Source: Natrinema pellirubrum DSM 15624 (lineage in GTDB: Archaea; Halobacteriota; Halobacteria; Halobacteriales; Natrialbaceae). From it: 64,000 bases of DNA. The notes below the pieces were generated by a model, which was given only the letters and a program-made list of their open reading frames with translations, ran no database searches and was not told where the DNA came from. The stretch is taken from contig NC_019962.1 in the NCBI RefSeq assembly GCF_000230735.2, positions 1,054,001 through 1,118,000 of the forward strand, in the 5' to 3' direction. Position numbers and translations under genes: made by a program. Within the stretch, counting starts at the first letter, position 1. Each line of letters opens with the position of its first letter. Below are positions 1 to 64,000 of the stretch, in pieces.

Positions 1-25
1 ATCCGCCGGACCGCTCGAGCGGCCG

Positions 26-1531
26 TCACGGCGTGTGTGCGGTCCCGTGATCGTCGAGGACCGCGTCGGCGGTCAGTTCGCCGCTGATGAGACACATGGG
101 CATGCCGATTCCGGGTGTGGTATCGCCGCCCACGAAGTAGAGTCCGTCGACTTCCTTCGAGCGGTGTGGGGGCCTGAAAAGCGCCGTCTGGCGGAGGGTG
201 TGGGCCATCCCCAGTGCCGTCCCGTCGTGGCTGTTGTACCGGCTCGCGAAGTCGGAAACGGTGAACCGTTCCTCGAGGACGATCCGGTCCCGGAGGTCGG
301 TGCCCGTGTTCGCGGCGATGTCGTCGAGGACCCGATCGCGGTACTCGTCGCGGATCTCGGGGGTGTCCTCGAGGCCGGGCGCGATCGGGACGAGGGCAAA
401 GAGGGTGCTATGGCCCTCGGGCGCGACGGTGTCGTCCGTTTCGGAGGGGACACACAGGTAGTAGGCGGGATCGTCGGGCCACTGTGGGTCCTCGAAGATC
501 TGATCGAAGTGGTCCTGCCAGTCGGTCGGCAGCACGAGCGTGTGATGTGCGAGTTCGTCGACCTCGCCCTCGACACCCAGATAGAGCAGAAAAGCGGAGG
601 GCGCGTAGGTACGGTCCTCCCAGTAGTCGGCGTCGTAGCCGCGCCGTTCGGGGGTGAGCAGTTCCTGTTCGGTGTGGGCGTAGTCGGCGTTGCTGACGAC
701 CAGATCCGCCGGGATCGGTCCCGAGGCGGTCTCGACCTCGAACCCGCCCGTCCGGCCCTTGATCTCCGTCGCCGGGCGACCTGTCTCGTACTCGACGCCG
801 AGTTCCCGGCCGAGGTCCGTGACCCCGTCGACGACCGCGCCGATCCCGCCCTCGGGGTACCAGACGCCGAGGTTGAAATCGACGTGGCTCATCAGGTTGT
901 ACAGCGCCGGCGTGTTCGTCGGCGAGCCGCCGAGGAAGACGAGCGTGTACTGCATGATCTGCTGGAGCTTCGGGTGGTCGAAGTAGCCCTCGACGTGGCC
1001 CTGCATCGAACCCAGCAGGGAGAGGCCGCGCGCCTGTCGGGCGACGTCGAGATCGAGGTAGTCCCGCAGCCGCGGCCGGTCCTCGTAGACGAAGTGTTCC
1101 ATCCCGACCTCGTAGTTCTCCTTGGACTTCTCGAGGTAGCGTTCCAGAGCCTCGCCCGCCCCCTGTTCGTACTCCTCGAAGACGGCTTTCGTCCGCTCCA
1201 AGTCCGGCGTGACGTCGACCCGGTCGCCGTCCTTGAAGAAGATCCGGTAGTGTGGATCGAGGTGTTCGAGGTCGTAATAGTCACTCGGGGTCCGGCCGAA
1301 CTCGGCGAAAAAGCGCTCGAAGACGTCGGGCATCAGATACCACGAGGGCCCCATATCGAACCGGAACCCGTCTTTCTCCAGCCGGCTTGCCCGGCCGCCG
1401 AGCTGTTCGTTCTTTTCGATGACGCGTACGTCGGCACCCGCATCGGCGAGATAACAGGCCGTCGAGAGCCCACCGATCCCGCTCCCGATCACGACGACCG
1501 ACTCACCGGCCAGCGATTGCATAGTCGACAT
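26..1531 (-). CDS. Phytoene desaturase-family carotenoid desaturase (CrtI/CrtD type)
   Basis: This FAD-dependent desaturase or isomerase acts on membrane carotenoids, either converting phytoene to lycopene or making the 3,4-desaturation of bacterioruberin synthesis. The 501 residues fit the family. An N-terminal dinucleotide-binding motif (VVVIGSGIGGLS, about residues 12-23) is followed by EKNEQLGGRAS and the family segment DMGPSWYLMPDVF. The C-terminal FAD motif GLYFVGGDTTPGIGMPM lies near residue 470. I chose the ATG at 1531; an in-frame ATG three codons later is the alternative. A TTTAA element about 20-25 bp upstream suggests a leaderless transcript. The downstream neighbours (often lyeJ and cruF in haloarchaea) lie outside the window, so CrtI and CrtD cannot be told apart here. 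Confidence 0.9.
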   Translation of the reverse strand: MSTMQSLAGESVVVIGSGIGGLSTACYLADAGADVRVIEKNEQLGGRASRLEKDGFRFDMGPSWYLMPDVFERFFAEFGRTPSDYYDLEHLDPHYRIFFKDGDRVDVTPDLERTKAVFEEYEQGAGEALERYLEKSKENYEVGMEHFVYEDRPRLRDYLDLDVARQARGLSLLGSMQGHVEGYFDHPKLQQIMQYTLVFLGGSPTNTPALYNLMSHVDFNLGVWYPEGGIGAVVDGVTDLGRELGVEYETGRPATEIKGRTGGFEVETASGPIPADLVVSNADYAHTEQELLTPERRGYDADYWEDRTYAPSAFLLYLGVEGEVDELAHHTLVLPTDWQDHFDQIFEDPQWPDDPAYYLCVPSETDDTVAPEGHSTLFALVPIAPGLEDTPEIRDEYRDRVLDDIAANTGTDLRDRIVLEERFTVSDFASRYNSHDGTALGMAHTLRQTALFRPPHRSKEVDGLYFVGGDTTPGIGMPMCLISGELTADAVLDDHGTAHTP

Positions 1532-1676
1532 GAGTAGCTGACCCGTGTTAAACGTGGTTCACACATAGGTAGGGAACCCGACCCGTTATCAGGGAGGGTG
1601 AGCGATGGACGGCTTCCGTCCGCCGGCAGCCGTGCGTTCCCCGGGGATTCCTGTGTCCGGCTCGCGTAGCGGACGT

Positions 1677-2375
1677 ATGGACGGAACGACAGCCGTCGTG
1701 ACCGGCGGCACGCGCGGCATCGGCCGTGCCGTCGCCGAAGCGTTCGCGACCGAGGGAGCGACCGTCGTCATCGGCGCTCGAGACGCCGACGACGTCGCGG
1801 CGACCATCGACGACCTCGAGCGGGCGGGCGGGACCGCCGACGGGCACCGGACCGATGTCCGGGACGAGTACGACGTGGAGCGGCTGACCGAGACCGCCGC
1901 GCGAGCGGGCTCGGAGGGCGGGATCGACGTCGTCGTTCCCGCGGCGGGGGTCTATCACGGCGAACCGGGGCAGACGCCGATGGACGACGAGTCGTACTCG
2001 GCGTTCGACGACCACTGGCGGACGAACGGGCGCGGCGCGTACGCGACGATCCGCGAGTCGCTACCCCATCTGAACGACGGCGCGCGGGCCCTCGTCCCGA
2101 CGGGTGCGGTCGCTCGAGACGGGGACGCGGGCTATGGCTCCTACGCCATCTCGAAGGCGACGGCGGAGGCGGTGGCTCGCGGGTTCGCCGCGGACACCGA
2201 GTACGTCGTCGGCTGTCTGGATCCCGGTACCGTCGCGACGGACCTCTCGGGCGGGACCGGTCGCGATCCGGAATCCGTCGCGCCGATGTTCGTCTGGGCG
2301 GCGACCGAGGCCGAACCGGAGACTATCGATGGGGAGATCGTCGGACTCCGGGAGTGGAAGGGCGCGACGCGGTGA
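1677..2375 (+). CDS. Short-chain dehydrogenase/reductase (SDR), substrate unknown
   Basis: A 232-residue NAD(P)-dependent oxidoreductase of the classical SDR fold. The glycine-rich cofactor motif TGGTRGIG lies at about residues 9-16 and the catalytic YAISK (YxxxK) near residue 158. Two positions deviate from classical SDRs. The NNAG structural motif reads PAAG, and the segment that usually holds the catalytic serine about 13 residues before the tyrosine reads PTGAVA, with Thr the nearest hydroxyl residue. The start is the ATG at 1677; the frame is open further upstream, but the region before this ATG lacks SDR sequence. The gene is divergent from the carotenoid desaturase. Its substrate cannot be inferred. 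Confidence 0.85.
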   Translation: MDGTTAVVTGGTRGIGRAVAEAFATEGATVVIGARDADDVAATIDDLERAGGTADGHRTDVRDEYDVERLTETAARAGSEGGIDVVVPAAGVYHGEPGQTPMDDESYSAFDDHWRTNGRGAYATIRESLPHLNDGARALVPTGAVARDGDAGYGSYAISKATAEAVARGFAADTEYVVGCLDPGTVATDLSGGTGRDPESVAPMFVWAATEAEPETIDGEIVGLREWKGATR

Positions 2376-2652
2376 CACGGTGTGTCGGTTGGCGGTTCGG
2401 GGTCGTCCGGGCCTCGAGGCCGGCACGAGGGACGGACTCATCCCGACCGTCCGTGAGTCCCTCGAGCGACACGTCCGGACGTGGGCGGATCGGTACGTCG
2501 AAATGCGCGTCGAGGCACGGACCGACGGTCGAACGTAACGGCGTTCGCCGTCCGGTAGATCAGTTTCGCCGCGACACGCGTCGACCGCGAGCGATCGGAC
2601 CGCGACGAACAGTTATGCTACCTCGTGACATACTGTGCCACGGGGAACGACA

Positions 2653-2826
2653 ATGCAAGCAATCGCGACGAAAGCGGTCACCTGTCCGCACTGCGGAGAG
2701 AGCGCGACGATCTCCCTTCCACGTGAGGAGGTCGATGTGAAGGTACGGCAGTCGGTCGCGGCGTTTGGCGACCACACGACGGTTACCTGTTCGGACGGCC
2801 ACACCTACTGGGTGTACTTCTGTTAA
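2653..2826 (+). CDS. Small zinc-finger-like protein (57 aa)
   Basis: A 57-residue protein with an N-terminal CPHC pair (residues 11-14), a second CSDGH cluster near residue 47 and a terminal Cys, consistent with one bound zinc. Haloarchaea encode many such short zinc proteins of unknown role, often thought to act in regulation or protein contacts. I chose the ATG at 2653 rather than the in-frame GTG at 2635 because the residues between them are not zinc-finger-like. The third-position GC bias is typical of a real gene. No function can be assigned. Confidence 0.7.
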   Translation: MQAIATKAVTCPHCGESATISLPREEVDVKVRQSVAAFGDHTTVTCSDGHTYWVYFC

Positions 2827-2933
2827 CACAGTCGGCCTCGTCGTCCGATTTTTCACGGCTCGAGCGGGCGCTGTTGCTAGGGAGGTCGTCGTCTCGAGAG
2901 AAAGCTAGTAGTTGTCGGACCCGGTCGCGTGGT

Positions 2934-3218
2934 TCAATCGATGTGGCCTTCGCGACGCAGTTGATCCGCGTCCTGGCCGGTGTAGCGCCACTCGATCGTG
3001 GCTTTCTCGTCCTGCCAGTCCCACGGCTCGGCGACGACGATGTCGTCTTGCTCGATCCAGGTGCGGTATTTCATGCGCCCGGGGATGCGGCCGAGCCGTT
3101 CCTTGCCGTCTTCACACCGCAGTTGGACGTGATTGCCACCGAGGTGTTCGGTTACGACGGCGAATACTTCGTCGCTGTTGGGCATACGGAGGTTCCGTCG
3201 CCCGGAGTCTTCTGTCAC
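2934..3218 (-). CDS. eif1a: Translation initiation factor aIF1A
   Basis: A 94-residue OB-fold (S1-like) initiation factor that binds the A site of the 30S subunit and promotes scanning and subunit joining. Family signatures include RRNLRMP, the RNA-binding [17 protein letters not shown] stretch and the segment [17 protein letters not shown]. The C-terminal DQLRREGHI is nearly invariant in haloarchaeal aIF1A. The start is a GTG at 3218, which gives the usual N-terminal tail; a later ATG (3185) would remove it. A TTTAAA box about 26 bp upstream fits a leaderless mRNA beginning at this GTG. Confidence 0.95.
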
Positions 3219-3241
3219 AGTTTAACTACGTGCGGCAGCCC

Positions 3242-3247
3242 TTTAAA
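3242..3247 (-). promoter_or_regulatory. TATA box for aIF1A
   Basis: On the minus strand a perfect TTTAAA sits 24-29 bp before the GTG start of aIF1A. This spacing puts the expected transcription start at or very near the start codon, so the message is probably leaderless. Confidence 0.6.
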
Positions 3248-3358
3248 CGCTTGGAGAGTCGTGGTAGCTCTCCCCACGATACTGTTCATCTATTTATCTG
3301 TCACGGGAAAATGGCTGACGGGCGTTTGACATTTACGGGAGGTTCGGTGGGGGCACCG

Positions 3359-3868
3359 CTACAGTTCTCGGTCCGAGTCGGGGTTCTCGAGGTCCCACAG
3401 CACTTCCGGGAGGAACGCTTCGAGGTTGTCGATGACCGACCGCTCGCTGACGTTCAGTCCCTCGCAGTGGTCGTGGGCCGAGTCCCGAATGTCGACGTGG
3501 AGGTCGCCGTCCTCGAGGTGGACGGCAAGCGGAAAGACCGAACACCGGGTGGGTTTCCAGTCCTCCTCGAGATGGAGCGTACAGAGGCCGTCCTCGCGCA
3601 GGAAGGCGCAGGCGTGGCCGTCCTCGGCGACGTGGTCGTCGCGGTCCTTGTTCTCGCGAGTGACGAACTTCTCGCCGCGGAAGTCGGTCGTCGTCTCCGA
3701 GAGGTTCGCCCGCTGGGCCAACTCGAGGAGGTCCCGATCGTACAGCAACACGCCGTGGTGACAACACCACGTGCAGTCGTCGACGCACTCGAAGGTGAGG
3801 TCGGGGTCGAACTCGACGACGACCTCGCGGCCGGGGTAGACCTCGACGCGTCGGGTGTCGGCGCTCAC
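3359..3868 (-). CDS. YkgJ-family cysteine-cluster protein
   Basis: A 169-residue protein of the YkgJ/CxxCxxCC family, which probably binds zinc or an Fe-S cluster. The signature is visible: CVDDCTWCC near residues 30-38, a central CAFLREDGLCTLH near residue 90, and RCSVFPLAV about 20 residues later. Family members are sometimes annotated as Fe-S oxidoreductases, but no reaction is established for this form. The start is the ATG at 3868, which gives a short N-terminal strand before the first Cys. It shares the minus strand with aIF1A but lies 140 bp upstream of it, so co-transcription is uncertain. Confidence 0.8.
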   Translation of the reverse strand: MSADTRRVEVYPGREVVVEFDPDLTFECVDDCTWCCHHGVLLYDRDLLELAQRANLSETTTDFRGEKFVTRENKDRDDHVAEDGHACAFLREDGLCTLHLEEDWKPTRCSVFPLAVHLEDGDLHVDIRDSAHDHCEGLNVSERSVIDNLEAFLPEVLWDLENPDSDREL

Positions 3869-3959
3869 GTGTCGTCGGTGGGCGGTCGCCGTGAAGTGCC
3901 TTTCTACCCGTCTCCTCGGTCGAGTTCACACAGCAGCCCGTGGCGATCACCGCGATCCT

Positions 3960-4076
3960 GAAAGCCCCTGGCGCTCTCGAGTCGTCTCGCTCGCTGTGCG
4001 CTTCCCGCCGTTCGCTCCGCTCACGGCGGTCCAGTGCTTGCGTCGCGGGACATCCCCGAGAGCCCCAGCCCCTTTC
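3960..4076. repeat. Nested long inverted repeat in an intergenic region
   Basis: Outer arms at 3960-3979 and 4057-4076 are inverted copies that match at 16 of 20 positions (GAAAG...CTCTCG ends). Inside lies a second hairpin with perfect 7-bp arms CCGCCGT (4005-4011) and ACGGCGG (4023-4029). The element fills most of the gap between the FAH-family gene and the YkgJ gene. It may be a MITE-like or RNA-structured repeat. Confidence 0.5.
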
Positions 4077-4154
4077 ATTCCCGCCCGGCGGTGGGACGCG
4101 AGGGGAGCAGAAACCGGGTTGCAGTGCGGTGGGGTCTCGTCACGATCGAAGTCC

Positions 4155-4913
4155 CTACGGGCGAGCGGGTTCCTCGAGCGGCAGGGTCTCGCGCTCGCTC
4201 GAGTTCACGACGGTATTCCGGAGCGTGCCGACGCCCTCGTAGGTGATCTCGACGGTGTCGCCGGGGTCGACGAGGCCGGGATTGGCCGGGCTGCCGAACG
4301 AGACCACGTCGCCGGGCCGGAAGGTGACCCGTTGGGAGAGATACGCGATGATCTCGTCGGGATCGAACAGCATCAGTTCGGTGTTGGCCTCCTGGCGGCG
4401 CTCGCCGGCCACGTCGGTGTACATGTCGATCCCGGTCGGGTCGACGGCGGTTTCGATCCACGGGCCCAGCGGGCCAGAGGCGTCGAAGGCCTTCCTGGGT
4501 GTGCGCCCACCCTGATCGAGCGCGTCCACATCGTTCATGATCGTGTAGCCCCGGACGACTTCGGGGACCTCGTCCTCGGAGAGGTTCCGGCAGGGTTCGT
4601 CGATGACGGCCGCGAGTTCGCCGGCGTAGGTCACCTCGTCGCTGAACGACGGATAGGGAACCGGATCCCGGTGGCCGACCAGCGATGCCGGCGGCTTGAT
4701 GAAGAAGTCCGGTTCCTCGGGGCGTTCGTACTCCATCTGATCGATGGTCGCCGCGAAGTTTCGGCCGATACAGTACAGCGCCGAGGGCTCGCAGGGCGGC
4801 AGGAAGTCGGCGTCGGTCCCCACCTCGTAGACCCCGTCGTCGGCGTGAACGACGCCGTCCTCGTACCGTCCCGATACCGGTCCGTCGTCGGTCGCGATCC
4901 GCGCGAGTTTCAT
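4155..4913 (-). CDS. Fumarylacetoacetate hydrolase (FAH)-family protein
   Basis: A 252-residue protein of the FAH superfamily, which contains C-C bond hydrolases, 2-hydroxyhepta-2,4-diene-1,7-dioate isomerases and acylpyruvases that use Mg or Mn on beta-keto acid substrates. Visible signatures are YCIGRNFAATIDQM near residue 46, FIKPPASLVGH, TYAGELAAVID, the aspartate-containing YTIMNDVDALDQ and PGDVVSFGSPANPG. The first of the two paired Glu metal ligands (E-x-E) appears to be Ala (A-G-E). The start is the ATG at 4913, which begins directly with the family N-terminus MKLARI; longer in-frame starts have no similarity. Substrate unknown. Confidence 0.88.
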   Translation of the reverse strand: MKLARIATDDGPVSGRYEDGVVHADDGVYEVGTDADFLPPCEPSALYCIGRNFAATIDQMEYERPEEPDFFIKPPASLVGHRDPVPYPSFSDEVTYAGELAAVIDEPCRNLSEDEVPEVVRGYTIMNDVDALDQGGRTPRKAFDASGPLGPWIETAVDPTGIDMYTDVAGERRQEANTELMLFDPDEIIAYLSQRVTFRPGDVVSFGSPANPGLVDPGDTVEITYEGVGTLRNTVVNSSERETLPLEEPARP

Positions 4914-5134
4914 TACCGGCGGTGTCGGTTCCTGCCGATTAGTCGTACCGGTTCCATTGCGGATCGGGTCGGGTCGATCGACTCGGCGAGGCCCGACGGG
5001 TCGGCGCTCCCGGGCCGGGAACTGCGGACTCGAGCGCAGTTCCCGGCCGAGAATCCACCGCCAGCGAGTTCCCGCGACTGCCGGGCAGATGCAGGGCCAG
5101 TCTATACCCTTCCGCCCGGCGGAGGGAGACTTGC

Positions 5135-5374
5135 ATGTCCGCACACTTCACCGACGACGACGAGGGGAAACGGGTCGTCAATGCCAACGGCGACGAGATC
5201 GGGATCGTCCAGTCCGTCAGCGGCGGGACCGCCCACATCGACCCGGATCCGGGAATGACCGACACGATCAAATCGAAACTCGGTTGGGGCGACCGCGACG
5301 AGGATACCTACCCGCTCGACGACGACCACGTCGAGTCGATTTCCGACGACGAGGTCCGCCTGCAGCGCCTCTGA
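5135..5374 (+). CDS. PRC-barrel-like small protein
   Basis: A 79-residue acidic protein with a PRC-barrel-like pattern: VVNANGDEIGIVQSV near the N-terminus, then GTAHIDPDPG and a DTYPLDDDHVESI stretch. Haloarchaea carry many stand-alone PRC-barrel proteins of unknown function; the domain occurs elsewhere in RNA-processing and photosynthetic reaction-centre proteins. A purine-rich GGAGGGAG lies about 8-15 bp before the ATG and would serve as a ribosome binding site. It is a single gene between minus-strand genes. Confidence 0.75.
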   Translation: MSAHFTDDDEGKRVVNANGDEIGIVQSVSGGTAHIDPDPGMTDTIKSKLGWGDRDEDTYPLDDDHVESISDDEVRLQRL

Positions 5375-5506
5375 GCGGTCCTCTTCCGGTCACGGCGAGA
5401 CGAACGGACTCCCGAACGATCGCTTTTTTATAGGGACGACCGCCAGCGACGTATCGGGACAGCGGCCAGCGCCGCTCGAGCGGTGACGGATCGCGACGCA
5501 GACGGG

Positions 5507-5731
5507 TCAGTCCTCGAGCAGCAGGTAGGTCCGACCGCCGCGGTGTTCGAGCGAGACGGCGTCGGTATCGACGTTCGTCCGGACGAATGCCTCGAGCCCC
5601 GCCGCGTGGAGGTCGGTGACGTCGATGCGGCGTCGCTGTCGTCCGGCCGGCTCCGCGGCCGCAGTGACGGCGGCATCGTCGTCCTCGCTGCACTCGGCTC
5701 GGTCGTCGGTCCGCTCGACTGTCAGTTGCAT
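5507..5731 (-). CDS. Hypothetical protein whose promoter region is split by an IS
   Basis: A 74-residue acidic protein starting MQLTVERTDD and ending in a LEAFVRTNVDTDAVSLEHRGGRTYLLLED-type beta-rich tail (two short halves; no family recognised). The ATG (5731) lies inside the 5-bp duplication left by the adjacent IS, so the coding sequence is intact but everything upstream is IS DNA. The frame stays open into the IS and could give a longer chimeric protein from starts at 5746 or 5797. The native promoter-like TTTGATAG now sits beyond the IS at 6828-6835. The gene may be silent or driven from the IS. Confidence 0.55.
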   Translation of the reverse strand: MQLTVERTDDRAECSEDDDAAVTAAAEPAGRQRRRIDVTDLHAAGLEAFVRTNVDTDAVSLEHRGGRTYLLLED

Positions 5732-5735
5732 ACCT
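5731..5735. repeat. Left copy of 5-bp target site duplication
   Basis: TACCT directly abuts the left inverted repeat and is repeated at 6805-6809 beside the right inverted repeat, as expected from staggered cleavage by a DDE transposase. Its first base belongs to the ATG of the minus-strand gene ending at 5507. Confidence 0.85.
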
Positions 5736-6804
5736 GAGCGTGTCATAGAAAGCGTCACGTACGAAGCAGCAGGGTGCGGAAAGTGTGTCCAGCACAACCG
5801 CGACCCTGCAAGACGTTGCTTCGGTCGATGAGTTTTTGAATGCAGCGGCTACGGAAACAGTTCCGCTGTTTGAGTATCTTGAGTTCGAGTTTCTACTGGA
5901 GTACGACGTGTTCGCCCCCGCTCGCCGGGGGCGAACACGAGTTCACCAGCCACCTGATCTCTTTCGCGCCTTTCTCCATTGCTACTACAAGAACATCTAC
6001 GGAACACGCCCAGTCACGCGAGAACTCCAGCACGGCCTTGTCTGGTACTACTGCGGACTCGACAAACCGCCATCGAGAGACACCATTGACCGGTTTCTCA
6101 CTGATCTCGAACACATTATCAACGATGTCTTCGACAGGCTCGTCGAGCAGGCCGCCGTCCGCGGCCTGCTCGACTCGACGTACTCTATCGATTCGACGCA
6201 CATCGAGGCGATCCAGTACAACGACGCTGCCTCATGGAACTACGATCCAACAGCCGAAGAGTACTACTACGGCTTCGGCTGTACGATCGTTTCAACCGGT
6301 GCAAAGATCCCGATAGCAGCGGAGTTCACACAGGCCAAACAAGCAGACCAAGAGACGGCGATGCGCGTCACGGGTGACGCGCTCGCCGTCGATACACCGA
6401 TCTGGATGCTTGGAGACAGCGCCTACGACATCCTCGATTGGCACGACTACCTGCTGACCGCAGGAGTCGTGCCAATCGCTCCGTACAACCCGCGAAACAC
6501 TGACGACCCGAAAGACATCGAGTACAGGGTCGAAGACCGCATTGAGGAACACAGCGAGGACGTTCAGCTGAAACGATCCATCTTGGACGAGACGTTCAAC
6601 AACCGGACAGGAATCGAACGAACCAACGACGCAGTCAAGGACTGCGGCCTCGGGCACGTCCGCGCCCGAGGCCGCGTCCACGCACGAACAGAAGTGTTCG
6701 TTGCGCTATGTCTTCGGATCGTCATTGCAATCACCAACTACGAGCGAGGACACGATCCAGGACGTGAGATGCTCAAGCTATGAGTTGGATTCTATGACAC
6801 GCTC
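5736..6804. mobile_element. Complete IS5-like insertion sequence, 1069 bp
   Basis: The ends are perfect 15-bp inverted repeats, GAGCGTGTCATAGAA at 5736-5750 and its complement at 6790-6804. The sequence TACCT flanks both sides (5731-5735 and 6805-6809), a 5-bp target duplication. One transposase gene fills the element. The size, single ORF and repeat length resemble haloarchaeal IS5-family elements of the ISH11 kind, but this assignment is from memory of the family and not a search. Intact ends and an intact DDE enzyme suggest recent insertion. Confidence 0.93.
5785..6783 (+). CDS. IS5/IS4-like DDE transposase
   Basis: A 332-residue transposase that cuts and rejoins the element's ends with a DDE catalytic triad. 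The triad is visible as D136 in SIDSTHIEA, D211 in MLGDSAYD and E278 in RTGIERTNDAVKD. The N-terminal 120 residues form the helical DNA-binding part (LFRAFLHCYYKN, TRELQHGLVWYYCGL). The start is a GTG at 5785, the first in-frame start after the left inverted repeat. The gene contains three perfect inverted repeats of 12-14 bp (described in the findings). Codon use is slightly less GC-biased than that of its neighbours. It appears complete and potentially active. Confidence 0.93.
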   Translation: MSSTTATLQDVASVDEFLNAAATETVPLFEYLEFEFLLEYDVFAPARRGRTRVHQPPDLFRAFLHCYYKNIYGTRPVTRELQHGLVWYYCGLDKPPSRDTIDRFLTDLEHIINDVFDRLVEQAAVRGLLDSTYSIDSTHIEAIQYNDAASWNYDPTAEEYYYGFGCTIVSTGAKIPIAAEFTQAKQADQETAMRVTGDALAVDTPIWMLGDSAYDILDWHDYLLTAGVVPIAPYNPRNTDDPKDIEYRVEDRIEEHSEDVQLKRSILDETFNNRTGIERTNDAVKDCGLGHVRARGRVHARTEVFVALCLRIVIAITNYERGHDPGREMLKL

Positions 6805-6809
6805 TACCT
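6805..6809. repeat. Right copy of 5-bp target site duplication
   Basis: The second TACCT, directly after the right inverted repeat. Joining the sequence after it to the left flank restores a continuous upstream region for the interrupted gene. Confidence 0.85.
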
Positions 6810-6935
6810 TCCAGTTGGACCGACTGTCTATCAAACCGATCCGTGCGGAGTGAAAGTGAAAGTGCGGGACGGAGCGACGCTCGAGGCTGAGAACCACGTC
6901 TCGGTTCGAAACAGTCGGTGGTTCGTCGCGCCGTG

Positions 6936-7391
6936 TTATCCCAGCGTCTTGATCTCGACTTGCTGTGGTCCCTCGTGGGTCTCGAGGGTGACCGTCTCGA
7001 CGATTTCCTCGCGAGCGCGGTCTCGCCACGTCTCGACCGATTCGGCGTGACGCTTGCGGAGCCGTTCGGCTTCATCGGAATCGGGATCGGCGTCCGCGTC
7101 GGCCAGTGCCGCCTCAAGGTCGGGGTAGTCGGCGACGACGTCGTCGCCGATGACGGCGGCCGGTGAGAGATGTACCGCGCCGGTCAGTTCGGTGTCATCG
7201 CGGCGGTAGACGTGGATCCGGGCCCGCATCCGGCCGTGAAACGGCGGCGTGACTCGGAGAACGGCGTCACCGGGGTTCTCCCGGCCGTAGACGTAGGCAT
7301 CGACGGCGTCTTCCGGCGACAGCGCGATCGACCGGATGGCCCTCGGGTCGTCCTCGCCCGGTTGGTCGTCGGTCCCTGACGGATCGTCCAT
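6936..7391 (-). CDS. Conserved haloarchaeal hypothetical protein
   Basis: A 151-residue soluble acidic protein with no recognisable catalytic motif. A central beta-rich part (DAVLRVTPPFHGRMRARIHVYR, given here in two overlapping halves as DAVLRVTPPFHG and GRMRARIHVYR) is followed by a long charged helix (about residues 90-130, rich in D, E, R and A). The tail ends VEIKTLG. The pattern of a short alpha/beta N-terminus plus a charged helix looks like a conserved haloarchaeal family, but I cannot name it. Before the IS arrived it lay about 130 bp upstream of the 74-residue gene on the same strand. Confidence 0.75.
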   Translation of the reverse strand: MDDPSGTDDQPGEDDPRAIRSIALSPEDAVDAYVYGRENPGDAVLRVTPPFHGRMRARIHVYRRDDTELTGAVHLSPAAVIGDDVVADYPDLEAALADADADPDSDEAERLRKRHAESVETWRDRAREEIVETVTLETHEGPQQVEIKTLG

Positions 7392-7520
7392 CGGCCGACG
7401 GTTGGGCTCGAGACGGGTTAACTGTCGGGTTCGAACCGCCGCGGTGTGGCGAACCGACGTCGCGGGTTCGCGCTCGGAACCCGACCGAAGATTGTTGTAA
7501 TTAGAGTTACATTCGCCTGC

Positions 7521-7631
7521 ATGGACTGGGCCCTCCGAATCCGGAAGGACGTTCCGCCCTGGCTGTTCAAACTCGTCTTGATCGTCGCGATCGTGCTGAT
7601 CGCGGGCCTGCAGTACGTCGGCGTTCTGTAG
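7521..7631 (+). CDS. 36-residue single-span membrane peptide
   Basis: A very short protein: MDWALRIRKDVPPW, then a hydrophobic span of about 18 residues (LFKLVLIVAIVLIAGLQY) and a two- or three-residue tail. The positive charges before the span predict a cytoplasmic N-terminus. I chose the ATG at 7521 because the frame upstream (back to 7446) encodes an unrelated basic stretch and TATA-like AT-rich sequence (TTGTAATTAG) lies 20-30 bp before this ATG. Similar tiny membrane proteins are common in haloarchaea. Function unknown. Confidence 0.6.
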   Translation: MDWALRIRKDVPPWLFKLVLIVAIVLIAGLQYVGVL

Positions 7632-7667
7632 CCGTCGCCGACCCGTCGATGACCGTCGCTCGAGGGG

Positions 7668-8453
7668 TCACTCGAGCGGGGGCCGAAAGACCGCGGCACG
7701 GCCGTCGGTGGAGACGCCGTAGGTGGCGTCGGTGACCGAGTCCGGGGCGTCCGCGTCGCGGTCGGCGTAGTGGGCCCGAAGCGATGCCCGAACGGCGTCT
7801 CGAACGCAGGCACGGGTCGCGGCACCGACCTCGGTCCCGCTGCCGGAGAACTCGGCCGGCCGGCCCTCGGGATCGTGGCCGACGACGATCGCGTCGGTCG
7901 TGGTCCCCGGAAACCCGGTTTCGGCCAGCAACGTCGCGGCCTTGGCCTCCGCGGCGACGGCGATCAGGTTCTCGAGCGCGCCCGGCGCGAGCGCCCGCGT
8001 CGTGCCGACGACGACGTTGACCGTCCCCGGACCCTGCCCGCGGGCCGACTCGTCGGGTGCGATGGGGTCTGCATCGCCCCCGTCGGTTCGGTCCGCCGCC
8101 TCGCGTGACTGCTCGATCGGTAACGCGGCCGGGTTCGAGATCCCAGCGGTCGCGTAGACCGTGACCGGCCCGCGGCACGCGCCGCGCGCGTCGGCGATAT
8201 CGACGCCGGTCAGCAGGGCCGGCCCGCGGGGCGTTTCTCCCGAGGGGGCGAACCCCGCTCGCTCGAGGCGTTCCCCGACGTAGGCGGCCAGATCCGTCCG
8301 TTCCCAGCCCTCGGGTACCGAGATGTTGTAGGCGTGATCGGCCGTTTGACGCCCGCCGTTCGGCCCGGTCGAGAGCCACTCGGTGGCCGGCCGCTCCACG
8401 CGGAGGACGCCGTCGCGTCGGATCGCGCCGTAGGCCGGGTCGGGGTCGGACAT
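7668..8453 (-). CDS. cbiZ: Adenosylcobinamide amidohydrolase CbiZ
   Basis: CbiZ cleaves the aminopropanol side chain from (adenosyl)cobinamide to give (adenosyl)cobyric acid, the archaeal salvage step that feeds incomplete corrinoids back into synthesis. The 261 residues carry family signatures, including EWLSTGPNGGRQTADHAYNI (an N-terminal substrate segment), ALLTGVDI, TAGISNPA and VVVGTTRALAPGALEN. It is the last gene of the cobalamin operon, 2 bp after cobD. Its presence beside cbiB fits the archaeal pathway in which imported cobinamide is hydrolysed and then re-amidated. Confidence 0.93.
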   Translation of the reverse strand: MSDPDPAYGAIRRDGVLRVERPATEWLSTGPNGGRQTADHAYNISVPEGWERTDLAAYVGERLERAGFAPSGETPRGPALLTGVDIADARGACRGPVTVYATAGISNPAALPIEQSREAADRTDGGDADPIAPDESARGQGPGTVNVVVGTTRALAPGALENLIAVAAEAKAATLLAETGFPGTTTDAIVVGHDPEGRPAEFSGSGTEVGAATRACVRDAVRASLRAHYADRDADAPDSVTDATYGVSTDGRAAVFRPPLE

Positions 8454-8455
8454 TG

Positions 8456-9505
8456 TCAGTCGTCGCCGCCCTCGTCGGCGTCGCGAACGCCCAGGGCGGA
8501 GAGCAGTTGGTCGTTCGCCGCGCGGTCCTTGACGGCGACGCGGACGTGTGAATCCAGCCCACGGAACGTCGTCGCGTCCCGGACGGCGACACCGGCGGCC
8601 CGCGCGTCGGCGATCACCGTCGCCACGTCGCGGTCGCCGACGTCACACAGCAGGTACGGGGCCTCTGAGGGGTGGACGTCGAACCGTTCCCCGAGGGCCT
8701 CGCGAAGCCGGTCACGCTCGTCCGCGACCCGCTCGCGCGTGTCTCGGACGAAGCCGTCCTGTCGAAGGCAATGCGTCCCGACGCGAGCCGCCGGCGTGCC
8801 GAGCGACCACGATCGGCGAGCGGTCTCGAGCGCGTCGCGTCGGTCCCCGCTCGCCACGGCGAAGCCGGCCCGTAGACCCGGCAGGCCGAAGAGCTTGGTG
8901 AGCGAGCGGGCGACGACGACGTTCTCGCGGTCGAGCCGACCCATCGACGGCCGGTCGGTGAAGCCGAGGAAGGCCTCGTCGACAAGCAGGGTCGTGTCAG
9001 TCTCGGCACAGCGGGCTGCGAACGACTCGAGCGCGGCCGGGTCGACGGCGTCGCCGGTCGGGTTGTTCGGCGTACAGACGACCGCCAGCGCACACGGCTC
9101 GAGGGTGGTCGGTCCGAGGTCGAGCAGGTCGTCGTAGCGGACGAACCGCGGGGCCGCGCCCTGTAGCCGGACCTCCCGGGCGTACTCGCCGAAGCTCGGG
9201 TACGGCACCAGCGCCTCGTCGCCCGGCTCGAGGACGGTTTCCATGGCCAGCCGGATCGCGGCGAGCCCGCCCGGGGTCGGGAACACCCGCTCGGGCTCGC
9301 AGCCGACGAACTCGCCTGCAGCGGCCCGAAAGTCGGGATAGTCGTCGTCGGGATAGCGTCTGGAGTCCTCGAGCGCGGCCGTGTAGACGTCCGCGACCCC
9401 ATCGGGAGTCCGCGGGTTGGTGTTGGCCGAGAAGTCGAGCAGGTCCCGGTCGGTCTCACCGCCGTGGGGGACCCGTTCCCCGCGTCGGATCGCGTCAGAG
9501 TCCAC
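8456..9505 (-). CDS. cobD: Threonine-phosphate decarboxylase CobD
   Basis: A PLP-dependent aminotransferase-fold enzyme (349 residues) that decarboxylates L-threonine O-3-phosphate to (R)-1-amino-2-propanol phosphate, which CbiB couples to cobyric acid. Signatures include DFSANTNPRTP at the N-terminus, CTPNNPTGD near residue 155, LLVDEAFLGF and the Schiff-base lysine in ARSLTKLFGLPGLRAGF. I selected a GTG start at 9505 because the CobD N-terminus follows directly. It overlaps the cobT stop by 11 bp, which suggests translational coupling. A longer upstream reading is only a shadow of cobT. Confidence 0.92.
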   Translation of the reverse strand: MDSDAIRRGERVPHGGETDRDLLDFSANTNPRTPDGVADVYTAALEDSRRYPDDDYPDFRAAAGEFVGCEPERVFPTPGGLAAIRLAMETVLEPGDEALVPYPSFGEYAREVRLQGAAPRFVRYDDLLDLGPTTLEPCALAVVCTPNNPTGDAVDPAALESFAARCAETDTTLLVDEAFLGFTDRPSMGRLDRENVVVARSLTKLFGLPGLRAGFAVASGDRRDALETARRSWSLGTPAARVGTHCLRQDGFVRDTRERVADERDRLREALGERFDVHPSEAPYLLCDVGDRDVATVIADARAAGVAVRDATTFRGLDSHVRVAVKDRAANDQLLSALGVRDADEGGDD

Positions 9506-10523
9506 GGGGCTCCTCCGTTGTCGGACTCTCTTCACCCGACCCGTCGATGCCGAGCCGGGTACAGACCGCCTCGAGCCGGTCCCTGACCGCAGCCATCTCA
9601 TCGTCGGGGACCAGCGAGAGCGCGCCACCCATGGCGACGCCCTCCTTGGCCTCGCCGGCGCAGTAGCGTTCCATCGCGACGTGGTCGCGTCCGTCGAAGC
9701 CGGGGTCCGTGATGGTGAGGTCGGTGTCAACCCGATCGCAGGCCGCCTCGAGTCGGTCACCCTGCTCGTCGGCCACGAACGACGTGGTCGCGATCGATAG
9801 CGGGGCGTCGATCCCGGCGTGACGCAGGACGGCGGCGACGGCGATCATCTGCGTGCCGCCGGCCAGCGTCACCTCGGTGCCGGCCTCGAGCGCGCCGGCG
9901 GCGATCCCGGCCACCGTCGGCTGGACGGGGTCCCCGACTGCTTCGATCGCCTCGAGCGGGCGGCCCTCGCAGTCGCCGGGCTCGAAGTCGCTCGCGGCCA
10001 GCGCCTCGTCGACGACGCGGCGTTTGCGCTCGATGGGGTTCTCCGGCAGCGACGAGGAGACGGCGGTCGGCTCGCCGAGCGCGGTGAGGACGCCGAGCGC
10101 GGTCGTCGTCCCGCCGGGGACCGTCTCGCCGATCAGCAGTTCGTCGTCGGGGAGGCTCGCGCCGTAGTCGTAGGCGTGGTCGAAGACCGCGTCCGCCGCC
10201 GGCACGGCGACGGCCTCACGTACGTCGGTTCCGGGTTCGACGCCCAGATCGACCGTCGGCGCGGCCGTCGACTGGGTGAGCCCCGCGTCGACGACCGCGA
10301 CGTCGAAGTCGACGACCTCGCGAACGGCGCGGGTCACGGCCGCGGGCGTCGGACAGCCGTTCGGGCTCACCGGCGTCACCGGCGACATGACGGGTTCCCC
10401 ATACGCGAGGATCTCGACGTCCGCAGAGGGGGTGTGTTCCATCAGCTCCGGGGCGGCCCCGGCGGCGCTGATGCCGTCGATCAGGGCCGTCTCGGTCGTT
10501 CCGGCGGGGAGGACGACGCGCAT
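9495..10523 (-). CDS. cobT: CobT-like nicotinate-nucleotide phosphoribosyltransferase
   Basis: A 342-residue archaeal CobT relative that activates the lower-ligand base (dimethylbenzimidazole or analogue) using nicotinate mononucleotide, making alpha-ribazole 5'-phosphate for the nucleotide loop. Recognisable parts are YGEPVMSPVTPVSPNGCPTP, the middle FDHAYDYGASL, IGETVPGGTTTALGVLTALG near residue 130, and TLAGGTQMIAVAAVLRHAG near residue 245. The start ATG at 10523 is 2 bp from the cobY stop. Archaeal members differ from bacterial CobT in sequence, so base specificity is not predictable. Confidence 0.9.
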   Translation of the reverse strand: MRVVLPAGTTETALIDGISAAGAAPELMEHTPSADVEILAYGEPVMSPVTPVSPNGCPTPAAVTRAVREVVDFDVAVVDAGLTQSTAAPTVDLGVEPGTDVREAVAVPAADAVFDHAYDYGASLPDDELLIGETVPGGTTTALGVLTALGEPTAVSSSLPENPIERKRRVVDEALAASDFEPGDCEGRPLEAIEAVGDPVQPTVAGIAAGALEAGTEVTLAGGTQMIAVAAVLRHAGIDAPLSIATTSFVADEQGDRLEAACDRVDTDLTITDPGFDGRDHVAMERYCAGEAKEGVAMGGALSLVPDDEMAAVRDRLEAVCTRLGIDGSGEESPTTEEPRGL

Positions 10524-10525
10524 CG

Positions 10526-11128
10526 TCAGCGCCCCTCCCCGTCTCGGGTCCGCAGCCGGCCGGCCGCGAGCCGTGCGTCTTCGCGTCGGTTCACGTTCAC
10601 CGCGAGTCGTGGATCGTAGTGGATGTCGGTCATGGATGGTGAATCGTCGGTCGCGCCGACCACGTTGACCCCGGTCGGCGCGAGGTGGTCGTCGGGTTCG
10701 AGCCGCGAGTCGATGCTGACGCCCAGCCGGCGCTTGAGCGCCGCGGGGACGCAGACGGTCCGCGAACCGGGGTCGTCGCCGTGGGCCGCGAGGACCCGAT
10801 CGAGGACCGGGGGCTCGAGCAGCGGCAGATCGGCGGCGACGGTCAGGATCGGGGGAACGAGTTCGGGTCGCTCGAAGATGGCCATCAGGTCGGCCACGTA
10901 GCCGTCGCCGGCCGTCTCGATCGTCCGGATACCATCGCGGTTCTCGAGATGCGCCCGCGTTTCGGGTGCGTTCGGCGAAACGGCGGCGTAGACGGTCCCG
11001 ATCCGGCTCCCGCTAAGCGCGGACAGGACACGGTCGATCATGGGGGTCCCGGCGATCGGGTGCAGGGGCTTTTCGTGGGGACTCTCGAGGCGGGTCCCCT
11101 TCCCGCCGCACATCACGACAGCGTCCAC
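10526..11128 (-). CDS. cobY: Adenosylcobinamide-phosphate guanylyltransferase CobY
   Basis: The archaeal non-orthologous replacement for bacterial CobU guanylyltransferase (200 residues). It transfers GMP to adenosylcobinamide phosphate. The nucleotidyltransferase signature VVMCGGKGTRLESPHEKPL lies at residues 3-21, and TVAADLPLLEPPVLD near residue 100 provides the metal-binding Asp. The start is a GTG at 11128, immediately before the signature; its first 16 bp overlap the 3' end of cobS. The C-terminus has DIHYDPRLAVNVN, typical of CobY. No kinase domain is present, consistent with the archaeal pathway, in which cobinamide enters through CbiZ. Confidence 0.92.
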   Translation of the reverse strand: MDAVVMCGGKGTRLESPHEKPLHPIAGTPMIDRVLSALSGSRIGTVYAAVSPNAPETRAHLENRDGIRTIETAGDGYVADLMAIFERPELVPPILTVAADLPLLEPPVLDRVLAAHGDDPGSRTVCVPAALKRRLGVSIDSRLEPDDHLAPTGVNVVGATDDSPSMTDIHYDPRLAVNVNRREDARLAAGRLRTRDGEGR

Positions 11129-11892
11129 GCGATCACCCCCAGGTGGACGCCGGCGACGCGGCCGATCTCGTTGGCCGCGCCGAAGATGTCGCCGTTGATC
11201 CCGCCGAGGTAGCGGTCGGCCCAGTACCACGGGAGCGCGAGGCCGGCGACGGCACCGGCCAGCGCGACCCCGACGGGGAGTGGCCGGGCGAGCGCAGTAC
11301 CGACGCCGGCGACCGCGGCGACGGCGATCGCGAGAGGCGGCAGGAACGAACCCGGCGCGGCCGCGTCGGTGAATTCCTTGCCCATCCCGTCGTAGGCCGC
11401 GCGACCGAAACAGGCCATCGCGGCCATTCCGAGTTTCGTGCCGACCTCGGCACCGATCGCGACGCCGACCGCCGCGCGGACCGACAGCCCGGCCAGCCCG
11501 AAGCCACCGAGCGAAAGCGCGACGATTGCGATCGCGACCGCGAGCAGCGCGCCGACGCCGGTCGTGGTGTCTTTCAGGACCTCGCGGCGGCGCTCGGCGT
11601 CGCCGTGGACGACCAGCGCGTCGCCCAGGTCGGCGATCCCGTCGAGGTGGTGGATCCCCGTCACGGCGTAGACCGAGAGCAGGTAGCCCAGCGCGACGGT
11701 CGGTGCCGCGAGGGTCCCGACGGCCAGCAGCGGCAGCGCCGCGAGCGTGCCGGCCACGAAGCCGACGACCGGGAACGCCGCCGGCGTCGTCCGGAAGGCC
11801 GTCCAGTCGCCGTCGCGGTAGCCGACCGGCAACCGGGTCAGAAAGCCCAGCCCGCCGCGGAGGGCACCGATCCAGCGGTCGATCAGGCCCAT
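11113..11892 (-). CDS. cobS: Adenosylcobinamide-GDP ribazoletransferase CobS
   Basis: An integral membrane enzyme (259 residues, roughly seven hydrophobic spans) that joins adenosylcobinamide-GDP to alpha-ribazole or its phosphate, giving cobalamin or its phosphate. Family motifs are GFLTRLPVG near residue 16, AFPVVGFVAG, the Asp-rich HHLDGIADLGDAL with the downstream KDTTTGVGALL, and the C-terminal LGGINGDIFGAANEIGR. The start is the ATG at 11892, which overlaps cbiB by 10 bp. A longer frame upstream is a shadow of cbiB and was excluded. Confidence 0.94.
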   Translation of the reverse strand: MGLIDRWIGALRGGLGFLTRLPVGYRDGDWTAFRTTPAAFPVVGFVAGTLAALPLLAVGTLAAPTVALGYLLSVYAVTGIHHLDGIADLGDALVVHGDAERRREVLKDTTTGVGALLAVAIAIVALSLGGFGLAGLSVRAAVGVAIGAEVGTKLGMAAMACFGRAAYDGMGKEFTDAAAPGSFLPPLAIAVAAVAGVGTALARPLPVGVALAGAVAGLALPWYWADRYLGGINGDIFGAANEIGRVAGVHLGVIAWTLS

Positions 11893-12893
11893 CCGATCAC
11901 CTCCGGTGGGGCGGGGTCGACGATCGTCGGTACTGCGCTCACCGGCTCGAGTCCGGGAACGAACGGCGTCGCGACGGTCGCGATGATAGCCGCCAGCGCG
12001 ACCGCGACGACGATCGAGACGACGGCCGCGCGGCCGACGACGGTGACGGCCCGCTGGCCATCGGCCAGTGTCGGCAGGTCGGCGTCGGGGTTGAGTGCAT
12101 AGACGCCGACCTTCTCGAGGCGAACGCCGAGCGCACAGGCTAGCGTCGCCATCGGCCAGCCGGAGTTGGGCGACGGCGGAGTTTGCGCCCACGCTCGAGC
12201 GCGGCCGAGCGCGAGCGGGTCGAGCGCGGCGACGGCGATCGAGACGGCCGCGAGGCGCGCTGGAAGGAACATGACGAGATCGTCCAGTCGGGCGCTCGCG
12301 GTGCCGATCGGCTTCGAGGGATAGCCGAGCATCGAGTCGAGAGTGTTGACGCCTTTGACCCACGCGGCGGCCGCCGCGGCGGCCGGCAGCGAGACCGGCG
12401 CGAGGACGGCGAAGGGGACCAGCGTCGCGACCAGCCCGTCGGCGAGGTTCTCGGCTGCACTCTCGACGGCCGCGCTACGAAGCCCCGCCGGCGAGAGGGT
12501 GGACGTGTCCCGGCCCACCAGCCCGCGGACCCGCTCGCGGGCTCGATCAGGGTCCCCGTCGGTCGCCGCCACCACGTCCTGGGTCAGCTCGAGCAGCGAG
12601 CGCAGGCTGGTCGTCAGAAAGAGGACGAGCGCGGCGGCGACGGGACTGGCCATCGGTTGTAACGGCGTCACCGCGAGGACGAGGCCGCCGGCGACGGCGG
12701 CGGGGACCAGCGGTGTGAGGACGGCGACGGCGACGCCGACCAGCCGCTGCCCGCGGTCGCCGTCGGCCCAGTTCCGGTCCGTGGCGTCGACGAGCCGGCC
12801 GAACCAGGCCACCGGGTGGACGGCCGTCGGCGGCTCCCCGATCAGCAGGTCGAGGCTGAACGCCAGCCCGAGGACCGCAAGCGTCGTCAGCAC
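11883..12893 (-). CDS. cbiB: Adenosylcobinamide-phosphate synthase CbiB
   Basis: A polytopic membrane protein (336 residues) that condenses adenosylcobyric acid with aminopropanol phosphate from CobD. Signatures are the N-terminal DLLIGEPPTAVHPVAWFGRL, a central ESAAENLADGLVATLVPF, WVKGVNTLDSMLGYPSKPIG, and the tail SPNSGWPMATLACALGVRLEK. The start is a GTG at 12893 with a purine-rich GGAGG about 10 bp upstream; the ATG at 12910 is out of frame. It follows the HAD gene by 39 bp. Confidence 0.93.
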   Translation of the reverse strand: MLTTLAVLGLAFSLDLLIGEPPTAVHPVAWFGRLVDATDRNWADGDRGQRLVGVAVAVLTPLVPAAVAGGLVLAVTPLQPMASPVAAALVLFLTTSLRSLLELTQDVVAATDGDPDRARERVRGLVGRDTSTLSPAGLRSAAVESAAENLADGLVATLVPFAVLAPVSLPAAAAAAAWVKGVNTLDSMLGYPSKPIGTASARLDDLVMFLPARLAAVSIAVAALDPLALGRARAWAQTPPSPNSGWPMATLACALGVRLEKVGVYALNPDADLPTLADGQRAVTVVGRAAVVSIVVAVALAAIIATVATPFVPGLEPVSAVPTIVDPAPPEVIGWA

Positions 12894-12932
12894 ACCGGCG
12901 TCGCCTCCATGCTAGTCGGAGCGGGGCAGCGT

Positions 12933-13580
12933 TCAGTCATTACTACTGTGTTCGTCGGCCGACACCGTGGCCAGCCGGTCGGGAACGTCCGCGAGCGACA
13001 CCTCCTCGAGGAGCAACGCCGTGCCGCCGACGGCCTCGACCCCGCCGTCGGTGCCGGGGTCGTCGCCGACGTGGACGAGGTCGGCGGGCGCGACGCCAAG
13101 TTCATCGGCGGTCAACTCGAAGATCTCGGGGGCTGGCTTGCGCCAGCCACAGCCCACGCTCGAGACGATGGCGTCGAAGTCGTCGCGGTCGAACGCCGAG
13201 CGGACGAGCGTGCGACCGACGAGTTCCGGGACGCTGCAGTTCGAGCAGATCGCGACGGGGCCCCGATCGCGGGCGGCCGCGACCGCCTCGAGCGCGCCCG
13301 GCCTGGTCTCGACGTCCGGATCGAACGCCGCGACGACGGCCCGTCTGGCCGCGTTCCCCTCGTAGTCGACGCCGCGGCTCGCGAGCGCCCGCGAGACGTG
13401 GGCCGGTAACGGGATCTCCGCACCCTCGGGTGCATCGATGTGTGGTTCCGCGTAGGCGTCGGCCCAGTCGTCGGGCACTCGAACGTCCCGCTTCTCGAGT
13501 TCGGCCGCGACCGCGGCGGCCGGGTCGGTCGGTCTGTCGGCGTCTACCAAGGTCCCGAAGAGGTCGAACGATACTCCCAC
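12933..13580 (-). CDS. HAD-superfamily hydrolase, first gene of the cobalamin operon
   Basis: A 215-residue haloacid dehalogenase-type phosphatase. Motif I is SFDLFGTLVDA (residues 4-14, nucleophile Asp6 and acid Gly-loop region), motif II is AICSNCS near residue 115, motif III is the lysine in CGWRKPAPEIF, and motif IV is HVGDDPGTDG. The start is a GTG at 13580, just before motif I, with a TTAAA box about 26-30 bp upstream. Its position at the head of the cob operon, with no cobC- or cobZ-type phosphatase in sight, makes alpha-ribazole-phosphate or cobalamin-phosphate dephosphorylation a reasonable guess, but HAD specificity cannot be read from sequence. Confidence 0.85.
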   Translation of the reverse strand: MGVSFDLFGTLVDADRPTDPAAAVAAELEKRDVRVPDDWADAYAEPHIDAPEGAEIPLPAHVSRALASRGVDYEGNAARRAVVAAFDPDVETRPGALEAVAAARDRGPVAICSNCSVPELVGRTLVRSAFDRDDFDAIVSSVGCGWRKPAPEIFELTADELGVAPADLVHVGDDPGTDGGVEAVGGTALLLEEVSLADVPDRLATVSADEHSSND

Positions 13581-13603
13581 AGTGGTGTGACTAGCACAAT
13601 CTG

Positions 13604-13613
13604 ACTTTAATTT
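13604..13613 (-). promoter_or_regulatory. Promoter of the cobalamin salvage operon
   Basis: The minus strand reads AAATTAAAGT 24-33 bp before the GTG start of the HAD gene, with purine-rich CGAAA (BRE-like) just upstream. The expected transcription start lies within a few bases of the start codon, so the seven-gene mRNA is probably nearly leaderless, with no room for a 5' cobalamin riboswitch. Confidence 0.5.
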
Positions 13614-13697
13614 CGCGGTCCGTCGGTGGCGGGTCACGACCGTTTGGATGGTTTTGTGCATACCCCTTTGAAACCGTCGTGGCCAGTCGGACGTACG

Positions 13698-14198
13698 ATG
13701 TCCCAACGACATGTGCCGATCCGATCCCGGCTCACGACGGCCGTGGGCCGGACCGTTCGAGCCTGTACCGACGCGTTCAGTGCGACCGGGACCAGCGAGG
13801 GGCGATCGACCGCTCGCGATCGGCTCGAGTCGGGTCGGTCCCGGACTGGTGGCGTGACCGACGGCCGGACGAGCGTCGACCGAGCGGCCGTTGCCGAAGG
13901 TGGGTCGGACGACGAGTCGTCGATCGCGACCGGGATCGTCGACCCCGACGACGGGCCGACCAGCAGGAGCGACCTCGTCGAGTACGGTCTCACGCCCGCC
14001 GAATACGTCAGGGCGGTGCTCGTCGAACACGGCGGTCGGATCAAACAGCACCGATTCGCCGACCGGTACGGCTGGTCGGCGGCGTCGCTCAGCCGCCTCC
14101 TGACCGAACTCGAGGACGAGGGCGTGATCGCCCGCTACCGGGTCGGCCGCGAAAAGGTCGTCTGTCTGCCGGAGGCGGTCCCCGAGTCGGCCCGCTGA
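13698..14198 (+). CDS. Winged-helix transcriptional regulator
   Basis: A 166-residue protein whose last 70 residues form a winged HTH: LTPAEYVRAVLVEHGG, FADRYGWSAASLSRLLTELE (recognition region) and GVIARYRVGREKVVCLPE (wing). The first 90 residues are low-complexity and rich in S, T, R and D, probably disordered. The domain resembles MarR-like HTH modules of haloarchaeal membrane regulators, but no membrane span is present here. The start is the ATG at 13698. The gene is divergent from the cobalamin operon with about 117 bp between them, so it could regulate that operon or itself; this is inference from position only. Confidence 0.72.
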   Translation: MSQRHVPIRSRLTTAVGRTVRACTDAFSATGTSEGRSTARDRLESGRSRTGGVTDGRTSVDRAAVAEGGSDDESSIATGIVDPDDGPTSRSDLVEYGLTPAEYVRAVLVEHGGRIKQHRFADRYGWSAASLSRLLTELEDEGVIARYRVGREKVVCLPEAVPESAR

Positions 14199-14252
14199 CT
14201 ATCGTCACGCTGGGTCGTGTCGTCGAAACCGCGAGTGCGGCGAAAAAGGGAC

Positions 14253-14864
14253 TCAGTCGAGCCGAGCGAACGCGAGGTTCCCGGAGATGTTCTTGATGTA
14301 GATATCGACCACGTCGCCCTCCTCGGCACCGGGGACGAAGATGGTGTACTCGCCTTTCTCCGCGACGCCGTCGCCCTTGCGGCCAGTACCGGTGATCTCG
14401 ACGGTGTAGGTCTTGCCCTCCTCGACTGCCTCCTGCTGTTGTTGCTGCTGGCTGGCCGTCGAGCGCTTGGTCACCGGGCGGAAGGCACCACAGGCGTCAC
14501 AGCGCAGCATCGGCGTGCGGTCCTCGCGGACGAGGCGGGTGTCCGGCAGGCCACACTCCGAACAGAGGACGTACTCGTCGACGTAGGCGTCGATGGCCGC
14601 ATCGAAGTCCTGCTGGGAGAAGGTGCCGTTGTACCGGCCTCGGCCGTCGTCGAGCTTGCCGCTGGTACCGAGTTCGCGCTGGATGAACCGGTGGACGTGT
14701 TCGGTGTCCCGCGAGAGGACGTCCGCGATCTCGTCGAGGTTCGTGACGCGGGTGAACGCACCGTCTTTCTGTGGCTCGGGATCGGGGATCTGCAGTCGCT
14801 GTTCGTCGCCCCCGATATCGGGGACGTCCTCCATCGCGCGGTCGAGGCTCGATTCGTAATCCAT
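14253..14864 (-). CDS. eif2b: Translation initiation factor aIF2 subunit beta with C-terminal TRAM domain
   Basis: The beta subunit of the heterotrimer that brings Met-tRNAi to the ribosome, 203 residues. Order: an N-terminal helix (residues 1-20), the central alpha-beta domain (RVTNLDEIADVL, HVHRFIQRELGTSGKLD, RYNGTF) and a zinc ribbon with CSECG and CDACG pairs. A poly-Gln linker (six Q) leads to a TRAM domain (YTVEITGTGRKGDGVA, VDIYIKNISGNLAFARL). The TRAM extension is a haloarchaeal feature, and TRAM domains bind RNA. I chose the ATG at 14864 because it starts with the conserved MDYESSLDRAMEDVP. Confidence 0.94.
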   Translation of the reverse strand: MDYESSLDRAMEDVPDIGGDEQRLQIPDPEPQKDGAFTRVTNLDEIADVLSRDTEHVHRFIQRELGTSGKLDDGRGRYNGTFSQQDFDAAIDAYVDEYVLCSECGLPDTRLVREDRTPMLRCDACGAFRPVTKRSTASQQQQQQEAVEEGKTYTVEITGTGRKGDGVAEKGEYTIFVPGAEEGDVVDIYIKNISGNLAFARLD

Positions 14865-15057
14865 ACGCGAAAACAGGCGACGCGAACGTAAATCCGTTCT
14901 GCTATCGCAGCCACTGACCGTCAGTGGACGCCCTGATCGCACGACCGCATCGCGGTCGGAGTGTCCATCGGTCAGCGGCTACTCTCTCTCTCACGACCGA
15001 CCGACGGCGCGGCAGTCCGTCGATCGGCCCGCGACGGGGCACAATCTCGCCGTCGGG

Positions 15058-15441
15058 TCAGTGGTCGTCCCCGCCGCTCTCGCTCAGCGAGTCCCCCTTC
15101 CCCTCGTTGAGTTCTCGGAGGTCGCGTTCGGGGTTGGCTTCGTTCGGGCCGCCGGCCTCGCCGGTGATCTCGCCGTAGGCCGCCTCCCGGACCGCTTCGG
15201 GGGAGTCGAACTGCTCGCCCGCCAGCCGGTCGAAGACGCTCCCCAGCGACTCCGTCTCGTTTGGCATGTCGATGGGGTCGTCGGCGTACTCCGTCGCCAA
15301 CTCCTCGCTGGTAACCGGATACTCCAACTCTCCGAGATCGCGTTCGACGGCCTCGAGGATCGATTCCGTGTTGTCGGCCCGCTCGGCTTTTCGTCGTTCC
15401 GCGCTGTCCTGTGCCCGGTCGCGGCTGGGTCCGTCGCTCAT
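15058..15441 (-). CDS. Haloarchaeal DUF5789-like protein
   Basis: A 127-residue, strongly charged soluble protein. A basic-acidic N-terminal helix (residues 5-35) is followed by YPVTSEELATEYADDPIDMPN, split here as YPVTSEELATEY and ADDPIDMPN, which resembles the haloarchaeal DUF5789 family (often around 80-130 residues, function unknown). The tail is disordered and rich in E, G and D. The start is the ATG at 15441; upstream in-frame codons give no similarity. The family assignment is from memory and tentative. Confidence 0.7.
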   Translation of the reverse strand: MSDGPSRDRAQDSAERRKAERADNTESILEAVERDLGELEYPVTSEELATEYADDPIDMPNETESLGSVFDRLAGEQFDSPEAVREAAYGEITGEAGGPNEANPERDLRELNEGKGDSLSESGGDDH

Positions 15442-15615
15442 GGCTCGAGCTATCGCTACCCAACCCAAAAGCGGCGGGCCGGCGATCGCGTGGCCCGCGG
15501 ACGACCGGGTCGCAAAAGCGGCCGTCCGTTGTATTCGTCCGGCCCGTTGGACGGACGGTTCGCGCGAACCGACCGATCGGTTTCAGTTCGACTCGGCGTC
15601 CGAACGCATCGGGAC

Positions 15616-16950
15616 TCAGGCGACCGTCTCGAGCGCGGCTCGGAGTTCGTCGACGGCGTACTGCAACTGGTCGCGCGAGATGGTCAGCGGCGGCTGGAAG
15701 CGCATGACGTTCTTGTAGTAGCCGCCGACCCCCATCACGACGTTCGATTCGTCGCGGAGGTAGTCGCTGACGGCGGCCGCGAGGTCGCTGTCCGGGGCCG
15801 GCGACACGTTCTGTGGCCCCGTCGTTTCCGGATCGACGAGTTCGACGCCCCACATCAGCCCGAGCCCGCGGGTCTGCCCGACGACATCGTACTCGGCCTC
15901 GAGCGCGCCGAGTTCGTCGGCGAGCCACTGGCCCTGCTCGCGGGCGTCGTCGACGATCCCGTCCTGTAGTTCGTCGATCGTCGCCAGCGCGGCCGCACAG
16001 GCGACCGGATTCCCGCCGAACGTCGAGAGGTGGTCGCCGGACTCGAAGGCGTCCGCGATCTCCGCGGTGGCGGTAAAGGCCCCGAGCGGCAGCCCGTTCG
16101 CGATCCCCTTGGCCTGGGTCAGGATATCGGGTTCGACGTCGAAGTGGCTGCTCGCGAACAGTTCGCCGGTCCGACCGTAGCCGGTCTGGACCTCGTCGGC
16201 GATCAGCAACGCACCGTGGTCGTGGGCGATCTCCTGGACTCGCTCGAGCCATCCCTCCGGCGGAACGACGATCCCGGCTTCGCCCATGACCGGCTCGACG
16301 ACGATCGCCGCGAGGTCGCCGCTCGTATGCGAGCCGATCACGCGCTCGAGTTCGTCGGCACACCCCGAGTTACATTCCCCGCCCTCACAGCGTGGACACC
16401 GGTAGCCGTAGGGCGGCGCGGTGTGGGCGACGTCGTTGAGCGTCGGGGCCATCCCCTGCTTGTAGGACTTGTTGCCCGTCAGTGCCAGACTGCCAAGCGT
16501 CCGGCCGTGAAAGCCCATCTCGAGGGAAATGACCTCCTTCGATCCGGTGTACTTCCGCGCGAGCTTGACCGCGCCCTCGACGGCCTCCGTCCCGGAGTTA
16601 CAGAAGAACGTCTTCTCGAGATCTCCTGGCGTTACGTCGGCGATCCGCTCTGCGAGATCGGCGACCGGCTCGTTGGGATGGACGTACGAACAGCCGTGGA
16701 CGAACTCCTCGAGTTGGTCTTTGGCGGCGTCGACGACGGCCTCGTTCCCGTGGCCGACGTTCGTCACCGCGATCCCCGCGAAGACGTCCAGATACTCGTT
16801 GCCCTCGACGTCCTCGAGCGTACAGCCCGAGGCCCGTTTGACAGGGATGTCGAGCGATTTCCAGATCGGCATCATGTGGTCTTCATAGGCCGAAACGACG
16901 GCCGCGTTCGATTCGCGACCGGCGACTCTCCTGGGCTCTTGTTCGGACAT
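15616..16950 (-). CDS. Class III PLP-dependent aminotransferase
   Basis: A 444-residue fold-type I class III (omega-amino acid type) aminotransferase, the group that includes 4-aminobutyrate, acetylornithine and 5-aminovalerate transaminases. Visible: EDVEGNEYLDVFAGIAVTNVGH near residue 48 (in two parts EDVEGNEYLD and VFAGIAVTNVGH), FFCNSGTEAVEGAVKLAR, GFHGRTLGSL, the PLP-binding LLIADEVQTGYGRTG near residue 247 and the Schiff-base lysine in LTQAKGIANGLPLGAF. An insertion PPYGYRCPRCEGGECNSGC contains four Cys and may bind zinc. The start is the ATG at 16950. It is divergent from an Lrp-like regulator, the usual arrangement for an amino-acid-induced catabolic gene. Confidence 0.9.
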   Translation of the reverse strand: MSEQEPRRVAGRESNAAVVSAYEDHMMPIWKSLDIPVKRASGCTLEDVEGNEYLDVFAGIAVTNVGHGNEAVVDAAKDQLEEFVHGCSYVHPNEPVADLAERIADVTPGDLEKTFFCNSGTEAVEGAVKLARKYTGSKEVISLEMGFHGRTLGSLALTGNKSYKQGMAPTLNDVAHTAPPYGYRCPRCEGGECNSGCADELERVIGSHTSGDLAAIVVEPVMGEAGIVVPPEGWLERVQEIAHDHGALLIADEVQTGYGRTGELFASSHFDVEPDILTQAKGIANGLPLGAFTATAEIADAFESGDHLSTFGGNPVACAAALATIDELQDGIVDDAREQGQWLADELGALEAEYDVVGQTRGLGLMWGVELVDPETTGPQNVSPAPDSDLAAAVSDYLRDESNVVMGVGGYYKNVMRFQPPLTISRDQLQYAVDELRAALETVA

Positions 16951-16970
16951 ACCACCTACTTCTAGACTGG

Positions 16971-16997
16971 GTCCTAATAAACTATAGTATCTAGGAC
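16971..16997 (-). promoter_or_regulatory. Dyad overlapping the aminotransferase promoter
   Basis: GTCCTA (16971-16976) and TAGGAC (16992-16997) form a perfect inverted repeat with a 15-bp AT-rich spacer containing TAATAAACTATAGTAT. It lies 21-47 bp upstream of the aminotransferase ATG, over the expected TATA/BRE. This placement suits a repressor or Lrp-type regulator from the divergent gene. Confidence 0.45.
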
Positions 16998-17103
16998 TAA
17001 ATACACAGGCCTGGCTCCACCCCCGCGACGCCATCGGAGCGATCGGAATCCGTGCCGGGCCGAGCCGTCGAACGCCATCCGATTTTTGTCCGGTGACGGA
17101 CCC

Positions 17104-17140
17104 GATATTCGAATGTTGTTTATCGGAGTGGACGAATATC
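17104..17140 (+). promoter_or_regulatory. Dyad flanking the Lrp-gene promoter
   Basis: GATATTCG (17104-17111) and CGAATATC (17133-17140) are exact inverted copies separated by 21 bp. The TATA-like TTTATC (17119-17124) lies between them and the ATG follows at 17147. The geometry matches an autoregulatory operator gripping the promoter. Confidence 0.5.
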
Positions 17141-17146
17141 CGTGAC

Positions 17147-17638
17147 ATGGACGAGCGAAACGTTCGCATTCTACAGGCCGTCGCAGAACTCGGAACGGGA
17201 AGCCCCGACGAGATCTCGGAGTACACCGACATCCCGAAATCGACCGTCCACTACCGGCTCACGAAACTCAAGGAAGACGGCGTCGTGACCAACGACCTGT
17301 TGGACGTCAACCTCGAGGCGTTGGGACTGGAGATCACGGTCGTCACGGAAGTCATCGCGGAGTACGACGAACAGTATCACGAGGACGTCGGGGAGCAACT
17401 CGCCGCCATCGAAGGGGCCAATCAGGTGTATTTCACGATGGGGGACACCGATTTCATCGTCATCGCACATCTGGCGGACCGGGAGATGGTCAACCGTCTC
17501 ATCAGCGATTACGAGGCGATCGACGAGGTCGTTCGCACGAGTTCGCAGTTCGTGGTCGAAACGGTCAAGGACGAACCGCATCCGCTGAACGACTTCGAAC
17601 TCGAGACGTTAGTCGAGTCGACCGCGGACGAGGACTGA
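17147..17638 (+). CDS. Lrp/AsnC-family transcriptional regulator
   Basis: A 163-residue regulator. The N-terminal winged HTH (residues 1-55) contains ILQAVAELGTGSPDEISEYTDIPKSTVHYRL, seen as ILQAVAELGTGSPDEI and DIPKSTVHYRLTKL. The rest is an Lrp-type ligand-binding (RAM) domain with AIEGANQVYFTMGDTDFIVIA. This class senses amino acids or their products and forms dimers and octamers. The start is the ATG at 17147. The perfect dyad spanning its promoter suggests autoregulation; the divergent aminotransferase is the likely target. Confidence 0.88.
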   Translation: MDERNVRILQAVAELGTGSPDEISEYTDIPKSTVHYRLTKLKEDGVVTNDLLDVNLEALGLEITVVTEVIAEYDEQYHEDVGEQLAAIEGANQVYFTMGDTDFIVIAHLADREMVNRLISDYEAIDEVVRTSSQFVVETVKDEPHPLNDFELETLVESTADED

Positions 17639-17661
17639 CTCCCGACGGACTGTCACAGCGC

Positions 17662-19059
17662 TCACTCGAGTTCGTTTGCCTCCAGATCGGCCAGTTCGAT
17701 CTCCGAATCCGTCGAGGTGATTCCATACAGCACCACGCCGAGCAGCGTCCAGCAGAGGACGATCGCCCACTCGTAGGGCCAGACGAGCGCGGACGGTCCG
17801 CCCGGGAGATAGAGGCCGATGAAGCCGAGCGTCAGGACCAGTCCCGCGGCTCCGAACGCGTATCCGGACGGGAGCTTCAACGGGCGGCTCAGGCCGGGTT
17901 CTCGGTACCGGAGGACGAGGAACGAGACGACGACGAGGAACCAGGCAACGACGAGGCCGAGCCCGCTCGCGTTGACGATCCAGACCAGCATCTGTTCGCC
18001 GAACAGCGGCGCGAAGATCGAGAGTCCGCCGATGAGGACGATCGCCGTCGAGGGCGTGTTGTACTCGGGGTGGAGCGCGTTGATCCGTCGCGGGATCATC
18101 CCCGAATCGGCGAGCGCGAAGACGGCGCGACTGGCCCCCAGCAGGAAGGAGTTCCAGCTCGTGAGGATACCTGCGATGCCAGCAAGCGCCATGATACGGC
18201 CGATCAACTGACTGCTGAAGATCGTTTCCATGGCCGCGGCAGCCGGCAGCGGGCTCTCGACGAGTTCGACGCCGGGCATGGCCTGCCCGGACGCCCAGAT
18301 CACGCCGACATAGAACAGCGCGGCCAGCGAGACCGCCGCCGGAATGAGAAGCCCGATGACACGGGGCGGGACGTCCGCTTCCTCGGCGGATTGGGGAATG
18401 ACGTCGAAGCCGACGAACATGAACGGCGTCATGATCGCGACCGTGGCGACGCCTGCCGTCCCCACGTCCGATAGCGGCGGGTTCGCCTGGGTCTGTCCGT
18501 TGAACAGGGCACCGATGACGAGCATGACGCCCGCGAGGCCGATCACGAGCGTCAGCAGCGTCTGGAACTGTGCCGCGGGTTTCACGCCGCGGTAGTTGAG
18601 CCCCGTCATGACGATCGCCCCGATCCCACCGACGAGGATCCACGATGCATACACCGGCTCGCCGGCCACCGTCCAGAGTTCGAGGACGTTGAACCCGGGC
18701 ACGATAAACGCCATTGCCGACGGCAGCGCCACGACCTCGAAGACGACGACGCCGACGTAGCCGAGGACGAGCGACCACGTACATACGAACGACCAGAGCG
18801 GGCCGAGCGCCCGGAAACTGTACACGTGTTCGCCGCCGACGAACGGCATCGCGGACGTGAGTTCTCCGTAGATCAGTCCGACGACACACACCATGATCGC
18901 GCCCACGACGAAGCCGAGTACCGACCCGGCCACACCCGCTTCGTCGATCCAGAACCCGGTCTGGATGATCCATCCCCAGCCGATCATCGCGCCGAACGCG
19001 AGTACGAAGAGATCTTTCTTCGTCAGGATCCGCTCGAAGTCACTGTCGTTTCCTGCCAT
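17662..19059 (-). CDS. APC-superfamily amino acid permease
   Basis: A 465-residue secondary transporter with about 12 membrane spans. The first conserved APC stretch, FGAMIGWGWIIQTGF, lies near residue 22 and carries the G-rich unwound helix that binds the amino-acid backbone. Further signatures are GGEHVYSFRALGPLWSF, TPFMFVGFDVIPQSAEE near residue 215, ASRAVFALADSGMIPRR and LHPEYNTPSTAI. The family moves amino acids or amines with H+ or by exchange. The start is the ATG at 19059. It is convergent with the Lrp gene (24 bp between stops) and adjacent to the aminotransferase, so uptake of the aminotransferase substrate is plausible. Confidence 0.9.
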   Translation of the reverse strand: MAGNDSDFERILTKKDLFVLAFGAMIGWGWIIQTGFWIDEAGVAGSVLGFVVGAIMVCVVGLIYGELTSAMPFVGGEHVYSFRALGPLWSFVCTWSLVLGYVGVVVFEVVALPSAMAFIVPGFNVLELWTVAGEPVYASWILVGGIGAIVMTGLNYRGVKPAAQFQTLLTLVIGLAGVMLVIGALFNGQTQANPPLSDVGTAGVATVAIMTPFMFVGFDVIPQSAEEADVPPRVIGLLIPAAVSLAALFYVGVIWASGQAMPGVELVESPLPAAAAMETIFSSQLIGRIMALAGIAGILTSWNSFLLGASRAVFALADSGMIPRRINALHPEYNTPSTAIVLIGGLSIFAPLFGEQMLVWIVNASGLGLVVAWFLVVVSFLVLRYREPGLSRPLKLPSGYAFGAAGLVLTLGFIGLYLPGGPSALVWPYEWAIVLCWTLLGVVLYGITSTDSEIELADLEANELE

Positions 19060-19458
19060 ACCACGCAGTGCCAAATGATGGGTGTTAAGTCTAACCATTG
19101 AAAAACGATCAAAATAATATCCTATATAATCACCAACTATTGGATTCTCTATGACTCCTATCGATCGTACCGGCAATCGAAGGCGACGGACCGGCCGTCG
19201 TCTCGCCAGCGGAGTCGTGGTCGGCCGGATCGGGCGTCGAAGGGACAGCAGTAGGTGCCGGTTTCGACGGCCACCGAGCATTCAAAGGACTGCCTACACC
19301 TCGTAACGACCTGCTACCGCTCGAGTACGCGGCTCATATATAGGATAGCCGATCCGGTACGGCAGGTCGATGACATATAGAAGTAAACGACAGTCGTCGA
19401 CGCTGATCGATCGTCCGCTCGACGCCCGGAGAATCGAGCCGGAGAGGGGCGCATAACC
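19060..19458. other. Intergenic region with divergent promoters
   Basis: This 399-bp gap lies between the permease and the PGF-CTERM gene and shows no convincing coding frame. It is AT-rich at 19095-19145 (on the minus strand TTATATAGGATATTATTTT), the likely permease promoter. A second TATA-like CATATATAGGAT at 19333-19344 faces the PGF-CTERM gene and would leave an untranslated leader of roughly 90-100 nt. Confidence 0.5.
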
Positions 19459-20406
19459 ATGGCCGACGCACGCGGTACGGACGGCCCGAAGCGGTGGCAA
19501 ACGCTCCTCGCGCTCGGGCTCGGACTGGCCGTGATCGGCAGCCTCGTCGCGGCGGGTTCCGGGGCGGTCGCCGCACAGGCCGATCCGGACGACAACGGGA
19601 CCGTTTCGGAGGCGGCATACGTCGACCCTGCACCCGAGAAGGGCGACCCCTACTTCGAGGCGGCGGCCGACGACGGCAGCTGGGTCAGTTACGAGAACCC
19701 GCGCGACGAGTACCGGAGCCCCTATCTCGGGGACGGCTCCGGAAAGGTCTGCGTCTCGCTGGTCAACGAAAACGGCGACCCAGTCATCGGCGAGTCGGTG
19801 CCGAACACGTCCGTGACCGTCCCGACCGGCGGTGCGACGACGTGGCACTCCGACGCCGATCCGATGACCGTCCAGTTCCCCATGGACGACCACTACGAGT
19901 TCCCGCTCGACGGCGATCAGTTCGGAACCAGTCCGGACGTCGCACAGGGCGACGGCTATATGGACTCCCACTGCCTCGAGTTCCACGGGAACCCCGAAGA
20001 CGCGACCCTCACCTACGGCGAAGCCGAGATCAGCGGCGAATACGCCGACCGAATCGACGTCGCCGGCTATATCCAACAGGAACCGGCGGGCGACGGCTGG
20101 GACACCGATATCGACCCGGTCGCCGCCGCGGAGTCCTACGAAGAGGCGGGCGGTGGCTGGACATACAACGCGGCCGAGAACTCGACCCACGGCCAGGTGG
20201 TCGTCGTCCTGCAACTCGACGCCCCCGCCGACGAGCGGTTCGACCCCGACGACTCGAGCGATCCACCGAACGGGTCCGACCCGGCATCGGACGGCGAAAC
20301 CGGTGACGACGGGGATGCCGAGAGCAATGACAGGATGCCCGGCTTCGGCGTCGTCAGTGCGCTCGTCGCGCTGTCCGTTGCCGTCCTCGCTCGCCGTCGC
20401 GGTTAA
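19459..20406 (+). CDS. PGF-CTERM-anchored secreted surface protein
   Basis: A 315-residue exported protein. A Sec-type signal peptide (hydrophobic LLALGLGLAVIGSLVAAGSGAVAAQA, residues about 16-41, seen as ALGLGLAVIGSLVAAG) is followed by a soluble acidic domain with few Cys (one pair, CVSLVNE and HCLEFHG). A D/S/N/G-rich linker leads to a tripartite C-terminus: PGFG motif, hydrophobic VVSALVALSVAVLA, then RRRG. This is the PGF-CTERM signal recognised by archaeosortase ArtA, which removes the tail and allows lipid attachment. The globular domain has no family I recognise. Confidence 0.88.
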   Translation: MADARGTDGPKRWQTLLALGLGLAVIGSLVAAGSGAVAAQADPDDNGTVSEAAYVDPAPEKGDPYFEAAADDGSWVSYENPRDEYRSPYLGDGSGKVCVSLVNENGDPVIGESVPNTSVTVPTGGATTWHSDADPMTVQFPMDDHYEFPLDGDQFGTSPDVAQGDGYMDSHCLEFHGNPEDATLTYGEAEISGEYADRIDVAGYIQQEPAGDGWDTDIDPVAAAESYEEAGGGWTYNAAENSTHGQVVVVLQLDAPADERFDPDDSSDPPNGSDPASDGETGDDGDAESNDRMPGFGVVSALVALSVAVLARRRG

Positions 20407-20806
20407 GGCGGGCGATTACCGGGATGCGTCGCTTTCGAACTCGAGGAGACGAAAGACAGGGAACGGCTACCGGATGTAGCCGGGAACCATGGAGCTCTGT
20501 TGTGTGACGACGGGGTGACGATCGAATGGGTGGCCCCACCGACAGACTGTCGTACCCCCGTCTACCCGACGATTGGTTCGAACCACAATAATTCTGCTGG
20601 CCAACGCGTCGGGAACGGCGCGAAAACCGCCGGTAGAATCCGCCAAACGGCCAATATGTCATGCCATGACATACCGGTCAGCAACTCGATCGCGACGGCC
20701 GTTGCTTCGGGCTGGCGGACTCGCGATGCAGTCGGCTCGAGCGACGCTTCGTCGTCGGCCGCCGGAACCAATTAGGTTTTGACGGTCGACGCGAGACACC
20801 CGAGAA
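20407..20806. other. Intergenic region without a convincing gene
   Basis: About 400 bp. Several open frames exist, but none shows a family motif or halophile-like acidic composition. A 7-bp perfect hairpin (CGGCTAC at 20464-20470, GTAGCCG at 20476-20482) 58 bp after the PGF-CTERM stop may mark the transcript end. Confidence 0.4.
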
Positions 20807-21031
20807 ATGACGACCGCGAACGATTCGGACGAGACCCCCCGCGTTCCCATCGTCTGCCCCGACTGCGAGACCACCTCTCGCGTCCCGCTCTCGGACGTGG
20901 CCGACGCGATCGAACGACACAACGACCAGCTTCACGACGGCGAGGCCGTCGCCGAAGTCGATCCCGACATCGCCGATCGGATCGCGGACCTGGCCGCGGA
21001 CGAACTCGGACTGCTCGAGAACACGGAGTGA
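20807..21031 (+). CDS. Small CxxC-containing acidic protein
   Basis: A 74-residue protein with one CPDC pair (residues 17-20, VCPDCETTSRVPLSDV) and a highly acidic helical second half (ADRIADLAADELGLLE). Only two Cys are present, so zinc would require a dimer or His ligands. Short half-finger proteins of this type are conserved in haloarchaea, but their role is unknown. A strong hairpin follows the stop codon directly. Confidence 0.7.
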   Translation: MTTANDSDETPRVPIVCPDCETTSRVPLSDVADAIERHNDQLHDGEAVAEVDPDIADRIADLAADELGLLENTE

Positions 21032-21032
21032 C

Positions 21033-21052
21033 GGCCGGTGTCGTCACCGGCC
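21033..21052. terminator. Perfect 8-bp hairpin between convergent genes
   Basis: GGCCGGTG (21033-21040), a TCGT loop and CACCGGCC (21045-21052) begin two bases after the stop codon of the plus-strand gene. They also overlap the stop codon of the proposed minus-strand 43-residue gene. The hairpin could end or stabilise both transcripts. Confidence 0.4.
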
Positions 21053-21175
21053 GAAGAATCGGCGGAGTCGGTCGCCGAGTGACCGGGCCGCTCCCTCACG
21101 TTTCCGCGCGGTAACACACCCCACCATCTCGTCGGGTACGTTGTCGAATCGAACGTCGAGCCGTTTCGAGTCCAT
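21044..21175 (-). CDS. Possible 43-residue basic-tailed protein
   Basis: A short frame beginning MDSKRLDVRFDNVPDEMVGC and ending in a basic amphipathic helix RSLGDRLRRFFGR. It has an ATG start with a purine-rich GAGGGGG just upstream, and mostly G/C third positions. It is convergent with the small CxxC gene and ends inside the shared hairpin. No family is recognised, so this could be a chance frame. The otherwise gene-free 357-bp gap and the compact, plausible protein favour a real small gene. Confidence 0.4.
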   Translation of the reverse strand: MDSKRLDVRFDNVPDEMVGCVTARKREGAARSLGDRLRRFFGR

Positions 21176-21388
21176 CCCCCTCGAGTACGGCGACCGGTGA
21201 CACAGTCGTTCCACCTGCAAGCCCGCCCCGGCGCGCCGGCCGCCGGCGACGCCCCGTCCCGATAGTCACACCGACGCGACCGATCACAAAACGACCCTCG
21301 TTTCCGGCTCGAGCGGTTATATTTCGCCTTTGCTTACCGTTAGTTCAGTGGGAAGGCTTATGCTTCCATCCTCGACTGCGTTCACTAC

Positions 21389-21808
21389 ATGCCACGCCAG
21401 AACGCGACGGGCGACGAAGCGGGAGGTCCCACCGAAACGGACGACGGAACGCGGCTACCGGTCGAAACCGAACCGACCGCGACGATCGCGGCGACGCGAA
21501 CGCCGTCGGACGCCGGCGCAGTCGGTCATCCGAACACGCTGACGATCATCGGGCAGGGGACCCCCTCGAGTTTCGAGATCACCGTCGACGGCGGGCTCGA
21601 ACTGGCCGCCGAAACCGGAACGGCGAACGTGACCGTCCGCTCCGGCACGAGCGTCGAAGGGACCGTCGAGTCCGAGACGGTGACGGTTCGGTTCTCCGGC
21701 GACCTGACCGACGTCACGTTCGTCGATCGCGGGATCACGGGTCGGGAACCGGCGACGACCCCGAACGTCCACGTCGATTACGGCGTGCCCGACGAGCGCC
21801 GGTCGTAG
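21389..21808 (+). CDS. Haloarchaeal beta-rich hypothetical protein
   Basis: A 139-residue protein. Its first 45 residues are disordered and rich in T, E, A and D. The rest forms repeated beta strands: NTLTIIGQGTPSSFEITVDG, ELAAETGTANVTVRSG, ESETVTVRFSGDLTDVTFVD. The NTLTIxGxGTxxxFEITVxG pattern occurs in many haloarchaeal proteins, often next to exported or phage-related modules, with no known biochemical role. There is no signal peptide. Starts other than the ATG at 21389 are not evident. Confidence 0.7.
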   Translation: MPRQNATGDEAGGPTETDDGTRLPVETEPTATIAATRTPSDAGAVGHPNTLTIIGQGTPSSFEITVDGGLELAAETGTANVTVRSGTSVEGTVESETVTVRFSGDLTDVTFVDRGITGREPATTPNVHVDYGVPDERRS

Positions 21809-21905
21809 CCCGCGGCCCATCGATCCCGTCCGAGCCGGTGGGACGGCCCGAATCGGTCGATCGATACGCAAACATACTCCCGGACTGGAACCGTCACGTA
21901 CGCAC

Positions 21906-22259
21906 ATGGACGACGCAACTCCCGATGCCGACGCCGACCCATCGGTCGAGACCGAGAGTGACGCGTCCGATGCGGCCGACGAGGTGGCCGAGCCGGACGA
22001 GGCGGAAACCGACGCCGAGTGGATGGACCCCGCCGACGAACGGATCCTCGAGTACATGCAGAACGAAGACGTGTTCGAACCGAACCAGTTCGACGAGGCG
22101 AAGATCTGTCCGGCGAACTTCGCCGCCTACCGGTGCCGGGAACTGGCCAAATACGGCCTCCTGAAGCGGCACATGCCCGGCGTCTACGAGGTTACCGACG
22201 CCGGTGAACGCTACCTCGCGGGCGAACTCGACCCCAGCGAGTTAGCGCCCGAGGAGTAG
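21906..22259 (+). CDS. PhiH1 repressor-like winged-helix protein
   Basis: A 117-residue acidic protein with a disordered N-terminus (residues 1-38) and a winged HTH: MDPADERILEYMQNEDVFEPN near residue 40 (seen as MDPADERILEYM and NEDVFEPNQFDE), ICPANFAAYRCRELAKYGLLKR and a wing MPGVYEVTDAGERYLAGELD. This is the layout of the haloarchaeal PhiH1 repressor-like family. It is convergent with the helicase gene, with stops 3 bp apart. Target unknown. Confidence 0.8.
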   Translation: MDDATPDADADPSVETESDASDAADEVAEPDEAETDAEWMDPADERILEYMQNEDVFEPNQFDEAKICPANFAAYRCRELAKYGLLKRHMPGVYEVTDAGERYLAGELDPSELAPEE

Positions 22260-22262
22260 CCG

Positions 22263-24770
22263 CTACGAGATCGACGCGGGCGGGCGGCGCTCGTCGCGGT
22301 CCTCGTCCGCGAGGTCGGAGCGGTAGTCGGCGCTGCCCTCGTCCAGCAGCGAATCGATCACGTCCCGCGCGGCGGGGCCGTACAGGGGCCGGTTGTCGTT
22401 CCCACAGCGGTCGCTCATGAGACAGGCGGGACAGCCCTCGTCGCGACCGCAGTCGCAGTCGACCCAGAGATCGCGGGCCCGCCGTGCGACCGCCTCGTAC
22501 TCCTCGTAGATGCGCCGGGAAAAGCCCAGCCCGCCCTCGATCCCGTCGTAGATGAACCAGCCGCTCGCGTCGGTTCCGTCGGGGAGCCGGTTGGTCGCGA
22601 GCCCCCCGAGGTCCGCCGCGTCGACGGTCAACTCGAGCGGGGCCACGGCGATCATCGCGTGTTCGACGGCGTGGATCCCCCCGAGATAGCCGTGGAGCCG
22701 CGGGGGCAACTCCTCGCACTCGTCGTTGTGATAGTCGCTGTGGGCGGCCGTCACCGCCCGTTCCACGTCTGCGGGGACTTCGGCCCAGCACAGTTGGGTA
22801 CGCATCTCCAGGGGTGGAACGCCGGTCTCGAGGCCGACCGTACGGACGTCGCCCGACTCGAGGTCGCGTTTCAGGAACGTCTCGTGGTGGACCGTGACCG
22901 TCCCGTACCCCCAGTTGAGCCGGAAGTCCCCAATGTCGCGGGATTCCCGGATCTCCGTGTCGTAGATCGTTGTCCGACGCTGGGATTGGGTGTAGTAGTC
23001 GAGGTCGGCTGCTTCGAGTTCCACGTACGGCTGGGGGCGGTCCTCGCGGAGTTCGACCACCTCGTACTGGTCGCCCCGATACAGCACCGTCGCGCCCTCG
23101 TGATAGTCCCGATACGCGCGTGCGCGGCCGATCGGCTGATGGTCGATCGAGCCCTCGCCGGCCAGTCGGACCTCGAAGGAATCCCCGCCCGAGGCGTAGA
23201 GGCTGATCTCGTCCTGTGGTCGGTCGCGGTGGGCGTAGGTGATCCCGCCCGCGAGCGAGCCCTCGAACTCCCCCGTCCGGCGGCCGTACTCGACAGCTTG
23301 CTCGAGCCGATCGCGCCCGCCGAAGCGGGCCGCGTCCTCGCGGCGCAGGGGCAGTTCCTGAGCCGCACAGCGCAGGTGCTGCAGGTAGACGGGGTTGTTC
23401 TCGAGGTCGACGACGGCGCTCTCGGGTTCCTCCTCGAGCAGGTATTCGGGGTGGTTGAGGACGTACTGATCGAGCGTCGAGTGACTCGGGACGAACACCG
23501 ACAGGGCCTCGCGCTCGCCCCGTCCCGACCGGCCGATCCGCTGCCAGAACGACTGTCTCGAGCCGGGATACCCCAACAGAACGGTGCCGTCGATCCCGCC
23601 GACGTCGATGCCGACCTCGAGCGCGCTGGTCGTCGCGACGCCGTCGAGGTTACCGCTCTTGAGGCGGTTTTCGGTGCTTCGCCGCGATCGTTTGCCGTGG
23701 CCGGCGTTGTACGCCGCGAGGTCGGCGCTACCGCTGTAGGGAAGCGACGGCGTCTCGAGGAACTCCTGTGCGCGGCCAACGGCGAGTTCCGTCCCCTTCC
23801 GCGAGTCACAGAACAGCAGCGAGGGAACGCCGTGATAACAGCAGTGGGCCCACACCTCGGGGGCTTCGACGGTGGCGGGTCGTTTGCTCGGCCGCCAGTC
23901 GTCCCCGTCGCCGCCCTCGCCCGCGTCGCCATCGGTCGGCGGGTCCCAGAAGACGAGGTGGCGGCGGCCGCTCGGGGAGCCGTCCTCGTCGATCACCGTC
24001 GCCGGCTCGCCGGTCAGCGCCTCGGCGTGGTCGGCCGGGTTGCCGATCGTTGCGCTCGTCAGGACGTACTGGGGGTCGCCGCCGTACCATTCGATCACCC
24101 GCTGGGCCCGCCGAAGGATCCAGGCGGCGTGCATCCCGCTGATCCCGGTCCACGCGTGGGCCTCGTCGACGACGAGTAGGTCGCAGCCCGCGTGAAACGC
24201 AGCCCAGCGGTGGTGGCCCTCGAGGTACTGATTCAACCCTGCAAAGTTCGTGATGACGACGTTCGCCTCCTCGCGGATGCGGGACTTCTCCCGGCGTTTG
24301 GTGTCGCCGTCGTAGACGCCGACCGTGACGTCAAGTCCGAGGTCGTCGAACAGGTCGTTGAGTTCCCGCTCCTGATCGCGGCTGAGTGCCTTCGTCGGGT
24401 AAACCAGCAGCGCACGCACATCGGGATTCTCGCGGAACCGCCGTGCGATCTCCAGCGCGTAGACGTAGGTCTTCCCCGAGGACGTCGAAGTCGTGACACA
24501 GACGTTCTCGCCGCGCTCGAGCGCCGCGAGCGCGTTGGCCTGATGACTCCAAGGATCGACGGCGAGCTTTGCGGCGAGGTCGGGCGGCAGTACCTCCCTC
24601 GCGGGGACGTGATCGGCGGATTCGGCCGGCAGTATGAACCGTTCGCGGCACTGTCCGCCGTAGCGGGCGTCGGGATACGTCTCGCGGAGTTCCTCGGCGG
24701 TGAGCGCGAGGCCGTCCGAGCCGGTGTCGTCTTGGCCGTCGATCGGTCCGTCGGAGTCTTGCGGTCGCAT
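22263..24770 (-). CDS. DEAD/DEAH-box helicase, MrfA/Hrq1-like
   Basis: An 835-residue superfamily 2 helicase. Walker A TTSTSSGKT is at residues 93-101, with DEAH in LLVVDEAHAWTG and SAT in YVLTSATIGNP. Motif VI is QRIGRSGRGER. The C-terminal MZB-type (DUF1998) domain has a four-Cys cluster, CDCG...GCPACLMSDRCG near residue 790. This layout matches MrfA (YprA) of Bacillus and fungal Hrq1, which unwind DNA 3'-5' in repair of crosslinks and mitomycin damage. The start is the ATG at 24770, which falls one base after the upstream gene's stop, so the two are translationally coupled. Confidence 0.9.
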   Translation of the reverse strand: MRPQDSDGPIDGQDDTGSDGLALTAEELRETYPDARYGGQCRERFILPAESADHVPAREVLPPDLAAKLAVDPWSHQANALAALERGENVCVTTSTSSGKTYVYALEIARRFRENPDVRALLVYPTKALSRDQERELNDLFDDLGLDVTVGVYDGDTKRREKSRIREEANVVITNFAGLNQYLEGHHRWAAFHAGCDLLVVDEAHAWTGISGMHAAWILRRAQRVIEWYGGDPQYVLTSATIGNPADHAEALTGEPATVIDEDGSPSGRRHLVFWDPPTDGDAGEGGDGDDWRPSKRPATVEAPEVWAHCCYHGVPSLLFCDSRKGTELAVGRAQEFLETPSLPYSGSADLAAYNAGHGKRSRRSTENRLKSGNLDGVATTSALEVGIDVGGIDGTVLLGYPGSRQSFWQRIGRSGRGEREALSVFVPSHSTLDQYVLNHPEYLLEEEPESAVVDLENNPVYLQHLRCAAQELPLRREDAARFGGRDRLEQAVEYGRRTGEFEGSLAGGITYAHRDRPQDEISLYASGGDSFEVRLAGEGSIDHQPIGRARAYRDYHEGATVLYRGDQYEVVELREDRPQPYVELEAADLDYYTQSQRRTTIYDTEIRESRDIGDFRLNWGYGTVTVHHETFLKRDLESGDVRTVGLETGVPPLEMRTQLCWAEVPADVERAVTAAHSDYHNDECEELPPRLHGYLGGIHAVEHAMIAVAPLELTVDAADLGGLATNRLPDGTDASGWFIYDGIEGGLGFSRRIYEEYEAVARRARDLWVDCDCGRDEGCPACLMSDRCGNDNRPLYGPAARDVIDSLLDEGSADYRSDLADEDRDERRPPASIS

Positions 24771-24771
24771 A

Positions 24772-26241
24772 CTAGAAATCAGTGAGTCCGGTCTGTGTCG
24801 GTTCCGCCGTGGATCCGTCCGCTTGCTCTCCCGGTGATGCAGTCTCGGTCGGGGCCGCCGCGATCGCCTCGTAGACCGCGGCCAGTTCGCGAACGTCCGC
24901 CTCGCAGTACCGGCGGGCGGCCGTCCAGTCGATGGTCGCCTCCTCCGATCCGGATCCCCCGTCCGCACTACTCGAGCCCTCGAGCAGCCGCCGGAGCCGC
25001 TCGGCGAGCGTCTTGCCGTCGAGCGCGGCCGCGGCCCCCGTTCGGTCCCGGCCCAGTGCGGCGGCTACGTCCTCGAGCCGGTTCGTTCGGCCCGGCAGGA
25101 CGGCATTGTCCCGGCGGACCGCCCAGTCGTAGGGATCGTACGTCGAAACGTGATCGTGCCAGTACGCGCGGTACTCGGGCGCGTAGCGGGCGATAAAGCG
25201 CTCGAGGTGTTCGTAATCGAACCCGTGGCCGTTCCACGCGACCAGCGAGGGGGCATCGTACTCGGCGGCCAGCCACGAGACGAACTCGCGGGTCGCTTGT
25301 CCGGGGTCCTCGCGGGACGGCTCGGTATCGACGAAGTCGACGTACGCTTCTCGGTTGGGATCGTAGACGCCGATCAACCAGACGATCGTCGGCCGGAGCC
25401 CGTCGGTTTCGATGTCGACGAACAGCGGGGTCGCGTCGCCGGTCGGCGGGAGTGGCTCCGCCGTCGTCCGGACGACACGGCCGTCGGCGAGCGCTCGCGC
25501 GCTGTGGACGATCTTGCGGGCCGTCGACGGGCCGATCCCATCGATCGAGGACAGTTCCGTCGCGGACGCCGCGGCGACGGCCGCGCGCGTCTCGTAGCCG
25601 TTCTCTCGGAGCCGCCGGGCTATCGTCGGACCGACGCCCGACAGCGCCCCCAGTCCGAACCTGTCGGCCGGGACCGACGACACCGCGATCGAGCCGGTTC
25701 GACCGCAGGTGAGGCAGGCGAGTTCGGCCGCCCCCGACCGTTCCAGCGGAGCGACCCCGCGGATCGGCAACCGGACCGGCTCACCGTTGACCGTCGTTTC
25801 CCAGACGTGGTCGTAGCTCGCTGTGAGCGCGCCGGTTAGAAACGTCGTCTCTCGGTTCGAGCGAGCGCGGTAGCGGCCGATCGCCTCGCGGCCGGCGAGC
25901 GTTGCCTCGAGCGCGACGGCGTCGGTCGTCGGCTCGAGGTCGTCACAGACGACGTAGTCGGCGGGTGGCGCATCCGCCAGCAGGGACGCTGACGATGCGA
26001 AGACGAACGAGGTCCCCGCGACGGTTTCGGTCCGGCTCTCCGCGGGGCCGACAGCGGCGACGACGGGACAGTCGGCGGCCCGTCGGACCCGGCTCACGAC
26101 GCGGACGTCCGACGACTCCCGAACGACGTAGACGAGGTCCGGACCGAAGTACGCGAGGGCGTCGCGGACCGCCGCCTGGTCCAGGTCGGCGACGGCGTTA
26201 CAGCGGAGCGCAAGCAGATCCGCCCCCTCGTCGTCGGGCAT
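24772..26241 (-). CDS. Helix-hairpin-helix plus RNase H-like exonuclease, MrfB/YprB-like
   Basis: A 489-residue protein. Residues 1-165 form an alpha/beta domain I do not recognise, followed by one CLTC pair (176-179). Two helix-hairpin-helix motifs follow, GALSGVGPTIARRL near 198 and SIDGIGPSTARKIV near 232. The RNase H-like nuclease domain starts at 272: DIETD (276-280) supplies the first DEDD acids, WNGHGFDYEHLERF is near 336 and YCEADV near 446. This matches YprB/MrfB, partner of MrfA. The start is the ATG at 26241; an upstream in-frame ATG would add only a few residues. It is the first gene of the pair. Confidence 0.85.
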   Translation of the reverse strand: MPDDEGADLLALRCNAVADLDQAAVRDALAYFGPDLVYVVRESSDVRVVSRVRRAADCPVVAAVGPAESRTETVAGTSFVFASSASLLADAPPADYVVCDDLEPTTDAVALEATLAGREAIGRYRARSNRETTFLTGALTASYDHVWETTVNGEPVRLPIRGVAPLERSGAAELACLTCGRTGSIAVSSVPADRFGLGALSGVGPTIARRLRENGYETRAAVAAASATELSSIDGIGPSTARKIVHSARALADGRVVRTTAEPLPPTGDATPLFVDIETDGLRPTIVWLIGVYDPNREAYVDFVDTEPSREDPGQATREFVSWLAAEYDAPSLVAWNGHGFDYEHLERFIARYAPEYRAYWHDHVSTYDPYDWAVRRDNAVLPGRTNRLEDVAAALGRDRTGAAAALDGKTLAERLRRLLEGSSSADGGSGSEEATIDWTAARRYCEADVRELAAVYEAIAAAPTETASPGEQADGSTAEPTQTGLTDF

Positions 26242-26305
26242 AGGAGAGGCATGCGAGCGAGCGGGCATAAGGGTTCTCGGACGTGGGGCGGACCTTGGGA
26301 GCCGG

Positions 26306-26656
26306 TCAGTCGGCGTCGACTGCTTCGGGAACGTTCGACTCGAGGAAGTCGGTGACTGCATCGCCGCCCTGGAATCCGTCGGCCAGTCGTGCGGTCTCCT
26401 CGCCGTCCTCGAACAGGATTAGAGTCGGTACCGATCGGATATCGAACCGATCGACGAGGCCGATGTCGTCGCCGGGATTGACCATCCCGATCGAGACATC
26501 GGTTGCGCGAGCGACGTTGCCGAGGACCGGTTCCATCGCCTGACACAGCGCACAGCCGCTCGTGTAGAACTCCACGAGCGCGACGTCGTGACTCGCCACG
26601 AACTCGTCTACGTCGTCGCCGGTCTCGAGCTGACGCGGTTTACTGGTCACGGCCAT
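26306..26656 (-). CDS. Thioredoxin-family protein
   Basis: A 116-residue thioredoxin fold. The redox site CALC lies in EFYTSGCALCQAME near residue 34 (usual CGPC replaced), and the cis-proline loop is RSVPTLILFEDGEE near residue 75. It most likely reduces protein disulfides or takes part in redox signalling; the altered CxxC would change its potential. It lies 64 bp upstream of the MrfB-like gene on the same strand and could be co-transcribed, though a separate promoter is equally likely. Confidence 0.88.
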   Translation of the reverse strand: MAVTSKPRQLETGDDVDEFVASHDVALVEFYTSGCALCQAMEPVLGNVARATDVSIGMVNPGDDIGLVDRFDIRSVPTLILFEDGEETARLADGFQGGDAVTDFLESNVPEAVDAD

Positions 26657-26866
26657 ACCCGGGGTACGCGACGGTCGCTGAAACCCCTGACGGACGGCGA
26701 AACCTCGAGCGACGGTCGCGTCGGATGGCCACGCGACTGTCCGGTGTGAACGCGTCTCATTTCGAACGTGCGGAGACGTTGTCGCGGGCCGGATTCATCG
26801 TTTCGCTGTATTGTGTGAACGCTGCACGGAGTGTAACTTTATGCGTCGGTCCTGTACCCACGCTCG

Positions 26867-27163
26867 ATGACCCGGCCCACAACTGCCCACGACGACGGCA
26901 CGTCGACACTGAGGAAGGTGACGCTGTTTTGCTGGGAGTGTGATCACTCGAGTCCGATCGACGGCGACTGGGTGTTCCAGTCGCGAAAGCGTTGCGTCGC
27001 GTACGTCTGTCCGGAGTGTGAGACGACGCTCACGAAGCGACCGCGCCGGACGGATCGGTCACGTGAGCGGCCGTCGTCCGAACCAGTGGCAGCGTGGGAG
27101 CGGGCGGTTCGAACGCCGGTGACGGTCCGGCACCTGCTCGAATCCAAGCAGTCCACCTTCTGA
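26867..27163 (+). CDS. Zinc-ribbon small protein
   Basis: A 98-residue protein with two CxxC pairs, FCWECDHSS (near residue 22) and YVCPECETTL (near residue 46), forming a zinc ribbon. A basic, arginine-rich C-terminal half follows, unusual for an acidic halophile proteome and compatible with nucleic-acid binding. A TATA-like AACTTTATGC about 21-30 bp before the ATG supports this start and a leaderless mRNA. Not assigned to a named family. Confidence 0.72.
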   Translation: MTRPTTAHDDGTSTLRKVTLFCWECDHSSPIDGDWVFQSRKRCVAYVCPECETTLTKRPRRTDRSRERPSSEPVAAWERAVRTPVTVRHLLESKQSTF

Positions 27164-27349
27164 TGTTTCTCGGACCAGCACCTGATCTCGGTACTGATTG
27201 CCGGCGGCTGGGACGCGGCCGCTCCACAACTATTCAATTTCATCGCCGTCTTCCTGCCGATGTCAGCCACCCACCGAATATTGCCTATTATAATCGACGT
27301 ACGGACACTTTTTGCTACATTTGCGTATATTCGCCCACAACAGTAGAGC

Positions 27350-27357
27350 TTTAATAG
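27350..27357 (+). promoter_or_regulatory. TATA box of glnA
   Basis: TTTAATAG lies 30-37 bp before the ATG of glutamine synthetase. Further AT-rich elements upstream (CCTATTATAATCG near 27285-27297) could be activator or second promoter sites. The sequence alone does not identify a nitrogen regulator. Confidence 0.45.
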
Positions 27358-27386
27358 TAGAATCCGTTGGCATAGGCGAGCAGAAG

Positions 27387-28739
27387 ATGACGAACGGGAA
27401 CCTAACCGCTACCGAAGAGGAGGTACTGGACGAAATCGAGGCGAAAGACATCGACTTCCTTCGCCTGCAGTTTACCGACATTCTGGGAACTGTCAAGAAC
27501 GTCTCCGTGCCGGCTCGACAGGCCGAGAAGGCCTTCACCGAGGGAATCTACTTCGACGGCTCCTCGATCGAGGGGTTTGTCCGCATTCAGGAATCGGACA
27601 TGCGGCTCAAGCCCGACCCCGAGACGTTCGCGGTCCTGCCGTGGCAAAACCGCGAGGACGGGGCCTCGGCCCGGATGATCTGTGACGTCATCGACACCTC
27701 GACGGGTGAACCCTTCGAGGGCGACCCGCGCCGCGTCCTCAAGAACACCCTCGAGCGCGCCGACGAGATGGGATACACCGTCAACGCCGCGCCCGAACCG
27801 GAGTTCTTCCTGTTCGAGGAAGACGAGGACGGCCGCGCCACGACCGAGACCGGCGATCACGGCGGCTACTTCGACCTCGCGCCGAAGGACCTCGCCAGCG
27901 ACGTTCGCCGCGACATCATCTACGGCCTCGAGGAGATGGGCTTCGAGATCGAAGCGAGCCACCACGAGGTCGCTAAGGGCCAACACGAGATCAACTTCGA
28001 GTACGACGACGCGCTTGCGACGGCCGACAACGTCGGGACCTTCCGAACGGTCGTCCGCGCGATCGCCGCCCAGCACGGCCAGCACGCCACCTTCATGCCC
28101 AAGCCGATCCCGCGCATCAACGGCTCGGGGATGCACACACACCTCTCGCTGTTCGAGGACGGCGAGAACGCCTTCCACGACGAGGACGGCCAGTTCGATC
28201 TCTCGGAGACCGCACAGTCATTTATCGCCGGGATCCTCGAACACGCACCGGCGATCACGGCCGTCTCGAACCCGACTGTCAACAGCTACAAGCGACTGGT
28301 GCCGGGCTACGAAGCGCCGGTCTACGTCGCGTGGTCCGACCGTAACCGCTCGGCGCTGATCCGCAAGCCGGCCGCACGGGTTCCGGCGGCCTCGCGCATC
28401 GAGGCGCGCTTCCCCGATCCGTCCTGTAACCCGTATCTCGCGCTCGCGGCGCTCATCAGCGCCGGCCTCGACGGGATCGAACGCGACCTCGAGTGTCCCG
28501 ACCCGATTCGGGAGAACATCTACGAGTTCGACGAGGCAAAACGCGAGGAGTACGGCATCGACACGCTGCCGACCAACCTCGGCGAAGCCGTCGAGGCCCT
28601 CGAGGAGGACGAGGTCATCTACGAGACGCTCGGCGACCACGTCGGGCCGAAGTTCGTCGAGGCCAAGAGCCAGGAGTTCGAGGACTACCTCGTCGACGTC
28701 TCCCAGTGGGAGATCGACCGCTACCTCGAGACCTTCTGA
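27387..28739 (+). CDS. glnA: Type I glutamine synthetase (GSI-alpha)
   Basis: It forms glutamine from glutamate, ammonia and ATP as a dodecamer in the cytoplasm. The 450 residues match GSI. Signatures are the N-terminal [15 protein letters not shown], the latch-loop region [25 protein letters not shown] with catalytic glutamates, the ammonium-site [25 protein letters not shown], and the substrate motif [10 protein letters not shown]. The C-terminal region has no NLYxLPP adenylylation motif, so control by adenylyltransferase is unlikely and this is GSI-alpha. The ATG at 27387 gives the normal N-terminus. A TrmB-like small regulator lies convergently downstream. Confidence 0.97.
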
Positions 28740-28916
28740 TACGGTTTGCTGTCCCGATGTCCCGGTGGGACCGCGACCGTCCTGCGGTCCCACCAGTACT
28801 GACGGACAGGAGACCGTCTGAACCGGCGACCGCGACGGCACACCGAGAAACCGATTTCCGTCCCGCCAGTCGTCAGTCAGCCGACGCTCCCGTCTCCGTG
28901 GCTCGTCGTCGCCCGC

Positions 28917-29147
28917 TCAGTTCGCGACGATGTAGGCCGACTCCCGTTTTTCGACGTGGCCGGCGTCGACCAGCGAGTGCAACACGCTCAGGACGTTGAT
29001 CTTCTTCATCGCCAGTATCTCTCCGACTTCCTCGATCGTCGCGCCTTCCGCCACCTCGAGGTAGAGGTACACCAACTTCGCACGGGCCGACTCGAGGTCG
29101 TCCGGAACCGGATCGAGCGTCTTTTGCCGCTGCGTCTGTGAGACCAT
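28917..29147 (-). CDS. Small TrmB/Lrp-like HTH regulator
   Basis: A 76-residue stand-alone winged HTH: SARAKLVYLYLEVAEGATIEEV, seen as SARAKLVYLYLEV and ATIEEVGEILAMKK, followed by INVLSVLHSLVDAGHVEKRESAYIV (recognition helix and wing). No effector domain is present. The start is the ATG at 29147; earlier starts lie over the promoter. A palindrome over the TATA box suggests autoregulation. It is the convergent neighbour of glnA, so a nitrogen role is possible but unproven. Confidence 0.78.
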   Translation of the reverse strand: MVSQTQRQKTLDPVPDDLESARAKLVYLYLEVAEGATIEEVGEILAMKKINVLSVLHSLVDAGHVEKRESAYIVAN

Positions 29148-29170
29148 TGTCACTCTCAGCGACCTCGTTC

Positions 29171-29186
29171 GTGTATATAAATACAC
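29171..29186 (-). promoter_or_regulatory. Palindromic promoter element of the small HTH gene
   Basis: GTGTAT-ATAA-ATACAC is a perfect dyad with the TATA sequence at its centre, 24-39 bp before the ATG. A dimeric HTH bound here would block TBP, so autorepression is the simplest reading. Confidence 0.5.
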
Positions 29187-29312
29187 ACGTAATTGGGGTA
29201 CTAATGGATACTAGGACCTGATATGCGTCGTGACACCGCGTCGCTGCCCGGTCCCGACGACCGCCTCGACGGAACGACGAGTTTTACGGACCGCCGGTTC
29301 CCAGCAGCGAGT

Positions 29313-29621
29313 ATGACCGCGGACGAGCGGCCGACCCCGCCGACGGAGTTGGACCGCGTTGGCCACGAGGCACTCGACGAACTCGCGACCCGAGAGCCGG
29401 TGGCGCTTCGCGCGGCGAGTGCGTACCTCGAGGAACTGGCGGCGTGGAAGGAAAGCGACGACGAAGACGGCCCGTCTCCGGACGACGGTGGGCCGGCCAC
29501 GTACCCCGACGGCGTCCCCGAACGCGCGAGCGTCTCGGTGACCGAAATCGCCGGCACCGAGTACTACTATTTCCAGTGGCGCGATGGCGACGAGATCAGA
29601 TCGGAGACGGTTCGGCGGTAG
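29313..29621 (+). CDS. Haloarchaeal hypothetical protein
   Basis: A 102-residue acidic protein: a helical first half (VGHEALDELATREPVALRAA, YLEELAAWKES), a disordered D/G/P-rich middle and a beta C-terminus SVSVTEIAGTEYYYFQWRDGDEI. The ATG at 29313 was chosen; the frame is open upstream but that part is not acidic. The strongly conserved-looking aromatic patch YYYFQW suggests a small folded domain. No function is assigned. Confidence 0.65.
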   Translation: MTADERPTPPTELDRVGHEALDELATREPVALRAASAYLEELAAWKESDDEDGPSPDDGGPATYPDGVPERASVSVTEIAGTEYYYFQWRDGDEIRSETVRR

Positions 29622-29655
29622 GCGGCGGTCTCGCCGCGCGGCGACGGCGGCGTCG

Positions 29656-30483
29656 TTAGTCGGCCGCCGGGGCGGACTCGAGGACCCGCGTGAGCGCGTC
29701 CGCGACCCGGTCTGGGTGTGCCACCGTCGCCGTGGCACACCGGATCGGGAGCGGCCACGGAAGCCCGCGTTCGATCTCGAGTCGGTCGGCAGTGAGATCG
29801 ACTGCCCGTAACTGCGATCGGGGCACGAACTGGTAGTTGATCGTTCTCGACCGGTGGACACACAGCCCGCTTTCGAACAGCGTGTAGGTCCGGGGCCGGC
29901 CGGCGGTGATCGCCTGTCCGATGAGGGCACCGCCGAACGCGGGTAGCGGATTGACACTCGGCTCGAGGGCGAAGACGAGTGCGAACCCGACGACGAGGAG
30001 GCTGCACCCGAGAACGAACTCGCCAGCGCGGAGCAGCCGCCGATACCGGCGGTCCGGCCGGGCGTGCCACTCGGCCAGTACCGACTCCCGTTCGTGGAGT
30101 GCGGTGACGTGGCGGTTTATCGTGACCAGATAGGCGACTGCGCCGCCGAGACTGAAGACGAAGACCTCCACGACCCACTCGCGGAGCCACGGCTCGAGGC
30201 CGCGCACGCCGACCGCTGGGAGGATCGGGACGACGACGGCTCCGGCCACGATCACCGCGACCGGGAGGGCGTACAACCGCGTTCGGACGAGTGTCGTCGC
30301 GAGCGCGGACCGCGTATGGCACCAGCCGGCCGCGATCAGCCCGGCACACGCCCCGATCGCGACGGGCCACAACGCCGTGTACGCCGCGCCGAGGACGCGG
30401 CTGGTCGCACACAGCGTGAGTGCCCCGACGTATCCGCCGAGGACGATCGAGAAGAACGCAGCCGATGGCGTCCGGAGGGACAT
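29656..30483 (-). CDS. Membrane protein with C-terminal PH-like domain
   Basis: A 275-residue protein with about six hydrophobic spans in two blocks (residues 8-110, four spans, and 150-190, two spans) separated by a charged loop RHVTALHERESVLAEWHARPDRRYRR, seen as HVTALHERESVLAEW. The last 75 residues (RTYTLFESGLCVHRSRTINYQFV, seen as RTYTLFESGLCVHR and TINYQFVPRSQLRAVDL) look like a bacterial-PH or DUF304-like fold. The start is the ATG at 30483, with an AT-rich TATA-like stretch (AATTAAAAGC) 30-40 bp upstream. Role unknown. Confidence 0.65.
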   Translation of the reverse strand: MSLRTPSAAFFSIVLGGYVGALTLCATSRVLGAAYTALWPVAIGACAGLIAAGWCHTRSALATTLVRTRLYALPVAVIVAGAVVVPILPAVGVRGLEPWLREWVVEVFVFSLGGAVAYLVTINRHVTALHERESVLAEWHARPDRRYRRLLRAGEFVLGCSLLVVGFALVFALEPSVNPLPAFGGALIGQAITAGRPRTYTLFESGLCVHRSRTINYQFVPRSQLRAVDLTADRLEIERGLPWPLPIRCATATVAHPDRVADALTRVLESAPAAD

Positions 30484-30563
30484 ATCCCTCGTTGGGTCTC
30501 TCTCGCCAAAATAGCTTTTAATTGAAACGTTTCGGTCGGATCGTAGGGGGTCCCGCCGTCGAA

Positions 30564-31394
30564 TCAGACCGACTCGTAGGGACCGAGCCGGGTCCCGTCG
30601 AGCAGGTACGCCTCGCCGTCGGCCAGCCCCGCGGGAAGGAACGGCGAGAGAAACGACTGGCCGGCGACGTTGGTCCACGTCCCGCCGACCAGTTCGTTGA
30701 ACGCGGGGATCACGACGGCTCGCGGCGGCTCGGCCGCCCCCTCGAGCCACGACACGCCCTCGTATTCCGACCGGTCGCGAAACGGGTCGGGGGCGAGTCG
30801 CCCCCGCAGCCACGCTCGCTCGACGCGGCTCCCGCCGACCTCGTCCTCGAGTCTGACACAGGGGTGTTCGTGTCCCAGACAGACCACGTCGCTCTCGAGG
30901 ACGGCCCGCGAGGGCCAGGTGTGGCCGTGACAGACGCCGACGTCGCCGATGGCGACGCCCGCGCCGGCGACGATCTCGACCGTCGCAGCGACGTCGTCGC
31001 TCTCGCCGAGCCACGTCTCGATCCGTCCGTCGTGGTTGCCCTTGACGACGGTGACAGCGAGGTCGCTCGGGAACGACTCGAACAGCACCTCGAGTTCGCC
31101 GCGTTCGGCCCCGCCCGGCTCGCCGATCGAGTGCATCAGGTCGCCACAGATGACCAGTCGATCGGGTCGAGTCCGCTCGACCAGGGCAGCGAGACGCTCC
31201 CGGCGGTCCGGGGCCTGACTGGGGACGTCGACACCGCGCTCGTACCGCAACGCCGCCTCGTAGCCGGCGTGGTAGTCGGCAACGAGCAGGGCCCGCTCGC
31301 TGCCGATCGTCGCGGTCGCGGCCGGTTCGTTGGGGACGGGTTCGACGAGCGGTCGGGCCGTCGACCCCGAGCCGCGGCGGGGATCGTCACGCAT
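30564..31394 (-). CDS. rpe: RPA-associated metallophosphoesterase Rpe
   Basis: A 276-residue calcineurin-like phosphoesterase with all metal-binding blocks: DYHAG near residue 40, GDLMH near 87, VVKGNHDGRIE near 115, CHGH near 155 and LGHEHP near 173. It is the third gene of the rpa cluster, 10 bp after rpap. In Haloferax volcanii the rpa1 operon has the same order (rpa1, rpap1, rpe), from established work on haloarchaeal RPAs. Its substrate (nucleic acid or nucleotide) is not known from sequence. Confidence 0.88.
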   Translation of the reverse strand: MRDDPRRGSGSTARPLVEPVPNEPAATATIGSERALLVADYHAGYEAALRYERGVDVPSQAPDRRERLAALVERTRPDRLVICGDLMHSIGEPGGAERGELEVLFESFPSDLAVTVVKGNHDGRIETWLGESDDVAATVEIVAGAGVAIGDVGVCHGHTWPSRAVLESDVVCLGHEHPCVRLEDEVGGSRVERAWLRGRLAPDPFRDRSEYEGVSWLEGAAEPPRAVVIPAFNELVGGTWTNVAGQSFLSPFLPAGLADGEAYLLDGTRLGPYESV

Positions 31395-31404
31395 CCGTTC
31401 GCGA

Positions 31405-33195
31405 TCAGATCGCCTTCAGCGTCTCGTCGTCGGGTTCGTAACACTGTCCGCCCATCAGCGCGTCCTGAATGGCCTCCTCGACGTCCTCGGGGGCGGCTCC
31501 GGTGTCGTCGGCGACTGCCTCGACCAGTTCCGTCCGGTCGGCCCCGTCGCCGTCGTCGAGTTCCTCCATCGTCTCCACGACGTAGTCCTCGAGGTCGACG
31601 TCGTCGGCCGGTTCGGCGTCGCTCTCGGTGTCGTCCGTTTCGGCTGCCGCCTCGTCGGTCGACTCGTCTGCCGTCACCGCCGCCTCCGGCTCGGCGTCGG
31701 TCTCCGACGCGTCGCTCGCGTCGTCGGCCTCGAGACCGGATTCGGGCGGTGCGCCGAGTCCGTCGTCGGCGTCGGAGTCGCCCGCTTCGGCGGTCGCGGA
31801 CTCCGCGTCGGCGTCGTCGGGTTCCGGCGCGTCCGCGGGGTCGTCGGTCGGTTCGTCCGGCTCGGGAACATCGATCTCCGCCTCGCCGGGCTCCTCGACC
31901 TGGCTGCCGGTCGTAAACTCCGCGCCGAACTCCTCCTCGAGCTGTTCGCGCTCCTCGTCGTCCATCTCGTACATCCCGCCGTCGTCCATCTCGCCGGCGT
32001 CGAAGTCGCCGAGGTCGTCCCCGTCGTCGGCCGACGCTCCGTCGGTAGTGGCGGGAGTCGTCTCGGCTTCCGATTCGCGGTCGGTTGCGTCGTCCCCTGC
32101 CTCGAGCGAGTTGGTATCGGACTCGGCGTCGCCGACTGCCTCCGCATCCGTCTCAGCCTCTGCAGGCTCGTCGTCCGCCGAGACGGCCACCCCTTCGGCG
32201 GCCGAGTCGGCGTCCGCCGCCGGGTCAGGATCGGCCGTCGTCTCGTCGGGTTCGGGGTCGATCGCGGCGGCCGCGGTTCCGGGCTCGGTTTCGGTCGCCG
32301 TTCCCGCCGCGGAGCCCGAGTGTGCATCGTCGGGATCGGTTGCCGCCCCGCTCCCGCCGGCCGTCGCTGCCATCGGTTCCGCCGGTTCGGACTCGAGCGC
32401 GTCGGCATCGATGCCGTCGAGATCGGCCAGCGACTCGAAGGAGACGTCGTACTCGGGACTCGTGGCGTCGGGCGCGAGGTCGAGCCCGCTCACCTGATCG
32501 CGCTCGCCGGCGACGACCTCGCAGGCCTCGAGGGCGCACTCGCGAAGCGCCGCCAGATACGCCGGCGTCGTGCCGTAGTGATCCTGTGCGAGCGGGATCC
32601 CCGCTGCCAGCCCGGGTTCGACGCCGGCCTCGAGCAGTGCGTCGGTCAGGTCCTCGCCGTCCGCGTCTCGCGCCTCCGCCGCTCGACTATCCGCGGACCG
32701 TGGCTCCGCGCCGGCCGCGCCGGCGTAGGTACCGATCCGCTCGAGGGTCTGTTCGGCCGCGCTGACGACCCAGCGGTCCCGAGTGTCGGCATCGACCGTG
32801 GCGATGCTCTCGGGGCGCAGGGAGGTGTAAACCTGGTCGCCGTCCTCGGGCTGGAAGGTCCGTGCCTTGCCGGTCACCGCGACGAATTCGGGCGGCTCGA
32901 CTCCCTCGAGGAAGGCCAGTTCGTCGGGCTGGTACTGGCCGGCGTAGACGACGAACGCGCCGGTCGGGTCGACGACGCGGGCCCGAACCATCTCCTCGTT
33001 GACCGACGTGACCTCCGTGAGGGTACCGACCGCGAAGACGCGGTTGAGCCGCGCGCCGGTCGGCGAGATCACGTAGTTCGGGGCCCGCTCCTCGTCGCTC
33101 TCGGCGTAGGACAGCGAGGCGTCGTCGTACTCGGCCGCGAACAGGCGGTAGGCGATCTCCCGTCCGGGGACCTCCTCGTCGTCGTTCGCGCTCAT
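31405..33195 (-). CDS. rpap: RPA-associated protein Rpap
   Basis: A 596-residue protein of the COG3390 type. An N-terminal OB-fold (REIAYRLFAAEYDDAS, RLNRVFAVGTLTEV, RARVVDPTGAFVVYAGQY, residues about 10-145) is followed by a short helical part to about residue 245. Next comes an extraordinarily acidic low-complexity linker of about 300 residues built of D, E, A, T, S and P. The C-terminus returns to order (VDLEDYVVETMEELDDGDG, ELVEAVADDTGAAPEDVEEA). Rpap proteins partner RPA on single-stranded DNA. Its ATG overlaps the rpa stop by 4 bp. Confidence 0.9.
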   Translation of the reverse strand: MSANDDEEVPGREIAYRLFAAEYDDASLSYAESDEERAPNYVISPTGARLNRVFAVGTLTEVTSVNEEMVRARVVDPTGAFVVYAGQYQPDELAFLEGVEPPEFVAVTGKARTFQPEDGDQVYTSLRPESIATVDADTRDRWVVSAAEQTLERIGTYAGAAGAEPRSADSRAAEARDADGEDLTDALLEAGVEPGLAAGIPLAQDHYGTTPAYLAALRECALEACEVVAGERDQVSGLDLAPDATSPEYDVSFESLADLDGIDADALESEPAEPMAATAGGSGAATDPDDAHSGSAAGTATETEPGTAAAAIDPEPDETTADPDPAADADSAAEGVAVSADDEPAEAETDAEAVGDAESDTNSLEAGDDATDRESEAETTPATTDGASADDGDDLGDFDAGEMDDGGMYEMDDEEREQLEEEFGAEFTTGSQVEEPGEAEIDVPEPDEPTDDPADAPEPDDADAESATAEAGDSDADDGLGAPPESGLEADDASDASETDAEPEAAVTADESTDEAAAETDDTESDAEPADDVDLEDYVVETMEELDDGDGADRTELVEAVADDTGAAPEDVEEAIQDALMGGQCYEPDDETLKAI

Positions 33196-34466
33196 GCGTC
33201 CACCTCCTCGAGGAAGGCCGTCGCACGCGCGGCCGGATCGTCGTCGCTCTCCTCGAACGTCTCGGCGTCTAGGTTCGCGCCGTACTCGTCGACCGAGAGG
33301 TGTCCACGCACGCGGTATTCACGTCCGACGATGCGCTCGCGGATTCGGTCCGCGACGACCTCCTGGTCCATCGCCTCGCGGGCCTGTTCGAGGGCATCCT
33401 CGAGGGTGCCGCCGTAGACCCGCTCGGTGAGTTCGTCGTCGAGGACGACGGTGACGGTACCGGTCCCGTCGTCGAGGATCGCCTTGACGCGCAGGTCGTC
33501 GATCCCGTCGACGTCGCCGTGGGTCCGGCACTGCCCCTTCTGGACGACCCGATAGCATTCGGGACAGCGCTGGATGAGCCCGGAGCCGTCACGGACCGCG
33601 AGCAGGTTCCCCACGACCTCGACGTCGTAGATACCGCCGGTTCCGACGGCATCGGCGACGTCCATCGTCGAGGTATCGCTCCCGACCTCGATCCGTCGAT
33701 CGAGTGCGGTGACCGTCGAGAACTCCGAGACGTTGACTTCGGGGACGCCACGGAACTCCTGAACGTAGGCGTTCTCGATACGAACCGTCCCGCCGTCCTC
33801 GATCTCCGGCGCAGGGTCCCAGTTCGTGAACGGGAGGCGGCCGCTCTCGTCGCCGAAGACGCCGCTCAGGATATCGGTCTCGCCGTCGCGGCCGTCGATC
33901 GTCTTGCGCTCGCACTCGAGGACGTCGACCTCGATACTGACTGCGCGATCGCCGGTCCGGAGGTCGGCCAGCTGTGCCTCGCCGCCGACCTCGTAGGGGA
34001 CGTCGAGCGACTCCGAATCGACCGACAGCGACGTACTCTCGCCGAGGTTGAGTTCGGGTTCGCCGTCCCACTCGCGGACGCCGGCGTTGCCCGCGGTGAT
34101 CGTCTCGCCCGGCTCGAGGCCGAAGTCCTCCCAGGCGGTGTAGTCGATGACGCCGGACTCGTCGGCCAGTCGCCCCTCTACGATGACGTGGTCGTCACCC
34201 TGATAGCGGATCGACCGCTCGCCGGCCGTCAGCACGACGCCCGTGACGGTGACGTTGCTGTCGTCGGGCGTGATGTCGGCGATGTCCTTCGCCGACGGTG
34301 TGCCGCCACCGCCGCCGGAGTCGTCGCCGTACTTCCGTCGGAGGCTCTGTTTGGCCTCGTCGACCGGCACGCTGTACTCCACCAAGTTCTGCAGGTCGTC
34401 TTTGACCTCCTCTTTGTCAACACCGAGGTCGGAGGCGAGATCCTCGGCATGATCGTCGAGTTCCAT
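33192..34466 (-). CDS. rpa: Replication protein A (single-stranded DNA-binding, OB folds)
   Basis: A 424-residue RPA that coats single-stranded DNA in replication, repair and recombination. An N-terminal helical domain (VDKEEVKDDLQNLVEYSVPV, residues 15-45) is followed by three OB folds (about 65-165, 170-275, 280-400; for example NVTVTGVVLTAGERSIRYQG). A zinc motif CPECYRVVQKGQCRTHG lies near residue 299 inside the third fold. It is the first gene of the rpa-rpap-rpe operon. A TTTTTAAG promoter element lies about 22-29 bp before the ATG. This matches haloarchaeal Rpa1/Rpa3 rather than bacterial SSB. Confidence 0.95.
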   Translation of the reverse strand: MELDDHAEDLASDLGVDKEEVKDDLQNLVEYSVPVDEAKQSLRRKYGDDSGGGGGTPSAKDIADITPDDSNVTVTGVVLTAGERSIRYQGDDHVIVEGRLADESGVIDYTAWEDFGLEPGETITAGNAGVREWDGEPELNLGESTSLSVDSESLDVPYEVGGEAQLADLRTGDRAVSIEVDVLECERKTIDGRDGETDILSGVFGDESGRLPFTNWDPAPEIEDGGTVRIENAYVQEFRGVPEVNVSEFSTVTALDRRIEVGSDTSTMDVADAVGTGGIYDVEVVGNLLAVRDGSGLIQRCPECYRVVQKGQCRTHGDVDGIDDLRVKAILDDGTGTVTVVLDDELTERVYGGTLEDALEQAREAMDQEVVADRIRERIVGREYRVRGHLSVDEYGANLDAETFEESDDDPAARATAFLEEVDA

Positions 34467-34488
34467 CGTTTTCCTTTGGAGGTGGGGC

Positions 34489-34495
34489 TTAAAAA
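34489..34495 (-). promoter_or_regulatory. TATA box of the rpa operon
   Basis: The minus strand has TTTTTAA 23-29 bp before the rpa ATG, which predicts a leaderless transcript for rpa-rpap-rpe. Confidence 0.55.
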
Positions 34496-34686
34496 GCGTT
34501 CCCGGAGGAGGGCGGAAGTGAATCCGTCCCGGTTCCGAAACGCACGGTCAGTACGGGGCTCAGCGTCGTATCTCGGGCCGATCAACTGGCGTGCGGTGGC
34601 GCGCGCTGTCGGCCGCCGAACGCCAGTGAGGTCGGTCGACGACACTGTGCGAGGGATGAGTGAGCGACTGGAAGGAGAGAACGTTA

Positions 34687-34772
34687 CGCGGGACCAGAGG
34701 TCCCGTGAACCATGCAAACGGGTGCTACGCACCCGTGAGCAGCAATCGGCTGGGGAGGGCGTGGCTACTCCC
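34687..34772. ncRNA. Candidate structured RNA: three consecutive hairpins
   Basis: The 424-bp gap between rpa and the AbrB-PhoU gene has no convincing protein but holds three hairpins in 86 bp. They are CGGGACC/GGTCCCG (34689-34705, 3-nt loop), ACGGGTGC/GCACCCGT (34718-34736, 3-nt loop) and GGGAG/CTCCC (34753-34772). Such tight stem-loops suggest a stable RNA. The pattern resembles, from memory, the 3' regions of haloarchaeal tnpB-type elements (guide-RNA scaffolds), but no tnpB remains nearby. Strand not determined. Confidence 0.35.
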
Positions 34773-34890
34773 TGTTGCCACGATCGCAGGACACTCCCTC
34801 CCGTCTATTCACATCTACTGCTTCCTTCACTCGGTCAGCAGAATGACTATCACGGACATCGGAACGATAGCAGGCGATACGAGCGAACTA

Positions 34891-35886
34891 TCAGGGCCGG
34901 GGTGCGGCCTTCTGCAGCGCCGTCTCGGCGATGTTCCCGCCGTAGTCGGCGCTCCGCGAGAGCGAGTCGACGATCAGCCCCAGCGACTGGGCCTGTACCG
35001 GCTCGAGGTCCCGTAGCATGTCGTCGATCTGGCGGGTGTGTTCGTCGATCTCGAGGACGGCCTCGCGGGCGTCGTGACCCAATCGGTTCGCCTCCTCGGT
35101 CCCGTCGGCAAACAGCGCGTCCATCGCCTTCTCCAACACCGTCGCGGCGTCGGTTCGCAGTTCCTCGAGTGCCTCGGCGACCGGCTCGGGGATCTCACCG
35201 AGTTTGAGCGCGATGTTGCTGATCTTGGCCGCGTGGTCGGCGACGCGCTCGAGTTGCCGGGCGCTCGAGTGGAAGTCGAAGCAGTCCTCGCGGGGGACCC
35301 CGAGTTCCTCGGCGGCCCGCGGCGATCGAAGGGTGGCACGGAAGATCCGCGAGACGACCAGCCAGAGCCGATCGACGTCGTCGTCGCGCTCGATGACGTC
35401 GTGGGCGATGTCGTCGTCGTCCTCGATCAGCGCCCGCACGGCGTCCTCGAGCATCGATTGGGCGATCAGGCGCATGCGCGTGACGGCGTTGACGATCGAG
35501 AGTTCCGAGGAATCGAGCAGGTCCTGAATCACGACGCTATCGGTCGTCTCCTCTAAGACCTCGACGCCGACCAGCCCCTGCGTGGCGTCCCGGATCGCCC
35601 GTCGCTGGTCCGTCGTGATCCGGCCGGCCTCGAGCCTGATAATGTCGAAACCGCTGACGTACATCGTCATCACGGCCCGGGTCAGGCGCTCGCCCTCGAG
35701 GTTCGAAATGTCGAGGCTCCCCTCCTGTCGTTCAGTGTCGCTCTGCGGGGTCAACAAGAGCGCGTCGTCTTCGGGATAGAACTCGACGGTCGTCCCGGCG
35801 CTGACGTCGTTTTCCGTCGCCCACGTTTTGGGGAGCGAGACCGTGTACGTCGAGCCGCCGGTCACCTGGACCTTTCGCGTCTCCAT
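34891..35886 (-). CDS. AbrB-PhoU phosphate regulator
   Basis: A 331-residue fusion. An AbrB/SpoVT-like DNA-binding domain at the N-terminus (RKVQVTGGSTYTVSLPKTWA, residues 4-23, then VEFYPEDDALLLTP) is joined to tandem PhoU three-helix bundles. The PhoU part contains AVTRMRLIAQSMLEDAV, DFHSSARQLERVADHAAKIS and LIVDSLSRSADYGGNIAETA, with E/D-rich metal-binding helices. In haloarchaea this fusion is thought to control phosphate genes. It is divergent from the first pst operon, separated by 505 bp full of AT-rich motifs. A TATA-like ATAAATAT (35911-35919) lies about 25-33 bp upstream. Confidence 0.9.
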   Translation of the reverse strand: METRKVQVTGGSTYTVSLPKTWATENDVSAGTTVEFYPEDDALLLTPQSDTERQEGSLDISNLEGERLTRAVMTMYVSGFDIIRLEAGRITTDQRRAIRDATQGLVGVEVLEETTDSVVIQDLLDSSELSIVNAVTRMRLIAQSMLEDAVRALIEDDDDIAHDVIERDDDVDRLWLVVSRIFRATLRSPRAAEELGVPREDCFDFHSSARQLERVADHAAKISNIALKLGEIPEPVAEALEELRTDAATVLEKAMDALFADGTEEANRLGHDAREAVLEIDEHTRQIDDMLRDLEPVQAQSLGLIVDSLSRSADYGGNIAETALQKAAPRP

Positions 35887-36391
35887 ACGGTGGGCTTCGG
35901 CCGCTCGGGCATAAATATACGCGGATCTATAGAGCGCCGTTGGTGGCCCATAGAACGGCGATTCAGCGCCGTCTAATCCCGGGGATACGAACGACAGATG
36001 AACGCGAACGGGACCGCCCGGTAGTGAACGCGATCAGTATATAGAGACAGGTGGCAGCCTGGTCGCCGCTCCGTGAACGGCGTCCCCTCGAGCAGGTCGG
36101 TGGGATCGGTGGGGACACGAGTCGATCGCGGTGGTCCCAGGGGCCGTCACACCGACCGTCGCCCGACGAATTCCGAACTGGTATTCTCCTGGCCCATATG
36201 CCCGCAGCGACGAATTCGCGTCGATGGCTGCGATCGTTCGACGACGTGATCGACTCCGGTTCGCCGTCTCGATACCGCGCGCCGACCCTCCCGCTGCCGA
36301 CGAAATAGGACTATATAGAGATATGTGATCACTGACGCATATATATGGTTCATAGCATCCCTTTTTTATACTCCTTCGAATCACTCACGTG
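35887..36391. promoter_or_regulatory. Divergent control region for AbrB-PhoU and pst operon 1
   Basis: This 505-bp region has no convincing ORF. It contains repeated CTATA-type motifs: CTATAGAG at 35927-35934, GTATATAGAGAC at 36037-36048 and CTATATAGAGAT at 36311-36322. Further AT-rich boxes are CATATATATGG at 36339-36347 and TTTTTTATA at 36362-36370, the latter about 22-30 bp before pstS. This clustering is the usual look of a phosphate-regulated haloarchaeal promoter with alternative TATA boxes. Which copies are regulatory is inferred. Confidence 0.5.
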
Positions 36392-37366
36392 ATGGCAGAC
36401 AACCAGTTCGGACGCGACGCAGTATCGCGACGGAAGTTCATCGCCGCGACCGGCGCCGCCGGGACGGCCGTGATCGCAGGATGCAGCGATACGAGCAGCG
36501 GAAACGGCGACGACGAACTCTCGGGGGAAGTCATCGTCAAGGGGTCGAGTACCGTCTTCCCTATCTCCGACGCGATGGCCGAACGGTTCATGGAGGAGAA
36601 CCCGCAGGTCAACGTCACGACCGACTCGACCGGGAGCGGCGGCGGCTTCGAGAACCACTTCTGTCCCGGGGACGCCGACATCAACGGCGCATCGCGCCGG
36701 ATCAAACCTGAAGAGGAGGACCACTGCGCCGACAACGACGTCACGCCGATCGAGATGCACGTCGCGGGCGACGCGCTCACGGTGGCCGTCAGTCCCGACA
36801 ACGACTGGGTCGACAGCATGACCTTCGACCAACTGGCACAGATCTGGAGCGACGACAGCGTCACCACGTGGTCCGACGTCGAGTCCGACTGGCCCGACGA
36901 AGAAATCGAGCTCTACGGCCCCGACACCACCTCAGGGACCTACGACTGGTTCACCGAGAACGTCAACGGCGGTAGCCACCGAACCGAGTACGAGGGCACC
37001 GAGGACGACAACACCATCATTCAGGGTCTCGAGAACAGCCCGTACGCGATGGGATACTTCGGCTACGCCTACTACAGCGAAAACGAGGACCGCGTCAAGG
37101 CCCTCGAGATCGCGGAAAGCGAAGGCGACGACCCCGCCGCCCCAAGTCTGTCGGCGGCCAGCGAGGGCACCTATCCGCTGGCCCGACCGCTGTTCATCTA
37201 CCCCGCCGAGGGGGCGCTCGAGCGCGATCCGGTCTACGAGTTCGTGAACTTTTACCTCGAGAACTCGAGCGCCGACTGGATCGCCGACGACGTCGGCTAC
37301 GTCCCGTCGAACCAGGACATGGTCGACGAGAACATGAGCGCGCTCGAGGACGCAGCGGGCGAGTAA
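36392..37366 (+). CDS. pstS: Phosphate-binding lipoprotein PstS (operon 1)
   Basis: The periplasmic-face phosphate receptor of the Pst ABC importer (324 residues). A Tat signal RRKFIAATGAAGTAVIAGC (residues about 13-31) ends in a lipobox Cys, so it is exported folded and lipid-anchored. The phosphate-contacting segments KGSSTVFPISDAM, STGSGGGFENHFCPGDADIN (seen as STGSGGGFENHF) and PDTTSGTYDWF are the PstS family signatures. A GTG lies directly before the chosen ATG (36392), so either could initiate. It is the first gene of pst operon 1. Confidence 0.95.
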   Translation: MADNQFGRDAVSRRKFIAATGAAGTAVIAGCSDTSSGNGDDELSGEVIVKGSSTVFPISDAMAERFMEENPQVNVTTDSTGSGGGFENHFCPGDADINGASRRIKPEEEDHCADNDVTPIEMHVAGDALTVAVSPDNDWVDSMTFDQLAQIWSDDSVTTWSDVESDWPDEEIELYGPDTTSGTYDWFTENVNGGSHRTEYEGTEDDNTIIQGLENSPYAMGYFGYAYYSENEDRVKALEIAESEGDDPAAPSLSAASEGTYPLARPLFIYPAEGALERDPVYEFVNFYLENSSADWIADDVGYVPSNQDMVDENMSALEDAAGE

Positions 37367-37407
37367 CGCGAACGCCGACCGATTTTTCGGAGGTAACCGA
37401 ATAGAAA

Positions 37408-38349
37408 ATGAGTGACACATCAATGGAAGCCGATCTCACGCGATCGGCGAACGGACGAATTGCAAAGGAACGGTTGTACCACGGGTTGTTGTTCTGCTGT
37501 GCGGCACTGACGGTCTTCGTGACGCTCAGTATCGTCGCGACGCTGGCGATCGACGCCGTCGAATTCTTTAGCCGCGTCAATCCCCTGGACTTCTTCACCG
37601 GCACGGAGTGGGTCCTGCGGAGCGACAACCCGATTCTCGGTATCCTGCCGCTGGTATCCGCCACGCTCATCGTGACGATCGTCTCGGCGCTCGTCGCGAT
37701 CCCGATCGGCACGGCGGCCGCGGTCTATCTGAGCGAGTACGCGAGCGATCGGATGCGATCGGTACTGAAACCGGCTCTCGAGATCCTCGCGGGAATCCCG
37801 ACCGTCGTCTACGGCTTTTTCGCGCTGGTGTACCTGACGCCGTGGCTCCAGCGGGCGGGGCTCGACCTGAGCCTGTTTAATCTGCTTTCCGCCTCGGTCA
37901 TGGTCGGCATCATGATCATCCCGATGGTCTCCTCGATCAGCGAGGACGCGATGAGCGCGGTGCCCGATTCCCTGCGGCAGGCGGGATACGGCCTCGGTGC
38001 CACGAAGTTCGAGGTCTCGACGAAGATCGTTATCCCGGCGTCGATCTCGGGGATCTTCTCCTCGTACATCCTGGCGCTCTCGCGGGCGATCGGCGAGACG
38101 ATGATCGTCGTCGTGGCCGGCGGCAGTCAGGCCCGAATGTTCAACCCCTCCGAGCCGTTCGCGAACCTCCTCAACTCCGGACAGACGATGACCGCTGCCA
38201 TGGTGCAGGCGGTGACGACGGACCTGTCGGGCGGAACCGCCGGCTACTACTCGATGTTCGCGATCGGGCTGACGCTCTTCGCCATTACGTTCAGCATGAA
38301 CCTACTCAGCAACCGCATCGCCGCTCGATACAGGGAGGAATACCAATGA
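37408..38349 (+). CDS. pstC: Phosphate ABC permease PstC (operon 1)
   Basis: A 313-residue six-span permease. The EAA-type cytoplasmic loop that contacts PstB is visible as [17 protein letters not shown] near residue 187, and other family motifs are [31 protein letters not shown] and [17 protein letters not shown] ribosome binding site GGAGGT (37389-37394) lies about 13 bp before the ATG. It forms the membrane pore with PstA. Confidence 0.95.
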   Translation: MSDTSMEADLTRSANGRIAKERLYHGLLFCCAALTVFVTLSIVATLAIDAVEFFSRVNPLDFFTGTEWVLRSDNPILGILPLVSATLIVTIVSALVAIPIGTAAAVYLSEYASDRMRSVLKPALEILAGIPTVVYGFFALVYLTPWLQRAGLDLSLFNLLSASVMVGIMIIPMVSSISEDAMSAVPDSLRQAGYGLGATKFEVSTKIVIPASISGIFSSYILALSRAIGETMIVVVAGGSQARMFNPSEPFANLLNSGQTMTAAMVQAVTTDLSGGTAGYYSMFAIGLTLFAITFSMNLLSNRIAARYREEYQ

Positions 38350-38398
38350 ACCGAACGATTACTGCGAACGCCACGGCCACACCGGGGGTGTGTCGCTG

Positions 38399-40036
38399 AT
38401 GGCGACGACCGACGAGTCGACGGGTGCCTGGTTCGGTGCGGACGGACAGGTGAGCCAGCTCCGCGGGCTGTTGTTCAAAGCCGGCTGCCTCGGTGCGACG
38501 CTGCTCACGCTGTTCCTCGTGTTCGTCTTTCTCGTTTACGTGGCGGTCGACGCGATAGAACCGGGGACGGCCGATCCGGCCTGGTGGGCAACGGTCGTCG
38601 CGACCGTCGCGCTCCCGGCGGTCGTCCTCTCGCTCTACTACTATCGCTCCGAGCCGCGGGCGGGTGAAGTCGCGTACACGGCGCTCGGACTGCCCGTCGC
38701 CGCGGCGCTGCTCGCCGGCGGCGTCGGTATCGTCTTCAGACACATCGTCAGCCCACACGAATGGCTCGCGCTCGTGATCGCTGCGATCATCGCCTACGGT
38801 GCGCTCGAGGTCCACGGCCGAACTCGGGACGCCGGTGCACTCGAGCGGGGTGCGGTCGGCGTGGTCGTTCTCGGACTGACGATCGTCGGGGTTCCCGGAC
38901 TCGTCCCGAGCCTCCGTGCGTTGATCCTGTCGCTCCCGGTTCTCCCGATGGCACCCCTGTCGCTACTGGGAACGTTCGTGGTGCCGGTCGGGATAGCGGT
39001 CGGCTGGTACGTCCGTCGCGCCCGTGAGAGCCAGCGTGCGGGGTCGATTGCCGCCGGGGCCACGATCGCCGCGGCCGCTCTCGGCGTCGTGGCCGGGCCG
39101 CTTGCGGGTGTCTCCTGGACGACGTGGCTCATCCTGACGACGGTCGTCGGCGTTCCCGTCGGGCTATACGTCGAACGGGTTTTCAGCGGCGGCGAGGGCG
39201 TCTCCGGACTCGCGCTGCCGCTCGTCATCGCGGCCGGCGTCGTCGCCTGTGCCGTCGTCGTTGACGCGGCCGGATTCGCCGGCCCGAACGTCTGGCTCGA
39301 CTGGGAGTTCCTGACCGCCGCTCACAGTCGGACACCGCGGGAGGCCGGCATCTATCCCGCGCTCGTCGGGTCGGTGATGATGATCATCGTCGTCGCGATC
39401 GCGGCGTTCCCGGTCGGCGTCGGTGCGGCGATCTATCTCGAGGAGTACGCGCCGAGCGGCGGACTGCTCGGATCGGTCGTCGAACTCATCGAGATCAACA
39501 TCGCGAACCTCGCCGGGGTCCCGTCGGTGGTCTACGGACTGCTCGGCTTGGCGCTGTTCGTCAAGGCCGGCGCGCTGCAGCCCGGGATCGTCATCGTCGG
39601 CGGATTGACGATCGCGCTGCTGATCCTCCCGATCGTCATCGTCTCCGCACAGGAGGCGATCCGGGGGGTACCCGACTCCCAGCGACAGGCGGCCTACGGG
39701 ATGGGCGCGACGAAGTGGCAGACGGTCCGAACAGTCGTTCTGCCGCGGGCGATGCCCGGGATCCTCACGGGGACGATCCTCGCGCTTGGCCGCGCCATCG
39801 GCGAAACGGCACCGTTGTTGATGGTCGGCGTCGCGGCGGTCGTCCGGATCTCGCCGACCTCGTTCTTCGGACTGTTCAGCGCGATGCCGCGACAGCTCTA
39901 CTCGTGGGCACAGTTAGCCAAACCGGACTTCTACCACGGCGTCCTCGCGGCCGGGGTCCTCGTGTTGCTCATCGTCTTGCTGATGATGAACGGCACCGCA
40001 ATCTTGCTGCGAAACAAGTACCAGAGGCGCGATTGA
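38399..40036 (+). CDS. pstA: Phosphate ABC permease PstA with a large internal insertion
   Basis: At 545 residues it is nearly twice the usual PstA length (the operon 2 copy has 295). The first span ([18 protein letters not shown], residues about 36-53) is normal. A hydrophobic insertion with about eight or nine predicted spans then runs to residue about 297. The regular PstA body resumes at WLDWEFLT and continues with [51 protein letters not shown] (the EAA loop) and [15 protein letters not shown]. The ATG at 38399 was chosen; a GTG at 38390 is in frame. The insertion's role is unknown. Confidence 0.9.
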
Positions 40037-40037
40037 A

Positions 40038-40949
40038 ATGACTCGAAACGATACACGAAACGTCGACGACGGTGACGAACAGCGAACGAACAGCAGCGGA
40101 ACGGCGGTCTCCGAACCGACCGCGGGGACCGACGCGACGAGCGGATCACTACTCGATGCCTCGCTCGACGTCGAGGGTGGCTCCGTTCCCGCAGGCGCCG
40201 ACACGGTAATCGAGGCGCGGGATATCGACGTCTTCTACGACGACGCCCAGGCGCTACAGGGTGTCGACATCGAAATCCCCGAAAACGGCGTCACGGCCCT
40301 CATCGGTCCATCGGGCTGCGGGAAATCGACATTCCTGCGCACCATCAATCGAATGAACGACCTCATCGACGCCGCTCGCGTCGAGGGTGAACTCCGCTTC
40401 GAGGGGAAGAACGTTTACGACGACGACGTCGACCCCGTCGCCCTGCGCCGGAAGATCGGCATGGTCTTTCAGACGCCGAACCCCTTCCCCAAATCGATCC
40501 GGGACAACGTCGCGTTCGGACTGGACGTACAGGAGAAGGACGTCGACGTCGACGAGACGGTCCGAACCGCCCTCGAGCGGGCCGCGTTGCTCGAGGAAGT
40601 CGAGGACCAGTTGGACTCGAGTGGGCTGGACCTCTCGGGTGGGCAACAACAGCGGCTCTGTATCGCGCGGGCGATCGCGCCGGACCCGGACGTGATCCTG
40701 ATGGACGAGCCGGCCTCGGCGCTGGATCCGATCGCGACCTCGAAGATCGAGGACTTGATCGAGGACTTGGCCGAGGAGTACACGGTCGTCATCGTCACCC
40801 ACAACATGCAGCAGGCGGCCCGTATCTCCGATAAGACCGCGGTCTTCCTGACCGGTGGCGAACTCGTCGAGTTCGACGACACCGACAAGATCTTCCAGAA
40901 CCCCGAGCACGACCGTGTCGAGGACTACATCACCGGCAAGTTCGGGTGA
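40038..40949 (+). CDS. pstB: Phosphate ABC ATPase PstB (operon 1)
   Basis: A 303-residue ABC ATPase that powers phosphate uptake. After an acidic leader of about 55 residues come Walker [10 protein letters not shown] near residue 95, Q-loop [10 protein letters not shown], signature LSGGQQQRL near residue 197, Walker [14 protein letters not shown] and the switch His in VTHNMQQA. It begins 1 bp after pstA. Its 3' two thirds are almost identical in DNA to the operon 2 pstB. Confidence 0.96.
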
Positions 40950-41668
40950 TGACCCGCGAGGACTACCGGCACCGCCTCGAGCGGCTCCGCGAGACGGTCG
41001 TCTCGATGGGCGATCTCGTTCGCGAGCAACTCGCCGACGGGTTTTCCGCGCTGTTTACGAGCGACCGCGACCTCGCCCGCGAGGTGATCGAGCGGGACCA
41101 CGCGGTCAACGACCGGTATCTCGAAATCGAACGGGAGTGTCTCGACCTGCTGGCGCTGTACCAACCCGTCGCCGGAGACCTCCGGACCGTCGTCGCCGCG
41201 TTCACGATCGTCACCGACCTCGAGCGGGTGGGCGATCTGGCGACCAATCTGGCCGAGTACACGCTCGACGCAACCGGCTCGGATCCGGCGTTGCCGGACG
41301 TGGACTTCGAGCGAATCGCCGCGCTGGCACTCGAGCAACTCGAGACCGCGGTTGAGGCGTTCGTCGACGAGGAACCGGCGGCCTGCCGGGCGGTCGCCGA
41401 GCGCGACGCGGAACTCGATCGCCGCTGTGTGGCAGTCGCCGAGCGCGTCGTCCGGCGGCTCATCGAGTTGCGTCGCGACGCCGACGACTGCGTCGGGGGC
41501 CGATCGCCCGGGGCCGGAAGCGGCGGTCGCCCCGCCGGCCCCCTTCTCGCGGACGTTTCACGAACCCTCGTTGTCGTCCGCGATATCGAACGCGTCGGTG
41601 ACCACGCGGTCAACGTCGCCGCTCGAACGCTGTATGCCCTCGAGAACGACGCGTCGCTGCTTGCCTGA
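40946..41668 (+). CDS. phoU: PhoU phosphate regulator (operon 1)
   Basis: A 240-residue PhoU with two three-helix bundles. Repeated patterns are [49 protein letters not shown] (seen as [20 protein letters not shown]) and [17 protein letters not shown], with the E/D..D metal-binding motif of the family. PhoU restrains Pst and phosphate signalling when phosphate is plentiful. Its ATG overlaps the pstB stop by 4 bp, so it closes operon 1. A glycine/arginine-rich loop near residue 185-200 is unusual. Confidence 0.92.
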
Positions 41669-42096
41669 CGGTCGTCTCTATACGGCGATCGACCGAGAGA
41701 CACGTCACGTCGCCGTCTGATTTTGTCCGCTGTGGGATCCCTACTGACGTAGTTTGCGCGATTCGAACGAATGCATGGGGAATACCGTGACAACGCCACG
41801 GCCGACCGAGTCGCCGACGACATCGGCATCAGTGGCCCCGAGACTGCCCACCACCTCTCGCTCGGTTCTCGGCATGACTCGTCTATATATGTCACCTCGA
41901 CTTCAGCCGAATAGTGGACGGACCGAAGTACCTTCAGGCACCGCTAGATTGGTGGGCGACAACTATTGCCATATGTATGCGTTCGAGACGCCATCGCCGG
42001 TTCTGGGCCGGGACCCAGTGAACAGCCACAGCAGTACATAGTGCTATATAGATCTCATAGTAGTATACTTACCTACTCTGTGACTTCGATTCGGTG
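41669..42096. other. Intergenic region between pst operons, with promoter of operon 2
   Basis: 428 bp. Near its 3' end are CTATATAGATCT (42044-42055) and AGTATACTT (42062-42070), the latter 27-35 bp before pstS2 and a likely TATA box. GTCTATATATG at 41881-41891 is another AT-rich motif. A 47-codon frame at 41771-41914 encodes an HTH-like stretch and may be a gene fragment. Nothing else is evident. Confidence 0.5.
41771..41914 (+). pseudogene. Possible HTH gene fragment
   Basis: A 47-codon frame starting MHGEYRDNATADRVADDIGI and ending with a non-HTH tail. The segment NATADRVADDIGISGPETAHHL has helix-turn-helix spacing and strongly G/C third positions, but the frame then loses its character and stops. 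An in-frame TAG lies 18 bp before the ATG. It could be the remnant of a regulator or coincidence. Confidence 0.25.
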
Positions 42097-43071
42097 ATGT
42101 CGAGAGATTCCACGGCGTCTTTGCCGGCCGGACTCGGTCGGCGTGACTTTCTCGCCGCGGCGGGCGTTGGCCTCTCCGGCGGGTTGGCCGGTTGTACCGG
42201 TGTCTTCGCCGCGGAGGGCAACAACGTAAACATCGCGGGGAGCAGTACCGTCTTCCCCGTGACCGAGGCGATCGCCTCCTCGTTTTCCGAGGAGAATCCC
42301 ACCGTCAACCTCTCGCTCAGTAAGACCGGAACCGGCGGTGGGTTCGGGAACTTCTTCTGTGCGGGACGGACCGACATTAACAACGCGAGTCGGGCGATCG
42401 CCGACGCCGAGGTCGAACAGTGCGGGAACAACGATATCACGCCGATCGAACTCCAGGTCGCGACCGACGCGCTGACGGTCGTCGTCAATCCCGACGCCGA
42501 CTGGATCGACTGTCTCACCGTCGAACAGCTCCGGGAGATCTGGCGCGCCGACGGCGCGACCCACTGGAGCGATATCAACGAGGAGTGGCCCGACGAACCG
42601 TTCGAACTGTACGGGGCCGCGACGACCTCCGGCACGTTCGACTACTTCAACGAAGCCATCATCGGCGAGGAAGAAAATCACCGCAGCGATTACCACGCGA
42701 CCGAGCGCGACCGAACGATCGTCCAGGGGGTCCAGGGCTCGGAGTACGCGATGGGCTATTTCGGCTTCTCGTATTACAGCGAGAACCCGGACTCGATCAA
42801 GGCGCTCTCGGTCGACGACGGTGACGGCTGTGTCGAGCCGTCGATCGAGACGGCCATGAACGGCGAGTACACGCCGCTCTCGCGACCCCTGTTCATCTAC
42901 GTCGCCAAGGAGTCGCTCGAGAAGTCGGCCGTCCGTGACTTCGCTCGCTTCTACATGGAGCGGGCCGCCACGGACCTCGTCTCGGAGGTCGGCTACGTGC
43001 CGATCACCGAGGACAAACGCGACGAGAACATAGAGAAACTCGAGACCGCGATCGAGGAGGTGACGGCATGA
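42097..43071 (+). CDS. pstS: Phosphate-binding lipoprotein PstS (operon 2)
   Basis: A 324-residue paralogue of the first PstS. Tat signal RRDFLAAAGVGLSGGLAGC (about residues 15-33) with lipobox Cys, then AGSSTVFPVTEAI, KTGTGGGFGNFF and GAATTSGTFDYFNE as phosphate-site segments. The start is the ATG at 42097, again preceded directly by an in-frame GTG as in operon 1. The two mature proteins are clearly related but differ at many positions, consistent with different affinity or regulation. Confidence 0.95.
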   Translation: MSRDSTASLPAGLGRRDFLAAAGVGLSGGLAGCTGVFAAEGNNVNIAGSSTVFPVTEAIASSFSEENPTVNLSLSKTGTGGGFGNFFCAGRTDINNASRAIADAEVEQCGNNDITPIELQVATDALTVVVNPDADWIDCLTVEQLREIWRADGATHWSDINEEWPDEPFELYGAATTSGTFDYFNEAIIGEEENHRSDYHATERDRTIVQGVQGSEYAMGYFGFSYYSENPDSIKALSVDDGDGCVEPSIETAMNGEYTPLSRPLFIYVAKESLEKSAVRDFARFYMERAATDLVSEVGYVPITEDKRDENIEKLETAIEEVTA

Positions 43072-43997
43072 GCCAGCCGGACTTCTCCCACGACGGGATC
43101 CGTACGGCGCGGGGCACCGCCTTTCGCTATCTCTTCATGCTGTGTGCGCTCCTGTCGATCCTGACGACCGTCGCGATCATCCTGACGCTGCTGATCGACG
43201 CGGTCGATTTCTTCGCGCAGGTTTCGCTCGTCGACTTCCTCACCGGCACGCGCTGGAGTCCGACGAACGAGCCGATCGCATTCGGCGTCCTCCCGCTGAT
43301 CTCAGGGACGCTGGTCATCACGATCGGGTCGGCGCTGGTCGCGCTCCCGATCGGACTGCTGACCGCGATCTATCTCAGCGAGTACGCCTCCGATCGACAG
43401 CGGGCCTATCTCAAACCGGCGCTCGAGGTACTCGCCGGCGTCCCGACGGTCGTCTACGGCTACTTCGCGCTGGTCTATGTTACGCCGGCGATCGACACGA
43501 TCCTGCCGGTCGATCTCTCGACGTTCAACGCGCTGTCGGCCTCGATCATGGTCGGCATCATGATCATCCCGATGGTGTCCTCGATCAGTGAGGACGCGAT
43601 GAGCGCCGTCCCGGACTCGCTGCGGCAGGCCAGTTACGGGCTCGGTGCGACGAAGTTTACCGTCTCGACGTCGGTCGTCGTGCCGGCGGCGCTGTCGGGG
43701 ATCTTCTCCTCCTTTATCCTCGCGCTCTCGCGGGCGATCGGCGAGACGATGATCGTCGCCATCGCCGCGGGCCAGACGCCGCGGATGATCGACCTGACCG
43801 ACCCAGCGGGGATGTTCCTCGACTCGATCCAGCCAATGACCTCCGCGATGGTCCAGATCGGCACCGGCGACATCGTCGGGCAGGGGCCGGCGTACAAGAG
43901 CCTCTTCGCGGTCGGACTGACCCTGTTCGTCATCACCTTCGTCATGAACCTGATCAGTGAACTCGTCGCGTCGCGGTATCGGGAGGTGTATCGCTGA
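43068..43997 (+). CDS. pstC: Phosphate ABC permease PstC (operon 2)
   Basis: A 309-residue permease with six spans. Family signatures are [40 protein letters not shown] (seen as [12 protein letters not shown]), [31 protein letters not shown] (EAA loop) and [17 protein letters not shown]. Its ATG overlaps the pstS stop by 4 bp, so the two are translationally coupled. Confidence 0.95.
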
Positions 43998-44884
43998 TGG
44001 CGGCCGACACCGGAGAGACACCCGCCGGCGGTTTCGGGCGCGTCAGTCGGACGAAAGACATCGCGTTCCGCCTGCTCGCACTGGCGGCGACGCTCGTCGG
44101 CATCGTGTCGCTTGCGGCGTTGCTGCTGAACGTCGCCGTCGACGCCGTCGGCTGGCTCGACTGGCAGTTCCTCACGAATCCGCCACACCCCAACCCCTAC
44201 GAGGCCGGGTTCCTGCCCGCGCTCGTCGGCTCCATCGCGATCATGCTGATGATCGCGCTGGTCACCTTCCCGCTCGGCGTCGGCGCCGCGGTCTACCTCG
44301 AGGAGTACGCCGACGACGGCTATCTCACCCGCTTTATCCAGCTCAACATCGCGAACCTCGCGGGCGTCCCCTCGGTCGTCTACGGCCTGTTGGGACTGGG
44401 CCTGTTCGTGGGCCTGTTCAACATCGGCTACGGGACGGTACTGGCGGCCGCGTTCACCATCGCCTTGCTCATCCTGCCGATCGTGATCATCTCCGCGCAG
44501 GAGGCGATTCGGGCCGTTCCCGATTCGCAGCGACAGGCGTCCTACGGGATGGGCGCGACGAAGTGGCAGACGATCCGCAACGTCGTCCTGCCCCGCGCGA
44601 TGCCCGGCATCATGACCGGGACGATCCTCGCGCTCGGCCGCGCGATCGGCGAGACGGCACCGCTGATCATGATCGCCGCGCCGACGACGGTGTTCGGGCT
44701 GCCCAACAGCTTCTTCAGCAAGGTCAGCGCCATGCCGCTCCAGATCTACAACTGGGCGTCCTATCCCCAGACGGAGTTCCAGTACGGCGTCGTCGCCGCC
44801 GGCGTCGTCACCCTGCTGGTCGTTCTGCTGACGATCAACTCGATCGCGATCATCATCCGGAACCGCTATCAACAGCGCACCTGA
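43997..44884 (+). CDS. pstA: Phosphate ABC permease PstA (operon 2)
   Basis: A 295-residue PstA of standard length. The first span ([15 protein letters not shown]) is followed directly by [20 protein letters not shown], with no insertion. Later motifs are [44 protein letters not shown] and [14 protein letters not shown]. Start and pstC stop share one base (TGATG), indicating coupling. It is the reference that shows how the operon 1 PstA has been expanded. Confidence 0.95.
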
Positions 44885-44886
44885 CA

Positions 44887-45759
44887 ATGACTAACGAACA
44901 GATGACTTCCTCGGAAACGGAACCGACCGACGACCAACCGGCCCCGACGCCGGGCACCGATGGCCTCACCGACACCGCCGACTCCGGCGGGGAAACGACG
45001 ACCGACCGCACGCTGCTCGAGGCCCGGGACCTGAACGTCTACTACGGGGAGGAACAAGCGCTCTCCGACGTCGACATCGAGATCCCCGAAAAGCAGGTCA
45101 CGGCGGTCATCGGCCCGTCGGGCTGTGGGAAATCGACGTTCCTCCGGTGTATCAACCGGATGAACGACCTCGTCGACAGCGCCCGCGTCGAGGGCGAACT
45201 CCGCTTCGACGGGAAGAACGTCTACGACGACGACGTCGATCCCGTCGCGCTGCGCCGGAAGATCGGCATGGTCTTCCAGTCGCCGAACCCGTTCCCGAAG
45301 TCGATCCACGACAACGTCGCCTACGGCCTGAAAGTCCAGGGGAAAGACGACGGCGATGTCGACGCGAAGGTCCGGACCGCCCTCGAGCGGGCCGCGTTGC
45401 TCGAGGAAGTCGAGGACCAACTGGACGCGAGCGGGCTGGACCTCTCGGGCGGCCAGCAACAGCGGCTCTGTATCGCGCGGGCGATCGCGCCGGACCCGGA
45501 CGTGATCCTGATGGACGAACCGGCCTCGGCGCTGGACCCGGTCGCGACCTCGAAGATCGAGGACCTGATCGAGGACTTGGCCGAGGAGTACACGGTCGTC
45601 ATCGTCACCCACAACATGCAGCAGGCGGCCCGTATCTCCGATAAGACCGCGGTCTTCCTGACCGGCGGCGAACTCGTCGAGTTCGACGATACGGACAAGA
45701 TCTTCGAGAACCCCGAACACGAGCGCGTCGAGGACTACATCACCGGCAAGTTCGGATAG
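44887..45759 (+). CDS. pstB: Phosphate ABC ATPase PstB (operon 2)
   Basis: A 290-residue ABC ATPase. Walker [10 protein letters not shown] lies near residue 77, Q-loop [10 protein letters not shown], signature LSGGQQQRL near residue 184, Walker [14 protein letters not shown] and H-loop VTHNMQQA. It begins 2 bp after pstA. The 5' 120 bp differ strongly from operon 1, whereas the remainder is close to identical including synonymous positions, a sign of gene conversion. Confidence 0.96.
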
Positions 45760-45926
45760 CCGGCGTCACCGGTCGGCCGCGGCGTTTCGCTTTGCTCACT
45801 GCATTCGATCCACACTGTTCTCATTCGAGCGAGTCAGTCGGTCGAGAGACACCGTCAGACAGGGGAATGTGTGTTCTGTACTGAGAATGCTATTTATTGT
45901 CTCACACGACATGAGTACTGAGCAGA

Positions 45927-46418
45927 ATGGTCGCAACGGGGGTCCATATCCTGTGTAGTTTGGCACTGGTCGTGCTAGTCACTCAGACCCGTCGCGGGGC
46001 CCCGTACCTCGTGGCCGCGCTCGCCGCCGCCGCTCCGGACGCAGACACGTTCCTCTTTCGGCCGCTGGTCGAACTCAGCGCCGTCGGCGGAGCGCTGTGG
46101 AGCCACCGGGCGCTGACCCACTCGCTGCTCGGTGGCCTCGTCCTGATCGGGGTCCTCTCGGCCGTCGGCCCCTGGCGGGCCGTCGTCCTCGGTGTCAGTT
46201 CGCATATCGCGCTCGATCTCGTCAGCGGCGGCGTCCGGCTGCTTGCCCCCATCGACGATACGGTGTATGGCACGTCAGTCGACTGGCTGCTGCTGAACGC
46301 CGCCGTCTCGGCCGTCGCGGTCACCGTCGTCCTCGGTGGCTTGCTCGCGATGAAATACGACGTCCGACGCCCGGAGCCGCTTCCTTTCCCGGCGACACCG
46401 CTCGAGTGGCTCCGGTAA
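45927..46418 (+). CDS. YdjM/DUF457-type membrane-bound metal-dependent hydrolase
   Basis: A 163-residue membrane protein with about four spans. The family's metal-binding pattern is visible: GVHILCSLAL at the N-terminus, APDADTFLF near residue 37, SHRALTHSLLGG near residue 59 and SSHIALDLVSGG near residue 91 (His and Asp ligands). This family is called LexA-binding, membrane-bound metal-dependent hydrolase in bacteria; substrates are poorly known. It lies between pstB2 and a PhoU gene but has its own upstream gap, so a link to phosphate is not certain. Confidence 0.82.
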   Translation: MVATGVHILCSLALVVLVTQTRRGAPYLVAALAAAAPDADTFLFRPLVELSAVGGALWSHRALTHSLLGGLVLIGVLSAVGPWRAVVLGVSSHIALDLVSGGVRLLAPIDDTVYGTSVDWLLLNAAVSAVAVTVVLGGLLAMKYDVRRPEPLPFPATPLEWLR

Positions 46419-46529
46419 CGCGTCCACGATCGCCGACCCGGTCGCAGTGCCGTCCGCGACCGGCAGCCGCCGACCCGTAGCAGTACTTCGCACACAGTAT
46501 TTATGAAGGACGGACGGGCTTTGATTACT

Positions 46530-47201
46530 ATGGCCAGGAAATCCTACCAGGAGAAGCTCACGGAACTCCGTGAGGACGTCCTCTACATGAGTGAGGTCGT
46601 CATGGAACGACTGCGCATGGGACTGGACGCGTTAGAACAGAAAGACGAGGACCTCGCACAGGAAGTGATCGAGGGCGACGGCGAGATCAACCGGATGTAC
46701 CTCGATCTGGAGCAGGACTGTATCGACCTGCTCGCGCTGCAGCAGCCAGTCGCGAGCGATCTCCGTTTCATCGCCGCCTCGTTCAAGATCATCACCGACT
46801 TGGAGCGGATCGCCGATCTGGCGACGAACCTCGGCGAGTACACCATGGACGCCGAGCAGGACCTGTTCCCCGACGTCGACGTCCAGGAGATGGGCGAACT
46901 GACCCTCGACATGCTCGAGGACGCGATGATGGCCTACGACACCGAAGACACCGACCGCTGTCGGGAACTCGCCGGCCGCGACGACGATCTCGACGAGTTC
47001 GCCGAACGGGCCAGCGAGATCGTCGTTCGCGACCTCATCGAGCGCGAACTCGACTCGACCGACGAGGTCGAGCGCATTCTGCAGGACGTCTCCCGGCTCC
47101 TGTTGACGATCCGCGACCTCGAGCGGGTCGGTGACCACACGGTCAACATCGCTGCGCGGACGCTGTACATGGTCGAGAACGACGACGAACTCATCTACTG
47201 A
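46530..47201 (+). CDS. phoU: PhoU phosphate regulator (operon 2 region)
   Basis: A 223-residue PhoU with two helical bundles: YQEKLTELREDVLYMSEVVM, DLRFIAASFKIITDLERIAD (DLERIADLATNLGEYT) and IRDLERVGDHTVNIAARTLY. The ATG at 46530 was chosen; an earlier in-frame ATG at 46503 adds a short atypical stretch. It lies about 110 bp after the hydrolase gene and probably serves the second Pst system. With the operon 1 PhoU and the AbrB-PhoU fusion, the region holds three PhoU-domain proteins. Confidence 0.92.
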   Translation: MARKSYQEKLTELREDVLYMSEVVMERLRMGLDALEQKDEDLAQEVIEGDGEINRMYLDLEQDCIDLLALQQPVASDLRFIAASFKIITDLERIADLATNLGEYTMDAEQDLFPDVDVQEMGELTLDMLEDAMMAYDTEDTDRCRELAGRDDDLDEFAERASEIVVRDLIERELDSTDEVERILQDVSRLLLTIRDLERVGDHTVNIAARTLYMVENDDELIY

Positions 47202-47222
47202 ACGCCCCGCTCGAGAACCGAG

Positions 47223-47846
47223 TTACTCGGACTCGTTGTCTTCCGTCTCGTTGCTCTCGGTCTCGTTTTCCATCGACTCGTTACCGTCCGTTTCGTTGCC
47301 CTCCGTCTCGTTCCCCATCGACTCGTTGCCCTCGCTCTCGTTGTCGGCCCCGCCGTTACCGCCGCCACCGCCGCTTTCGACTTCGATATCGGCGACCATC
47401 GACGTCGGATGGACCTCACAGATGTACGTGACCATCTCGCTGCTGGCCTCGAACTCGAGCCACTGATCGTCCCCGGGTTCGGTGACCCGCTCGGTCGCGA
47501 GGTCGTCGACGACCTCGTCGTTCTCGTCGTAGATCGCGATGTTGTGTTCGGCGCCGTCGCCGGTCGTCCAGCCCATCTCGTAGGTTTCCCCCTCCTGGAG
47601 GGTGATCGTCGGGTTCTCCTCGTCGGCGATCGAGTCGGGCGCGATGCCGACCCAGCCGGCCGTCTGTCCGTCGAACTCGATCTGGGTACCGGGTTCGATC
47701 GTCTCGCCCCCACCGCCTCCGTTACCGTTGCCGTTACCGTCGTCACCGTTACCACCGCCACCACAGCCCGCAACGACTGCCGTCGAAGCCGCGACACCTG
47801 TCAACTGAAGCATTCGCCGTCGGGATAACCGATCGTCTCGTGCCAT
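47223..47846 (-). CDS. Halocyanin-like cupredoxin lipoprotein with tandem sequon tail
   Basis: A 207-residue exported blue-copper-like protein, probably an electron carrier on the cell surface. The Tat signal SRRRMLQLTGVAAS ends at a lipobox Cys28. A G/N linker follows, then one cupredoxin domain (residues about 48-157) with copper ligands H101 (EHNIAI), C143, H146 and M150 (YICEVHPTSM). The C-terminus (169-207) is eight tandem NE(S/T)xx pentapeptides, each an N-glycosylation sequon. The start is the ATG at 47846. It is convergent with phoU. Confidence 0.88.
   Translation of the reverse strand: MARDDRLSRRRMLQLTGVAASTAVVAGCGGGGNGDDGNGNGNGGGGGETIEPGTQIEFDGQTAGWVGIAPDSIADEENPTITLQEGETYEMGWTTGDGAEHNIAIYDENDEVVDDLATERVTEPGDDQWLEFEASSEMVTYICEVHPTSMVADIEVESGGGGGNGGADNESEGNESMGNETEGNETDGNESMENETESNETEDNESE
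47226..47342 (-). repeat. 15-bp tandem repeat encoding NE(S/T)xx pentapeptides
   Basis: Eight near-identical 15-bp units (the last incomplete) encode asparagines at residues 169, 174, 179, 184, 189, 194, 199 and 204, each followed by Glu and Ser or Thr. The exact five-residue period points to expansion by slippage or unequal recombination. Confidence 0.8.
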
Positions 47847-47975
47847 CGGGCTGACTTTGCGCTCAACGGGAATAGTCGAATACCCGTCTACTGCGTGGGA
47901 CTCATATACGAGCCGGTCTGCACGAGATTCGTGGCTGTTTCCCGACTAGCTCCTGTTTGGGAGTGCTGGCTCGGG

Positions 47976-48386
47976 TCACTCCCCGGTCGGCGGCGACGCC
48001 CGGTCGCGCTCCGGAACGCGGGTCAGCAACTGGGCCGTGTCGACGACGTTTCGCGTCTCGAGCAGCAGTTCCGCCGCCTCCCGGACCGTAAACGCCGCCT
48101 CGAGGTCGACGCCGTGACACCGTGTGTAACACTCGAGCCAGCGGTTCATCGCGGTCTCGAGGGCGGCCAGTTCGGCCTCGGTAAACGGGACCGTGCGACC
48201 GCCGGTCCGGCCCTCGACGTAGAGCCAGACGGCTGGGCCCACGCCATTTCGAAGATAGGCGTCGGCATCGCCGGGGGCCGGAGAGCGGTTCGACGCCGTC
48301 GGAGAACGGTCGTCCCCGTCGAACGCCGCCCGCTCGCGCTCGGCCCGGCGTGCGAGCGCGGCGATCCGCGGGCCGTACCGGCTCAC
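47976..48386 (-). CDS. Hypothetical protein after fixCX
   Basis: A 136-residue helical protein. A basic N-terminal helix (SRYGPRIAALARRAERERAA), a disordered middle and a helical C-terminus (FTEAELAALETAMNRWLECYTRCHGVD, seen as FTEAELAALETAMNRWLECY and AFTVREAAELLLETRNVVDT) are visible. The start is a GTG at 48386, one base after the fixCX stop, so it belongs to the etf operon. Two Cys (CYTRC) could bind metal or form a disulfide. Its tight coupling suggests a role in the electron-transfer flavoprotein system, but no family is recognised. Confidence 0.68.
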   Translation of the reverse strand: MSRYGPRIAALARRAERERAAFDGDDRSPTASNRSPAPGDADAYLRNGVGPAVWLYVEGRTGGRTVPFTEAELAALETAMNRWLECYTRCHGVDLEAAFTVREAAELLLETRNVVDTAQLLTRVPERDRASPPTGE

Positions 48387-48387
48387 G

Positions 48388-50061
48388 TTACCCCTCCCTG
48401 TATTCGACACCCTTGCCACCGCGGGGGTGTTCCCACTCCGTGTCGGCGACGACCGCACAGGTGCCACACTCCACGCAGGGTTGGGTGTCGAGACTGACCA
48501 GCGTCTCCTCGGTGCCGTTGGTCTTGACCGCCTCCGAGCGGTAGCAGCCGCCGCCGAAGTCCTCGGCGCTGACCGGACAGGCGGTGACCGCCGCGCCGCT
48601 GGCGTCGAGGGACTGATCCAGCAACTCGATATGAGGGTTGCCCACGTCGGTGTCGTAGGTCAGGTCGCCGATCCGCTCCTCGAGCGTCGGCGGCTCGATC
48701 TCGCTCCCCCAGTGGATCGTCTTGCCGTGTTCCTCGGCGATTAGCGTCGGTAGGGAGACGTAGCCGGTCTTCGTGTCCGGCAGCATCGACACCAAGAACG
48801 GCGAGTTGTAGGCCCGCTCGAGCAGTCGGTCCGCGATCGGGTTGCCGACCGCCAGCGATCCAAGCGGCGACTCGAGGACCCGTTCGACGGCCCCGGTCAC
48901 GGCCTCGCGCTCGCCGACGGCGCGGGCGAGGTCGTACCGGCGGGGCCGGAGCTTGGCCATGGTGCCGGAGTCCTCGAGCAGCTTGGTATAGCGCCGCCCG
49001 GCGGCCGCCGGGTCTGCGTTGCCCCGAGTAACGGCGAAGGCGTCGGCCGCGAGCGCGCCGGCGGTGACGGCGTGGTTCATCCCCTTGATAATCGGTCCCT
49101 GGGCCTGCATCTGGCCGGCCGCGTCGCCGACGAGGACGAGCCGGTCACGGTAGGGGCTGCGATGAGCCGCCTTCTTCGAGTCGGGGACGAGCTTCGCCGC
49201 GTACTCGCGTTCGTCGTACTCGTTGCCGAACCAGCCGGCCAGCAGTGGATGCGTGAGCAACGCGTCGAGCAGTTCGTGCGGTTCGGCCTCCCGCTCGAGG
49301 AGGCTATCGAGGTGGAAGACGGTCCCGATCGAGAGCGAATCCTCGTTGGTATACAGGAAGCCACCGCCCCGGACGTCGTCGAAGAGATCGCCGGAGAACA
49401 GGTGGGCAGCGCCCTCGTCGGAACCGATATCGAAGCGGTCGTCGATCGCGGCGGGATCGACGTCGACGACGGCCTTGACCCCCTGGAACCACTCTTCGGG
49501 CTCCTCCCAGTCCATCAGTCCAGCCTCGCGGGCGAGTTCGGAGTTGACGCCGTCGGCCGCCACGATCAGGTCGGCCGTGATCGGCTCGAGTTCGTCGCAG
49601 GTGACGCCGACGATCTCGCCGTCGTCTTCGAGCAGGCCGTTGACCCGCACGTTCGTCAGCACGCCGCCGCCGGTCTCGCTGGTCTTCTCGTGGACGCGTC
49701 GCTCGAGCCACGAGTCCATCTCCCGGCGGAGGACGGCGTCACACCAGTCGGTGTCGTGTTCGTGGAGGTCGGTCAGATCGTACGTTTTGACCTTGTTGCC
49801 GGCCACGTTGTGGATGTAGTAGTCCGTCACCGGCCGTTCGGTCGCTTCCTCGCGGAAGCCATCGAAGAGGTCCGCGAGCGTGTAGGGGGCGGACGACTCG
49901 CCGTAGAGCAGGCCGCCGGAGACGTTCTTCGAGCCCGCCTCGGTGCCGCGTTCGAGGACGAGCGTCTCGACGCCGTGGTCGGCCAGCCGCGCCGCGGCCG
50001 CGGCCCCACCGGGGCCACAGCCGACGACGATCGCCTCGTAGTGTTCGTACTCGTCAGTCAT
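48388..50061 (-). CDS. FixC-FixX fusion: ETF-quinone oxidoreductase-like flavoprotein with ferredoxin domain
   Basis: A 557-residue protein passing electrons from ETF to the quinone pool (or the reverse in bifurcating systems). The FAD motif VVGCGPGGAAAAARL lies at residues 9-23, followed by GSKNVSGGLLYG and VVAADGVNSELARE. LVLVGDAAGQMQAQGPIIKG is near residue 308. The last 70 residues are a FixX-type ferredoxin: an ACP cysteine near 494, CVECGTC near 530 and WEHPRGGKGVEYR. In bacteria FixC and FixX are usually separate. The ATG at 50061 overlaps the etfA stop by 8 bp. Confidence 0.92.
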   Translation of the reverse strand: MTDEYEHYEAIVVGCGPGGAAAAARLADHGVETLVLERGTEAGSKNVSGGLLYGESSAPYTLADLFDGFREEATERPVTDYYIHNVAGNKVKTYDLTDLHEHDTDWCDAVLRREMDSWLERRVHEKTSETGGGVLTNVRVNGLLEDDGEIVGVTCDELEPITADLIVAADGVNSELAREAGLMDWEEPEEWFQGVKAVVDVDPAAIDDRFDIGSDEGAAHLFSGDLFDDVRGGGFLYTNEDSLSIGTVFHLDSLLEREAEPHELLDALLTHPLLAGWFGNEYDEREYAAKLVPDSKKAAHRSPYRDRLVLVGDAAGQMQAQGPIIKGMNHAVTAGALAADAFAVTRGNADPAAAGRRYTKLLEDSGTMAKLRPRRYDLARAVGEREAVTGAVERVLESPLGSLAVGNPIADRLLERAYNSPFLVSMLPDTKTGYVSLPTLIAEEHGKTIHWGSEIEPPTLEERIGDLTYDTDVGNPHIELLDQSLDASGAAVTACPVSAEDFGGGCYRSEAVKTNGTEETLVSLDTQPCVECGTCAVVADTEWEHPRGGKGVEYREG

Positions 50062-51565
50062 CGTCCTCACCTCCGTCGGCGACGGCTTCGGCCTCGAGCG
50101 CCGTCTCACCGGCCTCGACGGCCTCGGTCAGGCGCGGCAGGACCTCGAAGAGGTCGCCCTCGATGAAGTAGTCCGAGAAGTCCCGGATCCGGGCGTCGGT
50201 GTCGGTGTTGACGGCGACGATGGTGTCGGACTCGTCCATGCCGACCTTGTGCTGGACCGCGCCCGACACGCCGGCCGCGATGTAGACGTCGGGCGCGACG
50301 ACCTGGCCGGTTTCGCCGATCTGGCGTTCCTCCGTCGCGTACCCCTCGACGTGGCCCTCGAATTCGTAGGAGGAGGTGACGATCCCCCGCGTGATGCCGA
50401 GTTCGGCGTCCTCGAAGGCGTCGACCAGCTCGAGCCCCAGTTCCATCCCGCGGGTCGGGTCGTCCGCGATCCCGCGCCCGAGACAGACCATCACGTCGTG
50501 GCCCGTGAGATCGATCCCGGCCTCGAGGCGGTCGTACTCGGTGATCTCGACGCGGAACCAGTCGTCGTCCAGTTGCATGTCGTGTTCGACGACGAGCCCG
50601 TCGCGGTCGTGGTCGGGCTCCATGGGCTCGAAGCTGCCCGGAATGACCGAACAGCCCTGTGGGTGAAACTCCCGGCCCGGGTTGTCGAGACAGAGTATCG
50701 TCGAGTACTCGAACCCCGAGAAGTCCGGCCGCTTCATGTGCAGGACTTTCTCGAAGGTCTTCTTCACGCCCGGTTCGCCGGTTTTGACCGGGTTCGAGAC
50801 CTCGTTCTCCTCGATGAAGAGGTCCGAACAGTCCGAGGCCAGCCCGGAGTCGAGTTCGGCCTGGACCTTCGCCGAGAGGTCGCGCCCATTGTTCGTCGCC
50901 GGGAACAGGACGTACCGGGGCTTGTCGTAGTCGCGCCAGTCGGTACTCTCGATCGAACCCTCGCCGCGGGCCATGTGGGACGCGATCTCGGTGTAGGGCT
51001 TGTGCAGGAACCGTTCCAACCTGTGGTCGTCGTGGTAGACGGCCACGTCGGCCCCGTAGGCGATCGACTCCTCGGCGAGTCCCTCGCAGTCGTCGCCCAT
51101 CAGGAACGCGACGACCCGCTCCTCGTCACCGTACTCGTCCGCGAAGTCGTCCATCAGTTCGCGGGCCTTGCCCAGCATCTCCGTCGAGACCTCGAGCAAC
51201 TCGCCGCCCTGGGTCTCACAGAACACCCACATGTCGGCGTAGTCGCCGTCCGCGAGGGCCCGGACGTGTCGCTTGTCGCGGGTGGGGTGGGAGAGGCCGT
51301 CGTCTTCCTCGGCCTCGGTCTCGGGTTCGTCGGCATCCGTCTCCGCGTCGTCGGATTCGGCGTCCGACTCGTCTTCCGCCTCGACGCCGTCGCTCTCGGC
51401 TCCGATCTCCTCGAGCCGGTCGCGGATCGCTTCGCGGGCCGTGTCGCGATCCTGGCCAGCCCGCTCGGCCTCGAGGATCGCCCGCAGTTCGTCCGCGTCG
51501 TCGACGGTCTCGAGTTCGTCGGTCAGTTCCGCTACCGTGTGGTCGTCCGGATCGATGGCCGGCAT
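50054..51565 (-). CDS. etfA: Electron transfer flavoprotein alpha subunit with N-terminal extension
   Basis: A 503-residue ETF-alpha. The FAD-binding C-terminal signature is present (VMVCLGRGIADDP near residue 350 and the region VVAPDVYIAAGVSGAVQHKVG, seen as VYIAAGVSGAVQHKVGM). The first 100 residues are extra: a small helical domain (TVAELTDELETVDDADELRA) that looks SAP- or HeH-like, then a D/E-rich linker. The rest (from DKRHVRALADGDY) follows the normal alpha subunit. The ATG at 51565 begins 1 bp after the etfB stop; a GTG at 51574 is an alternative. Confidence 0.92.
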   Translation of the reverse strand: MPAIDPDDHTVAELTDELETVDDADELRAILEAERAGQDRDTAREAIRDRLEEIGAESDGVEAEDESDAESDDAETDADEPETEAEEDDGLSHPTRDKRHVRALADGDYADMWVFCETQGGELLEVSTEMLGKARELMDDFADEYGDEERVVAFLMGDDCEGLAEESIAYGADVAVYHDDHRLERFLHKPYTEIASHMARGEGSIESTDWRDYDKPRYVLFPATNNGRDLSAKVQAELDSGLASDCSDLFIEENEVSNPVKTGEPGVKKTFEKVLHMKRPDFSGFEYSTILCLDNPGREFHPQGCSVIPGSFEPMEPDHDRDGLVVEHDMQLDDDWFRVEITEYDRLEAGIDLTGHDVMVCLGRGIADDPTRGMELGLELVDAFEDAELGITRGIVTSSYEFEGHVEGYATEERQIGETGQVVAPDVYIAAGVSGAVQHKVGMDESDTIVAVNTDTDARIRDFSDYFIEGDLFEVLPRLTEAVEAGETALEAEAVADGGEDDD

Positions 51566-51566
51566 C

Positions 51567-52436
51567 TCAATCACCCGCCTCCGCGGCGTAGGGTTGTATC
51601 TCCTCGAGTACCTCGCCCATGCCGTCGCCGGCGTCGGGATCGATCATCGTCGCCTCGCGCTCCGAGGGCGCTTTGGGGATCGGATCCACCGAGGAGACGA
51701 TCGTCGGCGAGCCGTCGAGCCCGATGTAGTCGGGGTCGAGATTCAGATCGGCGTGGTCCCACGTCGTCAGGTACTCCTCGTGGTCGGCGGCCCGCTCCTC
51801 GGTCTCGGCCCGGAGCCGCTTGCGGGTCAACCGCTGGGACGCCGTCCGGTAGGTCGGCTCGAACTCGGGATCGGTGACGACGAAACACGGCAGGGGCGCT
51901 TCGACCGTCTCGATCTCGTCGACGTCTCCCTCGACGAGCCGCTTGGCTCGCAGGGTCCGCTCGTCGGGATCGATATCGAGCGCGACGACGTGGGTGACGA
52001 TCGGCCAGTCCATCGCCCAGCAGGTCTGTGGGCCGGTCTGGCCGGTCTCCCCGTCGGCCGTCTTGAACCCCGCGAAGACGATGTCGATGTCGGCGACTTC
52101 CTCCTGGTAGGTCTCGAGGCCGGCCGAGAGCGTGATCGCCGTCGCCCACGTGTCGGAGGCTGCAAGCTCACGGTCGGACAGCAGGTAGCTGTCGTCGGTG
52201 TAGACCGTCTCCATCGCCCCCTGCAGGACCTCTGCATACCCCGGCGGTCCCATGCTCATCCCGCTGACGTGGCCGCCGTGGCGGATCTTCGTCTGGAGCG
52301 CGGCCTGCAGTGCGAACTCGTCGTTGGGGTTCATCACCGTCGGCGTCTTTCCTCGCTCTAAGTGGCCCTCCTCGTCGAACGAGACGGCCCCCTCGGAGAA
52401 GTCGGGGACGCCTTTCGTCAGTACGATCGATCGCAT
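51567..52436 (-). CDS. etfB: Electron transfer flavoprotein beta subunit
   Basis: A 289-residue ETF-beta, partner of EtfA, which holds AMP or a second FAD. Family segments are LTKGVPDFSEGAVSFDE near the start, NPNDEFALQAAL, HVSGMSMGPPGYAEVL near residue 56, DSYLLSDRELAASDTWATA and DIDIVFAGFKTADGETGQTGPQ (seen as FAGFKTADGETGQTGPQ). The start is the ATG at 52436. It opens the operon etfB-etfA-fixCX-hypothetical. Because the FixCX partner is present, this resembles the bifurcating or ETF-QO type, but flavin count cannot be judged. Confidence 0.94.
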   Translation of the reverse strand: MRSIVLTKGVPDFSEGAVSFDEEGHLERGKTPTVMNPNDEFALQAALQTKIRHGGHVSGMSMGPPGYAEVLQGAMETVYTDDSYLLSDRELAASDTWATAITLSAGLETYQEEVADIDIVFAGFKTADGETGQTGPQTCWAMDWPIVTHVVALDIDPDERTLRAKRLVEGDVDEIETVEAPLPCFVVTDPEFEPTYRTASQRLTRKRLRAETEERAADHEEYLTTWDHADLNLDPDYIGLDGSPTIVSSVDPIPKAPSEREATMIDPDAGDGMGEVLEEIQPYAAEAGD

Positions 52437-52648
52437 GAATACCCCCGTCGGTATATGACCATTGTTGACATGGCTGTGGCCTTCTATCATAGTATCAGTA
52501 TTAAGAATAGGGGTGAAAATCGCCGATAGAGAGCGCTGATCGGCGGGTCGGCGCTGTCGGCCGCCCTTCGAGACGCTCCGAGGTTCCGTCCGTAGCGTCC
52601 GCTCGAGCGGAGACAATCAGTACTGCGAGGAGCGATCGGCCGTCCGCT

Positions 52649-53506
52649 TCATTCGCGATCGCGCTCGGTCGTCCGCATCGTGATCTCGCCGTCAGCGCGG
52701 ATCGTCCCGTCGATCTCGGCGTCGGGGCCGAGTTCGAGGTCCGCACAGACGACGTCACCGAGGACCCGCGCGTCGGCGGCGACATCGACGTCGCCCTCGC
52801 GCGTGGTCACGTCGCCGTGGATGCGGGTCCCCTCGCCGACGGTGATGTCGCCGCGCGCACGGAGGCTCCCGAAAATGTTGCAGTCCGCGCCGACGGCGAT
52901 CCGTTCGGCACGGACGTTGCCATGGAGTCGGCAGTCGTCGCCGATCGTCGCGGGTGTCGAGACGCGCCAGGCGTCGTCGCCGACGGTCGCGTTCCGGGGG
53001 ATCACCAGCGGTTCGGCCTCGGAGTCGCCGTCGTCGTCCTCGACGAGTTCGGACACGAGCCGCTGGGCGGTGTCTTCCTCGCCGATCAACAGCAAGTGCT
53101 TGAGATAGACGAACAGGAAGACGATCGTCGGCATCGGGTTCCGGATGACGATCCAGCCGTTGGCTTCGAACCCCTCGTCGATCTCAACGTCGTCGCCGAT
53201 GTCGAGATCGCCGGCGACTTTGAGCCTGCCGCCGATGTGAACGCGCTCGCCGACGTAGGCGTCCTCGCCGACCAGCACGTTCTCGGCGACGTCACACCAC
53301 ATGTCGAGTCGGCAGTCGCCGTCGGCCTCGATCGCGCCGCCGAATTCGGCGGACTCGCCGGCCAGCACGTTCCGGCCGCGTACGCCGAACCCGACGGTCG
53401 AGCGGGCCCCGACGAGGACGTCCCCATCGGTAACGAGGTCGCGCTCTTGGGCTTCCGTCCCGTCGGGAACGACGAGTTCGTCGAGCGGGTCCCTGCTGAA
53501 GGCCAC
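52649..53506 (-). CDS. Bactofilin-like polymer-forming protein
   Basis: A 285-residue protein built from short beta-strand rungs, the pattern of bactofilin and polymer-forming right-handed beta-helices (VLVGEDAYVGERVHIGGRLK, DLDIGDDVEIDEGFEANGW, ITVGEGTRIHGDVTTREGDV). The two beta-helix halves (residues about 20-120 and 165-285) are split by a hydrophobic stretch IVFLFVYLKHLLLIGE and an acidic helix. The start is a GTG at 53506. A minus-strand TTTATTAG at 53531-53538 (25-32 bp upstream) supports a leaderless message from this GTG. It may form a membrane-linked scaffold; role inferred from family. Confidence 0.8.
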   Translation of the reverse strand: MAFSRDPLDELVVPDGTEAQERDLVTDGDVLVGARSTVGFGVRGRNVLAGESAEFGGAIEADGDCRLDMWCDVAENVLVGEDAYVGERVHIGGRLKVAGDLDIGDDVEIDEGFEANGWIVIRNPMPTIVFLFVYLKHLLLIGEEDTAQRLVSELVEDDDGDSEAEPLVIPRNATVGDDAWRVSTPATIGDDCRLHGNVRAERIAVGADCNIFGSLRARGDITVGEGTRIHGDVTTREGDVDVAADARVLGDVVCADLELGPDAEIDGTIRADGEITMRTTERDRE

Positions 53507-53644
53507 ACTCGGGCCCAAAGGGGGCACCACCTAATAAACCTCGCGCGTCGTCAGTCGTCCGTCGGACGCCCGTCTGCCGGTCCCGGCGCTCGACCGCCGT
53601 GCCCAGTCGCCTCGCTTTTACACCCCCGTTGCGTACTCCCGGTC

Positions 53645-53842
53645 ATGACTACGCTCGCATTCGACGACGAGGGCGTCGACGTCGTCTACGAAGGCACCGA
53701 GTTCCGTCTCGAGAAGGACCTGATCGAGGAAGCCACCGAGAAGTCCTACTACGACGTGACCGACCACGAGGTACTACAGATCGTCGCCGAACAGCCGAAC
53801 CTGCAGGGTGAGCCACGACGCGTCGGTGACATTCTAGACTGA
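53645..53842 (+). CDS. DUF5800-family small protein
   Basis: A 65-residue acidic protein: TTLAFDDEGVDVVYEGTEFR, LEKDLIEEATEKSYYDVTDH, VLQIVAEQPNLQGEPRRVGD. It is recognisable as the haloarchaeal DUF5800 family, of unknown role. Divergent from the bactofilin-like gene and convergent with the membrane gene that ends at 53854. Confidence 0.8.
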   Translation: MTTLAFDDEGVDVVYEGTEFRLEKDLIEEATEKSYYDVTDHEVLQIVAEQPNLQGEPRRVGDILD

Positions 53843-53853
53843 ATCCGACCCGG

Positions 53854-54417
53854 TCAGTAGACCACGTGGAGTAACACGAAGACGACGATCCCCAGCGAGA
53901 ACGAGACCAGCCACAGCGACGCCGCGACGCGGCCGATCCGGGCGTGGCTCGTCGCCGGGATCTCCGCGACCGGCCGCGAGGCCGCAAGCAGGAGAACGTA
54001 GTACAGCAGCGGGATACAGACGATCGCCAGCAGGATGTGGATCGCCAGCAGCGGCAGGTAGACGAACTGCTCGATCGTCGCCGGCCCCGGGAAGTCCGAC
54101 GGTCCGCCCATCACCGTCAGTCGATAGAGATAGAGCGCGAGAAACGTCGCGAACAGCCCGAACGACGACAGCATCGCGACCCGGTGCCGGCCGATCGCGC
54201 CGCGGCGGATCGCCCGCCAGCCGACCGCGATCGTCCCGATCGCGACCGCGCTGATGATGGCGTTGACCGCCGGAATCGCGTCGATGACCCACTCCGGGGC
54301 GGCGGGCACGCTCGAGGCGGGGATCCGGCCGCCGGCGGCCGCGAAGACCACCGCTAGCGACACGACGCTCAACACGCCGGTAAGCAGGCGCACGCGCTCT
54401 CGAGGGACGTATTCCAT
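53854..54417 (-). CDS. DUF420-type membrane protein
   Basis: A 187-residue membrane protein with about five spans. Histidines sit in or near helix boundaries (RHRVAMLSSFGLFATFLALY, LLAIHILLAIVCIPLLYYVL, HARIGRVAASLWL), which is the DUF420 pattern. Members are found near haem-copper oxidase assembly genes, and one Staphylococcus member (CtaM) is needed for oxidase maturation. Such a role here is possible but not shown. The start is the ATG at 54417. Confidence 0.85.
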   Translation of the reverse strand: MEYVPRERVRLLTGVLSVVSLAVVFAAAGGRIPASSVPAAPEWVIDAIPAVNAIISAVAIGTIAVGWRAIRRGAIGRHRVAMLSSFGLFATFLALYLYRLTVMGGPSDFPGPATIEQFVYLPLLAIHILLAIVCIPLLYYVLLLAASRPVAEIPATSHARIGRVAASLWLVSFSLGIVVFVLLHVVY

Positions 54418-54519
54418 GTGTGGACGTTCGAGTGGAGCGGGAAAGTGGTTGCTCTCTCCGCTGGACGACTCGTGCAGGGAGAGACGATAGATCGGCTCCG
54501 AGGGGGCACGAGGACTGGA

Positions 54520-54768
54520 CTACCTCGCGGCGGGTCGTCGTTCGGACCGATCCCGAATCAGGACGGTCACGAACGAGAGGACGAAATCGAAGATGAGCGC
54601 CGCCAATACCCCGTACCGAATCAGGAAGAAGCTCCCTGCGACCGCGGCAATCACCCCGGCGATTGCTGCGGACCCGGTTCCGGTGGCAGCGGTGGACCGG
54701 TACACGTGGTATCCGACACCCACCTGGAGGACGAACGCGATGAGACCGAACAAAGATATTGCGGGCAT
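54520..54768 (-). CDS. Small membrane protein (82 aa)
   Basis: A protein of 82 residues with three predicted spans (ISLFGLIAFVLQVGVGYHVY, AAIAGVIAAVAGSFFLIRYG, LAALIFDFVLSFVTVLIRD) and a basic tail RDRSERRPAAR facing the cytoplasm. It is preceded by a TATA-like AT-rich stretch (TATATAATTGC on the minus strand) 25-35 bp before the ATG. Not assigned to a family. Confidence 0.65.
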   Translation of the reverse strand: MPAISLFGLIAFVLQVGVGYHVYRSTAATGTGSAAIAGVIAAVAGSFFLIRYGVLAALIFDFVLSFVTVLIRDRSERRPAAR

Positions 54769-55055
54769 TCAACAGCGATTCGGAGAGTGCAATTATATAC
54801 ATGCCGGTGCCTGTGAGTGAAATTCCCCTCTGCAGGCGGTCGTATCGCTGCCCGTCGACCGGTAGTTCGTGACAACCAGTCGTGGTCTTCGTGCTGTCGC
54901 TGACAGGCACTGTTCTTTCGACTTCGAGTAGTAACAATCGCGGTAGTTGACGCCGTGGCTCGTCGGTGTAGCGTCGGAAAGGATTATGCGTGGGTGATGT
55001 CCACGAAGGGAAATCACCTGCATCGGTTTGGGGTGGAGCTCAGCCACCTGTGCGA

Positions 55056-55140
<85 letters not shown>

Positions 55141-55176
55141 TCGCGGTCTCTGTCTGCACTCAATGGTATCCAGTGT

Positions 55177-55186
55177 GATTATAAAA
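55177..55186 (-). promoter_or_regulatory. TATA box of tRNA-Leu
   Basis: TTTTATAATC on the minus strand lies 37-46 bp before the mature 5' end of tRNA-Leu, leaving a short leader for RNase P removal. Confidence 0.55.
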
Positions 55187-55362
55187 GCCCTTTCCTTTGG
55201 ATCGGCGACTGCGGCCGGATCACACGTGGACGACGGTCCCGCGTGACAGGTTCGCGGACTACTCGTCCGACCGAGACGCCATGGGCGCGAACACGTGCGG
55301 CATATTCTTGCCGCGCCCCGCGAGACACAAAGGTTTCAACGCTCGAGCGAAATCTCAGATCG

Positions 55363-56091
55363 ATGCAGTCGGGACGAACACGCGCGCTCGCAGGTGCTGT
55401 CGTGGCCAGCGGCATGGTCGCAGCGGGTCTGCTCGTCTCGCCGTCGACGGCAATCGGGGCCGTCGACTCGCTCGCCGCCGATCCGCTTTCCTTCGGCTTC
55501 GTCGTCGCCGGGCTCTATCTCGTGCGGCCCCTGCTCGCGTGGCCGACCACGCCGCTCGCGGCCGTCGTCGGCTACGGGTACGGCGTCGCCGTCGGCGTTC
55601 CGATCGCACTCGCAGGCGTTGTCGTCACCGTCCTGCCGATCTTTGTCGCCGTCGGCTGGCTCGCTGGCGACGAGTCGACCGAGGATGTCCCCACGACGTC
55701 GAACGGGTGGGACGAGGGCGGACTCCTCGAGCGTACCGGCGACGCCGTCGATCGTTACTACGAGACCGCGGGGCCGCTTCGGGGCGTCGTCGCCTCGCGG
55801 CTGGCCCCGATCCCGTCGGACGTCGCGACGTGTGCCGCGGCAGTCAGCGACGTTTCGCTCCGGTGGTTCCTCGTGGGCACGGCGGTCGGCGAACTCCCAT
55901 GGACGATCGCTGCGGTCGTCGTCGGAGCCTCCGCGGCGACGGCGACAGCGGGCGGGATCGGCGACGCCGGGCTGGCAGTGTCGCTGGCCGGCCTTCTCGC
56001 GGCCTGTCTCTTGCTCGCCGGGCCCGCCTACCGCACGCTCCGATCGCGAGACCCGCTCCGAACGGGAAACGGCCAGTCGACGGACAACTGA
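55363..56091 (+). CDS. TVP38/TMEM64 (VTT-domain) membrane protein
   Basis: A 242-residue membrane protein of the VTT/DedA superfamily. Five or six spans are visible: ALAGAVVASGMVAAGLLVSP, FGFVVAGLYLVRPLLAWPTT, AAVVGYGYGVAVGVPIALAG, LVGTAVGELPWTIAAVVVGA and VSLAGLLAACLLLAGPAY. The RPLLAWPTTPLAAVVGYGYG and SRLAPIPSDVATCAAAVSDV segments correspond to the family's re-entrant loops. Members are thought to move or scramble lipids. The start is the ATG at 55363; the frame is open farther upstream, but that part runs opposite the tRNA. Confidence 0.82.
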   Translation: MQSGRTRALAGAVVASGMVAAGLLVSPSTAIGAVDSLAADPLSFGFVVAGLYLVRPLLAWPTTPLAAVVGYGYGVAVGVPIALAGVVVTVLPIFVAVGWLAGDESTEDVPTTSNGWDEGGLLERTGDAVDRYYETAGPLRGVVASRLAPIPSDVATCAAAVSDVSLRWFLVGTAVGELPWTIAAVVVGASAATATAGGIGDAGLAVSLAGLLAACLLLAGPAYRTLRSRDPLRTGNGQSTDN

Positions 56092-56208
56092 TCGAACGGC
56101 CCACTGCTACTCGTCGCTCCTCGCTCTCGAGTCCATCGACCAGCGACTCGCTCATCGCCGGGAGTTGCGTCTCGAGTCTGGCGTTCGGCTCGAAATACCG
56201 AGAACGGA

Positions 56209-56382
56209 TCAGCGGAAGGGGTCGCTACAGTCGATGATGACCCCGTGGTGGGGACAAACGTACTTGCAGTGGCGCTTGTACATCGGGGCTTCGCAGTGGG
56301 GACACCGCGGCGCGCCGGCTCCGTCGCTCGAGGCTGCCGTCTCCCTACCATCGACGGAGCCGTCCCCAGCGTCGGCAGTCAT
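56209..56382 (-). CDS. HVO_2523-type small zinc-finger protein (57 aa)
   Basis: A 57-residue protein: a disordered N-terminus (residues 1-24), then RCPHCEAPMYKRHCKYVCPH and HGVIIDCSDPFR. CPHC, HC, CPHH and DC ligands form one or two zinc sites. The pattern CPHCEAPMYKRHCKYVCPxHG is that of the haloarchaeal HVO_2523 zinc-finger family, named from memory. The ATG at 56382 and stop at 56209 bound the frame exactly. It is short enough to be missed by length cut-offs. It lies upstream of the ribonucleotide reductase gene on a different transcript. Confidence 0.75.
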   Translation of the reverse strand: MTADAGDGSVDGRETAASSDGAGAPRCPHCEAPMYKRHCKYVCPHHGVIIDCSDPFR

Positions 56383-56491
56383 ACGACGCCGTTCGCGCCG
56401 GCCGGTGCTAAGTGTGGTGTTTGCGGTGACGCTCCCGGCCGCTGTCCCGAAAAAACGACCGCGAAAACGGAACCGATCCCTCAGTTAGCGC

Positions 56492-59400
56492 TCAGCACTC
56501 GCTCCAGCCACAGGACTCGCAGGTCTTGCAGCCTTCGGAGAAGTACAGCGACATCGAACCGCAGTCGGGACACTCCGGCGACTCGCCGGCCTCGATGAGG
56601 TCCTGGGTCGTGTCGTCGGCGTCCGCGGACGCGGCGGCCGCCCCGCCGTCGGTCTTCGGCCCGTCGTAGACCTCGGCGTCGGCCGACTCCTCAAGGGTCT
56701 GCTGTTTCGGATACGGCTTGTCGATCTCACCCTCGAGGTACCGGCGCATCGCAGTGCCGATGGCGTCGGGGATGGACTGGATCTGTTCGCCCTTGTCCCA
56801 GGCGACTTTCGGCGACCGGGTCCCACAGAGTTCGTCGACGATCTCCTCGGGGTCGACACCGGAGCGCAGCGAGGTCGAGATGACCTTCGCCAGCGCCTCG
56901 GTGAAGGAGTTGGTGAAGCCGCCCGAATGGCCGATGTTGGCGAACAGCTCGAACGGCTGACCGGTCTCGGGATCTTCGTTGATCGTCACGTAGATCTTCC
57001 CGTAGCCGGTGTCGATACGCTGGCTGACACCCTGCAGGGCGTCGGGCCGCTCGCGCTTCTCGGTGAAGTCGACCTGGACGGGCTCGCCGTCCTCGTCGAG
57101 GAGTCCGCCGACGTCCGCCTCGAGGACGTCCTGGACTTCCTCGCTCTCGAGGAACGCCGTTAGGCCGCCGAAGATCTCGTCGATCTGCTCGACGAGGGCC
57201 TGTGCGGCCTCGGTCTCGTCGGCGAAGTCGGCGTTGTCAGCGCGGGTGGTCAGCACCTGCTTGCTGCGGGTGCCGTCGCGGTAGTAGGTGACGCCCTTGC
57301 CGCCGTGTTCGTAGATGTACTCGAACACGTCCTTGGCGTCCTCGAGCGTGGAGTCGTTTGGCGCGTTGACCGTCTTCGAGATCGCGGAGTCGACGCCTTC
57401 CTGACAGGCGACCTGGACGCCGGCGTGTTCCTTCGCCGAGAGATCGCCGGTCGTGACGAACAGTTCGCCGATGGCGTCGGGCACTGTCGAGAGTCCCTCG
57501 ACCCCGTCGAACTGGTTGGTGGCCATCTGCTCTTTGGCCTCTTCTTTGACCGCGTCGACGTCGATGTCGTTGTCCTCGAGAACGCGGAGGAAGTAATCGT
57601 CGAACTCGACGAGCATCTCGTCGCCCTGGACGTCGTCGGAGACGTTCTTGTAGTAGGCGACGTTGTAGATCGGCTCACAGCCGCCGGTGGTGTTGCCGAC
57701 CATCGAGGTCGTGCCGGTCGGTGCGATGGTCGTCGTGTTGTGGTTCCGGATGGCGAACCCGTCTTCCCAGTCGTCGGCGTCGAGACCGGTCTGCTTCTCG
57801 AACCACTCGCGGTACTCGGTCGGGTTCGCGTACTTCGATTTGTCCCACTCGTCGAAGCTGCCCCGTTCTTCGGCGAGTTCGTGGGAGGTCCACTTCGAGG
57901 TGTGGTTGATGTGACGCATCAGCTGGCGTGCGACCTCGTTGGAGGTCTCGCTGCCGTATTCCATGCCGAGCTGGATGTACAGCTGTGCCAGCCCCATGAT
58001 GCCCAGGCCGATCTTGCGCATCTCCCGGACCTTCTGCTCGATCTTTTCGACCGGGAAGTCGCTCATCGTGACGACGTTCTCGAGGAACCGGGTGCCCATC
58101 TCGATGCGGCGGTCGAACTCCTCGAAGTCGATCGCCTCCTCGAGGAAGGCATCGACGGCCTCGGCTCGCGACTCGTACTCGTCGCCGTGGTCGTCGTACC
58201 AGACGCGCCAGTCGGGGGCCTCCAGATCGGCGAGCGTCGAGAGGTTGATGTGCCCGAGGTTACAGGCCTCGTACTCCTCGAGGGGCTGCTCGCCGCAGGG
58301 GTTGGTCGCGAGGATGCGGTGGTCGGGGTGTTTCTCGACGTCGAAGGAGTGTTGTTTGTTGATCCGCTCGAGGTAGACGACGCCGGGTTCGCCGTTCTCG
58401 TGGGCACCCTCGACGATGTCGTCCCAGAGTTCTTCGGCCGGGATCGACAGCTCTTCGCCGACCTCGACGTGGTCGCCGAGGCCGAACATCTCGTAGAGTT
58501 CCTTCGTCTCGGCCGTGGCGATGTGGGGTTCGCCCGTTCGGGGGTTGGTGAACGTGAACTCCTCGCCGTTCTTGACGGCGTCCATGAAGTCGTCGGTGAT
58601 GCCGACGGAGATGTTGAAGTTCGAGAGGTGGCCCTCGACCGCGTTCCGGAGGTGCTTGGGGACCCGCCCGTCGTCGTCGATGAGTTCGCGGGCCTCCTCG
58701 AGGGCATCCTGGAAGGAGGTGTGCGTGTAGTCGTCGGGGTCGTTCAGCCGCAGCGTCTCGGCCAGCGAGACGTCCTTGTTCTTGGCGTGGATGAACTGGA
58801 TGACGTCCGGGTGAGAGACGCGCATGACGCCCATCTGTGCGCCGCGGCGGGCGCCGCCCTGGGCGATCGTCTCGCACATCTGGTCGTAGGTGCGCATGAA
58901 CGTGATCGGGCCGCTGGCGATGCCGCCGGTCGAGCCGACTGCGTCGCCGTAGGGCCGGAGCCGCCAGAAGGCATAGCCCATCCCGCCGCCGCTCTGGAAG
59001 ACCTGCGCGGCCTCCTTGGCGGTCTGGTGGATATCGTCGATGTCGTCCTCGGGGGAGTCGACGAAACACGCCGAGAGCTGCTGGAGTTCGTCACCGGCGT
59101 TCATCAGGGTCGGCGAGTTCGGCATGAAATCCAGGTTTTCCATCATGCCCTGGAACTCGTCGGCGACGTCCTCGACGTGGTCGCGGATCTCGTCGGGGAG
59201 TTCGGGGACGACGGTGTCGTAGGCGAACTTGTTGACGTTGTGGATAGACAGCGTGGCTTCGGCGTCGTCCTCGGCGGTGGTGCCCGCGCCGAACACGTCC
59301 GCGGCGAGTTCGTCCCGTCGCGGGTGGTCGGGCTTGAGCTGGTCGGGCGTAACCGTAATCTCAGTATCGCGGTTTTCGGCTTCGTAGACGGCCTCGGCCA

Positions 59401-59596
59401 GCGCGATGTTCTTGCCGACGCGGTCGAAGAGATCCTCCTGGGCCTCGATGAGGTTGCCGTCGGCGTTCTTGCGGAGATAACGGGCCGGCAGAATGTCGTG
59501 ATAGGCGTTGTCGGTCAACCGCTCCTCGAGGGTTTCCCCCTCGGTGCGCTTGATCGGGAGCGTCAACTCCTCCGCGGAGAGCTCGGCGTCGCTCAT
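56492..59596 (-). CDS. nrdJ: Class II adenosylcobalamin-dependent ribonucleoside-diphosphate reductase
   Basis: A 1034-residue enzyme making deoxyribonucleotides, using adenosylcobalamin to generate the thiyl radical, so no NrdB partner is needed. Features: N-terminal KRTEGETLEERL, LQQLSACFVDSPEDD near residue 174 (redox Cys), SGGGMGYAFWRLRP, NPCGEQPL near residue 430 (catalytic Cys) and TTTIAPTGTTSMVGNTTGGCEPIYN (seen as APTGTTSMVGNTTGG). The C-terminus has CPDCG...CKTCESCGWSEC near 1005-1034, a zinc/redox tail. A leader of about 80 nt is expected from a CGTTTTATGATG TATA-like box near 59700. The window's cobalamin operon supplies its cofactor. Confidence 0.96.
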   Translation of the reverse strand: MSDAELSAEELTLPIKRTEGETLEERLTDNAYHDILPARYLRKNADGNLIEAQEDLFDRVGKNIALAEAVYEAENRDTEITVTPDQLKPDHPRRDELAADVFGAGTTAEDDAEATLSIHNVNKFAYDTVVPELPDEIRDHVEDVADEFQGMMENLDFMPNSPTLMNAGDELQQLSACFVDSPEDDIDDIHQTAKEAAQVFQSGGGMGYAFWRLRPYGDAVGSTGGIASGPITFMRTYDQMCETIAQGGARRGAQMGVMRVSHPDVIQFIHAKNKDVSLAETLRLNDPDDYTHTSFQDALEEARELIDDDGRVPKHLRNAVEGHLSNFNISVGITDDFMDAVKNGEEFTFTNPRTGEPHIATAETKELYEMFGLGDHVEVGEELSIPAEELWDDIVEGAHENGEPGVVYLERINKQHSFDVEKHPDHRILATNPCGEQPLEEYEACNLGHINLSTLADLEAPDWRVWYDDHGDEYESRAEAVDAFLEEAIDFEEFDRRIEMGTRFLENVVTMSDFPVEKIEQKVREMRKIGLGIMGLAQLYIQLGMEYGSETSNEVARQLMRHINHTSKWTSHELAEERGSFDEWDKSKYANPTEYREWFEKQTGLDADDWEDGFAIRNHNTTTIAPTGTTSMVGNTTGGCEPIYNVAYYKNVSDDVQGDEMLVEFDDYFLRVLEDNDIDVDAVKEEAKEQMATNQFDGVEGLSTVPDAIGELFVTTGDLSAKEHAGVQVACQEGVDSAISKTVNAPNDSTLEDAKDVFEYIYEHGGKGVTYYRDGTRSKQVLTTRADNADFADETEAAQALVEQIDEIFGGLTAFLESEEVQDVLEADVGGLLDEDGEPVQVDFTEKRERPDALQGVSQRIDTGYGKIYVTINEDPETGQPFELFANIGHSGGFTNSFTEALAKVISTSLRSGVDPEEIVDELCGTRSPKVAWDKGEQIQSIPDAIGTAMRRYLEGEIDKPYPKQQTLEESADAEVYDGPKTDGGAAAASADADDTTQDLIEAGESPECPDCGSMSLYFSEGCKTCESCGWSEC

Positions 59597-60035
59597 GCGC
59601 GCGTCACCTCGTCGCTACCTCGCTGCAGTACGTCGATCGTGGCGTGGGTCCGGGTCCTGACTTGCATCATTCGTGACGAAGGTTCGGTATTCATCCATCC
59701 ATCATAAAACGTGGTGTTGTAGTCCTACCGTTCTTGTAGTAATACAAATTAGGTTGTATAGATGTCTCTGTCACCTTGTCGTGTTCGGTCAGCAGGCGAC
59801 CGGTGAAACGGCCGCTGCCGTGGTCGCTCGAACCTACGTGGGCGACCGTCTTAACCATTTTCAGACCGGACTGAAAGTGACTGTCTGCGACGTGATGACG
59901 GTTCCCTCCGGTGGTTTTCTCTTTCATAGCCTCACAGTCCGACGCGCCGAACGATCGCTCGAGCGAGTCAGTCACTGACGACTGTCAGTCACGACTTCCA
60001 GAAAGATTACGTCCCTCCAGTGCGGGGGGTCGTAC
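59597..60035. other. Intergenic region upstream of nrdJ
   Basis: 440 bp with no convincing gene. The minus-strand CGTTTTATGATG near 59699-59710 and the further AT-rich CTAATTTGTATTACTAC near 59735-59751 are candidate nrdJ promoter elements. The palindrome GTCAGTCACTGAC near 59967-59979, followed by a second GTCAGTCAC, lies upstream of the small membrane gene. Confidence 0.45.
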
Positions 60036-60227
60036 ATGATCGAAGCACTGACTTCGGGACCGACGATCCTCCTGGTCCTGGCGGCGCTTGCCGCCGTCGC
60101 CGTCGCCGTCGTCGCGATCAAGATCGCAATCAAACTGGCCGTCCGTATCGGCATCGTCGCCGCCGTCGTACTGGCGGCGCTGTACGCCACCGGCTTCACC
60201 GACCTTGGCTTCCTGCCGTTCTTCTGA
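60036..60227 (+). CDS. Small membrane protein (63 aa)
   Basis: A 63-residue protein with two predicted spans (ILLVLAALAAVAVAVVAIKI and IGIVAAVVLAALYATGF) separated by a basic KLAVRI turn, so both ends lie on the same side of the membrane, probably outside. The start is the ATG at 60036. No family is recognised. It is convergent with trpG, 18 bp from its stop. Confidence 0.72.
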   Translation: MIEALTSGPTILLVLAALAAVAVAVVAIKIAIKLAVRIGIVAAVVLAALYATGFTDLGFLPFF

Positions 60228-60245
60228 GACGCCCCTTTTCGCCGC

Positions 60246-60893
60246 TTACTCCTTCGCGAACGCGAGGAAGTTCTCGATCACGTCGTGCCCGACGGCCGTG
60301 AGGACGCTCTCGGGGTGGAACTGCACGCACTCGAGGGGGTATTCCGCGTGGCGCACGCCCATGACGAGCGTCTCCGAGCCGTGTTCTGCGGTCGCGGTCA
60401 CCTCGAGACAGTCCGGCACGTCGGTCGCGACCAGCGAGTGGTACCTGCCCGCACGGAATCCCTGCTCTAAGCCCGCAAAGACGCCCTCGCCGTCGTGATC
60501 GACCGCGGAGGCCTTGCCGTGGATCGGCTCCGGCGCGCGGCCGACGCTGCCGCCGTACTCGTAGACGGCGGCCTCGAGGCCGAGACAGACACCGAGCGTC
60601 GGGACGTCGGGGCTGATCTCCCGGAGAACCTTCATCGTGATGCCGACGTCGCGGTCGTGCTTCGGATGCCCGGGGCCGGGGCTGATGACGATCGTGTCGG
60701 GGTCGACCGCGCGGACGTCCGCGAGCGACGCGGTGTTTTTCAGGACCTCGGTCTCGGTGCCGGCCTGCTGGCTGACGTACTCGACGAGGTTGTAGGTAAA
60801 GGAGTCGTAGTTGTCGACGAACAGCACCGTCAGCGGCTCCGTCTCGCCGTCGCGGCCCGCCGCGTCGCGGTCGTCCGCCGCCGTCGCGCTCAT
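60246..60893 (-). CDS. trpG: Anthranilate synthase glutamine amidotransferase subunit TrpG
   Basis: A 215-residue class I glutamine amidotransferase that releases ammonia for TrpE. Visible: FVDNYDSFTYNLVEYV near residue 25, VISPGPGHP, the nucleophile Cys in LGVCLGLEAA near residue 100, and the catalytic His and Glu in VQFHPESVLT near residue 195. A short disordered acidic leader (residues 1-20) precedes the domain. The ATG at 60893 overlaps the trpE stop by 4 bp. It is the last gene of the trp operon. Confidence 0.95.
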   Translation of the reverse strand: MSATAADDRDAAGRDGETEPLTVLFVDNYDSFTYNLVEYVSQQAGTETEVLKNTASLADVRAVDPDTIVISPGPGHPKHDRDVGITMKVLREISPDVPTLGVCLGLEAAVYEYGGSVGRAPEPIHGKASAVDHDGEGVFAGLEQGFRAGRYHSLVATDVPDCLEVTATAEHGSETLVMGVRHAEYPLECVQFHPESVLTAVGHDVIENFLAFAKE

Positions 60894-62572
60894 CGGCTCA
60901 CCTCCGGCGTCGTGTCGGGCTCGCCGTCCGACGGCGGCTCCGTGGCCGGGAGTTCGATCTCTTCGAGGGCCGCGAGGACGCCGCCCATCTTCTGTTCGGT
61001 CTCCTCGTACTCGGCAGCGGGATCGCTGTCGGCGACCAGTCCCGCGCCCGCCTGCACGGTGATTCGATCCCGCTCGTCCGCGGTTTCCACGGTCGCCGTC
61101 CGAATCACGATCGCGAAGTCCGCGTCGCCGGACCACGAGTAGTAGCCGACGCCGCCGCCGTAGAGCCCGCGGGGCTCGGACTCGAGGTCGTCGATGATCT
61201 CCATCGCGCGGACCTTCGGCGCGCCAGAGAGCGTGCCGGCGGGGAACGAGGCCCGCGTCGCGTCGAACGCATCCGAGCCCGCGGCGAGCCGGCCGGTCAC
61301 CGTCGACTCGATGTGCTGGACGTGGCTGTACTTGAGGACGTTCATGAACTCGTCGACCCGGACCGAGCCCGGTTCCGAGACGCGGCGCACGTCGTTGCGC
61401 GCGAGGTCGACCAGCATCGTGTGTTCGGCGCGTTCCTTACCGTCGGCCAGCATCTCCCCCGCGAGCCGGCGGTCCTCGACGGGGCTCGAGCCCCGGTCGC
61501 AGGTGCCGGCGATGGGGTTCGACATGACCTCGCGACCGCGCACCGAGAGCAGGGTCTCGGGACTGGCCCCGACGACGGTCAGATCGTCGTGATCGAGCAG
61601 ATACATGTACGGCGAGGGGTTGACCTCGCGCATCGCCTCGTAGAAGCCGAGCGGATCGATGTCACCGTAGAGTTCCCGCGTGCGGGAGATCACGCCCTGA
61701 TAGATGTCGCCGTCGAGGACGTGTTCCTTGGCCGCACGGACGCTGTCCTCGTAGGCGGCTTTCGGTCCGGCGACCTCCTCGTCGCGGACGAAGCCGCCGG
61801 TCTCGGGCGGTTCGGCCGCACACAGCGTCGCCGCCACCTCGGCGGCCTCCGCGACGAGCGCGTCGTAGACCGCGTCGGGGTCGTCGTCGGCCTCGAGAAC
61901 GGGTGTACAGACCAGCGACACCGTCCCGTCGCGCTCGTCGAAGGTCAGGGTCTTGGTCGTCAGGAGGAACTGCGCGTCCGGGAACCGCGAGTCGGGCCGC
62001 TCGTAGCCGACTTCCTCGAGCCAGAGGTCGTAGACGGCCTCGTAGGCCAGGAAGCCGACCAGCCCGCCTTCGAGATGCTGGCGGTCGTGATCGGGCACGT
62101 TCTCGAGGCGAACGTCGGGCATCGCGGCCCGGAGCGCATCGACGGTATCGCCGTCGGCGTCGGTGTCGACGGCCTCGAGCGGTGCCTCGTCGGTCAGGGC
62201 CTCCACGGTCGCCTCGCCGGATTCGACCGTCACGACGGCCTCGGGGTCGTAGCCGACGTAAGAGTAGCGCGCGTGGCGCTCGGCGTCGGCGGAACTCGGC
62301 CGGAACGCGCCGTCGGGGTCGCTCGAGGCGGTCTTCCCCGCGCTCTCGAGGAGGAAGGCGTAGGGTGAGCGCTCCCGGTCGCTCGCCTCGGAGCGGCCGG
62401 TGAGCGCGGCGTAGGCCGCAAGCGGCGTCGTCTCGACCTCGAGGGTCGCGACGGTCCGGACAACGGCCGGTCGGTCGTCCCGGTCGGCACTCGAGCCGGC
62501 GTATTCACGGAACGCCTCCCGATCGAGATCGAACGAGAACCGGTCGGTGGGGGTGGGTTTGGGATCGGGCAT
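60890..62572 (-). CDS. trpE: Anthranilate synthase component I TrpE
   Basis: A 560-residue chorismate-binding subunit that makes anthranilate with TrpG. Family motifs are GGLVGFLAYEAVYDLW near residue 168, DIYQGVISRTREL, SPYMYLLDHDD, SNPIAGTCDRG, HTMLVDLARNDV near residue 403, and PAGTLSGAPKVRAMEIIDD. The feedback-inhibition site is not clearly readable. The ATG at 62572 was chosen; a GTG at 62581 in the same frame would overlap the trpF stop by 4 bp and is an equally reasonable coupled start. Confidence 0.94.
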   Translation of the reverse strand: MPDPKPTPTDRFSFDLDREAFREYAGSSADRDDRPAVVRTVATLEVETTPLAAYAALTGRSEASDRERSPYAFLLESAGKTASSDPDGAFRPSSADAERHARYSYVGYDPEAVVTVESGEATVEALTDEAPLEAVDTDADGDTVDALRAAMPDVRLENVPDHDRQHLEGGLVGFLAYEAVYDLWLEEVGYERPDSRFPDAQFLLTTKTLTFDERDGTVSLVCTPVLEADDDPDAVYDALVAEAAEVAATLCAAEPPETGGFVRDEEVAGPKAAYEDSVRAAKEHVLDGDIYQGVISRTRELYGDIDPLGFYEAMREVNPSPYMYLLDHDDLTVVGASPETLLSVRGREVMSNPIAGTCDRGSSPVEDRRLAGEMLADGKERAEHTMLVDLARNDVRRVSEPGSVRVDEFMNVLKYSHVQHIESTVTGRLAAGSDAFDATRASFPAGTLSGAPKVRAMEIIDDLESEPRGLYGGGVGYYSWSGDADFAIVIRTATVETADERDRITVQAGAGLVADSDPAAEYEETEQKMGGVLAALEEIELPATEPPSDGEPDTTPEVSR

Positions 62573-62577
62573 GGGAG

Positions 62578-63234
62578 TCACGCGTCGGGCTCCGCCCGCT
62601 TGCGGGCGGTCTTGGCTCGGTCGACGAACGAGCGAACGGCCTCGTGGTCTTTGACCCCGCCCCGCTCCTCGACGCCGCTGGCGACGTCGACGGCGAAGGG
62701 CGCGACGGTCCGGACCGCGTCACCGACGTTCTCGGGGGTGAGACCCCCGGCGAGGATCAGCGGCGACTCGAGGTCGGCCGTGGCGGTACGGGTCCGGTCC
62801 CAGTCGTGGGTGCGGCCGGTCCCACCGCCGCCCTCGGCGCTGCCCGTGTCGACGAGGAGGCCGTCGACGATCTCGTCGTAGGTCTCGGCGGTCGCGGCGT
62901 CGTCGGCGTCGACCGCGAGCAGCAGTTCCGCCTCGAGGTTCGCGCGCAGGTACGCGAGGTCGCCGGGTCGGATGTCGCTGTGGATCTGGATCGCGTCGGG
63001 CTCGATCTCCTCGACCAGTTCGATCGCGTCCGCCGGCCCGTCGGGCATCGTCACGAGGACGCTCGTGACGAACGGCGGGGTCGCCGCCGCCAGCGCCGTC
63101 GCCCGCTCGATCGAGACTTCGCGGGGCGTGTCGACCGAGACGTCACAGATGATGCCGACCGCGTCCGCGCCCGCGTCGATCGCCGCCTCGAGGTCGGCCT
63201 CGTCAGTCAGGCCGCAGATCTTGACCCGGGTCAT
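62578..63234 (-). CDS. trpF: Phosphoribosylanthranilate isomerase TrpF
   Basis: A 218-residue TIM-barrel enzyme catalysing the Amadori rearrangement of phosphoribosylanthranilate. Signatures are VKICGLTDEADLEAAIDAGA near the N-terminus with the catalytic Cys, DAIQIHSDI near residue 82, LILAGGLTPENVGDAVRT near residue 157 and AVDVASGVEERGGVKDHEAV near residue 180 with the phosphate-binding loop. The ATG overlaps the trpD stop by 4 bp. The order trpD-F-E-G matches other haloarchaea. Confidence 0.95.
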   Translation of the reverse strand: MTRVKICGLTDEADLEAAIDAGADAVGIICDVSVDTPREVSIERATALAAATPPFVTSVLVTMPDGPADAIELVEEIEPDAIQIHSDIRPGDLAYLRANLEAELLLAVDADDAATAETYDEIVDGLLVDTGSAEGGGGTGRTHDWDRTRTATADLESPLILAGGLTPENVGDAVRTVAPFAVDVASGVEERGGVKDHEAVRSFVDRAKTARKRAEPDA

Positions 63235-64000
63235 CGGTCCCCGGTCGGCTGGGCCGTGACGCCGCGTAACTGGTCGAGTTTCTCGGCGGCCGCGCCCGAC
63301 TCGATGGCCTCGCGGGCCGCGTCCGCGCCGTCCTCGAGCGAGTCGGCCTCGCCGGCGACGTAGATCGCCGCGCCCGCGTTCGCGAGGATGACGTCGCGTT
63401 TCGCGCCGGTCACGTCGCCCTCGACGATCCCGCGCATGTCCGCGGCGTTTTCCTCGGGCGAGCCGCCCGAAATGTCGGCGATGTCGTGTTCAGCGAGGCC
63501 GAGATCGGCCGGCTCGAGGGTGTACTCCTCGACCGACTCGCCGTCGTCTCGCGGCTCCGCCGCTCGAGGGTTCGCGGAACTTCGTTCCGCGCAGACTTCT
63601 GCGACTCGGGTCTCGCCGTGGATCGCGATCTCGTCGGTGCCCGCGCCGTGGACCACCAGCGCGCGCTCGATGTCCATCCGTGCGAGCGCGTTCGCGAGGA
63701 CGGGAACGAGGTCGGGGTCGTAGACGCCGACGACCTGTGCGTCCGCGCCCGCGGGGTTGGTCAGCGGGCCGAGAATGTTGAAGATCGTCCGCATCCCCAG
63801 TTCCTTGCGCGGGCCGATGACGGCCTTCATCGCCGGGTGGAAGACCGGCGCGAGCATGAACCCGATACCGTCCTCCTCGATGGCTTCCTCGACGGCCGGG
63901 GGCTCGGCTTCGACGTCGACGCCGACTTCCTCCAGGACGTCCGCGCTGCCCGACGAGGAGGAGACGGAGTAGTTGCCGTGCTTGGCGATCGGAACGCCGG
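63231..64000 (-). CDS. trpD: Anthranilate phosphoribosyltransferase TrpD (N-terminus outside window)
   Basis: A partial gene running off the window's right end; 256 residues are visible. TrpD joins anthranilate to phosphoribosyl pyrophosphate. At the boundary the family motif PIAKHGNYSVSSSSGSADVL is complete, and FHPAMKAVIGPRKELGMRTI, FNILGPLTNPAG and VVHGAGTDEIAIHGETRVAE follow. An insertion of about 16 residues after VAEV (CAERSSANPRAAEPRD) contains two DNA hairpins and is unlike usual TrpD. The ending DISGGSPEENAADMRGIVEG is normal. Predicted to be functional because the insertion sits at a surface turn; inference. Confidence 0.94.
   Translation of the reverse strand, partial: GVPIAKHGNYSVSSSSGSADVLEEVGVDVEAEPPAVEEAIEEDGIGFMLAPVFHPAMKAVIGPRKELGMRTIFNILGPLTNPAGADAQVVGVYDPDLVPVLANALARMDIERALVVHGAGTDEIAIHGETRVAEVCAERSSANPRAAEPRDDGESVEEYTLEPADLGLAEHDIADISGGSPEENAADMRGIVEGDVTGAKRDVILANAGAAIYVAGEADSLEDGADAAREAIESGAAAEKLDQLRGVTAQPTGDR
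63540..63597 (-). repeat. Palindromic in-frame insertion in trpD
   Basis: Two adjacent hairpins lie inside the gene: GCGGC/GCCGC (63551-63555 and 63559-63563, TCC loop, with flanking CTC/GAG) and CGCGGAAC/GTTCCGCG (63573-63580 and 63584-63591, TTC loop). They encode the extra residues CAERSSANPRAAEPRD. The insertion keeps the frame. Confidence 0.6.

Follow-up and report, generated by a model that had tools for sequence, protein, structure and literature searches.

A haloarchaeal YprA-family helicase is paired with a DEDDy exonuclease bearing a candidate PCNA-binding motif

Introduction

The MrfAB (YprAB) proteins of Bacillus subtilis, which act in mitomycin C repair, combine a YprA-family helicase containing WHD and MZB segments with an RNase_H_2-type DEDD exonuclease that has a C-terminal TPR domain. 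The helicase gene comes first in Bacillus. The fifth catalytic residue of MrfB is His258, and the N-terminus of MrfB has been modelled on MrfA (PMC11194089). MrfB-associated YprA helicases are reported broadly in a preprint (Bell et al., 2025; PMC12458937), in which MrfAB function appears species-specific in complementation. Here we analyze a gene pair within a 64,000-nucleotide stretch of the Natrinema pellirubrum DSM 15624 genome (hereafter the window) that a preliminary description, made from the sequence alone, had likened to MrfA and MrfB.

Results

A nuclease and a helicase encoded side by side

The two genes are located on the minus strand and are transcribed in the order nuclease, then helicase (Table 1). 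The helicase ATG occupies 24768-24770 and the nuclease stop codon 24772-24774, leaving base 24771 as the only separation; this confirms the reading frames and one-base gap of the preliminary description. The locus sits on a 3.79-Mb contig, and visual inspection of nearby frames suggests glutamine synthetase and an aminotransferase. An Rfam scan of the whole window returned nothing at gathering scores.

Table 1. Features of the gene pair (window coordinates; residue numbers refer to the respective protein)
Feature	Coordinates	Strand	Details
Nuclease gene, first of the pair	24772..26241	-	489 aa; N-terminal domain + HhH + RNase_H_2 (DEDDy) + tail + C-terminal PIP-type motif
Nuclease N-terminal domain, residues 1-195	25657..26241	-	Common to haloarchaeal set; no family match
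Helix-hairpin-helix (HhH) domain, residues 197-256	25474..25653	-	RadA/Rad51 N-terminal type; HHH_5, RadA models, 1pzn, 2f1h
RNase_H_2 exonuclease domain, residues 273-460	24862..25425	-	D276, E278, D342, Y445, D449; wedge-position L282; Pfam 65.3 bits, cut-off 22
Candidate C-terminal PIP-type PCNA-binding motif QTGLTDF, residues 483-489	24775..24795	-	Directly before stop codon
YprA/MrfA-family helicase gene, second of the pair	22263..24770	-	835 aa; profile and sequence matches
DEAD helicase domain, residues 75-243	24042..24548	-	Pfam, above gathering score
Helicase_C domain, residues 317-417	23520..23822	-	Pfam, above gathering score
WHD_HRQ1 winged-helix segment, residues 454-494	23289..23411	-	Pfam 31.5 bits, cut-off 27
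MZB zinc-binding domain, residues 702-784	22419..22667	-	Cys 772, 774, 780, 783; Pfam 66 bits, cut-off 24.2

Among 194 Halobacteria genomes, the nuclease and this clade of helicases were found only together, at 80 loci in 72 genomes. Each of the 80 nuclease genes lies directly upstream of a helicase gene on the same strand, and each of the 80 helicases adjoins a nuclease, so the pairing is not due to chance. The score lines defining these loci were chosen after the match lists had been seen: at least 141 bits for the nuclease, the next match scoring 43.5 and L132-type nucleases (see below) falling under the line, and at least 387 bits for the helicase, which gave 81 matches, two of them pieces of one gene, of which one was kept. 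The lowest helicase matches (387-438 bits) are partial alignments adjoining the solo class (≤384 bits); scored as whole frames, all 80 reach 680 bits. By a hand count within the Natrialbaceae, 40 of 49 genomes contain the pair, and in the remaining nine no helicase reaches E ≤ 1e-60 among the matches listed. Pairwise identities of the nucleases correlate with those of the helicases (r 0.97), and the nearest neighbour is the same for both proteins at 57 of the 80 loci.

The helicase belongs to the YprA/MrfA family

The predicted 835-residue helicase with a four-cysteine MZB C-terminus was borne out: the four MZB cysteines (plus Cys 789) and the helicase letters HQ, SGK, DExH, AT, and GRxGR are identical at all 80 loci. 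The protein scores 514 bits against TIGR03817 and 357 bits (E 1.8e-105) against the MrfA structure sequence 6znp, versus at most 122.6 bits against PADLOC defence models, which carry no cut-off here (best SngC, residues 77-424), and thus best resembles repair-branch proteins. By these sequence comparisons it is a member of the YprA/MrfA family; in the helicase tree the haloarchaeal clade joins B. subtilis MrfA at an SH-aLRT of only 80%, with a long stem and long branches. Solo haloarchaeal YprA proteins belong to this helicase family too (34-39% identity to P0001 among the matches listed) but form a clade (100) separate from the paired helicases. No nuclease was found beside them at the 13 solo loci fetched, with one weak HhH-only match at L196.

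The nuclease joins an HhH region and a DEDDy core to an unmatched N-terminal domain

HHH_5 matches nuclease residues 199-249 at 49.8 bits, above the Pfam gathering score, and the RadA models and PDB sequence matches cover the same region. When the first AF2 model was searched with Foldseek, the HhH aligned with RadA 2f1h (probability 1.00, E 3.2e-3, 0.8 Å over 54 columns); matches outside the HhH, all above E 0.001, were scattered over Rossmann-type and other folds. Within the RNase_H_2 domain, D276, E278, D342, Y445, and D449 are intact in 80/80 nucleases and the wedge-position Leu is present in 79/80. The preliminary description had made nuclease activity depend on the DEDD acids, and since all four (D276, E278, D342, and D449) are present in every copy, that objection does not arise.

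The N-terminal domain had been described as 165 residues without a recognizable family; the lack of a family match stands, but the domain extends for about 195 residues before the HhH. It is under purifying selection with a mean pairwise identity of 0.29 across the haloarchaeal set; G162 is its sole residue identical at 80/80 loci, and the best acidic position is D27 (66 D, 2 E, 11 gaps). Pfam gave no match at E ≤ 5 for the window copy, and among 39 members of the domain 13 families each matched one member (best E 0.0019). A PDB sequence search with the domain gave no match (best E 0.91). Folding the domain and searching structures, as had been suggested, did not place it: two AF2 predictions, built on 5 and 6 rows, had low pLDDT values of 44.7 and 40.1, and Foldseek, run on the first, returned nothing at E ≤ 0.001. 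No fold is assigned from these models. A search for viral-contig homologues for folding yielded none with the haloarchaeal architecture.

A degenerate calcineurin-like phosphoesterase was considered for the N-terminal domain, prompted by the related protein L132 and by the strand/helix order of the weak model as compared with phosphoesterase topology, and is kept as a lead only. Alignment of the domain with phosphoesterases by hhalign gave P values of 0.32 and 0.41, and 20 of 37 other clusters, the nuclease itself included, scored equally or higher; L132, as a positive control, gave 7e-6. The phosphoesterase Asp/His/Asn catalytic set is missing from residues 1-195 at the 80 loci, with no His or Asn reaching 70%. 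A RecB-like N-terminal domain as in TM0106 was rejected for want of Pfam support.

The nuclease appears distinct from MrfB

Two other protein types resemble the nuclease over its HhH and RNase_H_2 regions. Metallophosphoesterase-HhH-RNase_H_2 proteins (L132, L160), matched in 7 of the 194 genomes and full length in 5, share an HhH-type region and a DEDDy core and are sister to the haloarchaeal nucleases in the nuclease tree (SH-aLRT 93, long branches); they differ in having a recognizable calcineurin-like phosphoesterase as N-terminal domain (PF00149, 37.9 bits) and are unpaired with this helicase clade. TM0106-family RecB-like nucleases (TIGR03491) have the same order of HhH and RNase_H_2 (residues 197-397), but the haloarchaeal nuclease, at 38.1 bits, falls short of the TIGR03491 cut-off of 97.45, and no RecB-like domain was found in it.

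The likeness to MrfAB noted in the preliminary description holds for the general arrangement, a YprA/MrfA helicase with WHD and MZB linked to a nuclease with HhH, RNase_H_2, and the wedge Leu, but not for the identification of the nuclease as MrfB. Tyr occupies the fifth catalytic position in 80/80 haloarchaeal nucleases, versus His (DEDDh) in 18/18 canonical MrfB loci from archaea of the same phylum outside Halobacteria (L169-L186, chosen by hand from a match list according to coverage of the RNase H region), 13 of which adjoin MrfA. No TPR domain was found in the nuclease by Pfam at E ≤ 1. A phmmer search of the PDB returned 23 chains at E ≤ 1, MrfB 8un9 not among them, and MrfB was likewise not among the matches listed (60 of 102) in the nuclease profile search; as a positive control, the methanogen-type protein L134 finds 8un9 at 4.7e-22. 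The haloarchaeal pair further differs from B. subtilis MrfAB in its 195-residue N-terminal domain, RadA-type HhH, PIP tail, and position of the nuclease gene first. Canonical archaeal MrfB-MrfA pairs also have the nuclease first and helicase second, but their MrfB frames are 339-400 aa long, the profile match begins only at the HhH, and the PIP motif occurs in 0/18. In the nuclease tree, haloarchaeal nucleases and canonical MrfB fall on opposite sides with modest support (SH-aLRT values of 90-93) and long-branch warnings; canonical rows L179, L181, and L163 were dropped because a simple motif search missed them, and one row was 32% filled.

By the tests run, then, the nuclease does not qualify as an MrfB ortholog. 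That the locus is nevertheless an ordinary MrfAB orthologue, a diverged form of the Bacillus proteins excising mitomycin C damage, is unlikely given these differences, even with the shared arrangement in its favor. One of two canonical archaeal MrfB proteins scanned does contain an HhH region that scores weakly (15.9 bits against a cut-off of 27). The solo RNase_H_2 protein of this genome, L154, is of the Tyr type, yet the tree puts it on the side of MrfB, with a very long branch; Tyr versus His as fifth catalytic residue may thus divide the family imperfectly.

The pair also occurs on plasmids

The pair was found in 36 PLSDB plasmid records; in Halobacterium salinarum R1 it is carried by plasmid PHS3 (OE_RS12870/OE_RS12865). 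A clade of seven loci with three family codes resides mostly on contigs of 72-159 kb, with one of 526 kb, and its helicases are 90-99% identical; its copies adjoin a second YprA-family helicase, and some also a ThiF protein together with one annotated as Tdp1. This patchy (72/194) and often plasmid-borne distribution would equally suit an accessory or defence role, and YprA relatives operate in DISARM, Dpd, and Druantia (PMC12458937). That the pair is a mobile module for defence or plasmid maintenance, attacking foreign or rival replicons and using PCNA to locate replicating DNA, is nonetheless improbable: the pair analyzed here lies on a large contig near the glutamine synthetase- and aminotransferase-like frames, neighbours outside the seven-locus clade vary between the plasmid records looked at, the closest helicase models are of the repair branch, and no match was present in 50,697 phage records. 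Against PADLOC models the nuclease matched only DEDDh (E 0.0085), with no specific defence-system match.

A conserved C-terminal motif on the nuclease

We regard a C-terminal PIP-type motif, missed by the preliminary description, as a telling feature of the nuclease. The sequence Q-x-x-L-x-[D/E]-[F/W/Y] is found no more than two residues from the C-terminus in 80/80 nucleases and in 0/80 of the paired helicases. Of five stretches of the nuclease compared, the last seven residues show the highest conservation (mean pairwise identity 0.70), and the 20 residues directly before the motif are the least conserved (0.18). Across the genome, the pattern QxxLx[DE]F-stop (Leu as CTN) has two occurrences, in the nuclease and Hel308 only, and the reversed pattern has one. 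A textbook PIP box has two aromatics; the motif here has one, as does that of FEN1 in the same genome, which ends TQTGLDRWT versus TQTGLTDF in the nuclease. From its sequence and position, the tag probably hooks the nuclease onto the sliding clamp PCNA.

Related uses of such motifs have been described. The C-terminal PIP box of Pyrococcus Hjm/Hel308 is needed to bind PCNA (PMC2636818). In Haloferax, mitomycin C repair by NreA requires its PIP motif, whose loss leads to mitomycin C sensitivity (PMC4929162), and Hel308 mutants are mitomycin C sensitive according to data given as unpublished (PMC7776575). NreA and Hel308 thus share the C-terminal motif with the nuclease but are unrelated to it as enzymes. 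A PCNA-dependent pair serving replication forks or Okazaki/flap maturation rather than adducts would fit the PIP-type ends of FEN1 and Hel308 and the inclusion of polymerase proofreading domains among DEDDy exonucleases (PMC11194089), but has little likelihood given that the pair was not found in 122 of the 194 genomes, which replicate without it.

Discussion

We consider it probable that the two genes encode a self-contained, PCNA-tethered module of helicase and 3'-5' exonuclease that excises bulky or cross-linked lesions. By homology with MrfA, the helicase would unwind DNA at a helix-blocking lesion, and the nuclease, whose intact active site predicts a two-metal DEDDy enzyme, would degrade the damaged strand 3' to 5'. 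The RadA-type HhH would anchor the nuclease to DNA, and the conserved PIP motif on its tail of about 30 residues would anchor it to PCNA. Tethering to the clamp would bring excision to the sites of PCNA loading, namely forks or repair patches, and would let polymerase, FEN1, and ligase take over. Docking of the helicase, along the lines modelled for the Bacillus MrfB N-terminus, is our guess at the most likely role of the N-terminal domain. Bulky adduct or cross-link damage would be the likeliest physiological substrate, although mitomycin specificity need not carry over because MrfAB function appears species-specific.

As the preliminary description proposed, helicase-exonuclease pairs of this kind occur in both bacteria and archaea. 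At the loci examined, archaeal pairs come in two forms, as judged from their active-site residues: a His type outside Halobacteria and a Tyr type within. Annotation by analogy with MrfB would therefore mislead. More tentatively, Halobacteria may run the MrfAB idea in PCNA-tethered form: their YprA helicase, having lost MrfB or never possessed it, would be partnered by a DEDDy HhH exonuclease with a PIP tag and an N-terminal domain of new fold, the two genes spreading as a cassette on chromosomes and plasmids. MrfB-associated YprA helicases were already known broadly; the haloarchaeal Tyr-type, PIP-tailed partner nuclease appears new, in that no description of this pair or its PIP motif was found among the open-access titles and abstract openings listed. 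The explicit predicted clamp-binding motif makes this haloarchaeal relative directly testable. If the proposal is true, the pair would amount to a second type of helicase-exonuclease lesion excision, archaeal in design and linked to the sliding clamp.

Conserved linkage of the nuclease and helicase genes

The nuclease ORF (5') and the helicase ORF (3') are separated by one base. The window sits within a 3.79-Mb contig; the haloarchaeal genome totals 4.35 Mb, and the closest named record found was Natrinema thermotolerans (95% protein identity), in a search that may omit the organism's own genome. Frames related to the thioredoxin-like gene upstream formed a cluster of nine across the fetched loci. 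A separate metallophosphoesterase-like ORF close by, with no link to the pair, has GNHD and GHEH motifs as read by eye.

Features of the window and of additional loci discussed in the text
Feature	Location	Strand	Description
Nuclease ORF	24772-26241	-	489 aa, first of pair
Nuclease domains (residues)	1-195; 197-256; 273-460		N-domain; HhH; RNase_H_2; then tail and C-terminal motif
Helicase ORF	22263-24770	-	835 aa, second of pair
Thioredoxin-like gene	26306-26656	-	CALC motif; 64 bases upstream of nuclease, same strand
Metallophosphoesterase-like ORF	30564-31394	-	
L154	G000:C1:2466842-2467291		second, solo RNase_H_2 protein of this genome
L115	1838-3032	-	frame adjoining one pair
L132	784-2226	+	phosphoesterase fusion
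L163	4906-8337		canonical MrfB-MrfA pair
L234	10471-19028		Halorussus salilacus plasmid
L235	15654-16298		OE_RS12860, Halobacterium salinarum R1

Among 194 Halobacteria genomes, 80 nuclease matches (at least 141 bits) and 81 helicase matches (at least 387 bits, two being fragments of one gene) were obtained. Both frames were recovered at 80/80 loci in 72 genomes, with a same-strand helicase directly downstream of every nuclease and a nuclease for every helicase. The 18 loci examined outside Halobacteria, hand-picked from a longer match list, were all of the canonical MrfB type with His (18/18), and MrfA lay directly downstream in 13; a wide distribution of MrfB-linked YprA helicases is already described in a preprint (PMC12458937). 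One canonical pair, L163, is on a contig classed as viral (IMGVR_UViG_3300031707_006565).

The helicase scored above the Pfam gathering thresholds for DEAD, Helicase_C, WHD_HRQ1 and MZB, and among solved structures it is closest to B. subtilis YprA/MrfA (357 bits, residues 68-787). TIGR03817 gave 514 bits, below its cut-off of 874, and the top PADLOC score was 122.6 bits. The HQ, SGK, DExH, [ST]AT and GRxGR letters and the zinc cysteines are intact in the helicases of all 80 loci. In a 52-row tree, paired haloarchaeal helicases formed a single clade (support 100) that joined MrfA at an SH-aLRT of 80, and solo haloarchaeal YprA proteins formed a separate clade (100).

The nuclease was found on 36 PLSDB plasmids, all typed non-mobilizable, and the H. 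salinarum R1 pair is on PHS3, where a small second ribonuclease H-like gene follows it. Neighbors varied among the ten plasmid records examined, which fits a self-contained pair, apart from one clade of seven loci with three family codes (identity 79-99% for the nuclease, 90-99% for the helicase). In this clade (L234, L238, L239) a second YprA-family helicase precedes the pair (819 aa, MZB 80.5 bits in L234, the locus scanned). A ThiF protein lies upstream in L234 and L239, its JAB-like part scoring 21.3 bits (cut-off 25), and L238 and L239 encode a protein annotated as tyrosyl-DNA phosphodiesterase.

The nuclease is predicted to work like MrfB but appears to be of a distinct type

The HhH of the nuclease is of the RadA type. 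D276, E278, D342 and D449 are identical across 80/80 loci; the MrfB counterparts are D107, E109, D172 and D262 (PMC11194089). The wedge-position leucine (L113 of MrfB) corresponds to L282 and is kept in 79/80. The fifth catalytic residue of MrfB is His258 (PMC11194089), whereas 80/80 haloarchaeal nucleases have a tyrosine four residues ahead of the last catalytic Asp. A canonical archaeal MrfB retrieved the MrfB structure 8un9 at 4.7e-22, but no MrfB chain was among the 23 chains matched by the window nuclease with phmmer at E≤1, and MrfB was not among the best 60 of 102 matches to a 41-sequence nuclease profile, those being HhH-type. In a 40-row tree that carried long-branch warnings, canonical and B. 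subtilis MrfB grouped at 90, and the haloarchaeal nucleases grouped at 93 with two phosphoesterase-HhH-RNase_H_2 proteins. L154 (143.9 bits; HhH read by eye) counts against a clean split: though of the Tyr type (YNRAD), it was placed in the MrfB half of the tree and had the longest terminal branch. The residues, searches and tree therefore leave intact the MrfB-like label of the preliminary description, as a prediction that the nuclease works like MrfB; they do not bear out its being MrfB.

Calcineurin-like phosphoesterases fused to the RNase_H_2 core (L132, L160, L188) are rare in haloarchaea, matched in 7/194 genomes and full length in five. Upstream in L188 lie a truncated frame whose end is MZB-like and, by eye, a RecB-like frame.

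The N-domain is common to the haloarchaeal nuclease set, and between the window and four congeners its third codon positions change at 1.8-3.7 times the frequency of first or second positions. G162 is its sole residue identical in 80/80; L115, G183 and Y143 are kept in 76-78 and D27 in 66 (11 gaps), and the CxxC of the window protein is not kept. Searches of Pfam and of PDB sequences, and a structure search at E≤0.001 with a low-confidence predicted model, yielded no family or structure match for this domain. The unstructured N-terminus of MrfB has been modeled around the MrfA winged helix (PMC11194089); a docking role for the haloarchaeal N-domain is a guess.

All 80 haloarchaeal nucleases end in a PIP-type motif

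Q-x-x-L-x-[D/E]-[F/W/Y] occurs within two residues of the C-terminus, the extreme termini being the usual PIP box location (PMC2737543), in 80/80 haloarchaeal nucleases, in contrast to 0/18 canonical archaeal MrfB proteins. A looser pattern, Q-x-x-[LIMV]-x-x-[FWY] no more than three residues from the C-terminus, was present in 0/80 helicases and 10/2148 other open frames, many of them non-genes; the [D/E] form within two residues was present in 5/1022 filtered frames, four being plasmid copies of this nuclease. A frame adjoining one pair (L115) likewise ends in a PIP-type sequence, QLSLGDF. Mean pairwise identity, compared for five stretches over the 69 rows left after thinning at 90%, peaked at 0.70 in the last seven nuclease residues and was lowest (0.18) in the 20 residues immediately before them. 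Between the last catalytic motif and the glutamine of the PIP-type motif lie 27-75 residues (median 33). At the DNA level, QxxLx[DE]F-stop with Leu written as CTN has two sites genome-wide, ending the nuclease and a Hel308-type helicase (Helicase_dom4_arc 133 bits, HHH_5); the reversed pattern has one. FEN1 and NreA of this genome end in TQTGLDRWT and QANLSAFSSRT. PCNA binding by the Pyrococcus Hel308 homologue depends on its C-terminal PIP box (PMC2636818), and PIP motif removal from Haloferax NreA abolishes mitomycin C repair (PMC4929162).

Proposed role of the pair

The sequences establish the gene pair, its motifs, their conservation and the linkage of the two genes. The nuclease very probably binds PCNA, and a general function of the pair in DNA repair is likely. 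Tethered to PCNA, the nuclease would degrade unwound damaged DNA 3'-5', and the pair would excise the lesion. Mitomycin-type damage as the main role is a tentative prediction. Taken as a whole, we moderately favor a PCNA-tethered helicase/3'-5' exonuclease module that may excise bulky or cross-link damage in these archaea.
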